Assembly (NCBI RefSeq): GCF_900111195.1
Contig: NZ_FOGL01000001.1
Location: 372,001-436,000, forward strand
Source: Gracilibacillus ureilyticus
Lineage (GTDB): Bacteria > Bacillota > Bacilli > Bacillales > Amphibacillaceae
Direction: 5' to 3'
Length of the DNA: 64,000 nucleotides
Position numbers and translations under genes: made by a program. The notes beneath the pieces are model-generated. The model made no database searches and was not told the DNA's origin. It worked only from the letters and a program-made list of their open reading frames with translations. This document shows, in pieces, positions 1 to 64,000 of this stretch. How positions within the stretch are numbered: position 1 is the first letter of the stretch; the number at the start of each line of letters is the position of its first letter.

Positions 1-188
1 GTAATAAAATAACTAAGTTGTGTTAAAAATCCAATAATTGTAGTGCTTAGTGCTAATAAATGAAGTTTAGTAAACTTTTTTTCATGTCGCTTATCCTTGA
101 TAGTGGCAGCAAATAATACTGTTGAAATAAAGTAAAGGACAAAAGCAGCATATAATAGTACACTGCTCCAAAATAATAAATCCTCCAT
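1..188 (-). CDS. resC: ResC/CcsA-family cytochrome c maturation protein, partial
   Basis: Only the first 62 or so codons are in the window; the gene runs off the left edge. The ATG at 188 follows a GGAGGG ribosome site and opens with MEDLLFWSSVLLYAAFVLYF, a hydrophobic segment (residues 4–28), followed by a basic KDKRHEKK loop and a second membrane segment. This is the usual start of ResC/CcsA, the multi-spanning partner of ResB in system II haem delivery to apocytochromes c outside the membrane. It lies 31 nt downstream of resB in the resA-resB-resC order of Bacillus. The call depends on the context as much as on the short sequence. Confidence 0.85.
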   Translation of the reverse strand, partial: MEDLLFWSSVLLYAAFVLYFISTVLFAATIKDKRHEKKFTKLHLLALSTTIIGFLTQLSYFI

Positions 189-219
189 CGGTGTGACCCT
201 CCTTCGTTTTGCATTCTTT

Positions 220-1854
220 TTATTTATCTTTGGTCACTTTATTTTCCTGGTCTTCTAACATTTCAAAATTTGTGTTTTGCATGATCTTTTCTACTTCTTT
301 ATTCATACCAAACCAATTTTTATTTGTATGGCTTGCGATGTATAAAGTCCCATTTTCTGGATGAATCCATATTCTCCGATGCTGCCAATACATGCCTTGA
401 ATAACACCTATCATAAATATAAAGGCTCCTAATCCAAGCACTGGCAGTGTAAGGTCTTTTTTAAGATTTAGCCCACTAACATCCCTTACATCAATACCTG
501 TTAATCCTATCCTGTACTGATTGGATTGGGAAGGATCAAGATTCTGCCTTATACCAATAAAACTGACTTCAGGCTCCTCTTCTCCTGGTGGATAAACAAA
601 GAACACAAATGCCGGGTTACGCGGGTAATTTGTTTGTGATCGTGGTGTCCCATCGTCATCCAGCACATAATCAGGATAATATTTGTTTATTTCAATCTTA
701 AATCCGTTATCAAAGGTATAAACCCGCTCTGGATCCGCAAAATCTACAGTAAACTCAAGCAAGGACTGCTCTTCAGGATCATCAGTTTCATGCAGTTTGA
801 ATGACATACTTTGAAACTCATTCAGTTGATATTTACTCTGATATAAAGCAAAACCATCAAACTTAATCGGTTCATTTACGATGGCAGATCCCCTTGTAAC
901 CTCTTCCAACGTCGGTTCAGATCCTATCACACCTTCTGATGTATCTTTATAAATTATTGCTTTTGTTTCATAATGTTTTGCAACAACGGTACCTTGCCGT
1001 TCCAACATTTCGCTAAATTTCGCATCTTCCTCATCATCACCGTAAGTTTCAAAGATAAAATCCTGATTCTCCACATAATATTTTTGTCCTGTACCCGGAA
1101 TTATTTCTGTTTCTCCTTCTCTCACCCATATAAATTCATCTACATACATATATGGAACAAAGTGAAGCAATGTACCAATTAAAAAAATAATAAGTCCAGT
1201 ATGATTGACATATGGGCCCCACCTTGAAAATCTACCTTTTTCTGCAAGAATATGTCCATCTTTTTCATAGATTTTGTACCGGTGTTTCTTTAAGTTGGCT
1301 TTTAAGGTATCATAATCTTTTGGACTGTATTGAGAATAGTAGCCAAACAGTTTTTGTCTTTTCAGGAAATTAATATGCCTTTTAGGATTCTGATTCTTTA
1401 GTGCTTTATACAACGGAATACCCCGGTCTAAACTTACAATAAAGATAGAAATGCCAATAAGAGCAATTAATATCATATACCACCAGGAACTGTACAATTC
1501 ATGGAAACCCAGTTGATAATATATCTGCCCGAATATTCCATACTGATCGCGATAATGTACTGCAGGTTCTACGGTTGACGGAATATAAGGACTTTGAGGG
1601 AAAATTGTTCCAATAGCAGATGCTATTAATGCTATTGCTATCAGTGAAACCCCTACTTTGATGGATGAAAAGAAATTCCATATCTTATCTACAATCGAAG
1701 TGTTTCTAGTTTTGGACCGAATCGCTCTTCCGTCATACCTCATGTTTAATAAATTAGTATTATTGTCTTTATCGAGCGGCTTTCCGCAATTATTACAAAT
1801 CGCAGTGCCACTTGAATTTTCGTATCCGCATGCCTCACACTTAATTACATTCAT
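220..1854 (-). CDS. resB: cytochrome c biogenesis protein ResB
   Basis: 544 aa. ResB and ResC form the system II complex that carries haem across the membrane and attaches it to c-type cytochromes. Residues 1–25 form a CxxC…CxxC zinc-ribbon-like head (C6, C9, C20, C23). Hydrophobic segments follow near residues 66–86, 124–143, 217–237 and 469–489, with a large extracytoplasmic region between the last two, the usual ResB layout. The ATG at 1854 has a GAGGGG site a few bases upstream. It lies between resA (25 nt upstream) and resC, so co-transcription as resABC is likely. Confidence 0.93.
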   Translation of the reverse strand: MNVIKCEACGYENSSGTAICNNCGKPLDKDNNTNLLNMRYDGRAIRSKTRNTSIVDKIWNFFSSIKVGVSLIAIALIASAIGTIFPQSPYIPSTVEPAVHYRDQYGIFGQIYYQLGFHELYSSWWYMILIALIGISIFIVSLDRGIPLYKALKNQNPKRHINFLKRQKLFGYYSQYSPKDYDTLKANLKKHRYKIYEKDGHILAEKGRFSRWGPYVNHTGLIIFLIGTLLHFVPYMYVDEFIWVREGETEIIPGTGQKYYVENQDFIFETYGDDEEDAKFSEMLERQGTVVAKHYETKAIIYKDTSEGVIGSEPTLEEVTRGSAIVNEPIKFDGFALYQSKYQLNEFQSMSFKLHETDDPEEQSLLEFTVDFADPERVYTFDNGFKIEINKYYPDYVLDDDGTPRSQTNYPRNPAFVFFVYPPGEEEPEVSFIGIRQNLDPSQSNQYRIGLTGIDVRDVSGLNLKKDLTLPVLGLGAFIFMIGVIQGMYWQHRRIWIHPENGTLYIASHTNKNWFGMNKEVEKIMQNTNFEMLEDQENKVTKDK

Positions 1855-1879
1855 AGATACCCCTCGTTATTTCGTAAAA

Positions 1880-2452
1880 TTAGCTTGGTTCAATTTTCTG
1901 TAAATATCCTTCTAACTTTTCCAAGGTTAATTCACCAATCACACGTTCTACAACTATTCCATTCTCATCAATGAAAAACGTAGTAGGAAGCGGTCTGATC
2001 CCGTATGCGTCCATCACCTGGCTGTTTTTGTCATGTAAAACAGGAAAAGTCAAATCAAACTGATCTACAAACTGGTTTATCACTAATTCTGTAGCATCAA
2101 CACTTACCGCAATGATTTCTACACCCTTATCTTTGTATTCAGGATAGAGAGACTCCATATACGGCATTTCCCGTTCACATGGTTCACAATAGGTTGCCCA
2201 GAAGTTTAGCATAACTCCTTTTCCTTTTAAATCAGAAAGCCTCAACACATCTGATTGATCCCCGTTCAAGTGAGGTAATTGAAAATCCGGTGCCTTATCA
2301 CCAATATCTAAGGTTTTATCATCAGCAAATAAATTGGAAATCACTGCAAATAACAAAGCCCCAAATAAAAGAACTAAAATAGAAGTCCGATAAATTAATC
2401 GATTTCTTTTTTTTGTTTGCTTTGATGTATTTGCTTCATCTACTTTACTCAA
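1880..2452 (-). CDS. resA: extracytoplasmic thiol-disulfide oxidoreductase ResA
   Basis: Thioredoxin-like protein that reduces the CXXCH cysteines of apocytochrome c before haem attachment. After a basic N-terminus there is one membrane anchor (about residues 23–41), then a TlpA/ResA fold with the active site WATYCEPCE (C89 and C92 in my numbering). A GTG at 2461 is also in frame but sits directly against the AGGGGGG ribosome site (2463–2469). The TTG at 2452 lies 10 nt from that site and is preferred, giving 190 aa. First gene of resABC; rluB ends 46 nt upstream, so it may be read from the rluB side or from its own promoter. Confidence 0.9.
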   Translation of the reverse strand: MSKVDEANTSKQTKKRNRLIYRTSILVLLFGALLFAVISNLFADDKTLDIGDKAPDFQLPHLNGDQSDVLRLSDLKGKGVMLNFWATYCEPCEREMPYMESLYPEYKDKGVEIIAVSVDATELVINQFVDQFDLTFPVLHDKNSQVMDAYGIRPLPTTFFIDENGIVVERVIGELTLEKLEGYLQKIEPS

Positions 2453-2507
2453 TACACTCACTCCCCCCTGGATATTTTACCATGTATATGACATGAGATT
2501 GTGACAT

Positions 2508-3239
2508 TTATTTAACAATTTTATTTGCAGACTTTATTAGCTGATCGACTTCATGTGGTGTTAATTTGCGGTATTCGCCCGGCTGCAGACCTTCTAAAGT
2601 TAGAAATCCGAATCTTTCTCGTCTTAATTTCATTACAGGATTTCCAATAGCCTCAAACATTCTCCTAATTTGACGGTTTTTACCCTGGTGCAAAATTATT
2701 TTAATGATCGCTGTTTGCTTTTTTTTATCAATTGACATGATTTTTACATGCTTAGCCTTTAAGGTATCACCATCTGAACGTATCCCTTTTTTGAACTTCT
2801 CTAAATCTTCTTTGGCAGGTATCCCCTTAGATTTGACAATATATTCTTTATCCATGCGGTATCGGGGATGTAATAGTAAATTCATGAAGTCACCGTCGTT
2901 CGTCATGATAATTAAGCCGGAAGTATCATAATCTAATCTTCCCACAGGGAAAATCCTCTCTTCCAGACCTTCAAAAAAATCAGTAACTGTTTTTCGGCCT
3001 TTATCGTCAGAAGCACTCGATATTACGCCTCTCGGTTTATATAAAAGATAATAAACAGGCTGCTCCTTTTCTATAGGAACATCGTTTACTTCTATTTCAT
3101 CCTGATTTGTAACTTTTACCCCGAGTTCTGTAACCACTTTTCCATTAACTTTTACTTGTCCACTTTCAATCAGTTTTTCTGCTTTTCTTCTTGAAGTAAT
3201 TCCACTTTTCGCAATCACCTTCTGCAGTCGTTCACTCAT
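2508..3239 (-). CDS. rluB: rRNA pseudouridine synthase RluB
   Basis: Modifies uridine in 23S rRNA (RluB/RsuA family). Residues 1–60 form an S4 RNA-binding domain beginning SERLQKVIAKSGITSRRKAE. The catalytic domain carries the family motif GRLDYDTSGL with the nucleophilic Asp near residue 103, and the tail has the usual KNRQIRRMFEAIG segment. I take the ATG at 3239 (243 aa): the in-frame TTG at 3260 lacks a ribosome site, while GAAAGAG lies about 8 nt before 3239. It lies between spmB and resA as in B. subtilis (ypuL). Confidence 0.93.
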   Translation of the reverse strand: MSERLQKVIAKSGITSRRKAEKLIESGQVKVNGKVVTELGVKVTNQDEIEVNDVPIEKEQPVYYLLYKPRGVISSASDDKGRKTVTDFFEGLEERIFPVGRLDYDTSGLIIMTNDGDFMNLLLHPRYRMDKEYIVKSKGIPAKEDLEKFKKGIRSDGDTLKAKHVKIMSIDKKKQTAIIKIILHQGKNRQIRRMFEAIGNPVMKLRRERFGFLTLEGLQPGEYRKLTPHEVDQLIKSANKIVK

Positions 3240-3298
3240 GTATTCACACTCTTTCTTCAATGTAATTTAAGTTGGTTTGAAATAAATTTTTACCCAAT

Positions 3299-3332
3299 AA
3301 TGAAAAGGAGCGCTAACACATTTGTTAACGCT
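3299..3332 (-). terminator. hairpin terminator after spmB
   Basis: Arms 3309–3317 and 3324–3332 form a 9-bp stem with one G·U pair. Read on the minus strand the stem is followed by CCTTTTCATT. It starts 2 bp beyond the spmB stop and probably separates dacB-spmAB from rluB. Confidence 0.6.
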
Positions 3333-3333
3333 T

Positions 3334-3867
3334 CTAAGCAAAAATCCACGATACTACAATTACCGATATAATTATACCAATAAAATCAGCGATAAGTCCA
3401 ACTTTAAGTGCATCCCCCATTCTTTTAATTCCTACAGCACCGAAATAAACTGTAAGAATATATAAAGTTGTGTCAGTACTTCCCTGCATCGTTGAAGCAA
3501 GTCTTCCCATGAAAGAATCCGGACCAAATGTCTGGATAATTTCTGTTGTTACACTTAATGCTGCAGTACCGGAAATAGGCCGAATAAATGCCAGTGGTGC
3601 CATTTCAGCAGGAAAGCCCACTTTCGCCAAAATTGGATCAATTAACTGAATAAATGCATCTAAAGCTCCTGAACTTCTTAAAATTGCTATAGCGACAAGC
3701 ATGCCCAGTAAAAACGGCAGAAGAGAGATAGCCATTTTCAAACCGTCTTTACCGCCTTCCACAAATAATTCATACGCCGGGAGCTTCTTCGCTGTTGCAA
3801 CAAGGAGAATAAGCAAAATAATACAGGGAATCAGCCAGATGCTAATCGTTGTGATCCATTGTATCAT
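3334..3867 (-). CDS. spmB: spore maturation protein SpmB
   Basis: 177 aa, strongly hydrophobic, of the nucleoside-recognition 'Gate' domain family. With SpmA it is needed for normal spore core dehydration in B. subtilis; the molecular activity is not established. Conserved features include LPFLLGMLVAIAILRSSGAL and the GxADTTLYILTVYFG-like segment (here GSTDTTLYILTVYFG). The ATG at 3867 overlaps the spmA stop in an ATGA, so the two are translationally coupled. A GGGAG site lies about 11 nt upstream inside spmA. It belongs to the dacB-spmA-spmB operon. Confidence 0.93.
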   Translation of the reverse strand: MIQWITTISIWLIPCIILLILLVATAKKLPAYELFVEGGKDGLKMAISLLPFLLGMLVAIAILRSSGALDAFIQLIDPILAKVGFPAEMAPLAFIRPISGTAALSVTTEIIQTFGPDSFMGRLASTMQGSTDTTLYILTVYFGAVGIKRMGDALKVGLIADFIGIIISVIVVSWIFA

Positions 3868-4454
3868 AGGGAATGTAACTCCCTTCTCTTCCTTAGAAAC
3901 TGATCAATTAATAAAGCAGAAACAGTAGTTACTACTGTAGCTATTAGAGTAGTTCCAACTATTTCAGTTGGTGCCTGTGATCCATATTGCATCCGGATAG
4001 CAATAATTTGTGTAGGAACTAAGGTGATACTTGAAGTATTAATAACTAAAAATGTAATCATCGAATTACTGGCATAGGTAGCAGAATTATTCAACTTTTT
4101 CATTTCTTCCATTGCTTTAATTCCCATCGGAGTGGCAGCATTCCCAAGACCGAATAAATTGGCACTGAAATTAGCTAAAATATAGCCCATTGCAGGATGA
4201 TCCGGGGGAATCTCAGGGAAAATCTTAGATACGACAGGCTTAAATAACCTGCTCAGTCCCCTTAGTATACCCGCTTTTTCAGCAATTCTCATCATCCCTA
4301 ACCAGAAAACCAGAACACTTGTTAATGCAATCACAAGTGTAATGGCATCATTAGCTCCTTTGAAAACAGCTTCGTTCACTTTATCCATCGTACCATTCAG
4401 CATAGCATAAATGATACCAGTACATGCCATCACTGCCCAGATGATATTAACCAT
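3864..4454 (-). CDS. spmA: spore maturation protein SpmA
   Basis: About 196 aa, hydrophobic, partner of SpmB and member of the same Gate-domain family. The segment LANFSANLFGLGNAATPMGIKAMEEM is typical. Start choice: TTG 4466, ATG 4457 and ATG 4454 are all in frame. The sequence GGTGATC, matching the distal part of the Shine–Dalgarno consensus, lies just before the two ATGs, so I take 4454. Either ATG overlaps the end of dacB (stop 4447–4449), indicating translational coupling in dacB-spmA-spmB. Confidence 0.92.
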   Translation of the reverse strand: MVNIIWAVMACTGIIYAMLNGTMDKVNEAVFKGANDAITLVIALTSVLVFWLGMMRIAEKAGILRGLSRLFKPVVSKIFPEIPPDHPAMGYILANFSANLFGLGNAATPMGIKAMEEMKKLNNSATYASNSMITFLVINTSSITLVPTQIIAIRMQYGSQAPTEIVGTTLIATVVTTVSALLIDQFLRKRRELHSL

Positions 4455-5559
4455 CATGATCACCAAATAAATGCGAGATCGCGGATAACATTCCTGACCA
4501 GAAATTATAATGATCCTCTTCTTTTTCGGTGTCTGACACCCGGTATATTGAAGTTTCCGCTATCTTCTCATCATTTAAATAATACACTTTTTTCGCAAAA
4601 TGACTGTCAATAGATGGGTCGTTTTCCGTAAGAAAGGTTTTAGTTTCGATATGCTCAAATTCACCTTCTCTTAATGGATAATAAACGTCTCTGTTAATTT
4701 CACCATGAATTACTTCGCCGGCTTTTTTTTCGAATGGGAAAATTCCTTTCGATTGTATCTCTGTTTGTGCAAAGGTCTTAAAACCCCACTCATACATCTG
4801 GATGTGGTCATTCCAATCATTCGGCCCATTTAATGTAACGGCAATGAGAGTATGACCATTTTTTTCAGCAGATGTTACTAACGTTCTTCCGGCAGCTTTT
4901 GTATAGCCTGTCTTGCCTCCATTACAATAATCGTACAGGGAAGTTAATAGTTTATTTTTATTTGCCCAGGCATAGTCACGCCCATCCGCTTTAAAAGATG
5001 TGGTCCCTGATATCTTTGCAAATGTATCATTCTCCATCGCATAACTCATTAAAAGGGCCATATCATAGGCTGTTGAATAATGAGTATCAGAGTCCAGGCC
5101 GTGTGGATTATCAAAATGTGTATTTGTCATTCCGATCCAGCTCGCTTTTTCGTTCATCAGATGGACAAAGCCTTCTTCACTGCCACCTACCTGCTCACTT
5201 ATAGCAACTGCTGCATCATTTCCTGACCTTAACATGAGCCCATATATTAGTTCTTCTAATGTAAATTGATCATCCTTTGTCAAATAGATGGAAGATCCTT
5301 CCGTACCTATGGCATGGTTACTGATTTTAACATTATCACTTAAGTCACCTGATTCAATCGCAACTATTGCTGTCATTATTTTAGTAATACTTGCGATCAG
5401 CGATTTTTCATCAGCATTTTTTTCAAATAATACTCGTCCAGTTGATTGATCAATTAAAATAGCACTGTCAGCTGATACATTAACATCTGCTTTCACTTCA
5501 AGTGCCGAAAAAACTAATGTAAAAAGTAATACAGGTATAATTATTACTTTACGCATCAT
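4447..5559 (-). CDS. dacB: sporulation D-alanyl-D-alanine carboxypeptidase DacB
   Basis: 370 aa penicillin-binding protein (PBP5* type) that trims stem peptides of spore cortex peptidoglycan. A signal peptide spans residues 1–24 (cleavage near EVKA). The three active-site motifs are S57-ITK-60, SGN at 112–114 and KTG at 216–218. The C-terminal PBP5_C region follows. ATG codons at 5559 and 5556 are both possible after a GAGGGG site. It is the first gene of dacB-spmA-spmB, an arrangement consistent with mother-cell (sigma-E) expression, although I did not identify a convincing promoter. Confidence 0.94.
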   Translation of the reverse strand: MMRKVIIIPVLLFTLVFSALEVKADVNVSADSAILIDQSTGRVLFEKNADEKSLIASITKIMTAIVAIESGDLSDNVKISNHAIGTEGSSIYLTKDDQFTLEELIYGLMLRSGNDAAVAISEQVGGSEEGFVHLMNEKASWIGMTNTHFDNPHGLDSDTHYSTAYDMALLMSYAMENDTFAKISGTTSFKADGRDYAWANKNKLLTSLYDYCNGGKTGYTKAAGRTLVTSAEKNGHTLIAVTLNGPNDWNDHIQMYEWGFKTFAQTEIQSKGIFPFEKKAGEVIHGEINRDVYYPLREGEFEHIETKTFLTENDPSIDSHFAKKVYYLNDEKIAETSIYRVSDTEKEEDHYNFWSGMLSAISHLFGDHDG

Positions 5560-5641
5560 TTCCCCTCATCTTCTCCCATCCAATGAATACAGTTTTGTAC
5601 CATTGTATGCAAGAAAGACAAGCATATTCGTCTTAAGAAGT

Positions 5642-6223
5642 TTAATTCTCTAGTTCCTGAAAACGATCAAAGAATAAATCTGCTTCCTGTTCCACATCCA
5701 TCTCATCAATTTCATCTGGTAAAGGAGGCAAATCTTCTAATGACTTCAAACCAAAGTATGTAAGAAACTCCAAAGTGGTCCCGAATAATATTGGCCGGCC
5801 TATCCCCTCCTTGCGCCCCACTTCCTCGATTAGTGCTCTCGCAATTAAGGTTTGTACCGGACGCTCACTTTTCACTCCTCTAATTTGTTCAATCTCCGTC
5901 CTTGTAATTGGTTGCAGATAGGCGATAATCGCCAATGTTTCCAACGCAGCCTGGGAAAGTTTAGATAGTGATTTTGTTTCTTTTAGTGATGTGTAATATT
6001 CACTATGTTCAGGTTTTGTTGTTAAAAACAAAGAACCTTTCGACTCTATAAGCATCATTCCTCTGCTGCTGCTTTCATAATCGAATTTTAATTCATTCAG
6101 GACATGTTCCAACATGTCTTTATCTAAATCGAGCATTTTCTGCAGTTCTCTTTTCGTTAAACCGTCATCCCCTGAGACGAAAATCAACCCTTCGGTGATT
6201 GCTTTTAATTCAGATAAGTCCAT
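5642..6223 (-). CDS. scpB: segregation and condensation protein B
   Basis: 193 aa. ScpB dimers bind ScpA and, with the SMC ATPase, form bacterial condensin, which compacts and separates chromosomes. The protein has the two winged-helix domains expected, including LSQAALETLAIIAYLQPITRTEIEQIRGV, and a C-terminal acidic tail. The start at 6223 has an AAGGTGAT ribosome site. It lies 28 nt downstream of scpA, as in nearly all Firmicutes. Confidence 0.96.
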   Translation of the reverse strand: MDLSELKAITEGLIFVSGDDGLTKRELQKMLDLDKDMLEHVLNELKFDYESSSRGMMLIESKGSLFLTTKPEHSEYYTSLKETKSLSKLSQAALETLAIIAYLQPITRTEIEQIRGVKSERPVQTLIARALIEEVGRKEGIGRPILFGTTLEFLTYFGLKSLEDLPPLPDEIDEMDVEQEADLFFDRFQELEN

Positions 6224-6251
6224 AAGAATATCACCTTCCGTTCCGCTATTA

Positions 6252-6977
6252 TTACACTTGCTTAAATATTACTAAATCTTCAAAATGTTCCTCCTGAATA
6301 CAATATATTTCATTGATTTTCATTAATTCCAATATAGCGATAAATGTAGCAACCAGATATGACTTAGAATGATTCGGTAATAACTGGTTGAATGATACAC
6401 CTGTCTTTTTATCAGAGAGAAAGTTTACAATCTCAGTCATTCTTTCTTTTATCGGTATTTCCCTTCTTTGAACGGTTGTCTCAATTGGCTGGTTCCATTT
6501 CCTTCTTTCCATAATCTTACTCATCGCTTGAATCATGTCCAGTACATCGGCAGCCCCCTCAGGAATATGGTGTGTTTCCTTCCGTTCTATATGCAACGGT
6601 GGTCTTGTCAGTACATGACTTTGTTCCATTTCACGTTCCTTTAATTGTTCTGCTGCTTCTTTATATTTCCGATACTCAATTAATCTTCTCATTAATTCCT
6701 CACGTGGGTCTTCTTCATAGTCTTCTTCTAATTCTATTGACGGATTCGGTAACAGAACTTTACTTTTCATTTCTAATAAAGTTGCTGCCATTACTAAATA
6801 TTCACTTGCAACATTCAGTTCTAATTGCTGCATTGTATGAATATATGTCATATACTGAGCCGTTATTTTCGCTACAGGAATATCATAAATATCTATTTCA
6901 TACTTATTTATTAAATGCAGCAGTAAATCTAAAGGACCCTCAAATTGATCTAACTTAACCTCATACGAAGCATTCAA
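6252..6977 (-). CDS. scpA: segregation and condensation protein A (kleisin)
   Basis: 241 aa kleisin subunit of SMC–ScpAB. The N-terminal helix motif VKLDQFEGPLDLLLHLI and the ALLEMKSKVLLP segment are diagnostic; the C-terminal winged helix contacts the SMC head. The start is a TTG at 6977, 7–8 nt from a GGGAGGT site. An ATG lying between them is out of frame and opens only a three-codon ORF. It forms an operon with scpB. In B. subtilis ribT lies upstream, as here, although the space between holds a small sporulation-type gene. Confidence 0.95.
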   Translation of the reverse strand: MNASYEVKLDQFEGPLDLLLHLINKYEIDIYDIPVAKITAQYMTYIHTMQQLELNVASEYLVMAATLLEMKSKVLLPNPSIELEEDYEEDPREELMRRLIEYRKYKEAAEQLKEREMEQSHVLTRPPLHIERKETHHIPEGAADVLDMIQAMSKIMERRKWNQPIETTVQRREIPIKERMTEIVNFLSDKKTGVSFNQLLPNHSKSYLVATFIAILELMKINEIYCIQEEHFEDLVIFKQV

Positions 6978-7148
6978 CGCATTAACCTCCCATTAATTAA
7001 ACTAGCTGCCGGCTTGAATGCCAATGAATTTTACAAAAATATCAATGTTCCTATTACATATGCCCATACTATTTCCCTGTTATTGCATACACTGTTTTCG
7101 AGAAATCAATTACAAAATTGATTCAACACTATTAGAGGAGGAATAACT

Positions 7149-7232
7149 ATGGGCTACTCTTACGGTAGTGGGTTTGCTTTGATCGTTGTCTTGTTTATTC
7201 TGTTAATAATTGTTGGTGCAGCTTGGTTTTAA
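7149..7232 (+). CDS. YjcZ-family small hydrophobic sporulation peptide (27 aa)
   Basis: A 27-codon ORF on the plus strand encoding MGYSYGSGFALIVVLFILLI and a short IVGAAWF tail. The Gly/Tyr-rich head followed by one hydrophobic stretch is typical of the YjcZ family of tiny sporulation-associated proteins. A strong GAGGAGG site lies 6–7 nt before the ATG, and a strong hairpin follows 50 nt after the stop. The function of this family is unknown. Confidence 0.85.
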   Translation: MGYSYGSGFALIVVLFILLIIVGAAWF

Positions 7233-7282
7233 TATTTGTTTAAATTAACTTTATTAATAATACCCTGTAAGTAAAAGAAAGA

Positions 7283-7318
7283 AAAGAACCTTTGCGGGAA
7301 ATTTAGCAAAGGTTCTTT
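7283..7318. terminator. bidirectional hairpin between yjcZ-like gene and ribT
   Basis: Perfect 13-bp arms 7283–7295 and 7306–7318 with a 10-nt loop. The plus-strand side is followed by CTCGTTTCTA, and the minus-strand side by a run derived from AAAAGAAAGA. It can end both the YjcZ-like gene and ribT. Confidence 0.7.
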
Positions 7319-7408
7319 CTCGTTTCTAAGGTAATTTATCAAATAGGTCGATGAGGATCCAAAAAACATGTACGTTGAGCTATGTTAACTGCACAAATCT
7401 GTCTTTTG

Positions 7409-7762
7409 CTATGATTGCTTACATTTATCTAAGAACTTTTCCGTTTGATCATTCGGTTGAACTTGAAATGATGGATAATATTCTTTTACTGCCTGCACCA
7501 TTTTTTTACCGATACCTAAATTTCTGTGTGACGGGTCAACGGTTATATGTTGCAATGTAACTAGTTTACTTTCAGAATCTACATTCACACCGACAGCCCC
7601 AAGAATATCTTCTTCCACTTTCCAAAGAAACAATTGCCAATGATCATTTGTTTCATATTCTTTTATGGTGTCCTGTAACCTTTTTACTTCCTTTTCATCA
7701 GGCATAAATGAAAGCAATCCCATTGCTATTTTTTCAAGCCTCTTTTTATAACGTATTAACAT
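7409..7762 (-). CDS. ribT: GNAT-family protein RibT
   Basis: 117 aa. The sequence begins MLIRYKKRLEKIAMGLLSFM and carries the acetyl-CoA loop R80-NLGIG-K86, the RibT branch of GNAT acetyltransferases. RibT is normally the last gene of ribDEAHT in Bacillus; its substrate is not firmly established. Here no rib gene is nearby: the next gene upstream is a 34-aa ORF and then ppiB. It was probably left behind when the riboflavin operon was lost or moved. It could share the promoter at 8008–8036. Confidence 0.88.
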   Translation of the reverse strand: MLIRYKKRLEKIAMGLLSFMPDEKEVKRLQDTIKEYETNDHWQLFLWKVEEDILGAVGVNVDSESKLVTLQHITVDPSHRNLGIGKKMVQAVKEYYPSFQVQPNDQTEKFLDKCKQS

Positions 7763-7851
7763 TTTTACCCCTCATTATTCATAGCATTCATTTACAGTTA
7801 TGCTATGTTCTGATCGATGAAGTCGTTACACTGACTAGTACCTTTTATTAA

Positions 7852-7956
7852 TTATGCATTCGGTAATACAATACCAAACCAGTAATAGCATCCCCAAATA
7901 ATCGCAAGAATTAATATTATAACAAAAAGTATCAGGTTTTTACGCTTTTCATTCAT
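7852..7956 (-). CDS. 34-aa single-span membrane peptide, unknown function
   Basis: A short ORF with a basic head (MNEKRKN), a hydrophobic span (about residues 8–30, ending WGCYYWFGIVLP) and a two-residue tail. A GAGG site lies 10 nt before the ATG, and a good sigma-A-type promoter lies 50 nt upstream. I do not recognise a family. The orderly promoter–RBS–ORF arrangement supports a real gene, but it is short enough to be fortuitous. Confidence 0.55.
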   Translation of the reverse strand: MNEKRKNLILFVIILILAIIWGCYYWFGIVLPNA

Positions 7957-8007
7957 TTCGTCTAACCTCATTTATCATGTGACAAAAAAGTTTCTTTCCT
8001 ATTGTTA

Positions 8008-8036
8008 ACAATAGTATATCGGTAACTATATGTCAA
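8008..8036 (-). promoter_or_regulatory. sigma-A-type promoter for the 34-aa ORF and ribT
   Basis: On the minus strand TTGACA (8031–8036), a 17-bp spacer and TATTGT (8008–8013). A 12-bp palindrome, ATTGTTAACAAT (8001–8012), overlaps the −10 and start region and could bind a regulator. Confidence 0.55.
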
Positions 8037-8051
8037 TCTTTTACTAATAGA

Positions 8052-8489
8052 TTAAACTTCTGTCACTCTAACTGTCTTCATTGTATCACCTTGTTTTATA
8101 CGAAGAACTGTATCCATACCTTCTGTTACTTGTCCAAATACTGTATGAACACCATCTAAATGTGGTTGTGGTTCATGAACAAGAAAGAACTGACTTCCGC
8201 CTGTATCTTTTCCAGCATGGGCCATCGAAAGTGAACCGGCAACGTGTTTATGTGGATTACCTTCTGTCTCACATTTGATGGTGTAACCAGGGCCCCCCAT
8301 ACCTGTTCCTGTCGGGTCTCCTCCTTGTGCGACAAAACCCGGAATCACACGATGGAAAATTACCCCATCGTAAAAACCGTCATTTGCAAGCTTTTCAAAA
8401 TTCGCCACAGTATTTGGAGCGGCATCCTCGTACATCTCTATTACAATCTTTTCACCATTTTCAAATTCTATCGTTGCTTGTTTCATCAT
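8052..8489 (-). CDS. ppiB: peptidyl-prolyl cis-trans isomerase PpiB (cyclophilin)
   Basis: 145 aa cytoplasmic cyclophilin that speeds proline isomerisation during protein folding. Motifs include [19 protein letters not shown] (catalytic Arg near residue 47) and [19 protein letters not shown] codons at 8489 and 8486 are both possible; the GAGGAGG site lies in the last codons of lysA and the lysA TAA overlaps the first ATG, so translation is coupled. The lysA-ppiB pairing is conserved in Bacillus. Confidence 0.95.
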
Positions 8490-9793
8490 TATTCCTCCTC
8501 ATATGTTAAATCGTTTTGGATTACATCTTCATATGTTTCACGTTTAATAACTAATTTATCTTTTCCATTCTCAACAAAAACTACTGCTGCTTTTGGAAAC
8601 CTATTATAATGATTTGACATGGAATAACCATACGCCCCTGTACTGAAAACAGCAAGAATATCATTTGCTTCCACTTCCGGCAAATCGATGTCCCAAATCA
8701 ACATGTCACCAGACTCACAGCATTTTCCAGCAATTGAAACCTTTTCTTCAATGCGCTGATTCACTTTGTTTGCAATGACTGCATCATATTTTGCCTGGTA
8801 TAATGCTGGTCTGAGATTATCTGTCATTCCACCATCTACTGCAACATACTTCCTGACATTGGGAATGTCCTTTGTTGAACCGACAGTATATAAAGTCGTA
8901 GCCGTATCTCCGACAATAGAGCGGCCTGGTTCAATCCATATTTCAGGAAACTCTAAATCATAAACCTCAGCCTGTTTGGAAACCTCACTAATTAATGCTT
9001 CCACATATCTGTCCAATGGTAATGGTTTGTCTTCATCCGTATATTTAATACCGAATCCGCCGCCTAAATTAAGGATTTCAGCTTTAAATTGAAAGAGGTC
9101 TTTCCACTCGGACATAATTTTAAATAATCGTTCAACAGCCATTGTAAAACCATCAGTCTCAAATATTTGAGAGCCTATATGGCAATGTAAACCTTTCAGA
9201 TTTATTGAATCATTTGCAGATATTTTTTCCAGCGCTTCAGCTGCCTGACCATTGGATAAGTCAAATCCAAACTTTGAGTCTTCATTTCCAGTTAAAATAT
9301 AGTCATGTGTATGGGCCTCAATCCCTGGAGTGACACGAATAAGTACATCCATCGTAGTCTGCTTTTCTTCCAGAACAGCTGCCAGCAGATCGATTTCGTA
9401 AAAATTATCGATAACAATACATCCGATTTCTGCATTTACTGCCATCTCTAGTTCTTCCAAACTCTTATTATTCCCATGAAAGTGAATTTTGTCAACTGGA
9501 AAACCTGCCTGAAGTGCAGTATACAGTTCACCTTGTGAAACAACATCCAGACTTAGTTTTTCTTGTTTTGCGACTTGTACCATTGCCACAGACGAAAATG
9601 CCTTGCTAGCATACGCTACCTGGGCTTTTACACCATGTTTAGCAAATGTACTTACAAAAGCTCTCGCATTATTTCTTATTTTTTCTACATCATATACAAA
9701 TAAAGGTGTACCGTATTTCTCAGCTAGCATAATACTATCAAGCCCGCCAATTGTAAGATGACCTTTATTGTTTACAGTTAACGAATTTGTCAT
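8489..9793 (-). CDS. lysA: diaminopimelate decarboxylase
   Basis: 434 aa. Converts meso-diaminopimelate to L-lysine, the last step of lysine synthesis, with PLP. The PLP lysine is K64 in [10 protein letters not shown]; the HCHIGSQI motif, the GGG loop ([12 protein letters not shown]) and the CCESGD substrate-cysteine motif are present. Length is normal for the fold-type III family. A GGGGG run about 12 nt before the ATG is the likely ribosome site. It lies downstream of spoVAF, separated by a terminator, as in B. subtilis. Confidence 0.96.
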
Positions 9794-9845
9794 CTATCTA
9801 TTCAACCCCCAAAAATAGTGTAAATCCTGTTCGGTTTCCAGCATA

Positions 9846-9899
9846 AAGTAAAATCCCTTTTTCTTTCTCAAAGGCTGTATACGAGAAAGAAAGAGGGAT
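9846..9899 (-). terminator. terminator after spoVAF
   Basis: 17-bp arms 9853–9869 and 9883–9899 with one mismatch. On the minus strand the stem is followed by a T-rich TTTACTTTA. It lies about 100 nt beyond the spoVAF stop and upstream of lysA. Confidence 0.75.
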
Positions 9900-9998
9900 C
9901 AATTAATTGTTCCCGAAATTTTATAACCATGATACATAAAAGTTATTATAATATACAACCTTTACTTTTATCAAGCCAGTTAAGCGAGTCGAGTCTGC

Positions 9999-11468
9999 TT
10001 ATACTTGCTTCCGGTTATTTTTAGGATGAACAATGCTTGGTCTTGTTTTAGATAAGGGGACAGATACACGAAATAAAATTTGGGATAACGCCTTTCCGTT
10101 AAAGGGCAGAAAAGGCCACAAATATGGTGTCTGTAGTGAACGGATATTTGCTAAAAAGAGCAGTAAACATGTCATACCGATAATGAAACCCGGAACGTGA
10201 AAAAAGAATGTTAACAATACAAGCAATATCCGTATTATTTTGTTAGCAACACTTAATTCATAACTTGGTGTTGCGAAAGATCCGATAGCACTAATTGCAA
10301 CATACAAAATAACTTCAGAACTGAATAATCCCACCTTAATTGCAATCTCCCCGATAAGGACAGCAGCAATTAAGCCCATTGCAGTAGACAAAGGGGTAGG
10401 TGTATGGATTGCTGCCATTCTGAGAAATTCAATCCCGATATCTGCAAGTAAAATTTGGACAACAATAGGGATATTACCTGTTTCATTCGGTCCGATAAAA
10501 CTCAAATTCGGTGGCAGCAGTTGAGGTTCCACCACTAGCAACAGCCAAAGCGGCAGCAAGAATATGGAGGCAAAAATCCCTAAAAAGCGGACCCATCTGA
10601 CAAATGTCCCTACTGCAGGAGATTCTCTGTATTCTTCTGCATGCTGAACGTGATGAAAGAAAGTTGTCGGCATAATTATCATACTAGGTGAAGTATCAAC
10701 CATAATGAGCACATGACCCTCTAATAAGTGAGTTGAGGCAACGTCAGGTCTCTCCGTATACCTGACTAAAGGATATGGATTCATTCCCTGGTGCACTAAG
10801 TACTCTTCAATTGTTTTATCCGCCATGGAGATACCATCCACTTCAATTTGGCTTAATTCATCTTTTATTAGTGCAATCAATCCATCATCTGCTACATCTT
10901 GTAAGTAAGAAATACAAACATCCGTTTTGGATCGCTCACCAATTTGCATGATTTCATTTCTAAGTCTTTCATCCCGGATCCTTCGTCTTGTTAATGCTGT
11001 ATTTTCTATAATATTCTCTGTGTATCCGTCCCTTGCTCCTCTTACTACTTTCTCGGTATCTGGTTCTTCTGGTGACCTGCCCGGATAACTTCTTACATCT
11101 ACGATAAAGCATTCGCTTTCTCCATCAACAAATACTACAAGCAAACCTGAGAGTAGCTGGTCAATTGCTTTCTCAAAAGTATCCGCCTTCTCTAATTGCT
11201 GATGTACAACCCTGTTATCTAAAACCTCATAAATATCAGTTTCTTTTATTTCATCATCGTTTACAGAGATAAATTTTTTTATTATTTCGATAACAACGCC
11301 TGTATCAACTAATCCCGTAACATAGTACAATTGTACTTTTTTCTTCAAGATTGTTAACTCGCGGAATCCAACATCAAACGATACGTCCAGTCCTAATTTA
11401 CTTTTTAAAAATGCTTCATTCTCTTCAATTCGGCGATTGATTAATTTCGGCTTTTTATTTTTTCTCAT
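9999..11468 (-). CDS. spoVAF: stage V sporulation protein AF (GerA-type A-subunit homologue)
   Basis: 489 aa. SpoVAF belongs to the GerAA family of spore germinant receptor A subunits. In B. subtilis it is a non-essential inner-membrane spore protein reported to modulate germination. The soluble N-terminal half (about residues 1–285) includes YPGRSPEEPDTEKVVRGARDGYTENI, and several membrane segments follow (about 290–450). The start at 11468 has an AAGGGG site. It follows spoVAB directly by 24 nt, with no spoVAC, spoVAD or spoVAE between. Confidence 0.93.
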   Translation of the reverse strand: MRKNKKPKLINRRIEENEAFLKSKLGLDVSFDVGFRELTILKKKVQLYYVTGLVDTGVVIEIIKKFISVNDDEIKETDIYEVLDNRVVHQQLEKADTFEKAIDQLLSGLLVVFVDGESECFIVDVRSYPGRSPEEPDTEKVVRGARDGYTENIIENTALTRRRIRDERLRNEIMQIGERSKTDVCISYLQDVADDGLIALIKDELSQIEVDGISMADKTIEEYLVHQGMNPYPLVRYTERPDVASTHLLEGHVLIMVDTSPSMIIMPTTFFHHVQHAEEYRESPAVGTFVRWVRFLGIFASIFLLPLWLLLVVEPQLLPPNLSFIGPNETGNIPIVVQILLADIGIEFLRMAAIHTPTPLSTAMGLIAAVLIGEIAIKVGLFSSEVILYVAISAIGSFATPSYELSVANKIIRILLVLLTFFFHVPGFIIGMTCLLLFLANIRSLQTPYLWPFLPFNGKALSQILFRVSVPLSKTRPSIVHPKNNRKQV

Positions 11469-11492
11469 GACTGACCCCTTAGAAAAAAATTT

Positions 11493-11933
11493 TTAGTGCA
11501 TAATATCTACGAATATCGTCCAGTGAAAAACTGATCCGGCTATTTTGCCAATTACTACAGCCATCAGTAACCAAAGTAATTCTCTTTCGATTCCCAACCT
11601 TTTCATTAGGATCGGGAATACATTTAGTACTTCTGTTAGTCCTGCAGCCAACATTCCTACAAAAACGCCATGTAATAGTCCCCATATTATAAGGAGAATA
11701 ACGGGTAAGCTGACAGTTACAGTAGAAAACGATAAAAAAGTACCAAGTAAAGCACCAATAATAACACTTGTCTGGTACGAGGAAAGAAATCTATACGATT
11801 TACTAAGTTGGACAAGTCTCGGTATTATTCCTAATACTGTTAAAAAGGCAACAAAGCCAGAACCAACCATTATTCCGGAACCAAAACCAATAAATACTTC
11901 CAAGATCCAAACACGGATAGAATCACTTATCAT
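11493..11933 (-). CDS. spoVAB: stage V sporulation protein AB
   Basis: 146 aa integral membrane protein; the segment GSGFVAFLTVLGIIPRLVQL and the C-terminal GKIAGSVFHWTIF are typical. SpoVA proteins move dipicolinic acid in and out of the spore core. The gene overlaps spoVAA by 11 nt and has no clear ribosome site of its own, implying translational coupling. The channel genes that normally follow are missing here. Confidence 0.92.
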   Translation of the reverse strand: MISDSIRVWILEVFIGFGSGIMVGSGFVAFLTVLGIIPRLVQLSKSYRFLSSYQTSVIIGALLGTFLSFSTVTVSLPVILLIIWGLLHGVFVGMLAAGLTEVLNVFPILMKRLGIERELLWLLMAVVIGKIAGSVFHWTIFVDIMH

Positions 11934-12534
11934 TTTTTGTAATCACATTTTCATGACATATTAAATAGGCATCCAGATCCTGTTGGTAATTAAACATTTC
12001 AACCTCAAGCGGACTTGGTTCTTCATTAAAACGTTTTTTAAAAATATGATTAAAAAACAGGACCATTCCCAACCCCAGTCCAAAAGAGTACGGTATTTGC
12101 AGCCATAAAGGTTTGTCAACTTTCTCACCAGTTAACATATATGCTAAACTCTGCTGCACTTCCATCATACTTACGTCATAATGAAAGTTCATTATCGCCA
12201 TTGCGGAACCGATACAGAGCAAAAGCCATATTGAAGTAATCACAAGAATGTTAGCTTTCTTTCTTTGTTTCTTAATGTCTACAATGGTTTGATTAGTTCC
12301 GACCAGTTCAAAAGATATAGCTGGATATACTTGAATAAGTTGTTCCAACAGAAGAAAACCATCTATAACAGAAACATTTTTATCCTTATCAGTAATTTGA
12401 TAAATTTTCAGGTGATATATTTTTGATATATCCGGAATATTTCCGGTTATATATGCAACATCAGACAATTTTAAGAGATGATTTGCATCAACTGTTATTC
12501 TTTTTTTTAATCGAAGGTAAATTTTCTCTTCCAT
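11923..12534 (-). CDS. spoVAA: stage V sporulation protein AA
   Basis: 203 aa. The soluble N-terminal half (about residues 1–95) begins EEKIYLRLKKRITVDANHLLKLSDVA, followed by two membrane segments (about 97–117 and 148–166), the usual SpoVAA layout. GGGAGGT lies 8 nt before the ATG. It is first in spoVAA-AB-AF. A strong terminator separates it from sigF, so it should have its own forespore promoter, but I could not fix the −35/−10 boxes. Confidence 0.9.
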   Translation of the reverse strand: MEEKIYLRLKKRITVDANHLLKLSDVAYITGNIPDISKIYHLKIYQITDKDKNVSVIDGFLLLEQLIQVYPAISFELVGTNQTIVDIKKQRKKANILVITSIWLLLCIGSAMAIMNFHYDVSMMEVQQSLAYMLTGEKVDKPLWLQIPYSFGLGLGMVLFFNHIFKKRFNEEPSPLEVEMFNYQQDLDAYLICHENVITKNDK

Positions 12535-12627
12535 TGATTCATACCTCCCAGACTTTCTTTTTTTTAGTATGTTAATAAAAATTCTTTTTATACAGTTGAT
12601 CCCATTCTAATATATACCGCGCTCCAT

Positions 12628-12665
12628 AAAAAAAGAGCATGAAAGGATATATCCTCTACACGCTC
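12628..12665 (-). terminator. terminator after sigF
   Basis: Outer 7-bp arms 12635–12641 and 12659–12665 (one G·U) enclose an inner AGGATATATCCT hairpin. On the minus strand the stem is followed by seven T. It ends the spoIIA operon 25 nt after the sigF stop. Confidence 0.82.
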
Positions 12666-12689
12666 TCTTATCTTTTCCAGTACATAGAT

Positions 12690-13433
12690 TTAATTCAACA
12701 TTTCTTCTTTCATTTTTTCCAAAATTCTTTTTTCTATCCGGGAAACTTGCACTTGTGAGATGCCTAACCGATTAGCAACCTCTGTCTGTGTCTGGTCTTT
12801 ATAATACCTAAGATAAACAATTAACCGTTCCCTTTGATCAAGTTCATTAATTAACTGCTCCATCGTCATCTTATCAAACCAATTATTATTGGAATCCGCT
12901 ATCTGATCAAGCAAGGTGATCGGATCCCCATCATTTTCAAAGACTGTTTCATGAATAGACTGCGGTTTTTTCGTCGCTTCCTGTGCATGAATGATTTCTT
13001 CAGGACTTAGCTCGAGCTTGTTAGCGATCTCCTGAACGGTCGGGACTCTACCCAGTTCCTTCGTTAACTCATCTGCAGCCCTTCTAATTTTATTACCCAC
13101 TTCTTTTAATGAGCGGCTTACCTTTACAGTTCCATCATCCCGAATAAAACGCTGAATCTCCCCAATTATCATTGGGACAGCATATGTGGAGAATTTGACA
13201 TCATATGAAAGATCAAATTTATCGATTGACTTGAGCAATCCTATACAACCTATTTGAAAAAGATCATCCTGATCATATCCTCTATTAAGAAAACGCTGGA
13301 CTACTGACCATACCAGACGAATATTTTTCTCTACTAAGATGGTTCTTGCATTCTCATCACCCTGCTGGCTTAATTCAATGTATCGTTTGACATCTTTATC
13401 ATCCAATGTCTTTGCATTTTGAATTTTTGTCAT
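12690..13433 (-). CDS. sigF: RNA polymerase sporulation sigma factor SigF
   Basis: About 247 aa. First compartment-specific sigma factor, active in the forespore and held by SpoIIAB before septation. Region 2 includes QDDLFQIGCIGLLKSIDKFD and VKFSTYAVPMIIGEIQRFIRD; the region 4 helix-turn-helix reads TQTEVANRLGISQVQVSRIE. In-frame starts exist at GTG 13442, ATG 13439 and ATG 13433; the AGGTGATG site best fits 13433. It follows spoIIAB without a gap. Confidence 0.96.
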   Translation of the reverse strand: MTKIQNAKTLDDKDVKRYIELSQQGDENARTILVEKNIRLVWSVVQRFLNRGYDQDDLFQIGCIGLLKSIDKFDLSYDVKFSTYAVPMIIGEIQRFIRDDGTVKVSRSLKEVGNKIRRAADELTKELGRVPTVQEIANKLELSPEEIIHAQEATKKPQSIHETVFENDGDPITLLDQIADSNNNWFDKMTMEQLINELDQRERLIVYLRYYKDQTQTEVANRLGISQVQVSRIEKRILEKMKEEMLN

Positions 13434-13442
13434 TGGCATCAC

Positions 13443-13883
13443 CTAATTACAAAGGCTTTTACTTGTTTGGAAATCTTTAATCAAAGTAACTTTGGTACCT
13501 ATTCCGGGCTTTGAAATGACATTCACTTTATCCATAAAATTTTCCATAATAGTAAAGCCCATACCTGAACGTTCTAATTCCGGTTTGGAGGTAAAGAGAG
13601 GTTCTTTGGCTAAATCAACGTTATCAATACCGATACCGTGATCTTCAATTACTATCGATAGTGTACTATCTGTTATTTCACACTCGATAAAAACTGTCTG
13701 ATTGGGATCTTCTTCGTAACCATGGATAATAGCGTTTGTAACGGCTTCCGAAACTACTGTTTTAATTTCTGTAATTTCATTCATTGTTGGGTCAATTTGT
13801 GAAACAAATGCCGCAACAGAAACTCTCGCGAAGGCTTCATTCTCACTAATACTTTTAAATTGCAACTGCATCGAATTATTCAT
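13443..13883 (-). CDS. spoIIAB: anti-sigma-F factor / SpoIIAA kinase SpoIIAB
   Basis: 146 aa GHKL protein kinase that binds SigF or phosphorylates SpoIIAA. The ATP-binding boxes are visible: N-box [12 protein letters not shown] (about 45–56), G1 DHGIGIDN (about 82–89) and G2 [10 protein letters not shown] (about 108–117). The ATG overlaps the end of spoIIAA by 4 nt, with a GGGGGTGG site in the spoIIAA tail, so stoichiometry is coupled. Confidence 0.96.
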
Positions 13884-14233
13884 GATGCCACCCCCAGTGT
13901 TAATAAAGCAAATGATTCATCCTGTTCTAACCTGACGATTTTAAATAATCCTGACATATCAAATAATCGTTTCACAGTTGGAGAGATGGAGCAGACAACC
14001 ATTTCACCGCCTAATTGCTGAATTTCTTTATATCTTCCCAGAACTACACCTAATCCGGAACTATCCATAAAATGAAGATTAGCTAAGTTTAAAACAACAT
14101 GTTTTGTCTGGTGTTTTTGAATGTGTTCCTGCCATTCAATTTTTAATTTTGCAGCAGAGTGATGATCCAATTCTCCATCTAACCGAACAATTAATACATT
14201 CTCCATTGCAATAAATTCTGATAATAATTGCAA
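13880..14233 (-). CDS. spoIIAA: anti-anti-sigma factor SpoIIAA
   Basis: 117 aa STAS-domain protein. In its unphosphorylated form it pulls SpoIIAB off SigF. The phospho-acceptor motif [14 protein letters not shown] is intact, and the tail FDMSGLFKI…LLTLGVAS is near-identical to Bacillus homologues. A TTG at 14248 is in frame but lies on the GGGAGGG ribosome site. The TTG at 14233, 7 nt downstream of that site, gives the usual family length and is taken as the start. Confidence 0.94.
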
Positions 14234-14258
14234 AGTAATCCCTCCCAAAATTTATAGT

Positions 14259-14288
14259 ATATTCTATATTTCTATTTTTTCACCCTTT
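14259..14288 (-). promoter_or_regulatory. candidate sigma-H promoter of the spoIIA operon
   Basis: On the minus strand AAAGGGTGA (14280–14288), a 12-bp spacer and ATAGAATAT (14259–14267). The −10 matches RnnGAATww fully, the −35 matches RnAGGAwww partly. The spoIIA operon is sigma-H dependent in B. subtilis. Confidence 0.4.
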
Positions 14289-14336
14289 ACTCCTGCTACT
14301 TGACAAAACTAGAATTAAATCGATTTTTTCCTTCAA

Positions 14337-15542
14337 TTATTTACTAAGAAATGAACCAAGAATCCTAGCTGCGAGTTGGAAAGTTCCAGCTTTCTCCATA
14401 TCATCCTGAATAACCAGCTCTGTTTCGGTTAATATCTCATCATTATTCTTTACCTGCAGCACCCCGACTGCAGTACCTTTCTTAATTGGCAATGTAATAT
14501 CTTGCTTTATCTTTATATCTGTTTCGATATCCGACAAATCTTCTCCTTTCTTATGTAAAATGGAGATAGAATCATTGGTGATAATGTTCACTTTTTGGTT
14601 CTTTGCTTTCAACCAATTAAAACTGGTAACTACCTGGTTTTTATTAAACAACTGCTTTGTGGTGTATTTATTGTAGACATAATCCAGCATTGAACTTACA
14701 TCACTGTTTCTGTTTTTAGTTGAATCTGCCCCCATCACTACAGCTATGACACGCATTCCATCCTTTTCAGCGGTTGCTGTTAAACAATATTTCGCTTCAT
14801 TGGTGAAACCTGTTTTTAAGCCATCTACCCCTTCGTAAAACTTCACTAATTTATTTGTATTTACTAACCAGAATTCGTTCTCCTGGCCTTTTCGTAAATA
14901 GTCTTCATAAATACTAGTATATTTTGTTATATCTTCGAATTTTAGCAATTCTTTCGCCATAACAGCCATATCCTCTGCGGTGCTGTAATGGTTCTCTGCA
15001 GGGAGTCCTGTTGTATTTTGAAACAGTGTATTTTTAAGTCCCAATTCTTTAGCCTTCTGATTCATCATTTTTACAAATTCTTCTTCACTTCCTCCGATTC
15101 TTTCAGCTAAAGCTACTGATGCATCATTTCCCGAAGCAACTGCAATACCTTTTAATAAATCATCAACGGTCATTTCTTCCCCTTCTTCCAGGAAGATTTG
15201 CGATCCGCCCATGGATGCCGCTTTTTCACTAATTCTTACTTTTTCAGAAAGCGATAAATTCCCACCTTCAAGTTCCTCCATTATCAATAACATTGTCATA
15301 ATTTTAGTCATACTCGCCGGTGGAAGAACGTTTTGTGCATTCTTTTCAAATATAACTTCTCCTGTATCCCGTTCAATTAATATGGCCGACTTTGAATTAG
15401 GTGCTAAGTCCTGCGATTCCGTTTCACTAACAGATTCTGTTTCATGATGATCAGCATACAAATCCATTTCAACACTCACACATAGTACTAATGAAAAACT
15501 GATAAAGATTTTTAGCGCATTGATTAACTTATTCAAATTCAT
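14337..15542 (-). CDS. dacF: sporulation D-alanyl-D-alanine carboxypeptidase DacF
   Basis: About 401 aa low-molecular-weight PBP. A signal peptide spans about residues 1–30. Active-site motifs are S77-MTK-80, SGN at about 137–139 and KTG at about 243–245. DacF acts with DacB in setting cortex cross-linking. The ATG at 15542 sits close (3 nt) to a GGAGGTGT site; a TTG two codons later would give more usual spacing. The gene lies just upstream of spoIIAA, as in B. subtilis, where read-through from dacF expresses spoIIA late in the forespore. Confidence 0.94.
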   Translation of the reverse strand: MNLNKLINALKIFISFSLVLCVSVEMDLYADHHETESVSETESQDLAPNSKSAILIERDTGEVIFEKNAQNVLPPASMTKIMTMLLIMEELEGGNLSLSEKVRISEKAASMGGSQIFLEEGEEMTVDDLLKGIAVASGNDASVALAERIGGSEEEFVKMMNQKAKELGLKNTLFQNTTGLPAENHYSTAEDMAVMAKELLKFEDITKYTSIYEDYLRKGQENEFWLVNTNKLVKFYEGVDGLKTGFTNEAKYCLTATAEKDGMRVIAVVMGADSTKNRNSDVSSMLDYVYNKYTTKQLFNKNQVVTSFNWLKAKNQKVNIITNDSISILHKKGEDLSDIETDIKIKQDITLPIKKGTAVGVLQVKNNDEILTETELVIQDDMEKAGTFQLAARILGSFLSK

Positions 15543-15597
15543 ACACCTCCGATTATTAACAATATCTATTTTTGCCAAAATAATCTAAATATATAAC

Positions 15598-15629
15598 AAA
15601 AAAAGATGATTACCGCTAGATAATCATCT
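15598..15629 (-). terminator. terminator after pdp
   Basis: 9-bp arms 15604–15612 and 15621–15629; on the minus strand the stem is followed by a run of seven T. It lies between pdp and dacF. Confidence 0.85.
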
Positions 15630-15646
15630 CTTCTCTAAAATGTATC

Positions 15647-16948
15647 TTATTTAATTACATCATAAATCATTGTGTTCTTCTGAATTACCTGTTCTTTTAT
15701 TGTATAAGCATTCTGTATCAGTTTGATTATATCATCATTGCTGTTAGTGTCCGTATGCAATGTGGCAAGCGTATCACCTTCTTTAACTATATCTGCAATT
15801 TTTTTATGCAAGGTGATGCCAACTCCGTGATTAATTTTATCATCTTTCCTCGCTCTGCCAGCACCTAGATGCATTGCAGCTATGCCGACAGATTCAGCAT
15901 CCATTTCATGGACATACCCTTCCGCTTCTGCCTTTACACTTATATGATAAGCAGCTGATGGTAATTTGTCTAAATTTTCAATTACAGATATATCACCATT
16001 TTGTGCTTCTACAAAGTTTTTAAATGCCTGAAGGGCTTCCCCATTATCGATTAAGCGTGATAATTCGTGAACTGCTTTATCATAATCCGGATAAATTCCT
16101 GCTAAGATTGTCATATGTGCAGCTAATTCTAGCGCTAACACTCGTAAATCTTCCACATTTTCTCCCTGCAGTACCTTAACCGCTTCTTTCACTTCATTTG
16201 CATTACCAATTTCATAGCCCAGCGGCTGATTCATATCACTAATAATGGCCACTGTATTTCGTTTTAATTGTTTTCCAATAGTTACCATTTCCTCTGCCAG
16301 CTTTCTGGAGTCTTCCAGCGTTTTCATGAATGCCCCACTGCCTGTTTTTACATCGAGTACAATACTATCAGCTCCAGAAGCTATTTTCTTACTCATAATA
16401 GAACTAGCAATCAGAGGAATCGAATTAACGGTTGCAGTAACATCTCTCAGTGCATATAACTGCTTATCTGCAGGAGCTAAATTTCCTGTCTGGCCCACAA
16501 CCGCTAACTTATATTTATTGACATTTTCAATAAATTGTTCGTTGGTCAATTCCACTTTAAAACCTGGGATCGACTCTAGTTTATCAATTGTACCACCTGT
16601 ATGACCTAGTCCCCGTCCTGACATTTTGGCTACTGGGATCCCTGCTGCTGCAACTAATGGTCCAACAATAAATGTAGTCTTATCACCAACGCCGCCTGTG
16701 GAATGTTTATCCACTTTGTGACCATTTATTGCAGACAAGTCAATCGTATCACCAGATTCCACCATATACTTTGTAAGGAACGCTGTTTCCTCCTGGTCCA
16801 TCCCCTGAAAGTATACCGCCATCATTAATGCTGATAATTGATAGTCAGGTATAGTCTCTGCCATATAGTTCTCGATAACAAATTTGATTTCTGCTTCTGA
16901 CAACTTCATCCCATTTCTTTTCTTGGCTATCAGATCTACCATCCGCAT
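15647..16948 (-). CDS. pdp: pyrimidine-nucleoside phosphorylase
   Basis: 433 aa. Cleaves uridine or thymidine with phosphate to the base and (deoxy)ribose-1-phosphate. The glycosyltransferase family 3 start RMVDLIAKKRNGMKLSEAEI, the phosphate-site KHSTGGVGDKTT (about residues 81–92) and KIASGADSIVLDVKTGSGAFM are present. It is the third gene after deoB and punA; together they salvage nucleosides, feeding deoxyribose-phosphate to central metabolism. Confidence 0.95.
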   Translation of the reverse strand: MRMVDLIAKKRNGMKLSEAEIKFVIENYMAETIPDYQLSALMMAVYFQGMDQEETAFLTKYMVESGDTIDLSAINGHKVDKHSTGGVGDKTTFIVGPLVAAAGIPVAKMSGRGLGHTGGTIDKLESIPGFKVELTNEQFIENVNKYKLAVVGQTGNLAPADKQLYALRDVTATVNSIPLIASSIMSKKIASGADSIVLDVKTGSGAFMKTLEDSRKLAEEMVTIGKQLKRNTVAIISDMNQPLGYEIGNANEVKEAVKVLQGENVEDLRVLALELAAHMTILAGIYPDYDKAVHELSRLIDNGEALQAFKNFVEAQNGDISVIENLDKLPSAAYHISVKAEAEGYVHEMDAESVGIAAMHLGAGRARKDDKINHGVGITLHKKIADIVKEGDTLATLHTDTNSNDDIIKLIQNAYTIKEQVIQKNTMIYDVIK

Positions 16949-16974
16949 ATAATCAATCCTTTTCGCTAATTAAA

Positions 16975-17793
16975 TTAGGTCAGTTCCTGAATAACCTTAC
17001 GTACCAATTGAATAAAATTCTCTTTTACTTTTTCTGTAGTTTCGATTACTTCCTCATGACTAAGCGGCTGGTCTAAAATACCTGCAGCCATATTGGAAAT
17101 GCAGGAAATTCCGAGAACACGCATTTTGGCGTGTCTTGCAATAATCACTTCGGGAACTGTAGACATTCCAACTGCATCTCCACCTAATCGGCGGAGCATT
17201 CTTACTTCAGCGGGTGTTTCATAAGAAGGTCCGGTATTTGCTACATAAGTCCCTTCCTTTACTGCTATATTTACCTTATCAGCACATTTTTTGGCAATTT
17301 CAATCAGATCCCTGTCATAAGCTTGCGACATGTCAGGAAATCTTTCTCCTAATACTTTTTCATTGCGCCCAATTAAGGGATTAGAGCCTAAATTATTAAT
17401 ATGATCGGTTATGATCATTAAATCTCCTGCAGAAAAGCTTTCATTTATACCACCAGCAGCATTTGTAACAATCAGCTGTTCAATTCCAAGCAGCTGGAAT
17501 ACACGGACCGGAAAGGTTACCTGTTCCAGTGAGTACCCTTCATAGTAATGAAAGCGACCTTGCATTACAACAACATTAACACCTTCTAACTTACCGAATA
17601 CTAACCTGCCACTGTGGCCTTCTACCGTTGATACTGGAAAATGAGGAATTTGCTCATAATCAATAGCAGTGGTCTCAACTAATTCCTCTGCTAATACACC
17701 AAGACCTGAACCAAGTATAAGCCCAATATCAGCTTTTCCACTTACTTTCTTTTGTATATACTGAACTGCTTCTTCTATTTGTGCATGATTCAT
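16975..17793 (-). CDS. punA: purine-nucleoside phosphorylase (PNP family 2, trimeric type)
   Basis: 272 aa. Phosphorolysis of guanosine and inosine nucleosides to base and sugar-1-phosphate. Motifs: GLILGSGLG (about 24–32), the segment near residue 60 containing GHSGRLVFG, ITDHINNLGSNPLIG, GPSYETPAEVRM, and the substrate site VGMSTVPEVIIARH. It starts 2 nt after the deoB stop and precedes pdp by 26 nt, so all three are probably one transcript. Confidence 0.94.
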   Translation of the reverse strand: MNHAQIEEAVQYIQKKVSGKADIGLILGSGLGVLAEELVETTAIDYEQIPHFPVSTVEGHSGRLVFGKLEGVNVVVMQGRFHYYEGYSLEQVTFPVRVFQLLGIEQLIVTNAAGGINESFSAGDLMIITDHINNLGSNPLIGRNEKVLGERFPDMSQAYDRDLIEIAKKCADKVNIAVKEGTYVANTGPSYETPAEVRMLRRLGGDAVGMSTVPEVIIARHAKMRVLGISCISNMAAGILDQPLSHEEVIETTEKVKENFIQLVRKVIQELT

Positions 17794-17795
17794 TA

Positions 17796-18977
17796 TTACT
17801 CTCCTCCATTTGTTATATCCGGAAGGAAGCTTGTTCCATTACTCGGCAAATTTACATTAAAGTTATCCGCTATAGTTGCACCTATATCTGCAAAAGTGTT
17901 TCTAACAGGCAATTCTTTTCCTTTGGTTTCACGGTTATAAACTAATAAGGGTACATATTCTCTTGTATGATCTGTTCCGTGATGGGTAGGATCATTTCCA
18001 TGATCAGCTGTAATGATAAGTAAATCATCCGCTTTTAATTTATCCAGCATTTCCGGCAGTCGCTGGTCGAACTTCTCCAGTGCCTCAGCGTAACCTTCGG
18101 GATCTCTTCTATGTCCATACTTTGCATCAAAATCAACAAGGTTGAGAAAATTTAAGCCCTGAAATTGTTTATCCATAGAATCAATAAATTTCTGCATTCC
18201 GTCTTCATTATCCTTCGTGCGGATAGTTTCCGTTACACCTTCGCCATCATATATATCTGTTATTTTCCCTAAGGCAACTACATCCAACCCTGCATCTTTC
18301 AGTTCATTCATTACCGTTCTGCCAAAAGGTTTTAATGCATAGTCATGCCTGTTTGAGGTTCTTTCAAATGCTCCCGGCTGCCCTGTAAAAGGTCTTGCTA
18401 TAACCCGGCCTATCATATATCTTTCGTCAAGCGTTAACTCTCTGGCAATTTCACATATTCGATAAAGCTCATCAATTGGTACAATATCTTCATGTGCAGC
18501 AATCTGAAGTACTGAATCTGCTGATGTATACACGATGAGGCTTCCCGTTTCCATATGTTCCTTGCCCAGTTCCTTTATAATTTCCGTACCAGAAGCAGGT
18601 TTGTTCCCTATCACTTTTCGGCCTGTCCTCTTCTCCAGCTCATTAATTAATTCGTCAGGAAATTTCTCGAAAGTTCGGAAAGGTGTCTCAATATGTAAGC
18701 CCATGATCTCCCAGTGACCTGTCATGGTATCCTTTCCGTTAGAGGCTTCCTTCATTTTTGTAAAATATGCTAACGGTTGTTCACTTTTCGCTATCCCTTT
18801 TATTTCCCGAATGTTACTAAGTCCTAATGAAGCTAAATTTGGCATGTTTAACCCATTTCGATATTCCGCAATATGCCCTAAGGTATCAGCACCTGTATCA
18901 TTAAACTGGCTGGCATCCGGTGCCTCCCCAATCCCCACTGAATCTAATACAATTAGAAAAATACGCTTAAAAGCCAT
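17796..18977 (-). CDS. deoB: phosphopentomutase
   Basis: 393 aa. Interconverts (deoxy)ribose-1- and -5-phosphate, linking the phosphorylases to the pentose pathway. It belongs to the alkaline-phosphatase superfamily and is metal dependent: [15 protein letters not shown] at the N-terminus, [11 protein letters not shown] (Thr nucleophile, about residue 87) and [20 protein letters not shown] at the C-terminus supply ligands. GGAGGG lies 6 nt before the ATG. First gene of deoB-punA-pdp. Confidence 0.96.
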
Positions 18978-19044
18978 ATAAATCCCTCCTGTCCAACTTT
19001 ACCCTTTATCTTATCCTAATAAGCTTAAATCTTTCACCATTCTA

Positions 19045-19074
19045 AAAAGAAAAAACCACGCTTTTTTGTCGTGG
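19045..19074 (-). terminator. terminator after xerD
   Basis: Arms 19056–19060 and 19070–19074 (CCACG/CGTGG) with a 9-nt loop; on the minus strand followed by TTTTTTCTTTTT. It separates xerD from the deoB operon. Confidence 0.75.
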
Positions 19075-19078
19075 CCAT

Positions 19079-19969
19079 TTATGCTCTGGGATGGTGAGCT
19101 TTATATATATCCTTAAGTCTGGATTTAGAAACATGTGTATAAATTTGTGTTGTAGATATATCGGCATGGCCAAGCATTTCCTGTACTGCCCGCAAATCTG
19201 CTCCATTTTCTAACAAATGTGTTGCAAAAGAATGTCGGAGTGTATGTGGAGAAATTTCTTTATTTATCCCTGCGCTTTTTGCTATTTGCTTTATAATTTT
19301 CCAAAAACCCTGTCTTGATAAGGCATTCCCGTGGTGGTTAACAAAAACCTGCTCAGTATTTTTATGCTTCACGAATTGCGGTCTGTGCTCAAGGTACTTT
19401 TCTAAAGCCTCTCTCGCAACTTCTCCTAATGGTACAATTCTTTCTTTGGACCCTTTTCCAAAGCAGCGGACAAATCCCATTGATAAATGCAAATCGGATA
19501 GAGTCAGCTCAATTAATTCTGTCACCCTTAATCCAGTCGCATACATCGTCTCAAGCATCGCCTTGTTTCTAAAAGCAAACTTGTCTTCATCGGTAAAAGT
19601 CAGCAGCCTGTCAACTTCTCCAACTGATAGCACTTTAGGCAATTGCCTGTTTGTTTTCGGTGTTTCTATATGTATACTGGGGTCTTCAGAGATCTGATAC
19701 TCTCGCATTAAGAAAGGATGAAATAACCTTATGGTCGATAACACTCGGGCCAGAGTAGCACTTGATTTCCCCAAATCGTTCAGTTGATATAAGAATTGCA
19801 AAATATCATGCCTTGATACATTTTCCCAGCGACTGATTTGCCTGCCTGTTAAAAAGGTGTGATATTGCTTCAGGTCACGCCTGTAAGCCTGTATTGTATT
19901 GGATGAAAGACCCCGTTCTATCTGTAAATAATGAAAAAAATCTTCCATTGCATATTGCATCTCATCCAT
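19079..19969 (-). CDS. xerD: site-specific tyrosine recombinase XerD
   Basis: 296 aa. With XerC it resolves chromosome dimers at dif near the terminus. The N-terminal SAM-like DNA-binding domain spans about residues 1–90. Catalytic residues are all present: R148, K172, H242, R245, H268 and the nucleophile Y277. Housekeeping position between yqzK (2 nt upstream) and deoB, as in B. subtilis, rather than part of an element. Confidence 0.95.
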
Positions 19970-19971
19970 GA

Positions 19972-20196
19972 CTACTCACCCAATCGAAAAAAAATATTTA
20001 AACGTTCCCACATGCCGGTGTTCTCTTCTTGCTGAAATACTTTAACAGCACTTCCTTGCGGTGTCTCATACCGGTCTAATTTTTCATATTCCTGGTGCAA
20101 TGCTTTGATTACATAATAAAACAGGAACGTACATAATACGAACACAATAAATACTTTCAACATCTCATAAAAAACCCGAAAAATTGCCTGCATCAT
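19972..20196 (-). CDS. yqzK: YqzK family (DUF4227) membrane protein
   Basis: 74 aa with one membrane span (about residues 10–30) and a cytoplasmic tail ending NIFFRLGE. It has the conserved place between fur and xerD seen across Bacillus. The function is unknown. Two adjacent ATGs (20196, 20193) follow an AGGAGA site; an upstream hairpin (20205–20229) touches that site. Confidence 0.85.
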
Positions 20197-20204
20197 ACAT
20201 TCTC

Positions 20205-20229
20205 CTAATAGAAAATATTATTCTATTAG
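20205..20229 (-). repeat. hairpin between fur and yqzK overlapping the yqzK ribosome site
   Basis: Perfect 9-bp inverted repeat (20205–20213 and 20221–20229) with a 7-nt loop. On the minus strand its second arm runs into the AGGAGA of yqzK. It has no T-run, so it is more likely a 5′ structure affecting yqzK translation, or a processing site, than a terminator. Confidence 0.4.
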
Positions 20230-20262
20230 AATTTATGCCAGAAAATAGAGAAAATATACCTT

Positions 20263-20712
20263 TTATTTATCATCATCCGCTTGACATTTTCGACAAACTC
20301 CATGAAAGGTTAACCGATGATCTTTTACAAGGAAACCCCAGTCTTTTTGGACAATCTCCTCCACTTCCTCCAGAAGGTCGTCAACGATCTCTTCTACAGA
20401 ACCGCATTCTGTACAAACCAAATGATGATGGAAGTGTTTCGCTCCTTCTTTTCTAAGATCATACCGAGATACCCCATCACCAAAGTTAATCTTATCGACT
20501 ACTTTTAATTCTGTTAGAAGCTCCAACGTTCTATATACAGTTGCCAAGCCTATCTCCGGCGCTTTTTCTTTTACTAATAAATAAACGTCTTCTGCGCTTA
20601 AATGATCCTCTTCTCTCTCCAAGAGCACCCTCACAGTTGCTTCTCGTTGCGGTGTCAATTTATAGCTTTGCGCATGCAACTCTTTTTTAATCCGGTCTAA
20701 GCGGTGTTCCAT
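20263..20712 (-). CDS. fur: ferric uptake regulator Fur
   Basis: About 149 aa iron-responsive repressor. The winged-helix domain (about residues 1–80) includes KLTPQREATVRVLLE and GLATVYRTLELL. The metal sites include HFHHH (about 93–97) and two CxxC pairs (C100/C103 and C140/C143) that bind structural zinc. The ATG at 20712 follows a GGGAGGT site at 7 nt; an in-frame upstream ATG at 20766 would lie inside the promoter and is rejected. The dual CxxC and gene order favour Fur over PerR or Zur. Confidence 0.93.
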   Translation of the reverse strand: MEHRLDRIKKELHAQSYKLTPQREATVRVLLEREEDHLSAEDVYLLVKEKAPEIGLATVYRTLELLTELKVVDKINFGDGVSRYDLRKEGAKHFHHHLVCTECGSVEEIVDDLLEEVEEIVQKDWGFLVKDHRLTFHGVCRKCQADDDK

Positions 20713-20737
20713 AAGTAAGACCTCCCTCACATTCCCA

Positions 20738-20766
20738 ATTATAAATATCGGAAGGAAGGGTGTCAA
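20738..20766 (-). promoter_or_regulatory. consensus sigma-A promoter of fur
   Basis: On the minus strand a perfect TTGACA (20761–20766), a 17-bp spacer and a perfect TATAAT (20738–20743), 26 nt before the fur start codon. Confidence 0.85.
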
Positions 20767-20781
20767 TTAAAATAATTATAA
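20767..20781 (-). promoter_or_regulatory. Per-box-like operator upstream of fur (site 1)
   Basis: The 15-mer matches the Per box consensus TTATAATnATTATAA at 13 of 14 defined positions and abuts the −35 of fur. B. subtilis fur is PerR-regulated, which supports the reading, but the local sequence is very AT-rich. Confidence 0.5.
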
Positions 20782-20807
20782 AAAGATAAAGAATATTAAT
20801 TATTTTA

Positions 20808-20822
20808 TTATAATTATTATTA
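20808..20822 (-). promoter_or_regulatory. Per-box-like operator upstream of fur (site 2)
   Basis: A second 15-mer with 13 of 14 matches to TTATAATnATTATAA, overlapping the spoIIM stop codon and about 40 bp (center to center) from site 1. It may be a second operator or chance in AT-rich DNA. Confidence 0.4.
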
Positions 20823-21458
20823 TTTAATAAAATAATCGGATATCATTTGCATTGATTTATAGGAAATCACACTTTCCAATCCGGCTGCAGCAGCGGCACC
20901 AACAGTTAAAATGAAAAAAACACCTATATAGCGGTAAAATACCTGGATTACAGGTAATTTATATCTTTTTGAAAGAATACTCTGCAATAATGTAAAAGAG
21001 AAAATCATCGCAAATGCGCTCGCTATAATGTAGATCGGTATTATCACCATATTTTGGGAAGCTATGGAAGAAAAAGCTAGCATTAATCCTTTCCATCCAA
21101 GCTGATTAACAAAATAACCTACAGTAAAGCCAACCGCTACCCCTTTTACAAATAAAAGTATCCATATAATCGGCAAACCAATTACCGCTAATCCTAAGAA
21201 AAAAAGTAATGCTAAAAACTGAATATGATAAAGCATTGCATTTTTAAATAAGTCTGTCTGCACGATATTTTCGTCATGTAGAAAATTAAGAAAAAAATTC
21301 TCTAAGTAAAAATATAAATCCTGCTTCTGGATAAATGACATACTATTTACAATTATGGCACCAAAGATGATACCTGTTAAAAACAAAATTACGGTAAAAA
21401 TGTAAATGGTATAGTACTGATTTAAGTGGTTTACAATGACATTTCCTTTTTTCGTCAT
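20820..21458 (-). CDS. spoIIM: stage II sporulation protein M
   Basis: About 212 aa, five-span membrane protein. SpoIIM joins SpoIID and SpoIIP in the mother-cell complex that thins septal peptidoglycan and drives engulfment. The central FFLGLAVIGLPIIWILLFVKGVAVGFTVGYFV is typical. ATG 21458 and GTG 21467 are both in frame; the AGAGGAT site lies 2 nt from the GTG and about 11 nt from the ATG, so the start is uncertain. An inverted repeat upstream can pair with this ribosome site. Confidence 0.92.
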   Translation of the reverse strand: MTKKGNVIVNHLNQYYTIYIFTVILFLTGIIFGAIIVNSMSFIQKQDLYFYLENFFLNFLHDENIVQTDLFKNAMLYHIQFLALLFFLGLAVIGLPIIWILLFVKGVAVGFTVGYFVNQLGWKGLMLAFSSIASQNMVIIPIYIIASAFAMIFSFTLLQSILSKRYKLPVIQVFYRYIGVFFILTVGAAAAAGLESVISYKSMQMISDYFIK

Positions 21459-21467
21459 AACTTTCAC

Positions 21468-21507
21468 ATCCTCTATTCATATTATCACTTAAATCTATGA
21501 AGAGGAT
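21468..21507 (-). repeat. inverted repeat that can sequester the spoIIM ribosome site
   Basis: Arms 21468–21481 and 21496–21507 pair over 12 bp with a 2-nt bulge. On the minus strand the upstream arm (ATCCTCT…) is complementary to the AGAGGAT ribosome site of spoIIM. A possible sigma-E −10 (CATAGATT, about 21493–21500) lies inside it. The rest of the 166-nt gap up to yqxK holds nothing else I can support. Confidence 0.45.
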
Positions 21508-21624
21508 GATAGAAATAGAACAGATTCGTTTGCCATTTGCATCCCCTTAATCTGATCGCAAAAGCAAAGAAACTTTCAACAGCAGGCGTATTACCGTTGT
21601 TAGCTCTGTGATTATCTTTTTGAA

Positions 21625-22785
21625 TCAACTTAACCATTTTCCATATTTCCCGCCGCCTCCTTGTTCTATCTCCACAACACCATTTCTTATGTTCATAATA
21701 GAGTTTGCAATCCTGTCCCCTACGACATCCTTTAAATGATCATAAGGTACATAGTGAATAATATTCATTTCATTATGGAAGTGATCTAACAGCTTTTCAA
21801 AAGTTTTCTTTCCTAAGCCTGGAATATACTCCAAAGGCACCTGATAAATATATGGCGGTCGCTTATTTGGATTGGGTTCATTACTCGCAAGTTCATTTAT
21901 CCTGTCAGAAACTCCTCTGATAACACTTGATGATCCGCAAACAGGGCAAGGTGACTCATGAGGCACAGGAGATAAACAATTTTTGCATACTGTCGCATAA
22001 TATTTCCCTAACTTTGGATGCATGCCGTAGTTGGCGACAATCTTCCGGTTTCCCTTATGGTGCAGCACCTTTTTCCATTCTGAAAAAGTAGGTGCCTCCA
22101 TCTCCAGCAGCTGATACTCTCTTCCGATTTTCCCGAGTGAATGTGCATCAGAATTAGTAAGGAAAGGGTATGCATGAAGTTCCTTTATCTGATCTGCCAT
22201 ATAAGTATCCGAACTTAGACCTAATTCCACGCCATCGACTAACCTGGTATTGAATACCTCCCCCATTGATCGCTTAACACCTTTTCCAAACGTGCTTTTG
22301 AACGGTGTGAAAATATGTGCGGGGATAAATATCCCATCCAGCTCTTTTACTTTTTCCTGTAATTCTATCGCCGTTCCATAGTAACGTTGGGAGCTGAGTT
22401 CTATATTTTTCATATGATGACTCAGCCAATCAGTAAATTGCTTCATTATCTTGATAGCCGGAAAGTAGCAGAGAACATGAATAGGCCCCTGACATTTGTG
22501 ATCATATATTTCAATTTCACTACCTAAAAATAAAGTAGTATTTTTATATCTGATTCCTCCATCTACCTCTTCAACTGCTATTCCACTATTGATGCTGTCT
22601 TCCAGTTCTTCTAATACGGAAGGAGCATGGCAATCGATTACTCCGACGATATTTATCCCTTTTCGGTCAGAAGCTTCTTTTAGAATATTAGTGATCGTCA
22701 AAGACTTTGCTCCTGTAATTTTAACTGGCTTACCATATTTATTTCTGCCCACATGAATATGCAGATCTGCAAAAAACTGTTCCAT
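21625..22785 (-). CDS. yqxK: PHP-domain endonuclease Q-like protein (YqxK)
   Basis: 386 aa. The PHP phosphoesterase domain opens with DLHIHVG (D8, H10, H12) and includes GVIDCHAP, SEIEIYDHK and TNSDAHSLG, all metal-ligand motifs. A zinc ribbon near residues 266–284 (CKNC…CPVC) is followed by a helix-hairpin-helix-like region (YIPGLGKKTFEKLL). This architecture is that of endonuclease Q, which nicks DNA 5′ of deaminated bases in archaea and some Bacillales. It starts 2 nt after nudF, so both probably share a transcript. Confidence 0.85.
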   Translation of the reverse strand: MEQFFADLHIHVGRNKYGKPVKITGAKSLTITNILKEASDRKGINIVGVIDCHAPSVLEELEDSINSGIAVEEVDGGIRYKNTTLFLGSEIEIYDHKCQGPIHVLCYFPAIKIMKQFTDWLSHHMKNIELSSQRYYGTAIELQEKVKELDGIFIPAHIFTPFKSTFGKGVKRSMGEVFNTRLVDGVELGLSSDTYMADQIKELHAYPFLTNSDAHSLGKIGREYQLLEMEAPTFSEWKKVLHHKGNRKIVANYGMHPKLGKYYATVCKNCLSPVPHESPCPVCGSSSVIRGVSDRINELASNEPNPNKRPPYIYQVPLEYIPGLGKKTFEKLLDHFHNEMNIIHYVPYDHLKDVVGDRIANSIMNIRNGVVEIEQGGGGKYGKWLS

Positions 22786-22787
22786 TC

Positions 22788-23330
22788 CTATTTCATACCT
22801 TTACTTTTTAAATATTGAATTGCAAATGCCGTTTTTGCATCATGAATTTGCTGGTCTCTTACCAGTTCTTCTGCCTCAGTAAGAGAGAGTTCAAGAAGTT
22901 CGACAAACTCATCCTCATCCAGTGCTTTCTTTTCCTCCAATAGTTTCAATTGATTTGTTTCATATAAATATATGATTTCATCTGCAAAGCCAGGCGATGT
23001 GTAAAATGAAGTGACAAAGCTTAAATGTTCTGTAGTATATCCGGTTTCTTCTTCTAATTCCCGAACCGCTGTCAATTCCGGAGGTTCATCTTTCTCCATT
23101 TTACCTGCAGGTATTTCAACCAATGTTTTTTCCAGTGCTTTACGATATTGTTTGACGAAAATAACTTTGTTATTCTCAGTAACCGCAATTACCGCTACCG
23201 CACCGGGGTGTTTAACAATTTCCCTGGAAGAAGTTTTCCCATTCGGGAGTGTGACTTCATCGAGTTGAAGATTAATTACTTTCCCATCATAAATCTTTTT
23301 ACTGTGTACTGTTTTCTCTTCAAAATTCAT
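22788..23330 (-). CDS. nudF: ADP-ribose pyrophosphatase (Nudix)
   Basis: 180 aa. Hydrolyses ADP-ribose to AMP and ribose-5-phosphate. The Nudix box is complete at about residues 76–98 (GKMEKDEPPELTAVRELEEE and the following TGY). The ATG at 23330 has GGGTGGAG upstream; in-frame ATGs further upstream (23354, 23348) lack a ribosome site. First gene of nudF-yqxK; its promoter region is shared with the divergent yqkF and contains a long palindrome. Confidence 0.92.
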   Translation of the reverse strand: MNFEEKTVHSKKIYDGKVINLQLDEVTLPNGKTSSREIVKHPGAVAVIAVTENNKVIFVKQYRKALEKTLVEIPAGKMEKDEPPELTAVRELEEETGYTTEHLSFVTSFYTSPGFADEIIYLYETNQLKLLEEKKALDEDEFVELLELSLTEAEELVRDQQIHDAKTAFAIQYLKSKGMK

Positions 23331-23353
23331 AGTTCTCCACCCTTTCATCTTCA

Positions 23354-23390
23354 TTCATTGTATTTCTTTTCAGTAATATATACAATGAAT
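23354..23390. promoter_or_regulatory. symmetric promoter/operator between nudF and yqkF
   Basis: Perfect 11-bp inverted repeat (23354–23364 and 23380–23390) with a 15-bp spacer. Read in either direction it gives TTGTAT, 17 bp, TACAAT, a weak −35 and a good −10, so the two divergent promoters may occupy the same DNA. Confidence 0.5.
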
Positions 23391-23422
23391 ATGAAATAAC
23401 TCATAATAGAAAGGAGATCGCA

Positions 23423-24337
23423 ATGTTATATAACAATTTAGGGAAATCGGACTTAAACGTATCTCAATTATCACTAGGATGTATGTCACTAGGAACAGAC
23501 CTTAAAAAGGCGCGTAGTATTATTGATGCTGCAGTAGATCAAGGAATAAATTATTTGGACACTGCTGATTTATATGATCAAGGTATGAATGAAGAAATTG
23601 TTGGGGAAGCAATTAAGTCTAAACGCAAAGATATTATTCTTGCAACCAAAGTTGGAAATCATTTAAAAGAGGCCGGCAGCTGGTTCTGGGATCCATCAAA
23701 AGACTATATAAAAAATCAGGTAAAAAATAGTTTACTAAGATTACAAACTGATTATATCGATCTGTACCAGCTTCATGGGGGAACGATAGATGATCCGATT
23801 GAGGAAACAATTGAAGCATTTGAAGAACTCGTTAAAGAAGGAGTAATAAGATACTACGGAATATCATCCATTCGACCAAATGTGATAAGGGAATATGTAA
23901 AAAAATCAAATATTGTAAGTGTGATGATGCAATACAGTATTTTTGACAGACGCCCTGAAGAAGAAATACTACGTTTATTAGAACAAAACGAGATTAGTGT
24001 TGTTACGAGAGGGTCGCTTGCCAAAGGCATGTTAAGCTCAAAAGCACTGTCCATAATCTCGGAGAAAGCACAAAAAGGTTATTTAAACTTCAGTCAAAAT
24101 GAGCTTACCGAATCAGTAAAACAATTATCGCACATCTTAGAAGCTGGACAAACCTTAAATGGACTAGCTATAAACTATGTATTAGCAGAACATGCTGTTA
24201 CGTCTGTTGTAGCAGGAGCAAGCTCAAACGCTCAATTAATGGATAACATTGAGGCAGTTACCCAGCAATTCCGCCCTGAACAGATAGCAGAGGTGAGACA
24301 GATTGTGAAATCGTTCCGCTACTCCCAGCATAGATGA
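23423..24337 (+). CDS. yqkF: aldo/keto reductase (YqkF)
   Basis: 304 aa NAD(P)H-dependent oxidoreductase of the AKR superfamily; substrate unknown. The (β/α)8 barrel shows GCMSLGTDL, the catalytic Asp–Tyr motif in YLDTADLYDQGMNEEIVG, the Lys in LATKVG and the His in DLYQLHGGT. The C-terminal coenzyme region contains VVAGASSNAQLMDNIEA. AAAGGAGATC precedes the ATG by 4–8 nt. It is divergent from nudF, the same neighbourhood as in B. subtilis. Confidence 0.92.
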   Translation: MLYNNLGKSDLNVSQLSLGCMSLGTDLKKARSIIDAAVDQGINYLDTADLYDQGMNEEIVGEAIKSKRKDIILATKVGNHLKEAGSWFWDPSKDYIKNQVKNSLLRLQTDYIDLYQLHGGTIDDPIEETIEAFEELVKEGVIRYYGISSIRPNVIREYVKKSNIVSVMMQYSIFDRRPEEEILRLLEQNEISVVTRGSLAKGMLSSKALSIISEKAQKGYLNFSQNELTESVKQLSHILEAGQTLNGLAINYVLAEHAVTSVVAGASSNAQLMDNIEAVTQQFRPEQIAEVRQIVKSFRYSQHR

Positions 24338-24364
24338 TTATAAGAGAATATTCTTCTTCATACA

Positions 24365-24408
24365 ATTACCCGCAGTGGATATAAAACCGCTCTGCGGGTA
24401 ATTTTTTT
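24365..24408 (+). terminator. terminator after yqkF
   Basis: Perfect 11-bp arms 24365–24375 and 24392–24402 followed by a run of seven T. Confidence 0.9.
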
Positions 24409-24435
24409 GCAGATAGATTCTGGGCCATTGCCATT

Positions 24436-24753
24436 TTATTGGAGAGCATTTAAAGGGATAAACGGATTCAGCATCCCTTCAGTACTGGAAAGACGAAATG
24501 TCTGACCATTAAAGTCGAGTTTCATATTTTTAGCAAAGAAAACTTTTTGCTGATAATGTACAATGACCGGTATTTCTTCACATGTAACTGGAATATCAGA
24601 ATCTTCCTTTTCTTCCTTCCAGCTTATCGTCGGCATGCCATTTACCCCGCAGCCACATCCGTCAATGTCATATGTCAGGAAAAGATAGCGGTCATTTATA
24701 TCTCTATTTTCCTCTACTTTTTCCAATGCTTGTTTTGTGATCGTAAGTTCCAC
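24436..24753 (-). CDS. yqkB: HesB/IscA-like iron–sulfur-type protein (YqkB)
   Basis: 105 aa, Fe-S biosynthesis (HesB/YadR/YfhF) fold. Only the CxC pair (DGCGCG, about residues 33–35) of the usual three cysteines of A-type carriers is present; a further Cys lies near residue 58 (VTCEE). A role in Fe-S assembly is therefore uncertain. The GTG at 24753 lies 8 nt from an AAGGAGG site; an upstream in-frame TTG at 24780 is within the end of the previous gene. It overlaps yqjQ by a few bases only if the longer start is used. Confidence 0.83.
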   Translation of the reverse strand: MELTITKQALEKVEENRDINDRYLFLTYDIDGCGCGVNGMPTISWKEEKEDSDIPVTCEEIPVIVHYQQKVFFAKNMKLDFNGQTFRLSSTEGMLNPFIPLNALQ

Positions 24754-24766
24754 TAGTAAAACCTCC

Positions 24767-25558
24767 TTATTTCCTCTCAAACTGTTTGCGTAATACTTTT
24801 TCCATTAAGTTAGGACTAAGTTGATACAACTTGGATCCTATGTGCATCCAGTAAGGTAAGTTTATTTCCCGCTTTTTTGTAAATATAATACGGCAAATTC
24901 TGCTTGCAACATCTCCAGGGTCCAGCATATAACGTCCCACACTGCTTAGATACTTTCCAGAAGGATCTGCCTGATCAAAAAATGAAGTCTTTACAGGACC
25001 TAGGTTTACTGATGTTACTTTCACATCCGTTGCAGCTAATTCCATTCGCAAAGCATTCGTAAAACTTATCACCGCTGCTTTTGATGCACTGTAAACCGCA
25101 GCTTTTGGAGTGGATATTCTGCCTGCCTGTGAGGCAATGTTGATTATATGTGCCTGGCTTTTTCGCTTCAACAAAGGAAGAAACCGGTACGTCGTATACA
25201 TTAAACTATGAGTGTTTAATAAGAGCATTTGTTCTGCTTTTTCCCAATTCATTTGATCAAATAGTTCGAAAATGCCGAAACCTGCATTATTAATAATAAT
25301 ATCTATAGCAGGAAGCGTGATTTGTATTTCGTTAATGGTCCTTTCCCACTCTTTTTCATCTGTTAAATCTACACTGTAATAATAGGAGTTCATATTATAA
25401 TTCTTATTTATTTCCTGTTGTAATGATTGCATAACTTCTTCTGATCTGGCAATCATTACCGGAGTAACTCCTCTGCTGGCTAATTGTAAAGTGATCTCTT
25501 TACCGATACCAGAGGAAGCCCCCGTTATAAGTGCTACCTTCCCTTTTAATGAATTCAT
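24767..25558 (-). CDS. yqjQ: short-chain dehydrogenase/reductase (YqjQ-like)
   Basis: 263 aa classical SDR. The cofactor loop is TGASSGIG (12–19), NNAGFGIF follows at about 90–97, and the catalytic triad is S143, Y156 and K160. The substrate is unknown. It is followed by yqkB after 13 nt. The gene order nudF region–yqkB–yqjQ–rnz matches the B. subtilis yqk/yqj block. Confidence 0.9.
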   Translation of the reverse strand: MNSLKGKVALITGASSGIGKEITLQLASRGVTPVMIARSEEVMQSLQQEINKNYNMNSYYYSVDLTDEKEWERTINEIQITLPAIDIIINNAGFGIFELFDQMNWEKAEQMLLLNTHSLMYTTYRFLPLLKRKSQAHIINIASQAGRISTPKAAVYSASKAAVISFTNALRMELAATDVKVTSVNLGPVKTSFFDQADPSGKYLSSVGRYMLDPGDVASRICRIIFTKKREINLPYWMHIGSKLYQLSPNLMEKVLRKQFERK

Positions 25559-25748
25559 TTTACATCACCAATTTTATTCTAACATGAAATCATGGACAAT
25601 CGAATGAAAAAGATCATTAATACTACGAAGAGAGCTGCATACTATGAATGATAGAAGCATGAGAATTTGACATGTTATTGGAAATGAAGCAAAATAAACA
25701 ATTATATTCCTAAATGATGATTCGTTTGTAGAGGATGGGGGAAACAAT

Positions 25749-26480
25749 ATGTCAACAATCATTTATGCACACAGAGGGGCAAGTAAGCAAGCACCCGAAA
25801 ACACCATGCCAGCATTTGAATTAGCATATGAACTAGGAGCAGATGGTATCGAGACAGATGTACAATTAACAAAAGATAATATTCCGGTGTTAATTCATGA
25901 TGAAAATTTGCGAAGAACAACAAATGGAGCTGGGTTTGTGCAGGATCATACGTATGAGGAGCTGAAAATGCTTGATGCCGGCTACTGGCATTCCGACAAA
26001 TACCGCCACACTGTAATTCCTGCACTCGATGATTTACTAGAATGGAATCAAGATAAGCAATTGAAATTAAATATAGAGTTAAAGAATAACCTGATTGAAT
26101 ATCCCAATTTGGAAAAAATAGTGTGTGAGAAAGTAAAGACCTACAACATGGATAGCAATGTAGTAATCTCTTCATTTAACAGAAAAAGTCTGAAAGAAAT
26201 AACTAAACTGAAATATGATATCCCAACAGCATTATTAACAAGTAAAAGGTCAAACAGTCTAATTGAGGATGGGAAACAATTGGGTGTAGATGGTTTGCAT
26301 ATACGTTATCGACTGCTTTCAAGGAAACTAGTGGAAAAGGCAGCCGAGAATAAATTATACATCGCCGTTTACACGGTTAATCAGCCATTCTCACTTTCAA
26401 GAGTAATAAAAAACAAATGCCATGCCCTGTTTACTGACGTTCCAGATACAGCCATTTCAGTTAGAAACAGACTTACATGA
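25749..26480 (+). CDS. glycerophosphodiester phosphodiesterase
   Basis: 243 aa GDPD TIM-barrel, without a signal peptide, so cytoplasmic. It cleaves glycerophosphodiesters to glycerol-3-phosphate and an alcohol. Catalytic motifs are HRGASKQAPENTMPAF (about 8–23) and the metal motif ETDVQLTKDNIPVLIHDENLRRTT (about 36–59); ELKNN and VDGLHIRY are also visible. A GGGGGA site precedes the ATG by 6 nt. It is followed by rnz after 24 nt, probably as one transcript. Confidence 0.93.
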   Translation: MSTIIYAHRGASKQAPENTMPAFELAYELGADGIETDVQLTKDNIPVLIHDENLRRTTNGAGFVQDHTYEELKMLDAGYWHSDKYRHTVIPALDDLLEWNQDKQLKLNIELKNNLIEYPNLEKIVCEKVKTYNMDSNVVISSFNRKSLKEITKLKYDIPTALLTSKRSNSLIEDGKQLGVDGLHIRYRLLSRKLVEKAAENKLYIAVYTVNQPFSLSRVIKNKCHALFTDVPDTAISVRNRLT

Positions 26481-26504
26481 GAAGGGAATTGAAGGAGTGA
26501 AGAT

Positions 26505-27419
26505 ATGCAAGTCGTTTTTTTAGGGACTGGTGCCGGTTTACCTAGTAAAAGCAGGAATGTTACATCCGTTATACTCGATTTATTACAGGAAAATCAATCA
26601 ATGTGGATGTTTGACTGCGGGGAAGCAACCCAGCACCAGATTTTACATACAAACATAAAACCCCGTAAAGTAACAAAGATCTTTATTACCCATCTACACG
26701 GTGATCATATATACGGACTTCCAGGTTTCTTGAGCAGTCGTTCGTTCCAGGGAGGTTCAGACCCTGTAACTATTTATGGACCAGAAGGTTTGGAGCAATT
26801 TGTAAGGACGTGTTTAACAATTAGTCAAACGCATCTTTCTTATTCAATAAAGTTTGTTGAAATTAGTGATGGGATCATTTATGAGGATGATAAGTTTAAG
26901 GTGATTGCACAGTCACTAGATCACGGAATTACTAGTTTCGGATATCGAATTGTGGAAAAAGATCTTCCCGGAGCTTTATTAGTGGAAGAACTAAAAAAAC
27001 AAAACATTCCACCAGGTCCTATCTATCAGCAAATAAAAAACAATCCGACAGTTACACTGCCAAGCGGAGAGGTGATAGATACTTCCCGTTTCATCGGAAA
27101 GTCCAAGCAAGGAAAAGTTGTTGTTATATTTGGGGATACGCGCTTTAAGGAAACACATTACTTACTGGCGGAGAATGCGGATCTCCTCATACATGAGGCG
27201 ACTTTTTCAGGTTCACAGGAGGAGCTTGCAAATGAATATTACCATTCAACAACGATTCAGGCAGCTGCCATTGCAAAAAATGCAAAGGCAAAGAAACTTA
27301 TATTAACTCATATTTCAGCAAGGTTTCAAGAGCAGGACTATGAAAACCTTGTAAAAGAGGCTAAGAGCATCTTCCCGAATACAGAAATTGCAAAAGACTA
27401 TACTCGGTTTACTGTTTAA
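26505..27419 (+). CDS. rnz: ribonuclease Z
   Basis: 304 aa. Zinc-dependent endonuclease that removes 3′ trailers from tRNA precursors. The metallo-β-lactamase motif HLHGDH is at 63–68; the exosite arm (about residues 150–185), GDTRF (about 205–209) and LILTHISAR (about 264–272) are all present. The stop codon lies in the loop region of the following terminator. Confidence 0.95.
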   Translation: MQVVFLGTGAGLPSKSRNVTSVILDLLQENQSMWMFDCGEATQHQILHTNIKPRKVTKIFITHLHGDHIYGLPGFLSSRSFQGGSDPVTIYGPEGLEQFVRTCLTISQTHLSYSIKFVEISDGIIYEDDKFKVIAQSLDHGITSFGYRIVEKDLPGALLVEELKKQNIPPGPIYQQIKNNPTVTLPSGEVIDTSRFIGKSKQGKVVVIFGDTRFKETHYLLAENADLLIHEATFSGSQEELANEYYHSTTIQAAAIAKNAKAKKLILTHISARFQEQDYENLVKEAKSIFPNTEIAKDYTRFTV

Positions 27420-27441
27420 TAAGCAAACCGAGTATAGTTTT
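27397..27441. terminator. bidirectional terminator between rnz and dinB
   Basis: Perfect 14-bp arms 27397–27410 and 27425–27438; the left arm is the last coding sequence of rnz. It is followed by TTTTAG on the plus strand and serves the convergent pair. Confidence 0.85.
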
Positions 27442-27443
27442 AG

Positions 27444-28532
27444 TTAGAAGAAACTAAGCTGGTATGTGACATCTTCTTTTCTCTTCGCATCCTGCATCGT
27501 AATACCAAGAAGTCTAATTGCTTCACCATTCCAATGCTGATTTAACAATAATTCACTATAATAAAATATATCCTCCTTGGAAATAATGTATGTTGGCAAT
27601 TTCATCCTTCTTGTGATCGTTTTTCGATTACCATAACGGATCATTATTTGAATTGCATCACTGACAGCGTTTTTTCTGTCTAACCGAACCGCAACATTGT
27701 ATGCAATATCATTCAACTGAAGGATTAATTCATCATAATCTAATATATCTTTCGGGAATGTTGCAGAACTTCCAATACTTTTGAAAGCAGCTGCTTGAAG
27801 AGGATCAACAGGTCTGGGATCATTTCCTGAAGCTCTAGCTTTTAATTTTTCACCATTAATTCCAAGCAGCATCTTCAGGAGCTGTGGATCAGCATTTGCA
27901 ATTTCTCCAATATTATTTATATTATGTTTCCTAAGTTTTTCAGCAGATTTTCTTCCAACCCCGTACATTTCCTCCACAGGCAGCGGCCATAGTTTTGACT
28001 GAATATCCCTTTTTCTAAGTATAGTGATGCCGTTCGGTTTTTTCATATCTGAGCCCATTTTTGCTAAGAACTTATTCGGGGCAATACCAATACTTGATGG
28101 TAAATTTAACTGTACAAGAAGTTCTTTTTGAATAGAATGCGCGATTTCCACAGGACTGCCTAAGTGACTGCATGTGGTAATATCCACGAATGCCTCATCA
28201 ATAGATACAGGTTCTACATACGGGGTGTATGATTCCAGTAATTTAAATATTTGTTGAGATACTTCCCTGTATCTTGGAAAGTCCGGTCTCAGTACAACCA
28301 GCTTTGGACAGAGCTTTCTAGCTTCCCATAATGGCATAGTAGTTTTCACGCCGAAATTTCTCGCCTCATAGCTGCATGTTACTATAATCCCTTTCCGTTC
28401 ATCAGGATTACCAGCTATCGCTACTGGTTTACCTTTCAGTTCCGGTTTATCAGCTATTTCAACAGAGGCATAGAAACAATTCATATCAACATGCAAAATA
28501 ACATAACCGTTTTTCGGATACCAACTTTTCAT
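27444..28532 (-). CDS. dinB: Y-family DNA polymerase (Pol IV type)
   Basis: 362 aa translesion polymerase. Catalytic acidic residues lie in ILHVDMNCFYASVE (D16) and PVSIDEAFVD (D112, E113). The helix-hairpin-helix YGVGRKSAEKL and the little-finger domain follow. The C-terminus ends in QLSFF, a typical β-clamp-binding pentapeptide. It corresponds to B. subtilis YqjH (PolY1). It follows the M20 peptidase by 18 nt on the minus strand. Confidence 0.94.
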   Translation of the reverse strand: MKSWYPKNGYVILHVDMNCFYASVEIADKPELKGKPVAIAGNPDERKGIIVTCSYEARNFGVKTTMPLWEARKLCPKLVVLRPDFPRYREVSQQIFKLLESYTPYVEPVSIDEAFVDITTCSHLGSPVEIAHSIQKELLVQLNLPSSIGIAPNKFLAKMGSDMKKPNGITILRKRDIQSKLWPLPVEEMYGVGRKSAEKLRKHNINNIGEIANADPQLLKMLLGINGEKLKARASGNDPRPVDPLQAAAFKSIGSSATFPKDILDYDELILQLNDIAYNVAVRLDRKNAVSDAIQIMIRYGNRKTITRRMKLPTYIISKEDIFYYSELLLNQHWNGEAIRLLGITMQDAKRKEDVTYQLSFF

Positions 28533-28549
28533 AACACTTCACTTCTTTA

Positions 28550-29668
28550 TTATTTACTGTCTACTTCTTTAATAATTTCCATCATTAATTGCGGGATTTT
28601 CACTAATTGTTCTATTGATATTCTTTCACTAGTTGTGTGGATATTCTCATAGCCAATTGCTAAATTAACTGTTGGGATGCCTTTACCTGACAGATGATTT
28701 GCATCACTGCCACCACCGCTGGTTGCAAGCACAGGTTCAGTCTCCATATTTTTCACTGCCCGAACGGCTGTTTTTACCACCTCATCTTCCTCCCCGAAAC
28801 GATAGGATGGATACATGAGTTCAGTTTTTATGTCTACTTTCCCTCCCATCGCTGCTGCAGTCGATTCCAGTGCTTCCACCATTTGTTTTACTTGCACATC
28901 TAATTTTTTTTCAGATAACGACCTTGCTTCAGCGACTAATAATACTTGCTCACACACTACATTAGTTGGTCCTTTCCCCTCGAAACTCCCAATATTTGCT
29001 GTTGTTTCCTCATCAATCCTCCCAAGCGGCATATTGGTAACAGCTTTGGCTGTTAAACTGATGGCGGAAATTCCCTTTTCCGGACTAACCCCCGCGTGAG
29101 CCGCTCTCCCGTAAATTGTTGCATATATTTTCACTTGTGATGGTGCCGCAGTAATAATCTGTCCGACCTCTCCATCACTGTCTAATGCATATCCATATTT
29201 AACCGGGAGAGACGTTTCATCAAAATAACGGGAGCCGACAAGACCGGATTCCTCACCACTTGTAATCAGAAAATAGATATCTCCATGTTCAATTGTCCGT
29301 TCTTTTAATAGTAAGATAGTTTCGATAATCGCAGCAATGCCAGCTTTATCATCAGCGCCTAGTATGGTGGTACCATCTGAGCAAATATAGTCTTTCTGAA
29401 CAATTGGACTAATTCCATTACCTGGCGAAACGGTATCCATATGACTCGTAAAGTATATCGCTTCCTTATCAGCATTCCCCGGGTAACGAACTAGTATATT
29501 CCCTGCCTCATGGCTGGTGATTTCTGCCGTCTTATCCTCCATTACCTCCAGCCCCATCTCTTTGAAAAAACCTGTAAGATGATTTGCAATCTTTCTTTCG
29601 TGTTGAGTAACAGAATCAATTTTTACAAGTTCAAGAAACTGCTCGATGATTCTTTGTCTATTTACCAT
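28550..29668 (-). CDS. yqjE: M20 family metallopeptidase (YqjE, PepT-like)
   Basis: 372 aa di-zinc aminopeptidase-like hydrolase. Metal ligands are visible: HMDTV (H76, D78), GADDKAG (D106) and the general base/ligand pair SGEESG (E139, E140). The dimerisation domain includes AHAGVSPEKGISA, and the late motif SGGGSDANHLSG carries the final His. Substrate unknown; the tripeptidase T group is the closest I recognise. Likely co-transcribed with dinB. Confidence 0.9.
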   Translation of the reverse strand: MVNRQRIIEQFLELVKIDSVTQHERKIANHLTGFFKEMGLEVMEDKTAEITSHEAGNILVRYPGNADKEAIYFTSHMDTVSPGNGISPIVQKDYICSDGTTILGADDKAGIAAIIETILLLKERTIEHGDIYFLITSGEESGLVGSRYFDETSLPVKYGYALDSDGEVGQIITAAPSQVKIYATIYGRAAHAGVSPEKGISAISLTAKAVTNMPLGRIDEETTANIGSFEGKGPTNVVCEQVLLVAEARSLSEKKLDVQVKQMVEALESTAAAMGGKVDIKTELMYPSYRFGEEDEVVKTAVRAVKNMETEPVLATSGGGSDANHLSGKGIPTVNLAIGYENIHTTSERISIEQLVKIPQLMMEIIKEVDSK

Positions 29669-29707
29669 TACCTGTCCCTCCAGAAATATATTTTCCTTAT
29701 TATTTAC

Positions 29708-29736
29708 TTGTCCTGCTGATAAATACCATGTAAAAT
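29708..29736 (+). promoter_or_regulatory. sigma-A-type promoter of the Prli42-like gene
   Basis: TTGTCC (29708–29713), a 17-bp spacer and TAAAAT (29731–29736), 34 nt before the ATG. Confidence 0.5.
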
Positions 29737-29770
29737 AATAATAGTATTGTTGTTAAAGGAGGCTGTTTAC

Positions 29771-29872
29771 ATGGCATCAAAACGAGAAAAACGAACAAAA
29801 GTAATTGTATATATTATGATTATTGCAATGGTATTGTCTGCTCTTACAATGGGACTATCTTCATTTATCTAA
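29771..29872 (+). CDS. Prli42-like stressosome-associated membrane peptide (33 aa)
   Basis: A 33-codon ORF, MASKREKRTKVIVYIMIIAM followed by VLSALTMGLSSFI. A very basic head plus one membrane helix with the VVYxMIIxMVLS pattern matches Prli42, the miniprotein that anchors the stressosome to the membrane in Listeria and occurs widely in Bacillaceae. AAAGGAGG lies 8 nt before the ATG; it has its own promoter and terminator. A stressosome role is inferred from family membership only. Confidence 0.8.
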   Translation: MASKREKRTKVIVYIMIIAMVLSALTMGLSSFI

Positions 29873-29882
29873 ATCATGAAAA

Positions 29883-29917
29883 GGAATCAACATCATAGAT
29901 GTCGATTCCTTTTTTTA
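29883..29917 (+). terminator. terminator after the Prli42-like gene
   Basis: 12-bp arms (29883–29894 and 29898–29909, one mismatch) followed by eight T. Confidence 0.85.
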
Positions 29918-30030
29918 TTAATGTAGTAATTAATTTTATCACGGTGCTAACCGTCTGCAAGACCCCCACTGATCAAAGTCTCACTATTGATCTAATTCAG
30001 CCGTGTGAAAAATTGGAAAAGCTGCCCGTA

Positions 30031-30462
30031 TCACACTTCCTCACAATATTCATCAAATAGTTGCTGTAATCGGTTGACAACTTCTACCGGGCTATGTCCT
30101 TCTATTTCATTTCTTTCCACCATTTTGAGAATTTTCCCATCTTTCAGTAATGCAAAAGAAGGTGAGGATGGCGGATATCCTTCAAAGTATTGTCTTGCCG
30201 TTTCGGTTGCCTCGCGGTCTTGCCCTGCGAATACTGTAACTAGTTGATCAGGTCGCTTATCATAATGGATAGCACTTGCAGCTGCCGGTCTTGCAACGCC
30301 ACCGGCACATCCACATGTGGAATTTACCATGACGAGTGTTGTACCATTCTTTTCTAACGCTTCTTTCACCTCTTCAGGTGTTTTCAATTCGCTATAACCC
30401 GCGCCTGTAATTTCAGTTCTTGCAGTTTCTACAATATCTCCCATAAATAAATTAAAGTCCAT
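30031..30462 (-). CDS. brxB: bacilliredoxin BrxB (YphP/YqiW family)
   Basis: 143 aa. Bacilliredoxins remove bacillithiol from S-bacillithiolated proteins. The CGC active site is at C50–C52 in [15 protein letters not shown]. The sequence [18 protein letters not shown] at the N-terminus is typical. Placement near the yqj genes points to BrxB (YqiW) rather than BrxA. It follows the sensor kinase gene after about 90 nt, with no terminator recognised between them. The 113 nt downstream hold no supported feature. Confidence 0.9.
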
Positions 30463-30556
30463 GCCGTCTACTCCTTTTTAATCAATTCGTTAATTATCAT
30501 CTTATCAACATACTGTACTTTTTTCAAACAGAATAACTTACACCTGTCAAAGCTAT

Positions 30557-32356
30557 CTACACGATTGGGAGGACTATTTCAAAAGTTGTTCCGCTGCTGT
30601 CACTCTCATACAGAGATATACTGCCCTGATGACTTTTTATTATATTGCTTACAACATTTAAGCCTAAGCCTGTACCATTGGATTTAGATGTAGAGAACGG
30701 TTCAAATAGTGTATGTTTAATTGAGTCAGGCACTCCTGGCCCGCTGTCCTGAATTCTTAATATAATTTCCTTGCGCCTGACAAATGATACTATTTTAATA
30801 GATCCTTGCGCCCCTATTGCTTCCAGACTGTTTCTTATTAAATTGAGAAACACTTGCTTCAACTGTTTGGAATCTGCCAGAACTTCCTGGTCAGCTAAAT
30901 TCATACTGAATCTGATACTCTTTGCATCAAACGTACTCTGCAGTAATGGAATTAATTCATTTAAAATTTCGCTCACTTTTATTGGACGCTTCTCTGGCTC
31001 CTTCTGGTGGGACATGAGCAGCATCTGCTCAACTATTTCATAAAGCCGTTCAATTTCTTTCATTATCAGTGTAAAATTAAACCTTTTTAGCTCCTCGGCA
31101 TTTAATGATTCTTGCATTAAAGTCAAAAATCCGTGAATGACTGTTAATGGATTTCTAATCTCATGTGCCGATGAAGCTGCCATTTCACCGACAAGCGCTA
31201 ATTTTTCCGATTGAACGATTCGTTTTTCCAGATAAGTTGATTCGGTTATATCAATAAAGTAAAAAATTCTGCCAGTATGCATATCATGGCTGTCTTTAAG
31301 ATCGGTTTGCGATACGAGAAAAACGTATTCCTCATTTTGTAAAGGGACAGAAATTTTCTTGTTAAAATAGTTTTCTTCCGATAAAAACATCTGGATCAAC
31401 GGATTCGTTTCTATATTTTCCAGAGAAATAGAGTTGCTCAACTTGTTAATATCCATACCTAACAAATTATTCACAAAGGAATTCGCAGTATATTCCTTTT
31501 CATTTTTATCATATGTAATAATTCCGATAGGCAGTGAATTAAGAATTTGTTCGTGCTTCAGTTTATCTCTTATAATTTTTTGGAATGATTGCTGTAAACT
31601 TTGTGACATTCGATTTATTGATATAGCTAAGCTGCGAAATTCTATTTGTCTGGGCTGGTTTAATAAGATCCCGTAATCCCCATTAGCCACTTTATCTACT
31701 TTCTCTACCATTTCTTCAATTGGTTTTGTCATATTACGACTCATCCGGTATGATAAGTAGACAGATACTATAACCCCTAAAAATGTTAATACTAATAAAA
31801 TATAAATCGATTTTTCGATGATAACAGGAAAAGCTTTTGTGTTATTATCAAACGAATTTAATTCATTAAGTCTTTTTGTTTCTATTTCAGTGATTATCGA
31901 ATTAACTTCCGGAAGATATTCATTTTGCAATACACTTTCTGCTGCATCCTTTTCTCTGTACTCCAGCAAGCCTGCAACCTTATTGGTAATTATAAAGTCC
32001 AGCAACATTACCCGATTATTTAATTGCTCTATACTATTTGGCAATTCGGTTATCTCTTCAATTGATTCCCGTTCTAATGTTTGAACAATAGACTCATATT
32101 CCTCAATAAACTCTTCGTGTGTCTGATAATTCACATGAGCTTCTACGAGATTTTTTTTAATCTTTAATTCTTTTTCCAGGTGGTTATACCAAACTAAATT
32201 AGGAAGGTTATCATCCTTAATCTTATTTGTTACTTTACTAATTTCATCGATTGACTGAATCAGGAAAATAGAAAAGCCGCTGAAAATGACTAAAATTATG
32301 AGAAGAATCGTGAGAAGCTTATTTCGTAAAGATAACTGCTTAATAAAATTACTCAT
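30557..32356 (-). CDS. membrane sensor histidine kinase, sporulation-kinase type, orphan
   Basis: 599 aa. TM1 about 13–33, a mostly helical extracellular region of about 145 residues, TM2 about 183–203, HAMP about 204–258, PAS about 265–370, HisKA with H398 in SSAHEIRNPLTVIHGFL, and a HATPase domain with NLIRNSLEAIG and DSGPGVP. The H-box most resembles the Bacillus Kin kinases that phosphorylate Spo0F. No response regulator is adjacent. It begins 9 nt after the BMP-family gene stop, with its AGGAGAG site overlapping that stop, so the two are coupled. I infer a ligand sensor feeding the phosphorelay. Confidence 0.85.
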   Translation of the reverse strand: MSNFIKQLSLRNKLLTILLIILVIFSGFSIFLIQSIDEISKVTNKIKDDNLPNLVWYNHLEKELKIKKNLVEAHVNYQTHEEFIEEYESIVQTLERESIEEITELPNSIEQLNNRVMLLDFIITNKVAGLLEYREKDAAESVLQNEYLPEVNSIITEIETKRLNELNSFDNNTKAFPVIIEKSIYILLVLTFLGVIVSVYLSYRMSRNMTKPIEEMVEKVDKVANGDYGILLNQPRQIEFRSLAISINRMSQSLQQSFQKIIRDKLKHEQILNSLPIGIITYDKNEKEYTANSFVNNLLGMDINKLSNSISLENIETNPLIQMFLSEENYFNKKISVPLQNEEYVFLVSQTDLKDSHDMHTGRIFYFIDITESTYLEKRIVQSEKLALVGEMAASSAHEIRNPLTVIHGFLTLMQESLNAEELKRFNFTLIMKEIERLYEIVEQMLLMSHQKEPEKRPIKVSEILNELIPLLQSTFDAKSIRFSMNLADQEVLADSKQLKQVFLNLIRNSLEAIGAQGSIKIVSFVRRKEIILRIQDSGPGVPDSIKHTLFEPFSTSKSNGTGLGLNVVSNIIKSHQGSISLYESDSSGTTFEIVLPIV

Positions 32357-32365
32357 GAAACTCTC

Positions 32366-33352
32366 CTAACCAGATGATAATATCTCTTGCTCTTTATTCT
32401 CAATAATAACTATCTCTTCTTTTGAAAACATGTTTCCTAAAGGAGCTAAACCATAAACACCATCTGTCGTATTCAGTATATTCTTTTGTGATGGAATACC
32501 TTCTTCACTAAAGTAATCATTCACAATTGCTTTGTATACTTGAGACACATCATTCAGTACACTTGTTAACATGTAATCTTCTGCCATGTATGCCTGGTCT
32601 TCTAAATAACCTATAACATAAATCCCTTCTGTTTTTGCTAGGTTTATTACTGACTGATTGTAACTGTTTCCCTTCGTGTAGATAATATCCACACCATCGT
32701 TAATCATCTTTCTCGCTATCTCCAATGCTTTCTCATGGTCATCCCGGCTATAAACAACGCTATACATCAATTCAATTTCCGGTTTTATCGAATTGATTCC
32801 CTCTGAAAAACCCCAATCCTTATGTTCGTTATTTACCGCATCAATTACTCCTATTTTGTTAGAGCTTGTTTTTAAAGCTGCTGCAACACCTGCGACATAT
32901 TCAATCTCCTGATGATCGAAAGTATAGACAGCTAAATTAGAATTGGTATAATCCCCATGAATCGTGACAAATTGGGTATCCTTATATAAATTTGTCAATT
33001 TATAAAAAATTTCCGAGAACTCTCTGCCATGACCGATTATGAGCCCTGTTCCCTCCTGAATCGCCTGCTGAATAATGTTTTCCAGCTCAACATCCAAATT
33101 CACTTCACTTTCAAGAGTAACTTCTGCATTGAAGAGATTGTCTATCTTCATTTTACCCTTATACGCCTGACTTCCCCAACTCTGATCTGTTACTTTATCA
33201 GTTGTGACAATCAATATCTTTTCAGGTTCCTGTGCTGAAGCATTCATGTCACTCATAATTTGATTAGAGCGAAGCAATAGAAAAATAAAAAAAACAGATG
33301 TTACCAATAATGTTATCAGTAATATGTATGTTAATTGTTTCTTAGGTTCCAC
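32366..33352 (-). CDS. membrane-anchored BMP/Med-family ligand-binding protein
   Basis: About 328 aa. One N-terminal membrane anchor (about residues 6–28) and no lipobox cysteine, then a periplasmic-binding-type BMP domain (KILIVTTDKVTDQSWGSQAYKG, GHGREFSEIF, IGVIDAV, VDIIYTKGNSYNQ, GYLEDQAYMAEDYMLTSVL). The family includes PnrA nucleoside-binding proteins and B. subtilis Med. The GTG at 33352 lies 8 nt from GAGG; an upstream in-frame GTG (33370) lacks a site. No ABC permease or ATPase is nearby, so a sensory rather than transport role with the kinase is inferred. Confidence 0.82.
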   Translation of the reverse strand: MEPKKQLTYILLITLLVTSVFFIFLLLRSNQIMSDMNASAQEPEKILIVTTDKVTDQSWGSQAYKGKMKIDNLFNAEVTLESEVNLDVELENIIQQAIQEGTGLIIGHGREFSEIFYKLTNLYKDTQFVTIHGDYTNSNLAVYTFDHQEIEYVAGVAAALKTSSNKIGVIDAVNNEHKDWGFSEGINSIKPEIELMYSVVYSRDDHEKALEIARKMINDGVDIIYTKGNSYNQSVINLAKTEGIYVIGYLEDQAYMAEDYMLTSVLNDVSQVYKAIVNDYFSEEGIPSQKNILNTTDGVYGLAPLGNMFSKEEIVIIENKEQEILSSG

Positions 33353-33650
33353 TGTCATCACCTCGCTCACTAACCTAGCAGATTGTATGCAGGATGAAAA
33401 AATTCATCCCTGTAAATAATACACACTTCATGCAAAATGGAAAAGGTAATTCGGATCATTTCCATAGGTTTTCATGTTGTCTCCTATTATACATAAGTTT
33501 TTCCAATTTGAACACATATTTTTACACTATTCAATCAATTTCGACAAAATATGCATTTACTCTCTTTCTGATTCAAGCATAAAACACACTAAGGTATGCA
33601 TACAATGAAGTAGGTTGTCCAACGATATTCGTATTTATAGGAGGGGGATT
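33353..33650. other. 298-nt divergent intergenic region upstream of the BMP–kinase operon and terC
   Basis: It holds a perfect 7-bp hairpin with a 4-nt loop (33392–33409) 40 nt upstream of the BMP gene, and a 10-bp palindrome GTATGCATAC (33594–33603) upstream of terC. I could not assign −35/−10 pairs with confidence. No Mn-sensing yybP-ykoY consensus was found. Confidence 0.4.
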
Positions 33651-34334
33651 ATGTTTACATTAATGTCCGCGCTTGATCTTGACTGGTTCCGGCTGTTACA
33701 AATCATCTCTATTGATATAGTTTTATCTGGAGATAATGCTTTAATCATTGCTTTAGCAACAAAAAATCTGCCAAAAAAATTTCAGAATAAAGCTATATTA
33801 ATAGGGGTTGGCGGGGCAATAGCTTTACGAATTATTTTTGCCAGTGGAATTGTATACTTACTGAAGTTTCCGTTTATTTATTTAATTGGGGGTATATTAC
33901 TAGTATGGATCAGTTATAAACTGTTAATAAATAACGAAGAGCAACAGCACATCGCATCTCACGATTCTGTTTATCGGGCTGTGTTAACAATTATTACTGC
34001 AGATGTCGTGATGAGCCTGGATAATGTTGTTGCTATTGCCGGCGCTTCTGAGGGGAATATATCCCTTCTTGCTATAGGTGTGCTTATTAGTATTCCGTTA
34101 ATGATTTATGGAGCGAAATTTATCGTTGTCTTACTTAATAAATACAGTTTCTTGATGTACATAGGTGCAGGCATACTTGTATTTACTGGGGCAGACATGA
34201 TTATCCATGAACCATTTGTACTCCAGACATTTAAAATCAACCATCATTTACTTACAATTGTCCTTTCTATTATTTTAACGATAGGTGTAATTTGGAGCGG
34301 TTATCTTTCTAAACAACAACACAAGGCAGGTTAA
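33651..34334 (+). CDS. TerC family integral membrane protein (YjbE-like)
   Basis: About 227 aa with seven or so membrane segments. The TerC signature acidic motifs are in VLSGDNALIIALA (about 21–33) and VVMSLDNVVAIAGAS (about 121–135). Family members export Mn(II) or help load Mn onto secreted proteins in Bacillus. AGGAGGGGG precedes the ATG at 33651; an in-frame ATG at 33615 has no ribosome site. The stop overlaps the convergent TRIC-like gene by 4 nt. Confidence 0.88.
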   Translation: MFTLMSALDLDWFRLLQIISIDIVLSGDNALIIALATKNLPKKFQNKAILIGVGGAIALRIIFASGIVYLLKFPFIYLIGGILLVWISYKLLINNEEQQHIASHDSVYRAVLTIITADVVMSLDNVVAIAGASEGNISLLAIGVLISIPLMIYGAKFIVVLLNKYSFLMYIGAGILVFTGADMIIHEPFVLQTFKINHHLLTIVLSIILTIGVIWSGYLSKQQHKAG

Positions 34335-34969
34335 GAATTTAATGTCCTTCTGTTTATTTTAGATTTACGATCAACAACAGGAATGTTCCATTTCCATTTA
34401 AGTGCGAGCATCCTTATGGTAAAAGTAATAATTAAACATAGATACAAGCTTATCACTGGTGGTACGAAGTCCGAACTGAATATTAATGCAATGGAGCCAG
34501 CAATTGATGCTATCCCATAAACTTCTTTCCGAAAAACCTGAGGTATTTCCTGTAAAAACACATCACGAAGCACTCCACCGCCGATTCCTGTAACTAATCC
34601 CATCGCAATGATCAGGAATGGTTGGGAATAATCAAAAGATAGTGCAGCATTTGCCCCCACCGCAGTAAATACTCCTAATCCGATTGCATCGAAAAAAGAG
34701 ATGCTGTGTTTAAACTTTCTCATCTGTTCATAAAATAGAATGGTAGCTAAACTAGCTAGCAGGCTAACTAAAAAATATTGGGGTTCCGCCAGGTTTGTTG
34801 GTGGAATTTTCCCAATCATCAGATCTCTGATAACGCCACCAGCCAATGCTGTCGTCAACCCTACCAGTATCACACCAAATATGTCCAATCTTTTTTGAAT
34901 GGCAAGTAAAGACCCGGATATGGCAAAAGCAACCGTTCCGATAAAAACAAATAGTTCAATAAGTAGCAT
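34331..34969 (-). CDS. TRIC-like (UPF0126) cation channel family membrane protein
   Basis: 212 aa. Two repeated halves, each three membrane segments, carry the family glycine/acidic motifs ALAGGVIRDLMIGKIPP (about 42–58) and GIGGGVLRDVFLQEIPQVF (about 126–144). Prokaryotic TRIC proteins form trimeric monovalent-cation channels. It follows the 205-aa channel-like gene after 20 nt and may be its operon partner. The C-terminal basic tail is soluble. Confidence 0.87.
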   Translation of the reverse strand: MLLIELFVFIGTVAFAISGSLLAIQKRLDIFGVILVGLTTALAGGVIRDLMIGKIPPTNLAEPQYFLVSLLASLATILFYEQMRKFKHSISFFDAIGLGVFTAVGANAALSFDYSQPFLIIAMGLVTGIGGGVLRDVFLQEIPQVFRKEVYGIASIAGSIALIFSSDFVPPVISLYLCLIITFTIRMLALKWKWNIPVVDRKSKINRRTLNS

Positions 34970-34989
34970 AGCAACCTCCTGTAGAATAA

Positions 34990-35607
34990 CTAATAAGCGG
35001 ATTTAAAATCTCTATAAATTGTTTCAAATTTATTTAAAGCCCATTGTAGTGCCAGACCTTGAATAATTACACCTAAAATAGAAGTAATCGTTAAGCAAAT
35101 AATTGTCGGGAAATGTTCTACTGATTCTAGACTGTTAGCAAACATAAATAAATGCTTAAAAACAACCATAAATGCATCTGGCCATTGATAAAATTTATTA
35201 TCCATTAGCCAGACTCCAACAGATTCTATTAGCAGAAGAATCGGGACAAGGATACTCAGAATAAATTTTGTCATTGTGTTCATTTTTTTCAAGTATGGTT
35301 CGACGTAATATTTAGTAATTGTTTTAATTCTGAATAAATAAATAATCCTGACAATTCTTGCTAACTGAAAGAACTGGTCAAATGGTATGATTGCAATTAA
35401 GAGAAAAGGATTTTTTTTAATAAAACTCCACTTACTTTCCACAACTATAAACCGAATGACAAAATCAATAAAGAAAATTAGCCAGACAATCCAGTTTATT
35501 GCAGAATTCACTTCATTTTCAGTCCATAAGGTAAGGATTGTAATAACAACCAGCGCGATCATTAGCGAATCATATGCAATTTTTAATTTATCCTGCAATT
35601 TAATCAC
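34990..35607 (-). CDS. voltage-sensor-like ion channel family membrane protein without a K+ filter
   Basis: 205 aa. Helices S1–S4 span about residues 10–95; the S4-like segment FQLARIVRIIYLFRIK has spaced arginines. Two further helices (about 112–133 and 165–195) flank a pore-like stretch FKHLFMFANSLESVEHFPT where a potassium channel would have TVGYGD. No selectivity filter is present. It resembles six-helix voltage-gated channels in outline; function unknown. First gene of a pair with the TRIC-like protein. Confidence 0.7.
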   Translation of the reverse strand: MIKLQDKLKIAYDSLMIALVVITILTLWTENEVNSAINWIVWLIFFIDFVIRFIVVESKWSFIKKNPFLLIAIIPFDQFFQLARIVRIIYLFRIKTITKYYVEPYLKKMNTMTKFILSILVPILLLIESVGVWLMDNKFYQWPDAFMVVFKHLFMFANSLESVEHFPTIICLTITSILGVIIQGLALQWALNKFETIYRDFKSAY

Positions 35608-35645
35608 ACCATATCAATGAAATAATATCAGGAGCGTAGGAAATT

Positions 35646-35679
35646 GAAAAGAAACCCTATGTGAAAAACACGGGTTTCT
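35646..35679 (-). terminator. terminator after the bkd operon
   Basis: 8-bp arms 35650–35657 and 35672–35679 with an inner GTG/CAC extension; on the minus strand followed by TTTTCAATTT. It lies 55 nt after the bkdB stop. Confidence 0.7.
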
Positions 35680-35734
35680 CTTCTTCCTTAAGTATACGAA
35701 ATTCATTCCTAAAATGGAATACTATTTTAACTAT

Positions 35735-37009
35735 TTAGTAAATTGGTGTTGTGTCACTCGAAATATTTTCCAATATTGCTTTAACGTGTGACATAAAAGC
35801 ACCACAGATAACCCCATCTAAAACCCTGTGATCAAGTGATAAACATAAATTCACCATATCACGTGCTGCAAACATGTTATCAATGATGACAGGTCTTTTT
35901 ACAATGGATTCAACTTGAAGAATTGCGGATTGTGGATAATTAATTACCCCCATTGACTCTACCGAACCAAATGAGCCAGTATTATTTACTGTAAATGTGC
36001 CACCTTCCATGTCATCTTTCGTTAGATTGCCTGTACGTGCTTTTCTGGAAAGTTGATGGATTTCTTTTGCAATTCCTTTTATACTTTTTTCATCTACATT
36101 TTTGATCACTGGTACATACAATTCATGTCCATGCGCAACAGCGATAGATAAATTGATATCTTTCCGCTGAATAATCTTGTCCCCTGCCCAACAGCTGTTG
36201 AGTTCCGGGTATTTCTTTAAGGCTTTAGCTACGGCATTTAAAAAGAATGCAAAATAAGATAAATTATATCCTTCATTTTCTTTAAACTTAACTTTTTCTG
36301 CATTACGGTATGCAACCAGGTTTGTCACATCTACTTCTATCATCATCCAAGCATGCGGAATTTCCGTTTTGGAACGTACCATATTCTGGGCTATTGTTTT
36401 TCGCAGACCTGTGACCGGAATTTCCCTGTCACCTGGATTTACTTTTACAGGCTTTCTTCTAATAATAGGAGGAGTAAATTCTTCCAATTCCGGCTGTTCA
36501 GCTTCTGTTGGAGTTTCTACAACAGTATCTACTACATCATCAGGCTCAAAGTTTTTCTCTTCTACTGCCTTTTCAACATCTTTTCTTGTAATACGCCCAC
36601 CTTTTCCCGAACCAGTAAGCTGTGATAAATCTACATCATTCTCTTGTGCAATACGCATGACAGCAGGAGAGTATCTGTTTTTCATTGATTGCTGATTCTT
36701 CTCGGCAGATTTTTCTTTGGAAGTTTCGTTTGATTGATCTGAATCGCCTGAAACCGGTTCCTCTGCTCCTTCTATTTCTATGTAGCACATCAGTTGTCCA
36801 ACTTCTATTGTTTCCCCCTCTTTAGCAATCAGCTCTTTTATCACACCTGAATAGGAAGAGGGCACCTCGGCATTTACTTTATCTGTCATTACTTCCGCAA
36901 TGGCATCATATTTGTCAATAGTATCACCCTCTTTAACAAGCCAGGTACTGATGGTACCTTCTGTGACACTCTCTCCTAATTGAGGCATATTAATCCGTTG
37001 TAATCCCAA
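35735..37009 (-). CDS. bkdB: branched-chain 2-oxoacid dehydrogenase E2 (dihydrolipoyl acyltransferase)
   Basis: 424 aa. The lipoyl domain (1–77) has the lipoate lysine K44 in EVMTDKVNAEV. A flexible acidic linker leads to the E1/E3-binding domain (about 113–148, RYSPAVMRIAQENDVDLSQL), and the catalytic domain ends with SLDHRVLDGVICGAF (His/Asp active site). It forms the core of the complex that makes isobutyryl-, isovaleryl- and methylbutyryl-CoA from Val, Leu and Ile, primers for branched fatty acids. Last gene of the bkd operon. Confidence 0.94.
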   Translation of the reverse strand: MGLQRINMPQLGESVTEGTISTWLVKEGDTIDKYDAIAEVMTDKVNAEVPSSYSGVIKELIAKEGETIEVGQLMCYIEIEGAEEPVSGDSDQSNETSKEKSAEKNQQSMKNRYSPAVMRIAQENDVDLSQLTGSGKGGRITRKDVEKAVEEKNFEPDDVVDTVVETPTEAEQPELEEFTPPIIRRKPVKVNPGDREIPVTGLRKTIAQNMVRSKTEIPHAWMMIEVDVTNLVAYRNAEKVKFKENEGYNLSYFAFFLNAVAKALKKYPELNSCWAGDKIIQRKDINLSIAVAHGHELYVPVIKNVDEKSIKGIAKEIHQLSRKARTGNLTKDDMEGGTFTVNNTGSFGSVESMGVINYPQSAILQVESIVKRPVIIDNMFAARDMVNLCLSLDHRVLDGVICGAFMSHVKAILENISSDTTPIY

Positions 37010-37029
37010 TATTTTTCCGCTCCTTTACA

Positions 37030-38013
37030 TTAGAATTCTGCAAGTTCCCTTATTGCTCCTTCAATCTTATCTGCATTCATCATAAATGCTTTCTCTAATG
37101 GTGAAGCAAATGGCATTGCAGGCACATCAGGTGCTGCAAGCCGTTTAATAGGTGCATCAAGATCAAATAAACAATGTTCACTAATGATTGCAGCAACTTC
37201 ACCAATAATGCTGCCTTCTTTATTATCTTCTGTTATAAGTAGTACTTTTCCGGTTTTTGAAGCTGCTTGTATAATTGCTTCCTGATCTAACGGATAAACT
37301 GTCCTGAGATCAAGAATTTCTGTACTGATACCTTCCTGTTCCAGTTTTTCTGCAGCTTGTTTTGCAAAATGAACACACAGACCGTAAGTAATTACAGTTA
37401 CATCATTACCTTCCCGTTTCACACTTGCTTTCCCTATTGGAATAGTATAATCTTCTTCTGGAACTTCTTCTTTTAAAAGTCGGTACGCTCTTTTATGTTC
37501 CAGAAACAGGACAGGGTCTTCATCACGGATGGATGATTTCAATAATCCTTTCACATCATATGGACTTGATGGCATAACAACCTTCAAGCCTGGTTGATTG
37601 GCAAAGATCGCTTCAATTGATTGTGAATGATAAAGACCGCCGTGAACTCCTCCGCCATATGGTGCTCTAATGGTAATAGGACAACTCCAGTCATTATTTG
37701 ATCTGTACCGGATTTTGGCTGCTTCAGATATAATCTGGTTCACTGCGGGCATAATAAAATCAGCAAACTGCATTTCTGCAACTGGTCTCATTCCGTACAT
37801 TGCTGCACCTATTCCTACACCGGCAATTGCTGATTCCGCTAATGGGGTATCAAGTACACGAGCTTCACCAAATTGCTCATACAATCCATCAGTTGCCCGG
37901 AAGACTCCGCCTCTTGGGCCAACATCCTCTCCTAAAACAAATACTTTCCCGTCACGTTCCATCTCTTCTTTTAAAGCCTGAGTGATGGCCTGAATGTAAT
38001 TTAAAACTGCCAT
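37030..38013 (-). CDS. bkdAB: branched-chain 2-oxoacid dehydrogenase E1 beta subunit
   Basis: 327 aa. Transketolase-like pyrimidine-binding half of the thiamine-diphosphate E1 (VFVLGEDVGPRGGVFRATDGL, IRAPYGGGVHGGLYHSQSIEA). The start codon overlaps the end of bkdAA (stop at 38013), so the two E1 subunits are translationally coupled. The C-terminal domain ends near the usual RLAAPDVPAMPFASPLE. Confidence 0.95.
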   Translation of the reverse strand: MAVLNYIQAITQALKEEMERDGKVFVLGEDVGPRGGVFRATDGLYEQFGEARVLDTPLAESAIAGVGIGAAMYGMRPVAEMQFADFIMPAVNQIISEAAKIRYRSNNDWSCPITIRAPYGGGVHGGLYHSQSIEAIFANQPGLKVVMPSSPYDVKGLLKSSIRDEDPVLFLEHKRAYRLLKEEVPEEDYTIPIGKASVKREGNDVTVITYGLCVHFAKQAAEKLEQEGISTEILDLRTVYPLDQEAIIQAASKTGKVLLITEDNKEGSIIGEVAAIISEHCLFDLDAPIKRLAAPDVPAMPFASPLEKAFMMNADKIEGAIRELAEF

Positions 38014-38999
38014 TATTGTCCCTCCTTACCATATACATAATCACCTAAAGTGCCCGGATCTGCGCTTGGAGCTTTTTCTGCATATTCAGTTGCTTCATTT
38101 ATAACTTGCTTTATTTTCTCTTCCATCTCTTTTTCTTTTTCCTGTGTAAGTATGCCATCACTGATTAATTTATCTCTATATTGTAATAAACCATCAATTG
38201 ATTTTTGCTGATCAACTTCTTCTTTCGTACGGTAGGTCATGTCATCATCGTCACTTGAATGTGGCGTCAGTCGATAGGATACTGCTTCAATCAGTGTCGG
38301 TCCATCCCCGTTTAATGCGCGTTCCCTAGCTTCTTTTACTGCTTGATATACTGCATGAGCGTCATTTCCGTCTACTTTAACTCCGTGGATTCCATATCCA
38401 ATTGCACGATCTGCTATATTTTCACAAGCAACCTGTTTATGAAGGGGTACAGAGATGGCGTATTTATTGTTCTCCACCATAAATATCGCTGGTAACTTAT
38501 GCACACCGGCAAAATTTAACCCTTCATGAAAGTCCCCCTGATTGGTTGATCCTTCCCCCATCGTTACAAATGATACTAAGGACTTACCTTCCATCTTTGC
38601 AGCTAAAGCAATTCCAGCAGCATGAGGAACTTGTGTAGTAACTGGTGAAGAACCTGTGACTATTCTGTTTTTTTTCTGACCAAAGTGACCTGGCATCTGT
38701 CTTCCGCCCGAATTAGGGTCTTCCGCTTTTGCGTAGGCTTGCAGGAAAACTTCTTTAACGGTCATTCCAAAGTGTAATACTACACCTAAGTCCCTGTAAT
38801 ATGGCAAGATATAATCCGCATTTTTGTCAAGCGCTGCAGAAGCTGCCACCTGCATCACTTCCTGGCCTTGACATGATACGACAAATGGAATATTGCCTGA
38901 ACGGTTTAACAGCCACATTCTTTCATCAATTCTTCTTGCAAGTAACATTTCCTCATACATTTCTAATTGCTCTTCATTGCTTAATATTACTTTATCCAT
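38013..38999 (-). CDS. bkdAA: branched-chain 2-oxoacid dehydrogenase E1 alpha subunit
   Basis: 328 aa. The ThDP motif lies at about residues 145–180 (GEGSTNQGDFHEGLNFAGVHKLP and the following MVENNKYAIS). The phosphorylation-loop-like RLTPHSSDDDDMTYR is retained. It performs the oxidative decarboxylation of the 2-oxoacid with bkdAB. It overlaps lpdV by 8 nt. Confidence 0.95.
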   Translation of the reverse strand: MDKVILSNEEQLEMYEEMLLARRIDERMWLLNRSGNIPFVVSCQGQEVMQVAASAALDKNADYILPYYRDLGVVLHFGMTVKEVFLQAYAKAEDPNSGGRQMPGHFGQKKNRIVTGSSPVTTQVPHAAGIALAAKMEGKSLVSFVTMGEGSTNQGDFHEGLNFAGVHKLPAIFMVENNKYAISVPLHKQVACENIADRAIGYGIHGVKVDGNDAHAVYQAVKEARERALNGDGPTLIEAVSYRLTPHSSDDDDMTYRTKEEVDQQKSIDGLLQYRDKLISDGILTQEKEKEMEEKIKQVINEATEYAEKAPSADPGTLGDYVYGKEGQ

Positions 39000-40404
39000 G
39001 TATTTTCCTCCCCTCAGCTGCTAATGCAGCTTCACTAATAACCTCAGATAAAGATGGATGTGGATTAATTGACTCAGATAACTCCAATCCGGAGCCATCA
39101 AAATATTTGGCTAAACTGACTTGTCCGATTAACTCAGTGACACCTTTTCCAATCAAATGAAAACCGATGATATCATCCGTTTTTTCATCAATAATGATCT
39201 TTGCAAATCCATCCGTGCTGCCATTAACATGCGCTTTCCCAATTGCTTTCATAGAGGTCCTGTTTATTTTTACCTGTCCAAATTGGTTTCTTGCTTCTTC
39301 TTCTGTTAAACCTACCGACGCAATTTCCATTTCACCATAAACACATGACGGGATGTCTGTCTCATTCAGTAATGATGGGCTATTCCCCGTTATATGCGAT
39401 ACAGCGACATTTGCTTCATAAGTAGCTGCATGTGCTAATTGCTTTCCTCCATTTACATCACCGATAGCATATATATGTGATTCTTTTGATTGGCAATATT
39501 GGTTCACATGAATAAAATCATTTGTAATTTGAATATCGGTATTCTCAATCCCTATATTGCTAATATTTGCTTTTCGTCCAATGGCAACTAACAGCTGGTC
39601 GGCATTGAATGTACTATCATCGAAAGCAGTTACTTTAATTCCGTTATCTATCAGGAAGCTTTCCGAATTAATAGATGTGTTTGTATGTAATTTGACACCA
39701 TTACGGGTTAGGTATTTGCTCATCTCTTTTGCAATATCCTGGTCAAAACCAGGTAAGATCTGCTCGCCAGCTTCGATTAATGTGACTTCCACTCCAACAC
39801 TTCGATAAAAAGACGCCCATTCTATCCCAATTACGCCAGCACCAACAATAATGATAGATGACGGCAATTTTTTCATATTTAAAGCATTGTCGGATGTTAT
39901 GACATACTCTCCGTCAACAGGTATTCCAGGAAGCATTCTGGGTGAAGAACCTGTTGCCAGAATGACATTTTTGGGTACCAATAAGGTATTTTCCCGTCCA
40001 TCATCATATTCAACGGATATTGATCCTGCCATTGGCGAGAATATGGATGGGCCAAGAATACGTCCAAACCCATCATATATATCAATATCTGCACTTGAAA
40101 CTAACCCTTTTACACCCTTAAATAAATTGTCCACAATTTTCTCTTTTCGTTCCATAACTTTTTCCAAATTAAATACCGGTTCCTCTACATCAATTCCAAA
40201 ATACTCAGCATTGCGAATAGTTTTATATACTTCTGAACTTTTTAACAGAGCTTTTGTCGGAATACACCCTTTATGCAGACAGGTACCACCTAATTTCTCT
40301 TTTTCTACGATCGCTGTCTTTAAACCATTTTGGGCCGCTCTGACTGCAGCAACATACCCGCCAGTGCCACCACCAAGGATCACTACATCATACTCTATCG
40401 CCAT
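38992..40404 (-). CDS. lpdV: dihydrolipoyl dehydrogenase (E3) of the branched-chain complex
   Basis: 470 aa flavoprotein. FAD motif GGGTGGYVAAVRAA (about 11–24), redox disulfide GGTCLHKGCIP (about 39–49), NAD motif VGAGVIGIEWASFY (about 182–195), FAD site IYAIGDV (about 312–318) and C-terminal HPHPSLSE-type motif (here NPHPSLSEVISE). It reoxidises the lipoyl group. Between buk (17 nt upstream) and bkdAA. Confidence 0.95.
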   Translation of the reverse strand: MAIEYDVVILGGGTGGYVAAVRAAQNGLKTAIVEKEKLGGTCLHKGCIPTKALLKSSEVYKTIRNAEYFGIDVEEPVFNLEKVMERKEKIVDNLFKGVKGLVSSADIDIYDGFGRILGPSIFSPMAGSISVEYDDGRENTLLVPKNVILATGSSPRMLPGIPVDGEYVITSDNALNMKKLPSSIIIVGAGVIGIEWASFYRSVGVEVTLIEAGEQILPGFDQDIAKEMSKYLTRNGVKLHTNTSINSESFLIDNGIKVTAFDDSTFNADQLLVAIGRKANISNIGIENTDIQITNDFIHVNQYCQSKESHIYAIGDVNGGKQLAHAATYEANVAVSHITGNSPSLLNETDIPSCVYGEMEIASVGLTEEEARNQFGQVKINRTSMKAIGKAHVNGSTDGFAKIIIDEKTDDIIGFHLIGKGVTELIGQVSLAKYFDGSGLELSESINPHPSLSEVISEAALAAEGRKIHG

Positions 40405-40421
40405 TTATATCACCAATCCTT

Positions 40422-41498
40422 CTAAACAATCTCATATTCCTTTGCCTGCTCTCTCCCTTGTAAGACCCTTAAAGTCCCTCTTGCTAATGCTAAAAGCGTA
40501 CTTTCTCCAGGGAAGGTGTATACATCTGCAATCCAGCTGACTCTTCTGATAATATGTTCATTAAGAAAGCTGATTTCTGCTAAATTGCCTGTTAAGATAA
40601 TTCCGTCAACATTACCTTCTAGTACTGCAGCCATTTTACCGATTTCCTTTGCTATCTGATATGCCATCACTTCAATTACTTCCATAGCTTTTTTATCTTT
40701 TTGCCGCACAAGTGTTTTCACTTCATCCATTTTCTTCACATCTAAATATGCTTTTAATCCGCTATGATGGATCAGTTTTTGTTTCAATTGATGCTCAGAC
40801 ATAGATGCGTGACTACTAAGGTTAATCAGTTCATTATTCGGCAGACTTCCCGAGCGTTCGAACGAAAAAGGGCCTTCCCCATCAAACCCGTTATTGACGT
40901 CAATCACTTCGCCCCGGCGGTGTGCTCCAACTGTCACTCCACCATCTATATGTGCTGAAATCACGTTGATTTCTTCATATGTTTTATTCAACTGCTTTGC
41001 TAGTTCCATTGCTGTAAATTTCTGATTTAATGCATGAAAGATACTTTTCCTCTTAATCTCAGGTAGTCCAGTTGATTTCGCAATTGGGGACATCTCATCA
41101 ACAACAACGGGATCGACAATAAATGAATGGATATTTAGATTATTGGCAATTTGATACGCTAATATTGCTCCGAGATTGGATACATGTTTGCCATTCACCT
41201 CATTTTGCAGATCCAGGATCATTTTCTCATTAATAAGGTAAGTCCCTCCGCTTATCGGTCTCAGTAACCCACCTCTACCGCAGACAGCATCTAAAGAGGA
41301 CAAATTCAAACCTAAATCAATTATCGTATCAACGATGGCATTCTTTCTGCATTCAATCTGGTCATAAATATCAGATTTTTGATCATTGAGCTGGATATTC
41401 TGTTCGAAAATGTTCCGGTCATTTTCATAAATCGCTATTTTCGTTGAATGGACCAGCGGATTTATGACTAAAATACGGAAAATTTGTTTATTACTCAT
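40422..41498 (-). CDS. buk: butyrate kinase
   Basis: 358 aa acetokinase-family enzyme. Phosphorylates (branched) butyrate or, in reverse, makes ATP from acyl phosphate. Motifs: RILVINPLVHSTKIAIYEN, the segment VCGRGGLLRPISGGTY, HIDGGVTVGAHRRGEVIDVNNG and DGIILTGNLAE. In B. subtilis it works with Ptb, but no ptb is seen here. The start overlaps the bkdR stop by 4 nt (ATGA), so it is directly coupled to the regulator. Confidence 0.94.
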   Translation of the reverse strand: MSNKQIFRILVINPLVHSTKIAIYENDRNIFEQNIQLNDQKSDIYDQIECRKNAIVDTIIDLGLNLSSLDAVCGRGGLLRPISGGTYLINEKMILDLQNEVNGKHVSNLGAILAYQIANNLNIHSFIVDPVVVDEMSPIAKSTGLPEIKRKSIFHALNQKFTAMELAKQLNKTYEEINVISAHIDGGVTVGAHRRGEVIDVNNGFDGEGPFSFERSGSLPNNELINLSSHASMSEHQLKQKLIHHSGLKAYLDVKKMDEVKTLVRQKDKKAMEVIEVMAYQIAKEIGKMAAVLEGNVDGIILTGNLAEISFLNEHIIRRVSWIADVYTFPGESTLLALARGTLRVLQGREQAKEYEIV

Positions 41499-43165
41499 GT
41501 GCCACCTCGATCAATATTATATTTATCCATTTTATAGTAGAGATTTCTTATAGATATCCCTAATTGTTTAGCCGTTTTTGTTTTATTATAATTATTTCCA
41601 ATCAACGTATTTTCAATATAGTTTTTCTCAAACAAATCTATTGCAAGCTGCAGTTCCATACCTTCTGTATATGCAGGTGTTTTTCTCTCCATAATATTAA
41701 GAAAATAATCTGGCAATAATTCTTTGTTTAATACAGTTTGTGCTGTACTTGCTTTTGTTGCTGCATGTTCCATAACATTTTCTAATTCGCTTATATTTTT
41801 AGACCAGTCATACTGTTCAAATAAATCGACTACATCTTCACTAACTTCCTCGAGTTGTGTCTTATACTTCATATTATTTTGATTCATAAATTGGTGGGCC
41901 AGCGGTAAAATATCCTGCTTCCGATTCCGTAGTGGCGGGAGTTCAAGCTGGTATCGGCTTATCCATTCATAAAACAGACTTCTTGGCAGTTCCTCATTTA
42001 ACATACTCGTTGAAACAATTAATTGGAATGATTCCGGACTATTGTACTCCGCCATTTCTTCTGCCATTCTATCAAGAAGATTTGCAGGCACCAAAGTACA
42101 TTCATCAATAAAAAGCGTACCTTTTTTCACTTCTTTGAGAATCCCGTTTTCAGCAAAAATAAAGTTTTTTAAACTTTCCTCATCCCATTCCGCCGCTCTT
42201 AGAAGCTTAAATGGATACTCTTTTCTGTTACTATCAAAGTGAAGGGTTCTGGCAATTAATTCTTTACCAGTTCCTTGTTCACCCCTTAGAAAAATGGGGA
42301 CATTCATATTTGCATAAAATTTCGCTTGTTTTTTTGCCATTGTTAACTCAAAAGAATCTCCAATAATATCATCAAACAAATAGGTTTTCTCCAAATTTCT
42401 TATAACAGATGTTGCCATGTTATATTTTCTTCTGTATTTGTTTAACTCTTTAAAATCTTTAATCATCTGAAAACATCCATATAGTTTACCGCTAATAATG
42501 ACTGGTTTGGAAGTTACTTCGATTTCCAAGTCATTCCCTATGGTAACAACTTTAATTATTTTGCGTCGCTGTTTAATTGTTTCCTCTACAATTTGAGCTA
42601 AAACATTATCCAATTCACTAAGTATACTATCGTCACCTTCGTCACAAAGGCGTTTTACCAGCTGTTCCCATTTGTTATTAAAGTATGTTTCCTCTTGATT
42701 GGAGAAAACAAACGAGACCGCATCAGGTGAGTATTCCACGATTAATGGGATCACCTCTGTTAGAGGATAATGACCAGTTTGTTCCTGCACATTTTCTATA
42801 AATAAGTCATATTCTTGGAAAGTTACCATCGTACTTATGGTTAATCCTTTATCATCCAATATTGGGCTGTATGTACAAAAGACATCCTGCCCGTTTGCTC
42901 TTAGCTTCTCTATCCGGTTCAGCACTTCCCTTTTTTGCCATACTTCATCTACCATATTTTCAGAGAAAAACTCAGCTAAGAATTTCCCTTCCAGTGTGCC
43001 GTTTTCATCTGCCGCTAAGCATGAAACTGCATAATTATTGGCATGTACTATCTGTTTTCTATCATCCAAAATAAGCAGCCCAAACGGAAAGTTATTTATA
43101 AATTTTTCATTAAAATTAGTTATTATTTGTTTGTTTTTTGCAGACAATTTCACCACACCCTGCAT
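41495..43165 (-). CDS. bkdR: BkdR-type enhancer-binding regulator lacking the GAFTGA loop
   Basis: About 556 aa. N-terminal PAS (about 20–80), a second sensory region (about 135–240), an AAA+ domain with Walker A GEQGTGKE (295–302) and Walker B GTLFIDE (349–355), and a Fis-type helix-turn-helix NKTKTAKQLGISIRNLYYKM at the C-terminus. The stretch between Walker A and B is short and contains no GAFTGA sigma-54 contact motif. The start is uncertain: ATG 43165 lacks a ribosome site, TTG 43147 has GGGTG 8 nt upstream. First gene of bkdR-buk-lpdV-bkdAA-bkdAB-bkdB. Confidence 0.86.
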   Translation of the reverse strand: MQGVVKLSAKNKQIITNFNEKFINNFPFGLLILDDRKQIVHANNYAVSCLAADENGTLEGKFLAEFFSENMVDEVWQKREVLNRIEKLRANGQDVFCTYSPILDDKGLTISTMVTFQEYDLFIENVQEQTGHYPLTEVIPLIVEYSPDAVSFVFSNQEETYFNNKWEQLVKRLCDEGDDSILSELDNVLAQIVEETIKQRRKIIKVVTIGNDLEIEVTSKPVIISGKLYGCFQMIKDFKELNKYRRKYNMATSVIRNLEKTYLFDDIIGDSFELTMAKKQAKFYANMNVPIFLRGEQGTGKELIARTLHFDSNRKEYPFKLLRAAEWDEESLKNFIFAENGILKEVKKGTLFIDECTLVPANLLDRMAEEMAEYNSPESFQLIVSTSMLNEELPRSLFYEWISRYQLELPPLRNRKQDILPLAHQFMNQNNMKYKTQLEEVSEDVVDLFEQYDWSKNISELENVMEHAATKASTAQTVLNKELLPDYFLNIMERKTPAYTEGMELQLAIDLFEKNYIENTLIGNNYNKTKTAKQLGISIRNLYYKMDKYNIDRGGT

Positions 43166-43181
43166 TTTTTTGCATGTCTTT

Positions 43182-43210
43182 ATGATATAATTTTATGCAA
43201 AAATTAGCAA
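43182..43210 (-). promoter_or_regulatory. candidate sigma-A promoter of the bkd operon
   Basis: On the minus strand TTGCTA (43205–43210), a 17-bp spacer and TATCAT (43182–43187), 17 nt before the first ATG. An imperfect inverted repeat (43216–43242) lies just upstream. No −24/−12 sigma-54 element was found in this gap. Confidence 0.5.
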
Positions 43211-43345
43211 GCTAGAACTTACTTTGCGAAAATCAAAGTTCCTGTGCTATACTCATACTATCATTTGTATTGTGGCTTATATATAAATCCTAAATTTTGA
43301 ATATATGCCATTATTTGCATCATTACTATAGAACGGAGTTATCAT

Positions 43346-43588
43346 ATGAGATTAATTGCTCTTTTGTTATTAGTACTACCAGCTGTATTGGCTACTTATG
43401 GTATTAAATTAATGAGAGATGCCTTTTTCGGGGAATTGACTGCAATATTCTTCCATATTGTCGTCCAATTTATTATCGGATTAGCATTATTTATTGGCGG
43501 ACTGGTATTTATCGGTGGGTTTATATTACACAGGGACAAAAAAAGACAACTAATAAAAGGCGGGAAAAACAACAGATATAATCATTAA
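43346..43588 (+). CDS. yqzF: YqzF family (DUF2627) membrane protein
   Basis: 80 aa with two membrane segments (about 2–20 and 36–62) and a basic tail. It matches the DUF2627/YqzF family by sequence style and by position beside bkdR, as in B. subtilis. Function unknown. CGGAG precedes the ATG by 8 nt; the stop codon lies in the following terminator hairpin. Confidence 0.85.
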   Translation: MRLIALLLLVLPAVLATYGIKLMRDAFFGELTAIFFHIVVQFIIGLALFIGGLVFIGGFILHRDKKRQLIKGGKNNRYNH

Positions 43589-43609
43589 TCTGTTGTTGCC
43601 CGCCTTTTT
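43559..43609. terminator. strong bidirectional terminator between yqzF and aspartate kinase
   Basis: Arms beginning GGCGGG (43559–43564) and ending CCCGCC (43599–43604), extended by AACAACAGAT/ATCTGTTGTT. Five T follow on the plus strand and a TTTTATTA on the minus strand. Confidence 0.88.
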
Positions 43610-43626
43610 CATTTTATCAGAAAGGA

Positions 43627-44973
43627 TTAACCGAAAAATGTTTTGTATAAGGCTCTTACAGACTCATCGACTTTGGAAGATTTTATTCCGAACATCATCG
43701 ATACTTCTGAAGACCCCTGATTAATCATCTCTAAATTAACATTTGCTTCTGCAAAAGCGTGGGTTGCCTTATCGGCTAGACCAACTGTACTGTCCATTCC
43801 TTCTCCCACAACCATTATCAACGCAAGATCACGGTCTATGTGAACAGTATCTGGATGTAATTCATTCTTAATTCTGGTAATTACTCGTTCTTCTTTTTCT
43901 TTTGTCATACGTGATTCTCTTATAATTACTGAAATGTCATCAATACCTGATGGTGTATGCTCGAAAGAGATTCCTTCATCTTCTAAAATAGTTAGTAATT
44001 TTCTGCCAAAGCCAATCTCTCTGTTCATTAAATACTTGCTGATATAAATGCTGACAAATCCTGTATCACTTGCAATCCCAACAACCGGATTTGGTTGTGG
44101 TTCTTTTTTCGATACAATGATCGTACCCATAGCCTGTGGATTATTTGTATTTTTAATACATACAGGGATATCAGCTTTAAATGCTGGTATCAATGCTTCA
44201 TCATGAAATACGGAGAATCCCGCATAGGATAATTCACGCATTTCTTTATATGTTAGTGATGTAATCTCTTTAGGACTTGGTACAATGTTCGGGTTCACAC
44301 AGTATACAGAGTCCACATCAGTGAAGTTTTCATATAAATCTGCCTTCACACCTGCAGCAACAATAGAACCAGTTATGTCAGATCCGCCCCTTGAGAATGT
44401 TATCAGTTTCCCATCCTTTGTATAGCCAAAGAAACCTGGAATAATAACAATTTCGTCACGATCACGAAGTTTATACAAATGGTCGTAACTCTCTTCTAGG
44501 ATTTGCGCACTACCCGGGTTATCGCTCACAAAAATGCCTGCATCTGCAGGATTTAAATATGCTGCTTTTAGTCCAAGTGACTGTAAATAAACACTTAGCA
44601 CCTTGGCAAGGGAATCTTCACCAGTCGCTTTAATGGCATCCATCTTCAGTTCTGCACTGTTATCGGAAGCAAAAATTTCAACAACACCCTGCTTAATTTC
44701 ATTAATTACTTCGTCCGAAATGTTCAGCTCGTTTGTGATGTCTTTAAACCGGTTTAATACAGTTTCTAATTTATCTTCATATGGTTTATTATTTAAAAAC
44801 GCCTCTCCCATTTCAATTAACAGATCAGTGACTTTCGTATCCTCAGAAAAACGTTTTCCCGGTGCTGATACAACAATCACTTTTCTATCCCGATCATCTT
44901 GTATAATATTTGCTACTTTACGTAATTGTTCAGCATTTGCTACTGAACTGCCTCCAAATTTAGCTACCTTCAT
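43627..44973 (-). CDS. aspartate kinase (class III, YclM/ThrD type)
   Basis: 448 aa. Phosphorylates aspartate, the first step to Lys, Thr, Met and diaminopimelate. Begins MKVAKFGGSSVANAEQLRKV; GGSDITGSIVAAGV (about 204–217) is the kinase core. Two C-terminal ACT domains (VSIYISKYLMNREIGFG and LIMVVGEGMDSTVGLA) imply feedback control. The length and absence of an internal beta-subunit start fit the single-chain class III enzyme rather than LysC α/β. I see no lysine riboswitch upstream. Confidence 0.92.
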   Translation of the reverse strand: MKVAKFGGSSVANAEQLRKVANIIQDDRDRKVIVVSAPGKRFSEDTKVTDLLIEMGEAFLNNKPYEDKLETVLNRFKDITNELNISDEVINEIKQGVVEIFASDNSAELKMDAIKATGEDSLAKVLSVYLQSLGLKAAYLNPADAGIFVSDNPGSAQILEESYDHLYKLRDRDEIVIIPGFFGYTKDGKLITFSRGGSDITGSIVAAGVKADLYENFTDVDSVYCVNPNIVPSPKEITSLTYKEMRELSYAGFSVFHDEALIPAFKADIPVCIKNTNNPQAMGTIIVSKKEPQPNPVVGIASDTGFVSIYISKYLMNREIGFGRKLLTILEDEGISFEHTPSGIDDISVIIRESRMTKEKEERVITRIKNELHPDTVHIDRDLALIMVVGEGMDSTVGLADKATHAFAEANVNLEMINQGSSEVSMMFGIKSSKVDESVRALYKTFFG

Positions 44974-45014
44974 CTTATAACCTCTCCAATAATTATTTTT
45001 ATACCAATAAAAAT

Positions 45015-45042
45015 ATTATCATATTTCTGAACATTTTGTTAA
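45015..45042 (-). promoter_or_regulatory. candidate promoter of the aspartate kinase gene
   Basis: On the minus strand TTAACA (45037–45042), a 16-bp spacer and GATAAT (45015–45020), about 40 nt before the ATG. Confidence 0.5.
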
Positions 45043-45153
45043 ATAAAACTTAGTCTTATTTTTAAAAATATTGGAGAATAGCTACGCTTTTGTCTATAAG
45101 ATGCCCCTGATGCTAAAATTCAGCAGTATATCATGCTAGAGCTTACGGAATTG

Positions 45154-45759
45154 TTATTTACTCATAAACATCTGTGTCCAATAGTATCCATCTGGATCAT
45201 AACCTACTCCTATATGAGTATAATTTCCATTCAATATATTTTGACGATGTCCACTGGAATTCATCCATGCCTGAACGACTTGATAAGGGGTACGCTGACC
45301 TTTTGCTATATTTTCTGCTGCCGAGCGATAGGATATGCCGAAATCCTGGATCATATTAAATGGGGATCCGTAAGTAGGACTCTGGTGACTAAAGTAATGA
45401 TTTTCGCTCATATCTACTGACTTATATCTAGCAACACGGGATAATTGCCAATCAGGTCTTAAAGGAGAGAGTCCATATTCCGCTCTTTCCTGATTAGTTA
45501 ATTGTATTACCTGATATTCTATTTTTTTAATCTGGTCAATACTTGGGATGGTTATTTTTTGACCTGGATAGATTAAATCAGGGTTTTTTAGCTGAGCATT
45601 CGCCTAGATTATTTCCGATAGTCCGATCTTATGCTTTACGGATATTTTCCATAATGTGTCTCCAGGTTGAACATAATAATTAGTTGAAGCTGCCAGTATA
45701 CCTGGAATAATTAAAAGCAGCATAGTGACAATTCCTAATGATGCAACCAACTTTTTCAT
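45154..45759 (-). pseudogene. LysM–CAP domain secreted protein interrupted by one amber codon
   Basis: The frame opens at ATG 45759 after a GGAGGG site (6 nt). It encodes a signal peptide (about 1–24), a LysM repeat beginning YYVQPGDTLWKISVKHKIG, then TAG at codon 52 (45604–45606), after which the same frame continues without any shift: the end of LysM (LKNPDLIYPGQKITIPS) and a full CAP/SCP domain (LTNQERAEYGLSPLRPDWQL, SHQSPTYGSPFNM, SAAENIAKGQ, GHRQNILNGNYTHIGVG). CAP–LysM proteins in Bacillus are secreted or spore-coat associated. A single nonsense change or a sequencing error explains it; the downstream part alone has no ribosome site. Confidence 0.85.
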
Positions 45760-45828
45760 CTGTTTCCCTCCAGTTTTTGATAATTCTATATTTTACAACC
45801 GGAAGATTTTTATTCATTTTTCTTTTCA

Positions 45829-45864
45829 TAAAAAAACCCCTTCCGAAACAGCTCGGATAGGGGG
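45829..45864 (-). terminator. terminator after spo0A
   Basis: Arms 45837–45846 and 45853–45864 with one mismatch; on the minus strand followed by seven T. It is 20 nt after the spo0A stop. Confidence 0.85.
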
Positions 45865-45883
45865 CAACATATGAAAATATATA

Positions 45884-46666
45884 TCAGGAAGCTCTATGTT
45901 CAAGTCTTAACCTGTCAGCAACCATCGCGATAAATTCGGAATTGGTTGGTTTTGCTTTTGAAACACTTACAGTATAACCAAATAAAGAAGAGATCGAATC
46001 AATATTCCCTCTGCTCCATGCGACTTCGATTGCGTGGCGAATGGCACGCTCAACTCGGGATGCAGTAGTATTAAATTTAGAAGCAATATCAGGATAAAGT
46101 ACTTTCGTTATGGAACCGAGCAATTCAATATCATTATAGACCATTGTTATCGCTTCGCGTAAATACATATACCCTTTAATATGGGCAGGGACACCAATTT
46201 CATGAATTATATTAGTAATACTTGCTTCCAGATCAAACTTTTTATGATGATGGTTTACAGCTCTTCTGTCATTACTATGGGCAGCTGTCTGAAGTCCTTT
46301 TACCTGTCTGATTTGATCTGCAAGATGCTCTAAATCAAATGGCTTTAAAATGAAATAGGAAGCTCCTAAATTCACTGCCTTTTTCGTCACATCTTCCTGG
46401 CCAAATGCTGTCAGCATAATTACATGAATTCCTTTTGTCCGTTCTGACTGCTTAATTTTACTAAGCACAGCCAATCCATCAATATGCGGCATAATAATGT
46501 CCAATATAATAACCTCTGGTTCAACTTCTTCAACCATATCGAGGCATTCTTTACCATTATAAGCTTTCCCCACTACTTCCATATCACTCTGATCTTCTAA
46601 GTATTCCTCCATAAGCTGCACAAGTTCCCTATTGTCATCAACTAACAAGACTTTCGACTTTTCCAC
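45884..46666 (-). CDS. spo0A: master sporulation response regulator Spo0A
   Basis: 260 aa. Receiver domain with D10, D11, phospho-acceptor D56 (VIILDIIMP) and ILKPFD lysine; C-terminal effector domain begins near residue 145 and contains the DNA-recognition helix region [27 protein letters not shown]. Phosphorylated Spo0A turns on sporulation genes, including spoIIA in this window. The start is GTG 46666, 7 nt from AAGGAGG. It follows spoIVB and has its own complex promoter region. Confidence 0.98.
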
Positions 46667-46712
46667 TAAAGTTCCTCCTTCATTTGGTCATACATTTTTT
46701 GGTATAGATAAT

Positions 46713-46741
46713 ATTTTCGACAAAAGGATAATAATTCCTTC
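46713..46741 (-). promoter_or_regulatory. sigma-H-type promoter of spo0A overlapped by a 0A box
   Basis: On the minus strand GAAGGAATT (46733–46741) fits the sigma-H −35 RnAGGAwww, an 11-bp spacer follows, and GTCGAAAAT (46713–46721) fits the −10 with one mismatch. A full 0A box TTTTGTCGAAAAT (46713–46725) covers the −10. Confidence 0.6.
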
Positions 46742-46794
46742 TTTTCTTCAGAAAAACTTTTATTATTTTCGAATTACTTGAGTTTTCTTTAATT

Positions 46795-46841
46795 TTCGAC
46801 TTAATTCTTTATTTTATATGTTCTTTCTTACAATTGTCGAA
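46795..46841. promoter_or_regulatory. distal Spo0A boxes upstream of spo0A
   Basis: A TGTCGAA core on the plus strand at 46835–46841 (in TTGTCGAAAAA) and a one-mismatch AGTCGAA on the minus strand at 46795–46801. With the box at 46716–46722 this gives three sites spread over 125 bp, comparable to the multi-operator spo0A promoter of B. subtilis. Confidence 0.6.
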
Positions 46842-46892
46842 AAATCTTTAAGCTTTAGTAAATTATAACAACTAAATAGATATGTAACAAGT

Positions 46893-46921
46893 AAAAGGTT
46901 ACCATATTTTATGGCAACCTT
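46893..46921 (-). terminator. terminator after spoIVB
   Basis: 11-bp arms 46895–46905 and 46911–46921 (one mismatch); on the minus strand followed by TTTTAC. It lies 5 nt after the spoIVB stop. Confidence 0.7.
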
Positions 46922-46925
46922 AAGA

Positions 46926-48206
46926 TTAACTGGCTTTATCTGATTGTTTGTATATATCTATACCTGCCTCATTTAACATCCACTCGATATGGACACCATA
47001 ACCGCTTGTTGGATCATTTACAAAGACGTGAGTAACCGCACCAATTAAACGTCCATTCTGAATAATTGGGCTTCCGCTCATCCCCTGGACAATACCGCCA
47101 GTTGCATCTAAAAGTCTCTTGTCTGTTATCTTTACAATCATACCTTTTGTTGCCGGCGCTTCCTGTACGACATTATTCACAATTTCTACGTCAAAAGCCT
47201 CTACTTCCTCACCTTCAATAACGGTTAATATTTGAGCTTTACCTTCTTTCACCTGACTGGGTAAGGCGATGGGAAGTGGTTCCGACCATTTATTTTTCTC
47301 CGGAGTACTGTCTAATGCTCCAAAGATTCCAAAAGGGGTATTTTTTGTTATATTCCCAAGCTTTGAATCATTCACATCAAATTCTGCCCGCTTCTCACCA
47401 GGGATACCATTCTCACCTTTTTTTATTTCTTTAACTGTTGAATTCACAATGGAACCATTATGGATCTCTACAGGTTTCCTTGTATCCATATCGGAAATAA
47501 TATGTCCTAATGCACCATATTTTTTTGATTGTGGATCATAGAATGTCATTGTTCCAATACCTGCTGCAGAATCACGGATATATAAACCGATACGATAATC
47601 ATTGTCGTTTTTATCTAACTGAGGTTTTAGACTAGTTTCTATAGTTTTATTCCCTCGTTTCAGCTTTATTTCCAATGGACTGTTATTTTTTCCTGCCTGT
47701 TTGACAAGAGGGGCGACTTCTTCCATTTTCCTGATCGATTGGTCATTAATTTGAATAATACTGTCACCTACTTTAATATTTGCATCTTCACCAGGTGATT
47801 TATCGCCATCTTCTGTTGGAACAATATGATGGCCAACAACAAGAACACCCTCCGTGTGTAAATTAATACCGATTGATTGCCCACCCGGAACGACATAATA
47901 ATCATCATATACGGAAATGTCTACTTTCTTTAAAGGAATATTGGAAAATGTGTAAATTACTTCCGTATCGCCACTTTCTTCAGCGTACGGCATAATATCT
48001 GCAGCGGTTCTTGCATGAGAATTTTCTGTTGTTGTCACGGTAACAGCATCTCCTAAGTTGGGTAACTGAATCTGATCGATGCTGTTAAATACTTTCATTT
48101 GGCTGGGGATCGAAAGATATATTTGAAATGGTGTAACCAAAGGTAGTGTCAATAAAGAGACAAGGAGTATTAATCCTATAATTTTTCTAATCCAGTCATT
48201 TTTCAT
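46926..48206 (-). CDS. spoIVB: SpoIVB signalling peptidase
   Basis: 426 aa. Serine protease secreted from the forespore that cleaves SpoIVFA and so starts pro-sigma-K processing. One membrane anchor (about 8–30), a PDZ domain (about 108–195) and an SA-clan protease domain with H235 (GALGHIISD), D362 and S377 in GMSGSP, matching the known triad spacing. GGAGGG precedes the ATG at about 7 nt. It lies between recN and spo0A as in B. subtilis; a long palindrome sits directly upstream. Confidence 0.95.
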
Positions 48207-48221
48207 TACATCACCCTCCTT

Positions 48222-48249
48222 GTTATACAGATCATGATATCTGTATAAC
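48222..48249. promoter_or_regulatory. 28-bp palindrome directly upstream of the spoIVB ribosome site
   Basis: Perfect 11-bp arms (48222–48232 and 48239–48249) around a 6-bp centre; the edge is 2–3 nt from the GGAGGG of spoIVB. It could be an operator or a 5′-UTR hairpin. A second, weaker hairpin (48265–48284, 8-bp arms, one mismatch) lies just upstream and may act as a recN terminator. The remaining gap to 48416 holds no supported gene. Confidence 0.55.
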
Positions 48250-48416
48250 TAATTTGGCCTTTGAAACGGTTTTTTAAACCCGTTAAACATAGCAATTTCT
48301 TGTGATGTTTTCCACTTTTCTTAGAAAAACCTGGCTTGGTATAATGATGAATAAAGTATTACAAGCCTGATTTTTCAATGGGTGTTTTCGTATGAAAAAA
48401 TCATGGATTATTCTAA

Positions 48417-50147
48417 TTATTTGTTCTTTAATTGTTTATTCCCTTCAATTAATTCTTTTGCGTGTAATTTTGAGGCATCAGTTAACTCAGTACCTGTCAT
48501 CATCTTACCTATCTCAGCAATACGTCCATCAAGATCCAGTTCTTTAACAATTGTATGAGTGCGGTCGTTTTTAACTTTTTTCTCTATTTTTAAATGGGTG
48601 TCTGCGATGGACGCTACTTGTGGCAGATGAGATATACATAATACTTGCGAACCGATGGAAATGTTATATATTTTCTCAGCCATTGCTTGAGCAACTCTTC
48701 CGCTAACTCCTGTATCAACTTCATCAAAAATGACACTTGTAAGCCCTTGGTGTTTAGCGAAAATGTTTTTAAGTGCTAACATAATACGAGACATCTCTCC
48801 ACCTGATGCAATCTTATGCAATGGTTTAGGTGGTTCCCCGGGATTAGTGGATATAGAGAATTGAACATGGTCTATTCCTTTCTCCGTTGCTCTTACAGAA
48901 ACACCATCTAAATTTAAATGCTCGGATCCGCCGTTATTTATTATATTAACATCCACTTTAAACTGGGATTTTTCCAAATATAATTCTTTTAGTTCACTTA
49001 AAACAGCTTTCTCTAACTGATTCGCAGCTCTTAGGCGCAGGTCATGAAGATTTTTCGCCTCCAGCAGTAAATCCTGAGACATTCCTTCGAGCCGCTTTTC
49101 CAACATTTGAATATGTTGGTCATTGTTCTCTATTTCATTTAATTCTTCTTCCACTTTAGCACTATACTCCAATATTTCTTCAACATTTGAGCCATATTTT
49201 CGCTTTAACTGGTTTATTTCATTTAATCTTGACTCAATAATCTGTAAGCGCTCAGGATCAAACTCCATCCCGTCAATCTGTTGTCTCATTTTATAAGATA
49301 ATTCCTCAATAATATAATAATGGTCAATAAACTGATCATAAATTTCTTTTATATCCTGATTATTTTCCCCAGCTATCTCAAGATGATTCGAAGTAAGGGA
49401 CAGCCAGTCCAAGGCACGCTGCTCACCATGCAAACCATTATATGCATCCGTAATGTTCTGGTATATTTTTTCAAAATTTTGCAATGTATTTCTTTCTTCA
49501 AGTAAAGATTCATCTTCATTTGGTATTAAGTTAGCTGATTGTATTTCAGTTAGCTGAAATTGCAGTAAATCGAGACGCTGTGCTAATTCTTTTTCATTTT
49601 TATTTTGACTTTGATATTTTTTTAGTAAAGTCTTCCACTTGGTATAAATTGTCTTGTATTCATTCATAAAACCAGGTTGGGTTGTTTGAAAATAATAATC
49701 CAGTAATTCAATGTGTTTTTCCGGGTCTAATAATGCCTGTGTCTCGTGTTGACTGTGAATGTCCAGGAGTAATTGACCAATTTCCTTTAATATGCCTAGT
49801 GTTGTCAGTTTACCATTAATACGGCAAATACTCTTTCCTGACTGGGAAATTGTCCGGTGGAGAACTACCATCTGGTCCTCCCTTATCTCAATACCTAATT
49901 GTTCAGCTTTTTCGTATACCGGATGATCCACTTCTTCAATGATAAAGAGTCCCTCTAAAACGGCTTTTTTCTCACCATGCCGGATATATTCTACAGACCC
50001 TCTGCCACCTGTTAACAAACTAAGAGCATCAATGATGATTGATTTCCCCGCACCCGTTTCCCCTGTCAGGACTGTAAGCCCTTTTTGGAAAGTAATCGAT
50101 AAACGATCGATAATTGCAAAATTTTCAATCGACAGTTCTGTTAACAT
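48417..50147 (-). CDS. recN: DNA repair protein RecN
   Basis: 576 aa SMC-like ATPase acting early in double-strand break repair. Walker A GETGAGKS (about 29–36), long coiled coils (about 150–370), signature LHKIASGGEMSRIMLALK (about 428–445) and Walker B TSVIFDEVDTGVSG (about 456–469). Near-normal length. It follows argR by 16 nt, the conserved Firmicute order. Confidence 0.96.
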   Translation of the reverse strand: MLTELSIENFAIIDRLSITFQKGLTVLTGETGAGKSIIIDALSLLTGGRGSVEYIRHGEKKAVLEGLFIIEEVDHPVYEKAEQLGIEIREDQMVVLHRTISQSGKSICRINGKLTTLGILKEIGQLLLDIHSQHETQALLDPEKHIELLDYYFQTTQPGFMNEYKTIYTKWKTLLKKYQSQNKNEKELAQRLDLLQFQLTEIQSANLIPNEDESLLEERNTLQNFEKIYQNITDAYNGLHGEQRALDWLSLTSNHLEIAGENNQDIKEIYDQFIDHYYIIEELSYKMRQQIDGMEFDPERLQIIESRLNEINQLKRKYGSNVEEILEYSAKVEEELNEIENNDQHIQMLEKRLEGMSQDLLLEAKNLHDLRLRAANQLEKAVLSELKELYLEKSQFKVDVNIINNGGSEHLNLDGVSVRATEKGIDHVQFSISTNPGEPPKPLHKIASGGEMSRIMLALKNIFAKHQGLTSVIFDEVDTGVSGRVAQAMAEKIYNISIGSQVLCISHLPQVASIADTHLKIEKKVKNDRTHTIVKELDLDGRIAEIGKMMTGTELTDASKLHAKELIEGNKQLKNK

Positions 50148-50163
50148 TTTAACACCCCTATAA

Positions 50164-50613
50164 CTAAAGCATTTCTAGAAACTGATTCTTTATTTTTTCC
50201 GCATCGTCTACTGTTTTGCATATAATAAGAATGGTATCATCTCCGCAAATGGTTCCAATAATTTCTTCCCAGCTTAAATTATCAATTAATGCACCCATTG
50301 CCTGTGCATTCCCCGGCAGGGTTTTCATTACTATAAAATGCGTTGCTGTGTCAATACTAACAAAGGCATCCATAATAAATCTTCTTAACTTATTTAATGG
50401 GTTGAATTTCTGGTCAGCAGGCAAGCTGTATTTATACTTACCCTCAGAAGTGGGAACTTTAACTAAATGAAGTTCTTTAATATCACGGGATATTGTTGCC
50501 TGTGTAATGGTATATCCTAGATCTTTGAAATGGACAACCAAGTCATCCTGTGTTTCTACTTCATTTTCGGTTATAATTTCTCTTATTTTAATATGTCTTT
50601 GCGCCTTATTCAT
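50164..50613 (-). CDS. argR: arginine repressor ArgR/AhrC
   Basis: About 149 aa. The N-terminal winged helix ([38 protein letters not shown]) binds ARG boxes; the C-terminal domain ([29 protein letters not shown]) binds arginine and hexamerises. It represses arginine synthesis and activates catabolism. The ATG at 50613 has GGAGGA at 7 nt; in-frame starts at 50643 and 50619 are less well placed. It lies between tlyA and recN as in Bacillus. Confidence 0.95.
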
Positions 50614-50651
50614 CAACATATCCTCCAAGTTAAAGATTGTCATACGAAAAT

Positions 50652-50672
50652 GGACTACCTTATCCGTAGTCC
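50652..50672 (-). terminator. hairpin between tlyA and argR
   Basis: Perfect 7-bp arms 50652–50658 and 50666–50672; on the minus strand followed by ATTTTC, so termination is probably partial. Confidence 0.5.
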
Positions 50673-50674
50673 AA

Positions 50675-51496
50675 TTACTTATTCGTCAATTCCTGATGTG
50701 CTTCCGTAACTACACGATCTACTTCTTCAGGTAAATTTTCATGTTTATTACTGTGGCTTCCTTTTTTTAACCATGCAAGAAATTCAATATTCCCGTCCCC
50801 ACCTGTTATGGGCGAGAAGGTTAAACCCGAAATCGAAAAACCAATGTTTTTAGCAAATGTTAAGATGTTTACACCTACTTGTTTGTGTACATCAGGATCT
50901 CTCACTATTCCTTTTTTTCCAACTTGATCTCTTCCAGCTTCAAATTGGGGTTTGATTAAGATAATGCAATCACTTTGTTCACTTAAAATATTATACAATG
51001 GCTCTAATATTAATCGTAAGGAAATGAAAGAGACATCCACCGTTGCAAAATCAGGCGTCTCATACTTTAACATATCGGGGGTTACATGCCTGAAGTTAGT
51101 TCTCTCCATAACCACTACCCTTGGATCATTTCTCAGTTTCCAATCCAGTTGATTATAGCCAACATCTATTGCATAACTAAGTTTGACACCATTTTGTAAA
51201 CCACAATCAGTAAACCCGCCTGTTGAAGAACCTACATCTACCATAATTCGATTATCAAGTGAAATGTTAAAAAATTTTAGTGCTTTCTCCAATTTCAGAC
51301 CACCACGGCCCACATATGGTATTAATTTTCCTTTAACTTCTAGCGGGATATCATCATCGACCTTGGTACCCGGCTTTTCCAGCCTGATTCCTTTAGAAAA
51401 AACCAAGCCAGCCATAATTGTTCTTTTCGCTTTTTCTCTGGTTTCAATCAGACCTCGATCGACGATTAACTGGTCCAGACGAATTTTTTTACTCAT
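50675..51496 (-). CDS. tlyA: TlyA family rRNA 2′-O-methyltransferase
   Basis: 273 aa. S4 RNA-binding domain (1–60, [22 protein letters not shown]) followed by an FtsJ/RrmJ-like SAM domain with [20 protein letters not shown] (about 89–108), [12 protein letters not shown] and [21 protein letters not shown]. In other bacteria TlyA 2′-O-methylates 16S and/or 23S rRNA; in B. subtilis the gene is yqxC. It starts 7 nt after the dxs stop. Confidence 0.93.
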
Positions 51497-51503
51497 CTAC
51501 TTA

Positions 51504-53402
51504 TCATGCCCTTTTTTTATTATTCTTTTGTGGTTGCATTAAATAGTTCATTTCTTTTATAACATTATCCTCTGTCAAACCGATTTCTTCCAGTAATTTA
51601 TCAACATTTCCATGTTCAATAAATCGATCAGGTATTCCCATCCGTTTCATTTTTGGATAATAATTATGCTCTTCCGCAAATTCTAATACCGCACTTCCGA
51701 ATCCACCTTGAAGTATTGATTCTTCAATCGTTAAAACAGGAATATTCCGTTTCATAATTTCGTGCAGCATTTCTGTATCCATTGGTTTTATAAAACGAGC
51801 ATTTACTACTTCCACATTTACACCATTTTTCTTCAACTTTTTACTAGCCGAAAGTGCCATTTCAACGGTTGTCCCGAAAGTCAATATGACAGCATCCGTC
51901 CCTTTCTCCAATACTTCCCATTTCCCAATCGGTATAGAGTGAAATTCTTCTTCCATCGGTACTCCAAGTCCGTTACCACGTGGAAAACGAAGAGCAATTG
52001 GACCATCATTATAATTCATGGCAGTATAGACCATGTGTTGACATTCATTTTCGTCCTTTGGCATCATTAATACTAAATTAGGTAAATGACGCAAGAAGGA
52101 GATATCAAAAACGCCCTGATGCGTTTCCCCATCTGCTCCAACAAGCCCGGACCGATCAATTCCGAATGCCACATTCAGATTTTGCCTGCACACATCATGG
52201 ACCATCTGGTCGTAGGCACGTTGGAGAAATGTTGAATATATTGCTACAAAAGGTTTCATCCCCTGTGTCGCCATACCAGCTGCCATTGTGACAGCGTGCT
52301 GTTCTGCAATCCCAACATCAAATAGACGATCTGGATAACGTTTCTGAAATTTCTCTAACTTTGACCCAAGGATCATCGCAGGGGTGATTACAGCAACTCT
52401 GTTATCTAATTCAGCTACTTTCTCAACCGCATCACTAACCACCTGACTCCAAGCCGGTTTATTGTCAACGGGTTTAATTTTTTCACCAGAATCAATTTTA
52501 TATGGACCGACACCATGCCATTTATCTTTTTTGTCCGTCTCAGCAGGTTGATAACCTTTCCCCTTCTTGGTAATTACATGAATTAATACCGGACCATCCG
52601 TTTTAGCAGCGTACTGCAGATTTTCTTCCAGATCTTTAAAATCGTGTCCATCAACTGGACCAAAATAAGTAAAGCCAAATTCCTCAAAAAGCATACCAGG
52701 AACCATAAAATATTTCATACTATCTTTTACGCGCTCAGCAGTTTGCGCAATTTTACCACCGACTGCCGGAATGCGTTTCATTAAGTATTCAATTTCATCT
52801 TTTACACGATTGTATTTACCCGCACTGCGCATTCTCCCTAGCGCTTTGTGCAGTGCCCCTACATTTCCAGCAATAGACATTTCATTATCATTGAGGATTA
52901 CAGTTAATTTCTTTTTTTCATGGCCGATATGATTTAGTGCTTCTAAAGCCATACCACCTGTTAGAGCGCCGTCCCCAATTATCGGTACAACGGCGTTCTT
53001 TTCATTCTTCAAGTCTCTTGCAGCAGCCATACCCATGGCTGCAGATAAAGAGGTGGAACTATGACCAGTTTCCCAAACATCATGTTCACTCTCAGACATT
53101 TTCGGAAAACCGCAAAGACCTTTGTATTGACGCAATGTGTCAAATTGGTCTGTTCTGCCTGTTAACATTTTATGAATATAGGATTGATGACCTACATCAA
53201 AAATAAGCTTATCATACGGACTATTAAAGTGTTTGTGTAAAGCTAAAGTTAACTCCACGACACCAAGGTTCGCTCCTAAGTGTCCACCTGTTACAGATAG
53301 TTTCTCAATTAAAAACTGGCGAATATGCATCGCAAGTTCCTCTAATTCTTCCACCGACAATTGTTTTAAAAATTTGGGATCTTTCATTTTGGTAAGGTCC
53401 AC
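51504..53402 (-). CDS. dxs: 1-deoxy-D-xylulose-5-phosphate synthase
   Basis: About 632 aa. ThDP enzyme joining pyruvate and glyceraldehyde-3-phosphate in the first step of the MEP isoprenoid pathway. [18 protein letters not shown] with the following LNDNEMSI is the ThDP site; [29 protein letters not shown] and [17 protein letters not shown] are conserved. The GTG at 53402, 9 nt from GGGAGG, gives an N-terminus [19 protein letters not shown] that lines up with B. subtilis Dxs. The in-frame ATG at 53429 has no ribosome site. It follows the OapA-like gene. Confidence 0.95.
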
Positions 53403-53510
53403 AAGCGGTGTCCTCCCTACTTCATTCATTTTAGTTACTTATCATCTGAATTATTAAATTCCTCATTCCCGAATCTAACAGCAAAAAAACGGAAACACGA
53501 AACTTGTCTA

Positions 53511-54086
53511 TTATTTTGACAATACTTTTATTTTAAGCTTATTCTCCAGGAATGCAATGATTTTACCAACAGTATAAATAATCCTGGTGGATGAATGTAT
53601 TGCCAGATACTTCCCTAAAGCTTTTCCTCCAACCGTTAGTGCAGCCACTAAGCTTGTTAAAAATACACTTAACGACAAATGTAACGTGGTACCTTCACTA
53701 TAACCGAAATTATTCGAAATTTGCAAGATAACAATAGCAGAGGCAGTTCCGCTAATTATACCAGAAATATCCCCAATTACATCATTACAGAAGCTTGCAA
53801 ATCGATCTGCATTCCTGACAATGGCAATTGCCTGCCTGGCACCGCTTACCTTCTCTGCTGCCATTGCATGAAATGGCACCTCATCTGCTGCTGTTGCAGC
53901 GATACCGAGCATATCAAAGAAAACACCTATTAATACGATAACTAAAACAATTAATAAGCCAACAATTGACATGACACCGCTTAAGACAGATGATGAAACA
54001 ATTGAAAAAATAGCCGCTAGCACAAATGTGATAACGGCAATACTCAAACTAAATTTTATCGACTTTTGCAATTGAGTCTTATTCAT
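53511..54086 (-). CDS. oapA: OLE-associated membrane protein A (OapA), CorB/DUF21-like
   Basis: 191 aa with about four membrane segments (about 12–34, 36–58, 105–125, 134–153). The central FFDMLGIAATAADEVPFHAMAAEKV and FCNDVIGDISGIISGTAS resemble the membrane domain of CorB/CNNM-type transporters without CBS domains. Its position directly after OLE RNA and before dxs is that of OapA, which binds OLE RNA as a dimer and places it at the membrane in Halalkalibacterium (Bacillus) halodurans. GAGGT lies 6 nt before the ATG. B. subtilis has no gene here. Confidence 0.88.
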   Translation of the reverse strand: MNKTQLQKSIKFSLSIAVITFVLAAIFSIVSSSVLSGVMSIVGLLIVLVIVLIGVFFDMLGIAATAADEVPFHAMAAEKVSGARQAIAIVRNADRFASFCNDVIGDISGIISGTASAIVILQISNNFGYSEGTTLHLSLSVFLTSLVAALTVGGKALGKYLAIHSSTRIIYTVGKIIAFLENKLKIKVLSK

Positions 54087-54130
54087 AAACTTACCTCATT
54101 TAAGTAAATCATTCTATTTTATATAAGCCA

Positions 54131-54150
54131 CCATTATGTATTAATAATGG
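54131..54150 (-). repeat. hairpin at the 3′ edge of the OLE RNA region
   Basis: Perfect 7-bp arms (54131–54137, 54144–54150) with a 6-nt loop, 45 nt before the oapA start. It has no strong T-run; it may mark the RNA 3′ end by processing or modulate read-through to oapA and dxs. Confidence 0.4.
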
Positions 54151-54154
54151 AATG

Positions 54155-54760
54155 GTCATTTATGCAGTAAAAACTGCGGCTTAGGTCCAGTAGGTTTTCC
54201 CAGACAGATACCGAATGTTGCCATTCTGGCGGTTCCCCTTTAAATCTGTCTTAGCGTTGTCACCAACAGCTAGACTGGATTACCACTTAGTCCACACTAT
54301 AATCCCGCATAAATGTCTTGAACAGAACAGCCTAGGAGATTTCCTCAACAACCTTTAACCATTTCCTAGCCTCTTTTGCAGTACGAATTTCATACAGAAA
54401 AACATGTCCTGATTAGTGGCCACCTAATCAGAACACTTTATTGCCTGTAATCCCCTTCGTACCACTCAAGGCAGGCTACGCTGCTCACAAAGATCCCGAT
54501 CCTTGTTAAAGCAGGTTCATACCCCATTCCATTCTCGCCCCTTGGCTAAGTGACAAAAACAGAGATGGGCCTCCGCGGAAGAAGGGTCTTCGCCCACATG
54601 CCTTTGTGGATCGCCCTTCAACCTTAACTCCCAGCATCGACCCAAGGCTGGGCGCCTCAAGCCAACACAAGGAACTTCATCGATGTGCCCTTTGGCGGAT
54701 TTTTAGGCCCGCCTTCAGAAATGGAGGATTGACTAGGATACTGCACCATTCCGTATTTAT
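54155..54760 (-). ncRNA. ole: OLE RNA (ornate, large, extremophilic)
   Basis: A roughly 0.6-kb stretch without a credible ORF, clearly GC-richer than its surroundings, with many local inverted repeats (for example TCTGATTAGGTGGCCACTAATCAGGA read on the minus strand, about 54407–54433, and a hairpin GCAG…CTGC near 54155–54170). It lies between ispA and the OapA-like gene, exactly the locus of OLE RNA in extremophilic Firmicutes. A promoter TTGAGT–17–TATAAT (54767–54795) places the 5′ end near 54760. The 3′ end is set by family size and is approximate. OLE forms a membrane ribonucleoprotein with OapA and other proteins linked to cold, alcohol, Mg and carbon/energy-stress responses. Confidence 0.9.
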
Positions 54761-54766
54761 ATTTAT

Positions 54767-54795
54767 ATTATACCATTAAATTAAGTTTTACTCAA
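54767..54795 (-). promoter_or_regulatory. promoter of OLE RNA–oapA–dxs
   Basis: On the minus strand TTGAGT (54790–54795), a 17-bp spacer and a perfect TATAAT (54767–54772), starting 3 nt after the ispA stop. Confidence 0.75.
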
Positions 54796-54798
54796 TCC

Positions 54799-55683
54799 TT
54801 ATTGATTTCGACTGCCTAAATAATCAACTAACTTTTCCAGCAAAGTCCCGTTTAGTTCCATTTCTTCTAGTAAGTTTTTTGCCTGTTTAACATATCTGTT
54901 TTTATGCTCAATTGCCCCGTTTAAACCTAAAAGGGATGGATAAGTTGATTTCTGATTATCCTCATCACTGCCGGAGGCTTTTCCCATTATTTCCGAATCA
55001 CCTATAACATCGAGTATATCATCCTGAATCTGAAATATTAACCCGATTAGATTACCGAATCGCTCCATCTTTTGTAGAATCATGCTGTCTGCTCCGGCTA
55101 AATAGGCCCCTGTAACGATTGAAAAAGTTAGCAGTCTGCCTGTTTTTAACTGATGTATTTCCTCTAATTGTTCAACAGATATGCTTTCCTTTTCAGCCTG
55201 CATATCCATTAGCTGACCTGCAACCATTCCTTCTAAACCACTTGCCGATGCCAATTTAGAGATAAGAAATACTTTCTCAGTGTCCGAATAGCAAGCTGCA
55301 TTTGAAATCACGTGAAAACTGTTGGTCAGTAATCCGTCCCCAGCTAAAATCGCTGTCGCCTCATCAAATTTCTTATGATTTGTTAACATTCCCCGTCGAT
55401 ATGTATCATTATCCATTGCCGGCAGATCATCATGAATCAGAGAATATGTATGGATCATTTCCAGTGCCATGGCTGCCGGATAAACTTTTTCTGAGTCACC
55501 GTTTAAACCTTCACAGGTTAATTTCATGAGAATTGGGCGCAGCCTCTTCCCACCCGCCTCGATGGAGTACTTTGTAGAATGATTTAGCAGCGGTGGCATG
55601 GAAAGCTTACTAAGATAAGCAGATAACAACTCGTTAAGCTTATCCTGCTCTTTTTTTAAATAATTCGATAAATTTGTATCCAC
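54799..55683 (-). CDS. ispA: farnesyl diphosphate synthase (IspA)
   Basis: 294 aa short-chain prenyl synthase. First Asp-rich motif DDLPAMD (85–91) and second DDILD (221–225); the substrate site GGKRLRP (44–50) is present. It makes C15 diphosphate from the products of the pathway that begins with Dxs. The GTG start is 8 nt from AGGAGG and directly follows the xseB stop. Operon xseA-xseB-ispA then OLE-oapA-dxs. Confidence 0.94.
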   Translation of the reverse strand: MDTNLSNYLKKEQDKLNELLSAYLSKLSMPPLLNHSTKYSIEAGGKRLRPILMKLTCEGLNGDSEKVYPAAMALEMIHTYSLIHDDLPAMDNDTYRRGMLTNHKKFDEATAILAGDGLLTNSFHVISNAACYSDTEKVFLISKLASASGLEGMVAGQLMDMQAEKESISVEQLEEIHQLKTGRLLTFSIVTGAYLAGADSMILQKMERFGNLIGLIFQIQDDILDVIGDSEIMGKASGSDEDNQKSTYPSLLGLNGAIEHKNRYVKQAKNLLEEMELNGTLLEKLVDYLGSRNQ

Positions 55684-55917
55684 CTAACTTTCCTCCTGTA
55701 TCGTAAATAACGATAACTCGCCATTCTCATCCATTATTTCTTTTAACTGTTTATCAGCTTGCACTAATTTGTCATGACAGATCTTGGATAACTTTGATCC
55801 TTCTGCATAATATTCCATTGCCTTCTCTAATGGAATGTCTCCTGCTTCCATTTTTCCAACTATTTCTTCTAACTTTTTGAGTGCTTCCTCAAAGGATAAC
55901 GATTGGTCATTAGCCAT
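55684..55917 (-). CDS. xseB: exodeoxyribonuclease VII small subunit
   Basis: 77 aa helical protein (SFEEALKKLEEIVGKMEAGDIPLEKAMEYYAEGSKL), stoichiometric partner of XseA in single-strand DNA degradation. The ATG at 55917 is 7 nt from GGAGGGG and overlaps the end of xseA by 8 nt. The in-frame ATG at 55935 lies before the ribosome site and is rejected. Confidence 0.95.
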   Translation of the reverse strand: MANDQSLSFEEALKKLEEIVGKMEAGDIPLEKAMEYYAEGSKLSKICHDKLVQADKQLKEIMDENGELSLFTIQEES

Positions 55918-57268
55918 TATTATTCCCCTCCACATTCTTTACTTTTCCAAATACTTTACCATCTGCTAATTGGACGGTGAAATTATCGCCAACTTTTACT
56001 TCAGAAGCTTTAGTAATTAAATCTTCATTCTCATTATAAGCGATGGAATAACCCCTTAACATAATATTCATTGGATTAAGAAGCTCTAATTGAGACAACT
56101 GATGGCTGAATTTTGATTTGTTTTTCTCGATAAGATGGTTCCCCTGCTGAACCAATTGATTATGTACGCTTTTTAATTTTTCTTCTTTTAAATGAATGAT
56201 TTTTTCCGGATTAATATATTCCAGTTGTTTATCCGCATACTTCCACTTGTCCCATTTTTCTTTGGCGTACCTGTTTATTGATAATTGTTTTCTTTCGATT
56301 AAACGATCCAGTATCTGTTCTTTCTCAGTTATAAATCGTTTCGGATATTTAAACGCATAAGATTCCTGCAATCTCTTTAAGTCTTGCTTCTGATGATGAA
56401 TGTATCTGTTATGATTGTTTGTTAACATCCGGTTTAACTGCTGCACATACTCCATTATTTCCTTCCTTGATGGTACGGCAATCTCTGCCGCCGCAGTAGG
56501 TGTTGCCGCACGAACATCTGCTGCAAAATCACTAATAGTAAAGTCTGTTTCATGACCGACAGCAGAAATAATCGGAATGGAGGATTGAAAAATAGCACGA
56601 GCGACTTTTTCCTCATTAAAAGCCCATAATTCCTCGATTGATCCGCCACCTCTGCCCAAAATAATCAGATCTATTCCTTTTAGGCTGTTTGTCTTATTAA
56701 TCGCTTCAGCAATCGAATCTTTTGCATATTTTCCTTGTACAAGAATAGGAACAACCAATACATTAACAAGAGGATACCGTCTTTCTAATGTTGTCAGTAT
56801 ATCTCTTACAGCAGCCCCTGTCGGTGAAGTTAAAACAGCAATTTTCTCCGGATATTCAGGTATCTCTTTTTTGTGCTGCTGGTCGAATATCCCTTCTTTT
56901 TCAAGCTTTTCTTTTAATTGTTCAAAAGCCAGATGCAATGCTCCAATTCCGTCTGGCTGCATCTCCTGAATGTAAAGCTGATATTGCCCGCTTGATTCAA
57001 AGACGCTTACATTCCCCAGCAGCAGTACTTTCATTCCGTCTTCTGGCTTAAAGTCCATATTCATATTCTGGCTCTGAAACATGACAGCTCTTATACTGGC
57101 ATTATCATCTTTTATTGTCATATACATATGGCCTCTGCTGTGGTGTTTAAAATTAGAAATTTCCCCTCTTAGCCAGATATTACTTAAATGCTTGTCTACA
57201 TCAAATTTCTTTTTAATATATCTGGTTAAAGCCGTTACCGAAAGATATTTATCCTCCATTAACAACAC
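55910..57268 (-). CDS. xseA: exodeoxyribonuclease VII large subunit
   Basis: About 452 aa. OB-fold domain (about 1–100, VTALTRYIKKKFD, HMYMTIKD), catalytic domain with TSPTGAAVRDI (about 152–162), GRGGGSIEELWAFN (about 202–215) and VGHETDFTISDFAADVRAATPTAAAEIA (about 238–265), then a long coiled coil. Possible starts are GTG 57268, TTG 57265 and ATG 57259; an AGGA site fits the first two better. Confidence 0.95.
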   Translation of the reverse strand: MLLMEDKYLSVTALTRYIKKKFDVDKHLSNIWLRGEISNFKHHSRGHMYMTIKDDNASIRAVMFQSQNMNMDFKPEDGMKVLLLGNVSVFESSGQYQLYIQEMQPDGIGALHLAFEQLKEKLEKEGIFDQQHKKEIPEYPEKIAVLTSPTGAAVRDILTTLERRYPLVNVLVVPILVQGKYAKDSIAEAINKTNSLKGIDLIILGRGGGSIEELWAFNEEKVARAIFQSSIPIISAVGHETDFTISDFAADVRAATPTAAAEIAVPSRKEIMEYVQQLNRMLTNNHNRYIHHQKQDLKRLQESYAFKYPKRFITEKEQILDRLIERKQLSINRYAKEKWDKWKYADKQLEYINPEKIIHLKEEKLKSVHNQLVQQGNHLIEKNKSKFSHQLSQLELLNPMNIMLRGYSIAYNENEDLITKASEVKVGDNFTVQLADGKVFGKVKNVEGNNNG

Positions 57269-57330
57269 TCATTTCCTGCAAATATTAACTTCTTACTATT
57301 TTAGGTAAGCTCCGCAAAATAAATCTTAAT

Positions 57331-57364
57331 AGAAAAGGCCATTAGCAATAATTGCAATGACCTT
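57331..57364 (-). terminator. hairpin after folD
   Basis: Imperfect 14-bp stem (57335–57348 with 57351–57364); on the minus strand followed by TTCTATTAA. It may reduce read-through from folD to xseA. Confidence 0.5.
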
Positions 57365-57389
57365 ATGTTGTTTAAAAACATTTCATAAA

Positions 57390-58250
57390 TTAACTATTTA
57401 CACCATTATGTATTTTTGCTGATTTGATTGTATTATGCAATAGCATGGTAATTGTCATTGGTCCAACACCTTTTGGAACAGGTGTGATGAAACTTGCTTT
57501 TTCTTTTGCACTCTCAAATTCAACATCCCCAGTTAATGTACCTTCCTTTGTCCGATTCACACCGACATCTATTACTACTGCACCGTCTTTAATATAGTCG
57601 CCATTGATAAAATGCTCCATCCCAACTGCTACTATTAGAATATCTGCCTGATTGATATATTTTTCCATATCATTAGTCCTGGAATGACAATAGGTTACTG
57701 TTGCATTTTCGTTTAATAGCAATTGACCTACCGGTTTACCGACGATATTACTTCTGCCTATGATAACAGCATGCTTTCCTTCGATCTTAATATCCTTCGA
57801 TTTCAGCATTTGAATAATGCCATAAGGTGTACAAGGAAAGAATGTATCTTTACCTGTCATCATTCTTCCGATATTAATTGGATGGAAGCCGTCAACATCT
57901 TTCTCTGGTGTTATTGTTTCAATTACTTTTTGTTCATTGATATGCGCAGGTAATGGCAGCTGAACGAGAATACCATGTACCTCTTCTTTATTATTTAATT
58001 CGTTGATTAGTGATAATAACTCCTCTTCTGATGTGGAATCTGGTAATGTAATTAAGTCTGATTCTACACCCACATATTCCGATGCTCTTTGCTTCCCAAG
58101 CACATAGGATTTAGAAGCAGGATCGTCCCCGATTAAAATAACGGTTAAGCCAGGAATAATTCCTTTCTCTCTCAAGTCCAGTACTTCATTTTTCATTTCG
58201 TCTCTCATTGACTGAGCTAATTCACTTCCATAGATAACTTCTGCTGCCAT
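57390..58250 (-). CDS. folD: methylenetetrahydrofolate dehydrogenase/cyclohydrolase
   Basis: 286 aa bifunctional folate enzyme. Catalytic Y49 and K53 in SYVLGKQRASE, QLPLPAHINEQKV, the PCTPYGIIQML loop, and the NADP site VIGRSNIVGKPVGQLLL (about 162–178). The C-terminus has DVGVNRT and TPVPKGVGPMTITMLL. GGGGGAAG precedes the ATG. It follows nusB by 17 nt. Confidence 0.96.
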   Translation of the reverse strand: MAAEVIYGSELAQSMRDEMKNEVLDLREKGIIPGLTVILIGDDPASKSYVLGKQRASEYVGVESDLITLPDSTSEEELLSLINELNNKEEVHGILVQLPLPAHINEQKVIETITPEKDVDGFHPINIGRMMTGKDTFFPCTPYGIIQMLKSKDIKIEGKHAVIIGRSNIVGKPVGQLLLNENATVTYCHSRTNDMEKYINQADILIVAVGMEHFINGDYIKDGAVVIDVGVNRTKEGTLTGDVEFESAKEKASFITPVPKGVGPMTITMLLHNTIKSAKIHNGVNS

Positions 58251-58267
58251 GATTTCTTCCCCCTATA

Positions 58268-58645
58268 TTATAACATTTTTGATAAAACACCATTTATAAA
58301 TTTACCTGATTTATCGTCACCAAATATATGAGCAATTTCGATTGCTTCATTTATCACAACACTGGGAGGTGCATCTTTTTCATAAAAAAGTTCATATGTT
58401 GCAATCCTCAGCAATGTTCGTTCAACTGTTGCTAAACGATTCAATGACCATTTCTCCAGGTGTGCGGATATTTTAGTATCAATTTCTTCTTTATTCTCTA
58501 CAACACCATTTACTAAATTAATTAAAAAGGAATCCTGTTCTGTCTCATCGATTAAATAATTTCTTGCTTCTTCTACATTATATTCTTCTCTGTCCAGCGG
58601 AAAAAGAATTTGCAAAGCTTTTTCTCGTGCAGTTCGTCGTTTCAT
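58268..58645 (-). CDS. nusB: transcription antitermination factor NusB
   Basis: About 125 aa all-helical protein. It binds boxA with NusE (S10) and supports rRNA transcription. Begins [17 protein letters not shown]; the tail [25 protein letters not shown] is diagnostic. The ATG at 58645 is 9 nt from AAGGAG; a longer in-frame start (58705) has no such site. Confidence 0.95.
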
Positions 58646-58774
58646 TGTTCTATACTCCTTATCACGATCAAATTCATGGTACATTTCATTTACAAATGAT
58701 ATCATGTTCTGAATTTGATTACCAATATCTAAAGAAAAAAATTAAGACAACGGTTGTTAAAGGTTATTATTAGT

Positions 58775-58805
58775 AAACAAAGCCCACAAGTTGATTGTGG
58801 GCTTT
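58775..58805 (-). terminator. terminator after yqhY
   Basis: Perfect 11-bp arms 58779–58789 and 58795–58805; on the minus strand followed by GTTTACT. It separates the accBC-yqhY unit from nusB. Confidence 0.75.
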
Positions 58806-58810
58806 CTTCT

Positions 58811-59215
58811 TTATTCTTCATTTTCTTGATTGTCCTGGTTAGGATTCTGTTCCATATGGACACCAACTATGTGAATGTTAATCTCTTTAATGGTTATTGC
58901 TGTCATATTTTCGATAGTTTGTCTCACGTTTGTCTGAATACTTTCAGCTACTTTAGGAATAGAGAATCCGTAATCAACGACAGTGTATACATCGATCAAT
59001 ACACCATTCTCGGTCAAATCTACTTTAACACCTTTTCCATGTGTTTTCTTTCCTAATTTCTCTGCCACCCCTGAAGCAAAGTTCCCGCGCATACTTGAAA
59101 CTCCGTTAACTTCTGTTGTAGCAATACCGGCAATGACTTCAAGGACATCTGGGGCAATTTCCACTTTACCAAGCTGGGAAGGTTCTCCTACATGCAATAA
59201 ATTCGCATTCGTCAT
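58811..59215 (-). CDS. yqhY: Asp23/Gls24 family protein YqhY
   Basis: 134 aa. The Asp23 fold (VEIAPDVLEVIAGIATTEVNGVSSMRG, GKGVKVDLTENGVLIDVYTVVDYG, ENMTAITIKEINIHIVGVHM). In B. subtilis YqhY is co-encoded with accBC and has been linked to acetyl-CoA carboxylase control; the conserved adjacency here agrees. GGAGGGG precedes the ATG, and accC ends 31 nt upstream. Confidence 0.93.
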   Translation of the reverse strand: MTNANLLHVGEPSQLGKVEIAPDVLEVIAGIATTEVNGVSSMRGNFASGVAEKLGKKTHGKGVKVDLTENGVLIDVYTVVDYGFSIPKVAESIQTNVRQTIENMTAITIKEINIHIVGVHMEQNPNQDNQENEE

Positions 59216-59246
59216 ATTTCCCCTCCTTTTCTCCTAATAAAAGTTT

Positions 59247-60605
59247 CTACTCTTCATCCTTCATTATACTATACTTTTCTAAAAATCTTGTATTAAAATC
59301 ACCTTCAACAAATACTGGATGAACCATCATTTTCCTGTGAAAAGGAATCGTTGTGTGTACCCCTTCAATAACAAATTCATCTAAAGCACGCTTCATTTTA
59401 TGAACAGCTTCATCCCTTGATTTCCCGTAAGTGATCAATTTGGCAATCATGGAATCATAATATGGAGGTATCCGGTAACCGGGATATGCCGCAGAATCAA
59501 TACGAACACCAAGCCCGCCTGGGGCAAGGTACATAGTTATCTCACCTGGTGAAGGCATAAAGTCCTTTTCCGGGTTTTCTGCATTAATACGGCACTCAAT
59601 CGCCCAGCCATCAAATGTAATATCTTCTTGTGTATAGGATAATGGTTCATTGTTGGCAATATTGATCTGCTCTCTGATTAAATCAACACCTGTTACCATT
59701 TCTGTAACGGGATGCTCCACCTGAATCCTTGTATTCATTTCCATAAAATAGAACTTATTTTCCTTATTATCAAATATAAATTCAATGGTACCAGCACCGG
59801 AATAGTTAACTGCTTTGGCAGCTTTGACAGCAGCATCACCCATTTTCTTACGCATTGATTCACTGATAGCAGGTGACGGAGTCTCCTCAATCAATTTCTG
59901 AAGTCTTCTCTGAACCGTACAGTCACGTTCCCCTAAGTGAATAGCATTTCCATGGTTATCTGCTAAAACCTGAATTTCGACATGCCGGAAATCCTCAATG
60001 AACTTTTCCAGATAGACACCAGGGTTCCCAAAAGCTTTTTCAGCTTCATTTTGTGTAACACGAATCCCTTTCATTAATTCCTCTTTATCTCGTGCCACAC
60101 GGATTCCTTTTCCGCCACCACCGGCAGTTGCTTTTATGATCACAGGGAAACCTATCTGGTTTGCAACTTCCAATGCCTGTTCTTCATTTTCAATAATTCC
60201 ATTTGATCCCGGAACTACCGGAACTCCTGCCTCTTTCATCGTTTCTCTTGCAACATCCTTTGTTCCCATCTTCTGAATTGCATAAGAACTTGGACCAACA
60301 AAAGTAACATTGCAAGCCTGACAAATATCAGCGAAATCAGCATTTTCAGATAAAAACCCGTAACCCGGATGGATAGCATCAGATTCTGTTAATGTTGCTA
60401 CACTCATAATATTTGTAAAATTCAAATAGCTCTCACTACTTAGTTTTGGACCGATACAGTATGCTTCATCTGCTAGCTTCACATGTAAAGCATCACGATC
60501 TGCTTCAGAATAAACTGCAACTGTTTCAATCCCCATTTCTTTACATGTGCGAATGATTCTTACAGCAATTTCTCCTCGATTCGCAATTAAGAGTTTCTTA
60601 ATCAC
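59247..60605 (-). CDS. accC: acetyl-CoA carboxylase, biotin carboxylase subunit
   Basis: 452 aa ATP-grasp enzyme that carboxylates the biotin on AccB. Begins [24 protein letters not shown] loop [12 protein letters not shown] (about 157–168), [23 protein letters not shown] and [18 protein letters not shown] (about 286–303). The GTG start is 8 nt from AAGGGG. It follows accB by 12 nt. Confidence 0.96.
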
Positions 60606-60617
60606 AGCTTCATCCCC

Positions 60618-61106
60618 TTATACTGACTTAATCCGAAATAATGGCTGGCCATATTCAACTAGCTCACCATTTTCAACTAAAATTTCTGTAATGGTTCCAT
60701 TTACATCTGCTTCAATTTCATTAAATAATTTCATTGCTTCCACAATACATACGACTGTATCTCCATTTACAGTGTCGCCAACTTGTACAAATGCAGGCTT
60801 ATCTGGTGAAGGAGAACTGTAAAATGTTCCGACCATTGGTGAAACAATTTCGTGATCATAATCCTTCACGGCATCTTGCTGGGCAGGAACTTCCTGTGAT
60901 ACTTCTTCTGTTTTCACTTCATTATGTTCCACTGGTGATGGCTGGATTTCCACCGGTTTATGTACAGATTCCTTGGCAACTGTTTCCACTACAGCATTAT
61001 TCTTTTTTAATTTTATTTTTGCTCCATTTGCTTCATAAGTAAATTCATCAATTGATGATTTATCTAGTTTTTCAATTAGTGTTTCCAATTCTTTAATTGA
61101 TAACAT
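60618..61106 (-). CDS. accB: acetyl-CoA carboxylase biotin carboxyl carrier protein
   Basis: About 162 aa. The N-terminal segment [21 protein letters not shown] is typical. A flexible linker follows, then the biotinyl domain with the biotin lysine near residue 126 in [11 protein letters not shown]. The ATG at 61106 has AAGGGG about 9 nt upstream and matches family N-termini; a longer in-frame ATG exists at 61124. First gene of accB-accC-yqhY, with a promoter and FapR-like site upstream. Confidence 0.95.
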
Positions 61107-61135
61107 CCCATTGCACCCCTTCATTCTTAGTTACA

Positions 61136-61154
61136 TTTAATAACAGGTACTAAT
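61136..61154 (-). promoter_or_regulatory. FapR-like operator upstream of accBC
   Basis: The 19-mer ATTAGTACCTGTTATTAAA on the minus strand matches the FapR consensus ATTAGTACCTGATACTAAT at 16 of 19 positions, including the complete left half. It lies just downstream of the accB promoter, about 14 bp beyond the −10. Confidence 0.65.
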
Positions 61155-61167
61155 AACTCCTTTTAAC

Positions 61168-61196
61168 ATTTTACGCAAACAATAGTAAAACTGCAA
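61168..61196 (-). promoter_or_regulatory. sigma-A promoter of accB-accC-yqhY
   Basis: On the minus strand TTGCAG (61191–61196), a 17-bp spacer and TAAAAT (61168–61173), about 60 nt before the start codon. Confidence 0.65.
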
Positions 61197-61203
61197 CAAT
61201 TTT

Positions 61204-61239
61204 AAAAAGAAAAACGACAGTAATAAGATGATTACTGTC
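61204..61239 (-). terminator. terminator of the spoIIIA operon
   Basis: Perfect 9-bp arms 61216–61224 and 61231–61239; on the minus strand followed by GTTTTTCTTTTT. It lies 15 nt after the spoIIIAH stop. Confidence 0.85.
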
Positions 61240-61253
61240 AAACAATCTATTTA

Positions 61254-61838
61254 TTAATTTGTTTGATAAACAACTTCAATGTCCACTTCACCAAACTCCT
61301 GCTTTGTTTGCTGAATGATCTGGTTGGCTTCTTTGCTTGTCAGGGAATCGACTTGAACTGTGACTACCACATTTCCATCTGAAACATTGCGTACAAGTAC
61401 TTCTTCAAATCCGTTGGAAGATTTAATCATATCCTCAACAATTGTCTCTTTTGACTCCAGTAATTCAATTTCCTTCATTGCCTCATATGCCTGGCTCTTT
61501 TCTTCAGAAGTTGCTTCAGCTGATGCCACGATTGTTTCCAGACGTTCTTTCTCCATACTTCTCTGATTAGTAATTTCCATTCGGACAGCAGCAAAATGTT
61601 CTTCAGAGGAAATGGATGAGGTGTCTAATTCTTTAGCAAGTTCTTCTTCGTCTTCCAAATCTGTAATACCTTCCTCACCAGAATTATTCAGAGACTGGGA
61701 AGTTACCTGATCCTGATTTTCCAGATCTGTATCAAAGTACGCTAAATCTCCTTCATTTGGTGCATTTAAATAATAAACACTTAACACAATCATTAAACTC
61801 AACATTGTCAATAACCATACTGTTTGTTTTTTTAACAT
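61254..61838 (-). CDS. spoIIIAH: stage III sporulation protein AH
   Basis: About 194 aa. Mother-cell membrane protein whose C-terminal ring-forming domain, in the intermembrane space, binds forespore SpoIIQ to form the feeding-tube channel. N-terminus LKKQTVWLLTMLSLMIVLSVYYL is the anchor; the acidic linker is shorter than the ring domain (about 85–194, EHFAAVRMEITNQRS…VEVVYQTN-type end). GGGAGGA precedes two ATGs (61841, 61838); the second matches family starts. The last gene of spoIIIA. Confidence 0.95.
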   Translation of the reverse strand: MLKKQTVWLLTMLSLMIVLSVYYLNAPNEGDLAYFDTDLENQDQVTSQSLNNSGEEGITDLEDEEELAKELDTSSISSEEHFAAVRMEITNQRSMEKERLETIVASAEATSEEKSQAYEAMKEIELLESKETIVEDMIKSSNGFEEVLVRNVSDGNVVVTVQVDSLTSKEANQIIQQTKQEFGEVDIEVVYQTN

Positions 61839-61857
61839 CATTCTTCCTCCCTTAAAT

Positions 61858-62499
61858 CTATTTATTTTTAGGCATGACAGATATGCGGTGTGCCGGTACA
61901 TCCAACACTTTCGACACGGCATCTATCACCCATTTTTTCACTTCCAGATTATCAACACCTGTTGCTACAACGAGTACCCCTCTTACCCCCGGTTTCTTAG
62001 TCTGTACAAGTAAAGGTACTTCCTGATCACCTTGTCTTAATATCACAACAGTCTGCTCTCTCGTTTCATCATCAATTCTTCTCTCTCCGCCATTTTGATC
62101 CGTTTCATTCGTTACCTGTGATCCTATTATTAAGTTTTTCTCATATACCTGTTCATTCGTTGCATCAAGGTTGACCATAACGTCCACATTAGAGACACCA
62201 GTTATTTTTTCCAGTAAATTGTTTAAATCATTTTCATACGCCTCCTCCAATCCTTTAATTTTTGTTGTCGCATTAGATGATTCCTTCTGTTTCCAGGTTT
62301 CTTCATCTTCTGTACTTTTTAATTCTTCATCTAAAGGTTTAAAGTTCTGTTCCTGATCAGTTGATTCTGACTGGAACATGTTGCTAACTAAAAGAAGAAA
62401 GACACCAACTAGTCCGATTAATGCAATATAATGAAGTTTCGTTGGCTTTTTTTCACGAGATTTTAAAGATGATAAAAATTGCTTCAGTTTATCAATCAC
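61858..62499 (-). CDS. spoIIIAG: stage III sporulation protein AG
   Basis: 213 aa. One membrane anchor (about 24–43) and a secretin-ring-like domain (about 85–213, LEKITGVSNVDVMVNLDATNE, KPGVRGVLVVATGVDN, VSKVLDVPAHRISVMP). In B. subtilis SpoIIIAG forms a large ring in the forespore channel. It overlaps spoIIIAF by 8 nt. Confidence 0.95.
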   Translation of the reverse strand: MIDKLKQFLSSLKSREKKPTKLHYIALIGLVGVFLLLVSNMFQSESTDQEQNFKPLDEELKSTEDEETWKQKESSNATTKIKGLEEAYENDLNNLLEKITGVSNVDVMVNLDATNEQVYEKNLIIGSQVTNETDQNGGERRIDDETREQTVVILRQGDQEVPLLVQTKKPGVRGVLVVATGVDNLEVKKWVIDAVSKVLDVPAHRISVMPKNK

Positions 62500-63112
62500 T
62501 TTCTTCCTCCTCCCATTCTATGATGATGTTCTCTTCACTCACCTGCCATTCTTTCGCAAGAAACTCCAGGACTTCTTTATTTTCCGGATGTTGTTCTTCC
62601 TGATCAGCTGCTGGTTCACCCACTTCAATCTCAATTGTTTCGACAGTTTTCAGAACACCCTCTTCATATGGAATAACTTGTACGAAAACATTATCTATAC
62701 TGGCCTGTTCATCATTTGATTCACTATCCAGTGAAACTTCTAAATGTGAAATAGATAATTGAAAAGTTGATTTAAGCTCCTCCTCTACTATATTTTCCAT
62801 TTGGACAACCACTTCTTCTAATACATATGCTTGATTGACTGATTCTATTTCACTTTTCTTTGTATTTGTTTCATTTTTAATCAGTTGATCCAGTGACTCC
62901 ATTTGTTGGGATTCAATCATAGGTGAAATAAATTGCTCCAGATCTACCTTAAAGAGAGACAACACTGGCTGAAGAATGATCAAAATTAATAATACTCCGA
63001 TCACTAATTTGGCGTATTGTTTCATTTTAGAACTGGGAAGAATTAAATCAACGATTAATGCTAAAATCATGTATATAATGATTTGAAGAATCCAGCTTGT
63101 CACATACTCCAT
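62492..63112 (-). CDS. spoIIIAF: stage III sporulation protein AF
   Basis: About 206 aa. Two membrane segments (about 7–26, 34–54) containing LVDLILPSSKMKQYAKLVIGVLLILIIL, then a soluble extracytoplasmic domain. ATG 63112 lies 5 nt from GGAG; the in-frame GTG 63118 is less likely. Component of the SpoIIIA channel complex, downstream of spoIIIAE. Confidence 0.94.
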   Translation of the reverse strand: MEYVTSWILQIIIYMILALIVDLILPSSKMKQYAKLVIGVLLILIILQPVLSLFKVDLEQFISPMIESQQMESLDQLIKNETNTKKSEIESVNQAYVLEEVVVQMENIVEEELKSTFQLSISHLEVSLDSESNDEQASIDNVFVQVIPYEEGVLKTVETIEIEVGEPAADQEEQHPENKEVLEFLAKEWQVSEENIIIEWEEEESD

Positions 63113-63123
63113 AGTCACTCCAC

Positions 63124-64000
63124 CTACCTCACCATCATTGTTATATTGCTGGAGACTATGAGAATAACTACAGTGAAGAAAAACATGAAAGAGACGAGCA
63201 GTAATGCGGCAAATAAGTACAGAATGTGCTTACCAATAATATCTAAACACTCAATTACCGGTCCGTCCCCGATTGGCTGAAGAATTGCTGTTGTTACCTT
63301 ATACATTAATGAGATGATGAATATTTTTATTGCCGGAAACATCACAATAATAATCAGAATAACTATACCTATAATCCCTATACCGTTTTTAATTAGTATG
63401 GTTGCACTCAAAACCGTATCCGTTGCGTCCGTGAATATCCTTCCAATAACCGGTATAAAATTTCCTGTTACAAATTTAGCTGTCTTCATTGCTATTCCAT
63501 CCTGAATGGCACTAGCAGCACCCTGAACTGATATAACTCCCAGAAAAACAGTCAGCAAAATCCCCATAATGCTTATAGCAATGTTTTTAATTAAGTTGGC
63601 AAGCTTTGTTGCCTTGTATTCTGAATTCAGTGTACTAACAATCTGCAGAATGGCGGATAGTAAAATTAACGGGAGAACTACTTTGGAAACAACAAAGACA
63701 CTTGTATGGATAAGAAAAATAATGATTGGATGAAAAAATGAAATCGATAAAAGATTTCCCAATGAGGCTAATAACCCTAGAAGTAATGGAATTAGAGCAA
63801 TTAAAAAGCTTTGCGCCATGTCAATTGTATCGGTAACATAAGTTGCGGCGAGTTGAAAACTTTTCATTGCAATGATGATTAACATTATATACACAACGGC
63901 ATATGCTACTTTACTGACAACTTTTCTTTCAAATGCATTCTGAATCGTTTGCAATAATAAACAAAACAATGTCAGCAGCATCAATGTAGCAAGTAATTTA
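63124..64000 (-). CDS. spoIIIAE: stage III sporulation protein AE, partial
   Basis: C-terminal 291 or so codons; the gene continues past the right edge with no stop in the 16 nt upstream of the first in-window ATG. Multiple membrane segments, with VTGNFIPVIGRIFTDATDTVLSATILIKNGIG and the C-terminal LQPIGDGPVIECLDIIGKHILYLFAALLLVSFMFF typical of SpoIIIAE. It is the predicted multi-spanning membrane component of the SpoIIIA–SpoIIQ channel. Confidence 0.94.
   Translation of the reverse strand, partial: KLLATLMLLTLFCLLLQTIQNAFERKVVSKVAYAVVYIMLIIIAMKSFQLAATYVTDTIDMAQSFLIALIPLLLGLLASLGNLLSISFFHPIIIFLIHTSVFVVSKVVLPLILLSAILQIVSTLNSEYKATKLANLIKNIAISIMGILLTVFLGVISVQGAASAIQDGIAMKTAKFVTGNFIPVIGRIFTDATDTVLSATILIKNGIGIIGIVILIIIVMFPAIKIFIISLMYKVTTAILQPIGDGPVIECLDIIGKHILYLFAALLLVSFMFFFTVVILIVSSNITMMVR

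Follow-up and report, generated by a model that had tools for sequence, protein, structure and literature searches.

The window, by which we mean the whole 64,000-nucleotide stretch of the Gracilibacillus ureilyticus genome that was analysed, carries what is almost certainly a canonical Gracilibacillus ole-oapA locus making a stress-protective OLE particle. Few bacterial RNAs of unknown biochemistry are as large as OLE, and the site is an ordinary, complete member of this known class. The explanation as a whole draws on a covariance-model match, a covarying fold, a conserved promoter, the genes of four partner proteins and the co-occurrence of OLE with OapA. None of the papers searched names OLE RNA together with Gracilibacillus.

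A preliminary description of this DNA, made from its letters, had pointed to a non-coding, structured and GC-richer stretch of ~0.6 kb lying between ispA and the gene of a 191-aa membrane protein and followed by dxs, and had named it OLE RNA. The coordinates, base composition and stop codons agree with this layout, and the search with the Rfam covariance model that the description had proposed settled the identity. RF01071 matched the stretch over positions 1-616 of its 616 with a score of 541.1 bits (E 6.7e-156; gathering score, 50 bits), while no second family rose above its cut-off in the Rfam search of the window. This score ranks second among the 35 genomes with an RF01071 match. The alignment to the model contains no large deletion, and both P7 and P8 are present, so the RNA is full-length and belongs to neither variant 1 nor variant 2 of OLE (described in PMC11332333). 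The RNA retains 239 of the 249 strongly conserved letters (capitals in the model consensus), with 10 differing, and 153 of the 159 model pairs are standard, with 6 non-standard. Its GC content is 0.463, a level reached by only 0.03 % of 6337 sliding 630-base windows, compared to 0.369 for the window. Each minus-strand frame of the stretch contains 10-13 stops, with the longest open run being at most 61 codons. A coding stretch at this position was ruled out by stops in all frames; one plus-strand frame stays open for 85 codons.

The genes on the minus strand follow the order xseA, xseB, ispA, ole, oapA, dxs, a TlyA-type methyltransferase gene and argR (Table 1). The ole gene lies directly upstream of oapA in the window and in 80 of 80 named loci, which are the best 80 of 553 loci encoding an OapA relative, were found through OapA and may omit records of the source genome. 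Among the matches listed, the closest named relative of the window's OapA is that of Gracilibacillus oryzae (91 % identical), with other Gracilibacillus proteins at 75-85 %. The source genome (G000; 38 contigs, 4.07 Mb, 99.99 % complete) contains a single OLE. The argR gene (window 50164-50643) lies downstream of ole in the same direction, and ArgR features in a review as a candidate OLE RNA partner not yet published (PMC12265935).

Table 1. Features of the ole-oapA locus and of related genes; positions are those of the window unless a locus handle (L) precedes them.
Feature	Position	Strand	Basis or remark
xseB + xseA, exonuclease VII	55684..57268	-	upstream
ispA, polyprenyl synthetase	54799..55683	-	upstream of ole
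Putative ole extended -10 promoter	54767..54795	-	TTGAGT (54795-54790), 17-nt spacer, TG-n-TATAAT (54772-54767)
ole, full-length OLE RNA, 630 nt	54136..54765	-	RF01071 match
Nearly invariant GGCACAUCGAUGAAG stretch	54675..54689	-	between first hairpin and P5
P5 loop CGCCCAG, putative kissing-loop partner between OLE monomers	54648..54654	-	assigned by position
P6 apical hairpin CACAAAGGCAUGUG, putative other kissing-loop partner	54595..54608	-	assigned by position
P9 hairpin	54404..54436	-	self-complementary loop UGGCCA (54422-54417)
oapA, 191-aa protein, distant CNNM relative	53511..54086	-	ORF; PF01595, 20.4 bits
dxs, 1-deoxy-D-xylulose-5-phosphate synthase	51504..53429	-	
FtsJ/S4-domain (TlyA-type) methyltransferase + argR	50164..51496	-	downstream of dxs
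OapB	between adk and infA		matches solved OapB 7k9b, E 5.6e-31
OapC, YbxF-type	L109:1947-2198		before rpsL; passes NF010125, 115.9 vs cut-off 113
MpfA-type genes, source genome	L112:855-2159, L113:833-2173		
Six intact orphan OapA	L114:4614-5207, L130:4191-4808, L131:4543-5175, L132:4285-4914, L133:4373-4957, L134:4469-5062		

We assessed the fold in a MAFFT alignment of 58 sequences, the window's own and those from 57 of the 80 named loci (best 80 of 553), using the structure from the window's Rfam match. Over 158 pairs, 90.9 % of cells were paired, and 106 of these pairs showed changes on both sides. The covariation score was 0.353 compared to 0.151 for shuffled alignments and at most 0.093 for slid structures, although a structure taken from the window's own match is somewhat favoured over its slid versions. 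None of 500 shuffles reached any of the five observed covariation values, a comparison in which related rows can exceed shuffles. Pairing was weak in helices 7, 8 and 12 (53, 30 and 53 %), which correspond to the hairpin before P9 and the outer part of P9. Taken together, these comparisons argue that the OLE fold is under selection.

The most conserved elements of the alignment include the putative contact sites. The GGCACAUCGAUGAAG stretch was identical in 48 of the 58 sequences, with one change in nine and two changes in one, and it would correspond, in approximate register, to the sites reported for OapA and OapC (k-turn). The P5 loop was identical in 56 of 58 sequences and the P6 hairpin CACAAAGGCAUGUG in 44 of 58, with the GGC of the P6 loop present in all 58. 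The first hairpin's loop, which we took by position as the A-rich P4 loop, likewise contained AAAAA in 58 of 58, and the P9 loop read UGGCCA in 44 of 58 and kept its GGCC core in every sequence. The P9 segment (54439-54404) had a predicted folding energy of -16.8 kcal/mol (z -5.4). Kissing-loop and dimer contacts between OLE monomers have been reported (PMC12265935).

The P9 hairpin is followed by five U (window 54436-54399), an arrangement reminiscent of a weak terminator within the RNA. At least five U follow P9 in 7 of the 11 aligned Gracilibacillus sequences and in 11 of 58 overall. Premature termination at this site is unsupported, since the five terminator-like sites found on both strands of 51400-58500 compare with 4.3 expected and are thus within chance. 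The locus resembles the OLE class in all 616 model positions, in its helices including P7-P9, in the putative dimer-contact loops, in its site before oapA and in having its own promoter, but differs from it in the ten changed letters and the U5 after the P9 hairpin.

The 191-residue neighbour, which had been proposed to be OapA, has precisely the distribution of OLE: both occur in the same 35 of 41 genomes, the source genome included, and the remaining six (G017, G024, G027, G032, G035 and G036) have neither. OLE and OapA are kept in 17 of 17 genomes of the genus searched, and across 397 genomes of the order OLE was found in 225 and OapA in 226. The extra OapA genome (G063), picked out by comparing the lists by eye, has a weak match (E 1.5e-4). 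This co-occurrence has already been published (PMC11332333), and oapA has been stated to occur only in ole-containing organisms (PMC9723947). In G127 and G198, both of this order, a full OLE sits beside an oapA whose match breaks across two frames, so the co-occurrence of OLE with intact oapA is imperfect. These split genes (L152:864-1422 and L151:816-1383, respectively) could reflect real loss or sequencing error.

The DxxxD motif of OapA (named in PMC11332333) is kept in the window as D102/D106 and is invariant in 21 sequences; mutating it in B. halodurans (D100A/D104A) worsens the phenotype (PMC9723947). OapA has a weak match of 20.4 bits to the CNNM/MpfA/CorB family (PF01595) and may share its fold, with four transmembrane helices, but differs in falling below the Pfam cut-off of 28.4, in having neither a CBS nor a CorC domain and in carrying DxxxD. 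The best predicted model of OapA contains long helices (mean pLDDT 71, pTM 0.59; the other four models, 48-60), and the archaeal CNNM protein MtCorB supplied its first three Foldseek matches with probabilities of 0.99-1.00 and E-values of 0.017-0.21, none of them at or below 0.001.

Homologues of OapB and OapC, for which the preliminary description had advised a search elsewhere in the genome, were both found. The Pfam KOW model search missed OapB, and the gene was found by its position instead. The OapC gene is the one of YbxF type and not the paralogue YlxQ, judging from its model match and its place before rpsL; the other L7Ae gene (L111:2200-2520, after nusA) best matches YlxQ models, below their cut-offs. 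The bS21 gene is present in one copy. The locus is like the published ole-oapA of H. halodurans in its OapA with DxxxD, in its OapB, OapC and bS21 genes and in its own promoter. This clean, complete set of RNA, OapA, OapB, OapC and bS21 in Gracilibacillus makes a useful comparison, and it changes no idea about OLE.

OapB matched in 35 of 35 OLE-bearing genomes (E 2.3e-31 or better). The match was reported without a stop in 27 of these and with one internal stop in eight, in which the open frame still reaches the end or nearly so (99-117 aa). No intact OapB was found in the six OLE-less genomes, and four of them gave no match at E 0.001. In the other two (G024 and G027), which also lack OapA, broken remnants with a frame change or stops lie before infA (L115:2044-2387 and L116:2097-2267). 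The absence of intact OapB from near relatives without OLE suggests that OapB mainly serves OLE there. Because OapB has been reported also from species without OLE, we regard this coupling as a local trend built on few independent losses. At their ispA site, the six OLE-less relatives gave no OLE relics with nhmmer (one query sequence, E up to 10). In one of them a gap of about 560 bases separates ispA from dxs (L120:913-1486); no listed frame in it exceeds 69 aa, and Rfam gave nothing noteworthy there.

The source genome differs from H. halodurans, which is reported to be without mpfA (PMC11332333), in encoding two complete CNNM-CBS-CBS-CorC proteins, which are MpfA-type by domain architecture. 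The OLE particle could therefore be largely redundant here, with the two MpfA-type transporters doing the same job. OLE-bearing species are reported to tend to have at most one MpfA (PMC11332333), whereas at least two CorC_HlyC matches were present in 19 of the 35 OLE-bearing genomes, the source included (71 matches, mean 2.0), a sample that leans on one genus (17 of 35); the six OLE-less genomes contained 16 such matches (mean 2.7). The OLE-MpfA anticorrelation is thus weak in this sample, and the presence of more than one MpfA-type gene beside OLE makes a simple replacement view less convincing in this group. Nevertheless, we consider redundancy of the particle unlikely, as OLE and OapA have both been kept throughout the 17 members of the genus that were searched, and the CorC_HlyC domain count differs from the paper's custom MpfA model and includes a few matches that are fragments or below cut-off.

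The preliminary description had also placed a near-consensus promoter of its own before ole. Such a site is present in the window, and it runs to 54767, right beside 54765, where the model match begins. The number of promoter-like sites of this kind in the region was itself within chance (29 found compared to 23.9 expected, sd 4.9), and the argument for the promoter comes instead from its conservation in the 55 bases upstream of the conserved RNA start in the 80 relatives (best 80 of 553). We preferred motif counts over per-locus site scoring because site scoring favours TG. The pattern TGnTAnnnT occurred in 79 of these 80 relatives (shuffled mean, 10.2; controls, 11 in ispA coding sequence and 1 at the oapA start), and the stricter TGnTATA(A/T)T in 67 of 80 (shuffled mean, 1.2; controls, 0 and 0). 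TTGAG alone was found in 53 of 80 (shuffled mean, 6.0; controls, 3 and 10), and TTGAG with the extended -10 at promoter spacing in 52 of 80 (shuffled, 0.04; controls, 0 and 0). The -10 pattern ended 13-17 bases before the anchor in 69 of the 80. These counts indicate conservation of the predicted ole promoter beyond chance among nearly all of the 80 relatives (best 80 of 553). Since B. halodurans ole has already been reported to have its own promoter while also being part of a large operon (PMC9723947), this promoter is expected and not new.

The preliminary description went on to propose that this single promoter makes one transcript for OLE, OapA and Dxs, as it may do, perhaps alongside other promoters: no terminator-like site was found in the ispA-ole, ole-oapA and oapA-dxs gaps, and those on the minus strand fall inside ole (two) and inside oapA (one). 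The same arrangement would fit a stretch that serves mainly as a 5' leader of oapA-dxs, regulating the isoprenoid operon, and not as a free RNA, as it lies directly before oapA and dxs follows oapA in 57 of the 80 relatives (best 80 of 553). We find such a leader very improbable. In the other 23 of these 80 relatives no dxs was found between oapA and the tlyA-type gene while ole-oapA stays, so linkage to dxs is not universal (L030, L035, L043 and 20 more loci). The presence of the RNA instead tracks OapA (35 of 41 genomes; 225 and 226 of 397), and a free RNA of ~630 nt has been reported in B. halodurans (PMC9723947). A decayed or non-functional copy with a merely full-length look, to which the ten changed letters and the 6 of 159 non-standard pairs might point, is effectively ruled out by the second-best score of 35 genomes, the retained putative dimer-contact loops, the intact promoter and an intact oapA 91 % identical to its nearest named relative among those listed.

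For the canonical ole-oapA locus that we favour, the conserved promoter, probably together with read-through from the ispA operon, would drive transcription of the OLE RNA, which would then be freed by processing; its 3' end is reported to be processed (PMC11332333). Two OLE RNAs would pair through the loops of P4, P5/P6 and P9, OapA would hold the paired RNAs at the membrane, OapB, OapC and bS21 would bind defined sites on OLE, and the resulting particle would aid the cell under stresses such as cold, alcohol or excess magnesium. Binding, dimer, membrane location and stress phenotype come from published work on H. halodurans and from the Clostridium structures, and we infer by analogy that the whole scheme applies to this species. 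A membrane-spanning P3 and a metal-ion link are both proposals from the literature (PMC12265935, PMC12286853). The window adds nothing to the proposed mechanism and removes nothing from it.

One genome of this genus (G004) encodes a second OapA that is 47 % identical to the window's and lies on a different contig from OLE. We searched for further such orphans with the G004 protein as query in 29 genomes (G004, G009, G063 and 26 with more than one OapA match). Intact second OapA genes were found in G181, G187 and G100 (67-70 % identical to the G004 orphan) and in G174 and G272 (52 %); the copy in G057 is broken. Orphans thus occur in one of the 17 genomes searched from this genus and, as five intact and one broken, among 397 of the order. 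All seven orphan-bearing genomes have one OLE match and a normal ole-oapA pair each, and neither nhmmer nor Rfam detected a hidden OLE in the 9.5-10 kb around the seven orphans (within about 4 kb). A tree split the six intact orphans from 23 canonical OapA with support of 100/99, at a point where the program warns that long branches meet. The orphans keep DxxxD, and KNA(P/E) replaces the canonical RNAD.

In the available parts of the literature on OLE RNA and OapA we found no mention of a second, orphan OapA; the 'paralog' passages of PMC11332333 that were available concern MpfA and YbxF/YlxQ. The orphans do not contradict the statement in PMC9723947 that oapA occurs only in ole-containing organisms. 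We tentatively suggest, with rather less than even confidence, that OapA is not matched one to one with an OLE gene and that the orphans might be members of the OLE particle in mixed dimers or RNA-free ion transporters of CNNM type. If this were true, RNA-dependent and RNA-free roles of OapA would be separable, and the orphan lineage offers a natural test of the role of OapA away from the OLE gene. Two of the orphans, those of L133 and L134, have as neighbours a MerR-like regulator and a gene whose N-terminus looks heavy-metal-binding (L133:5404-7767 and L134:1935-4293), both named from reading the sequence, which suggests a metal-linked or mobile setting for these two genes.
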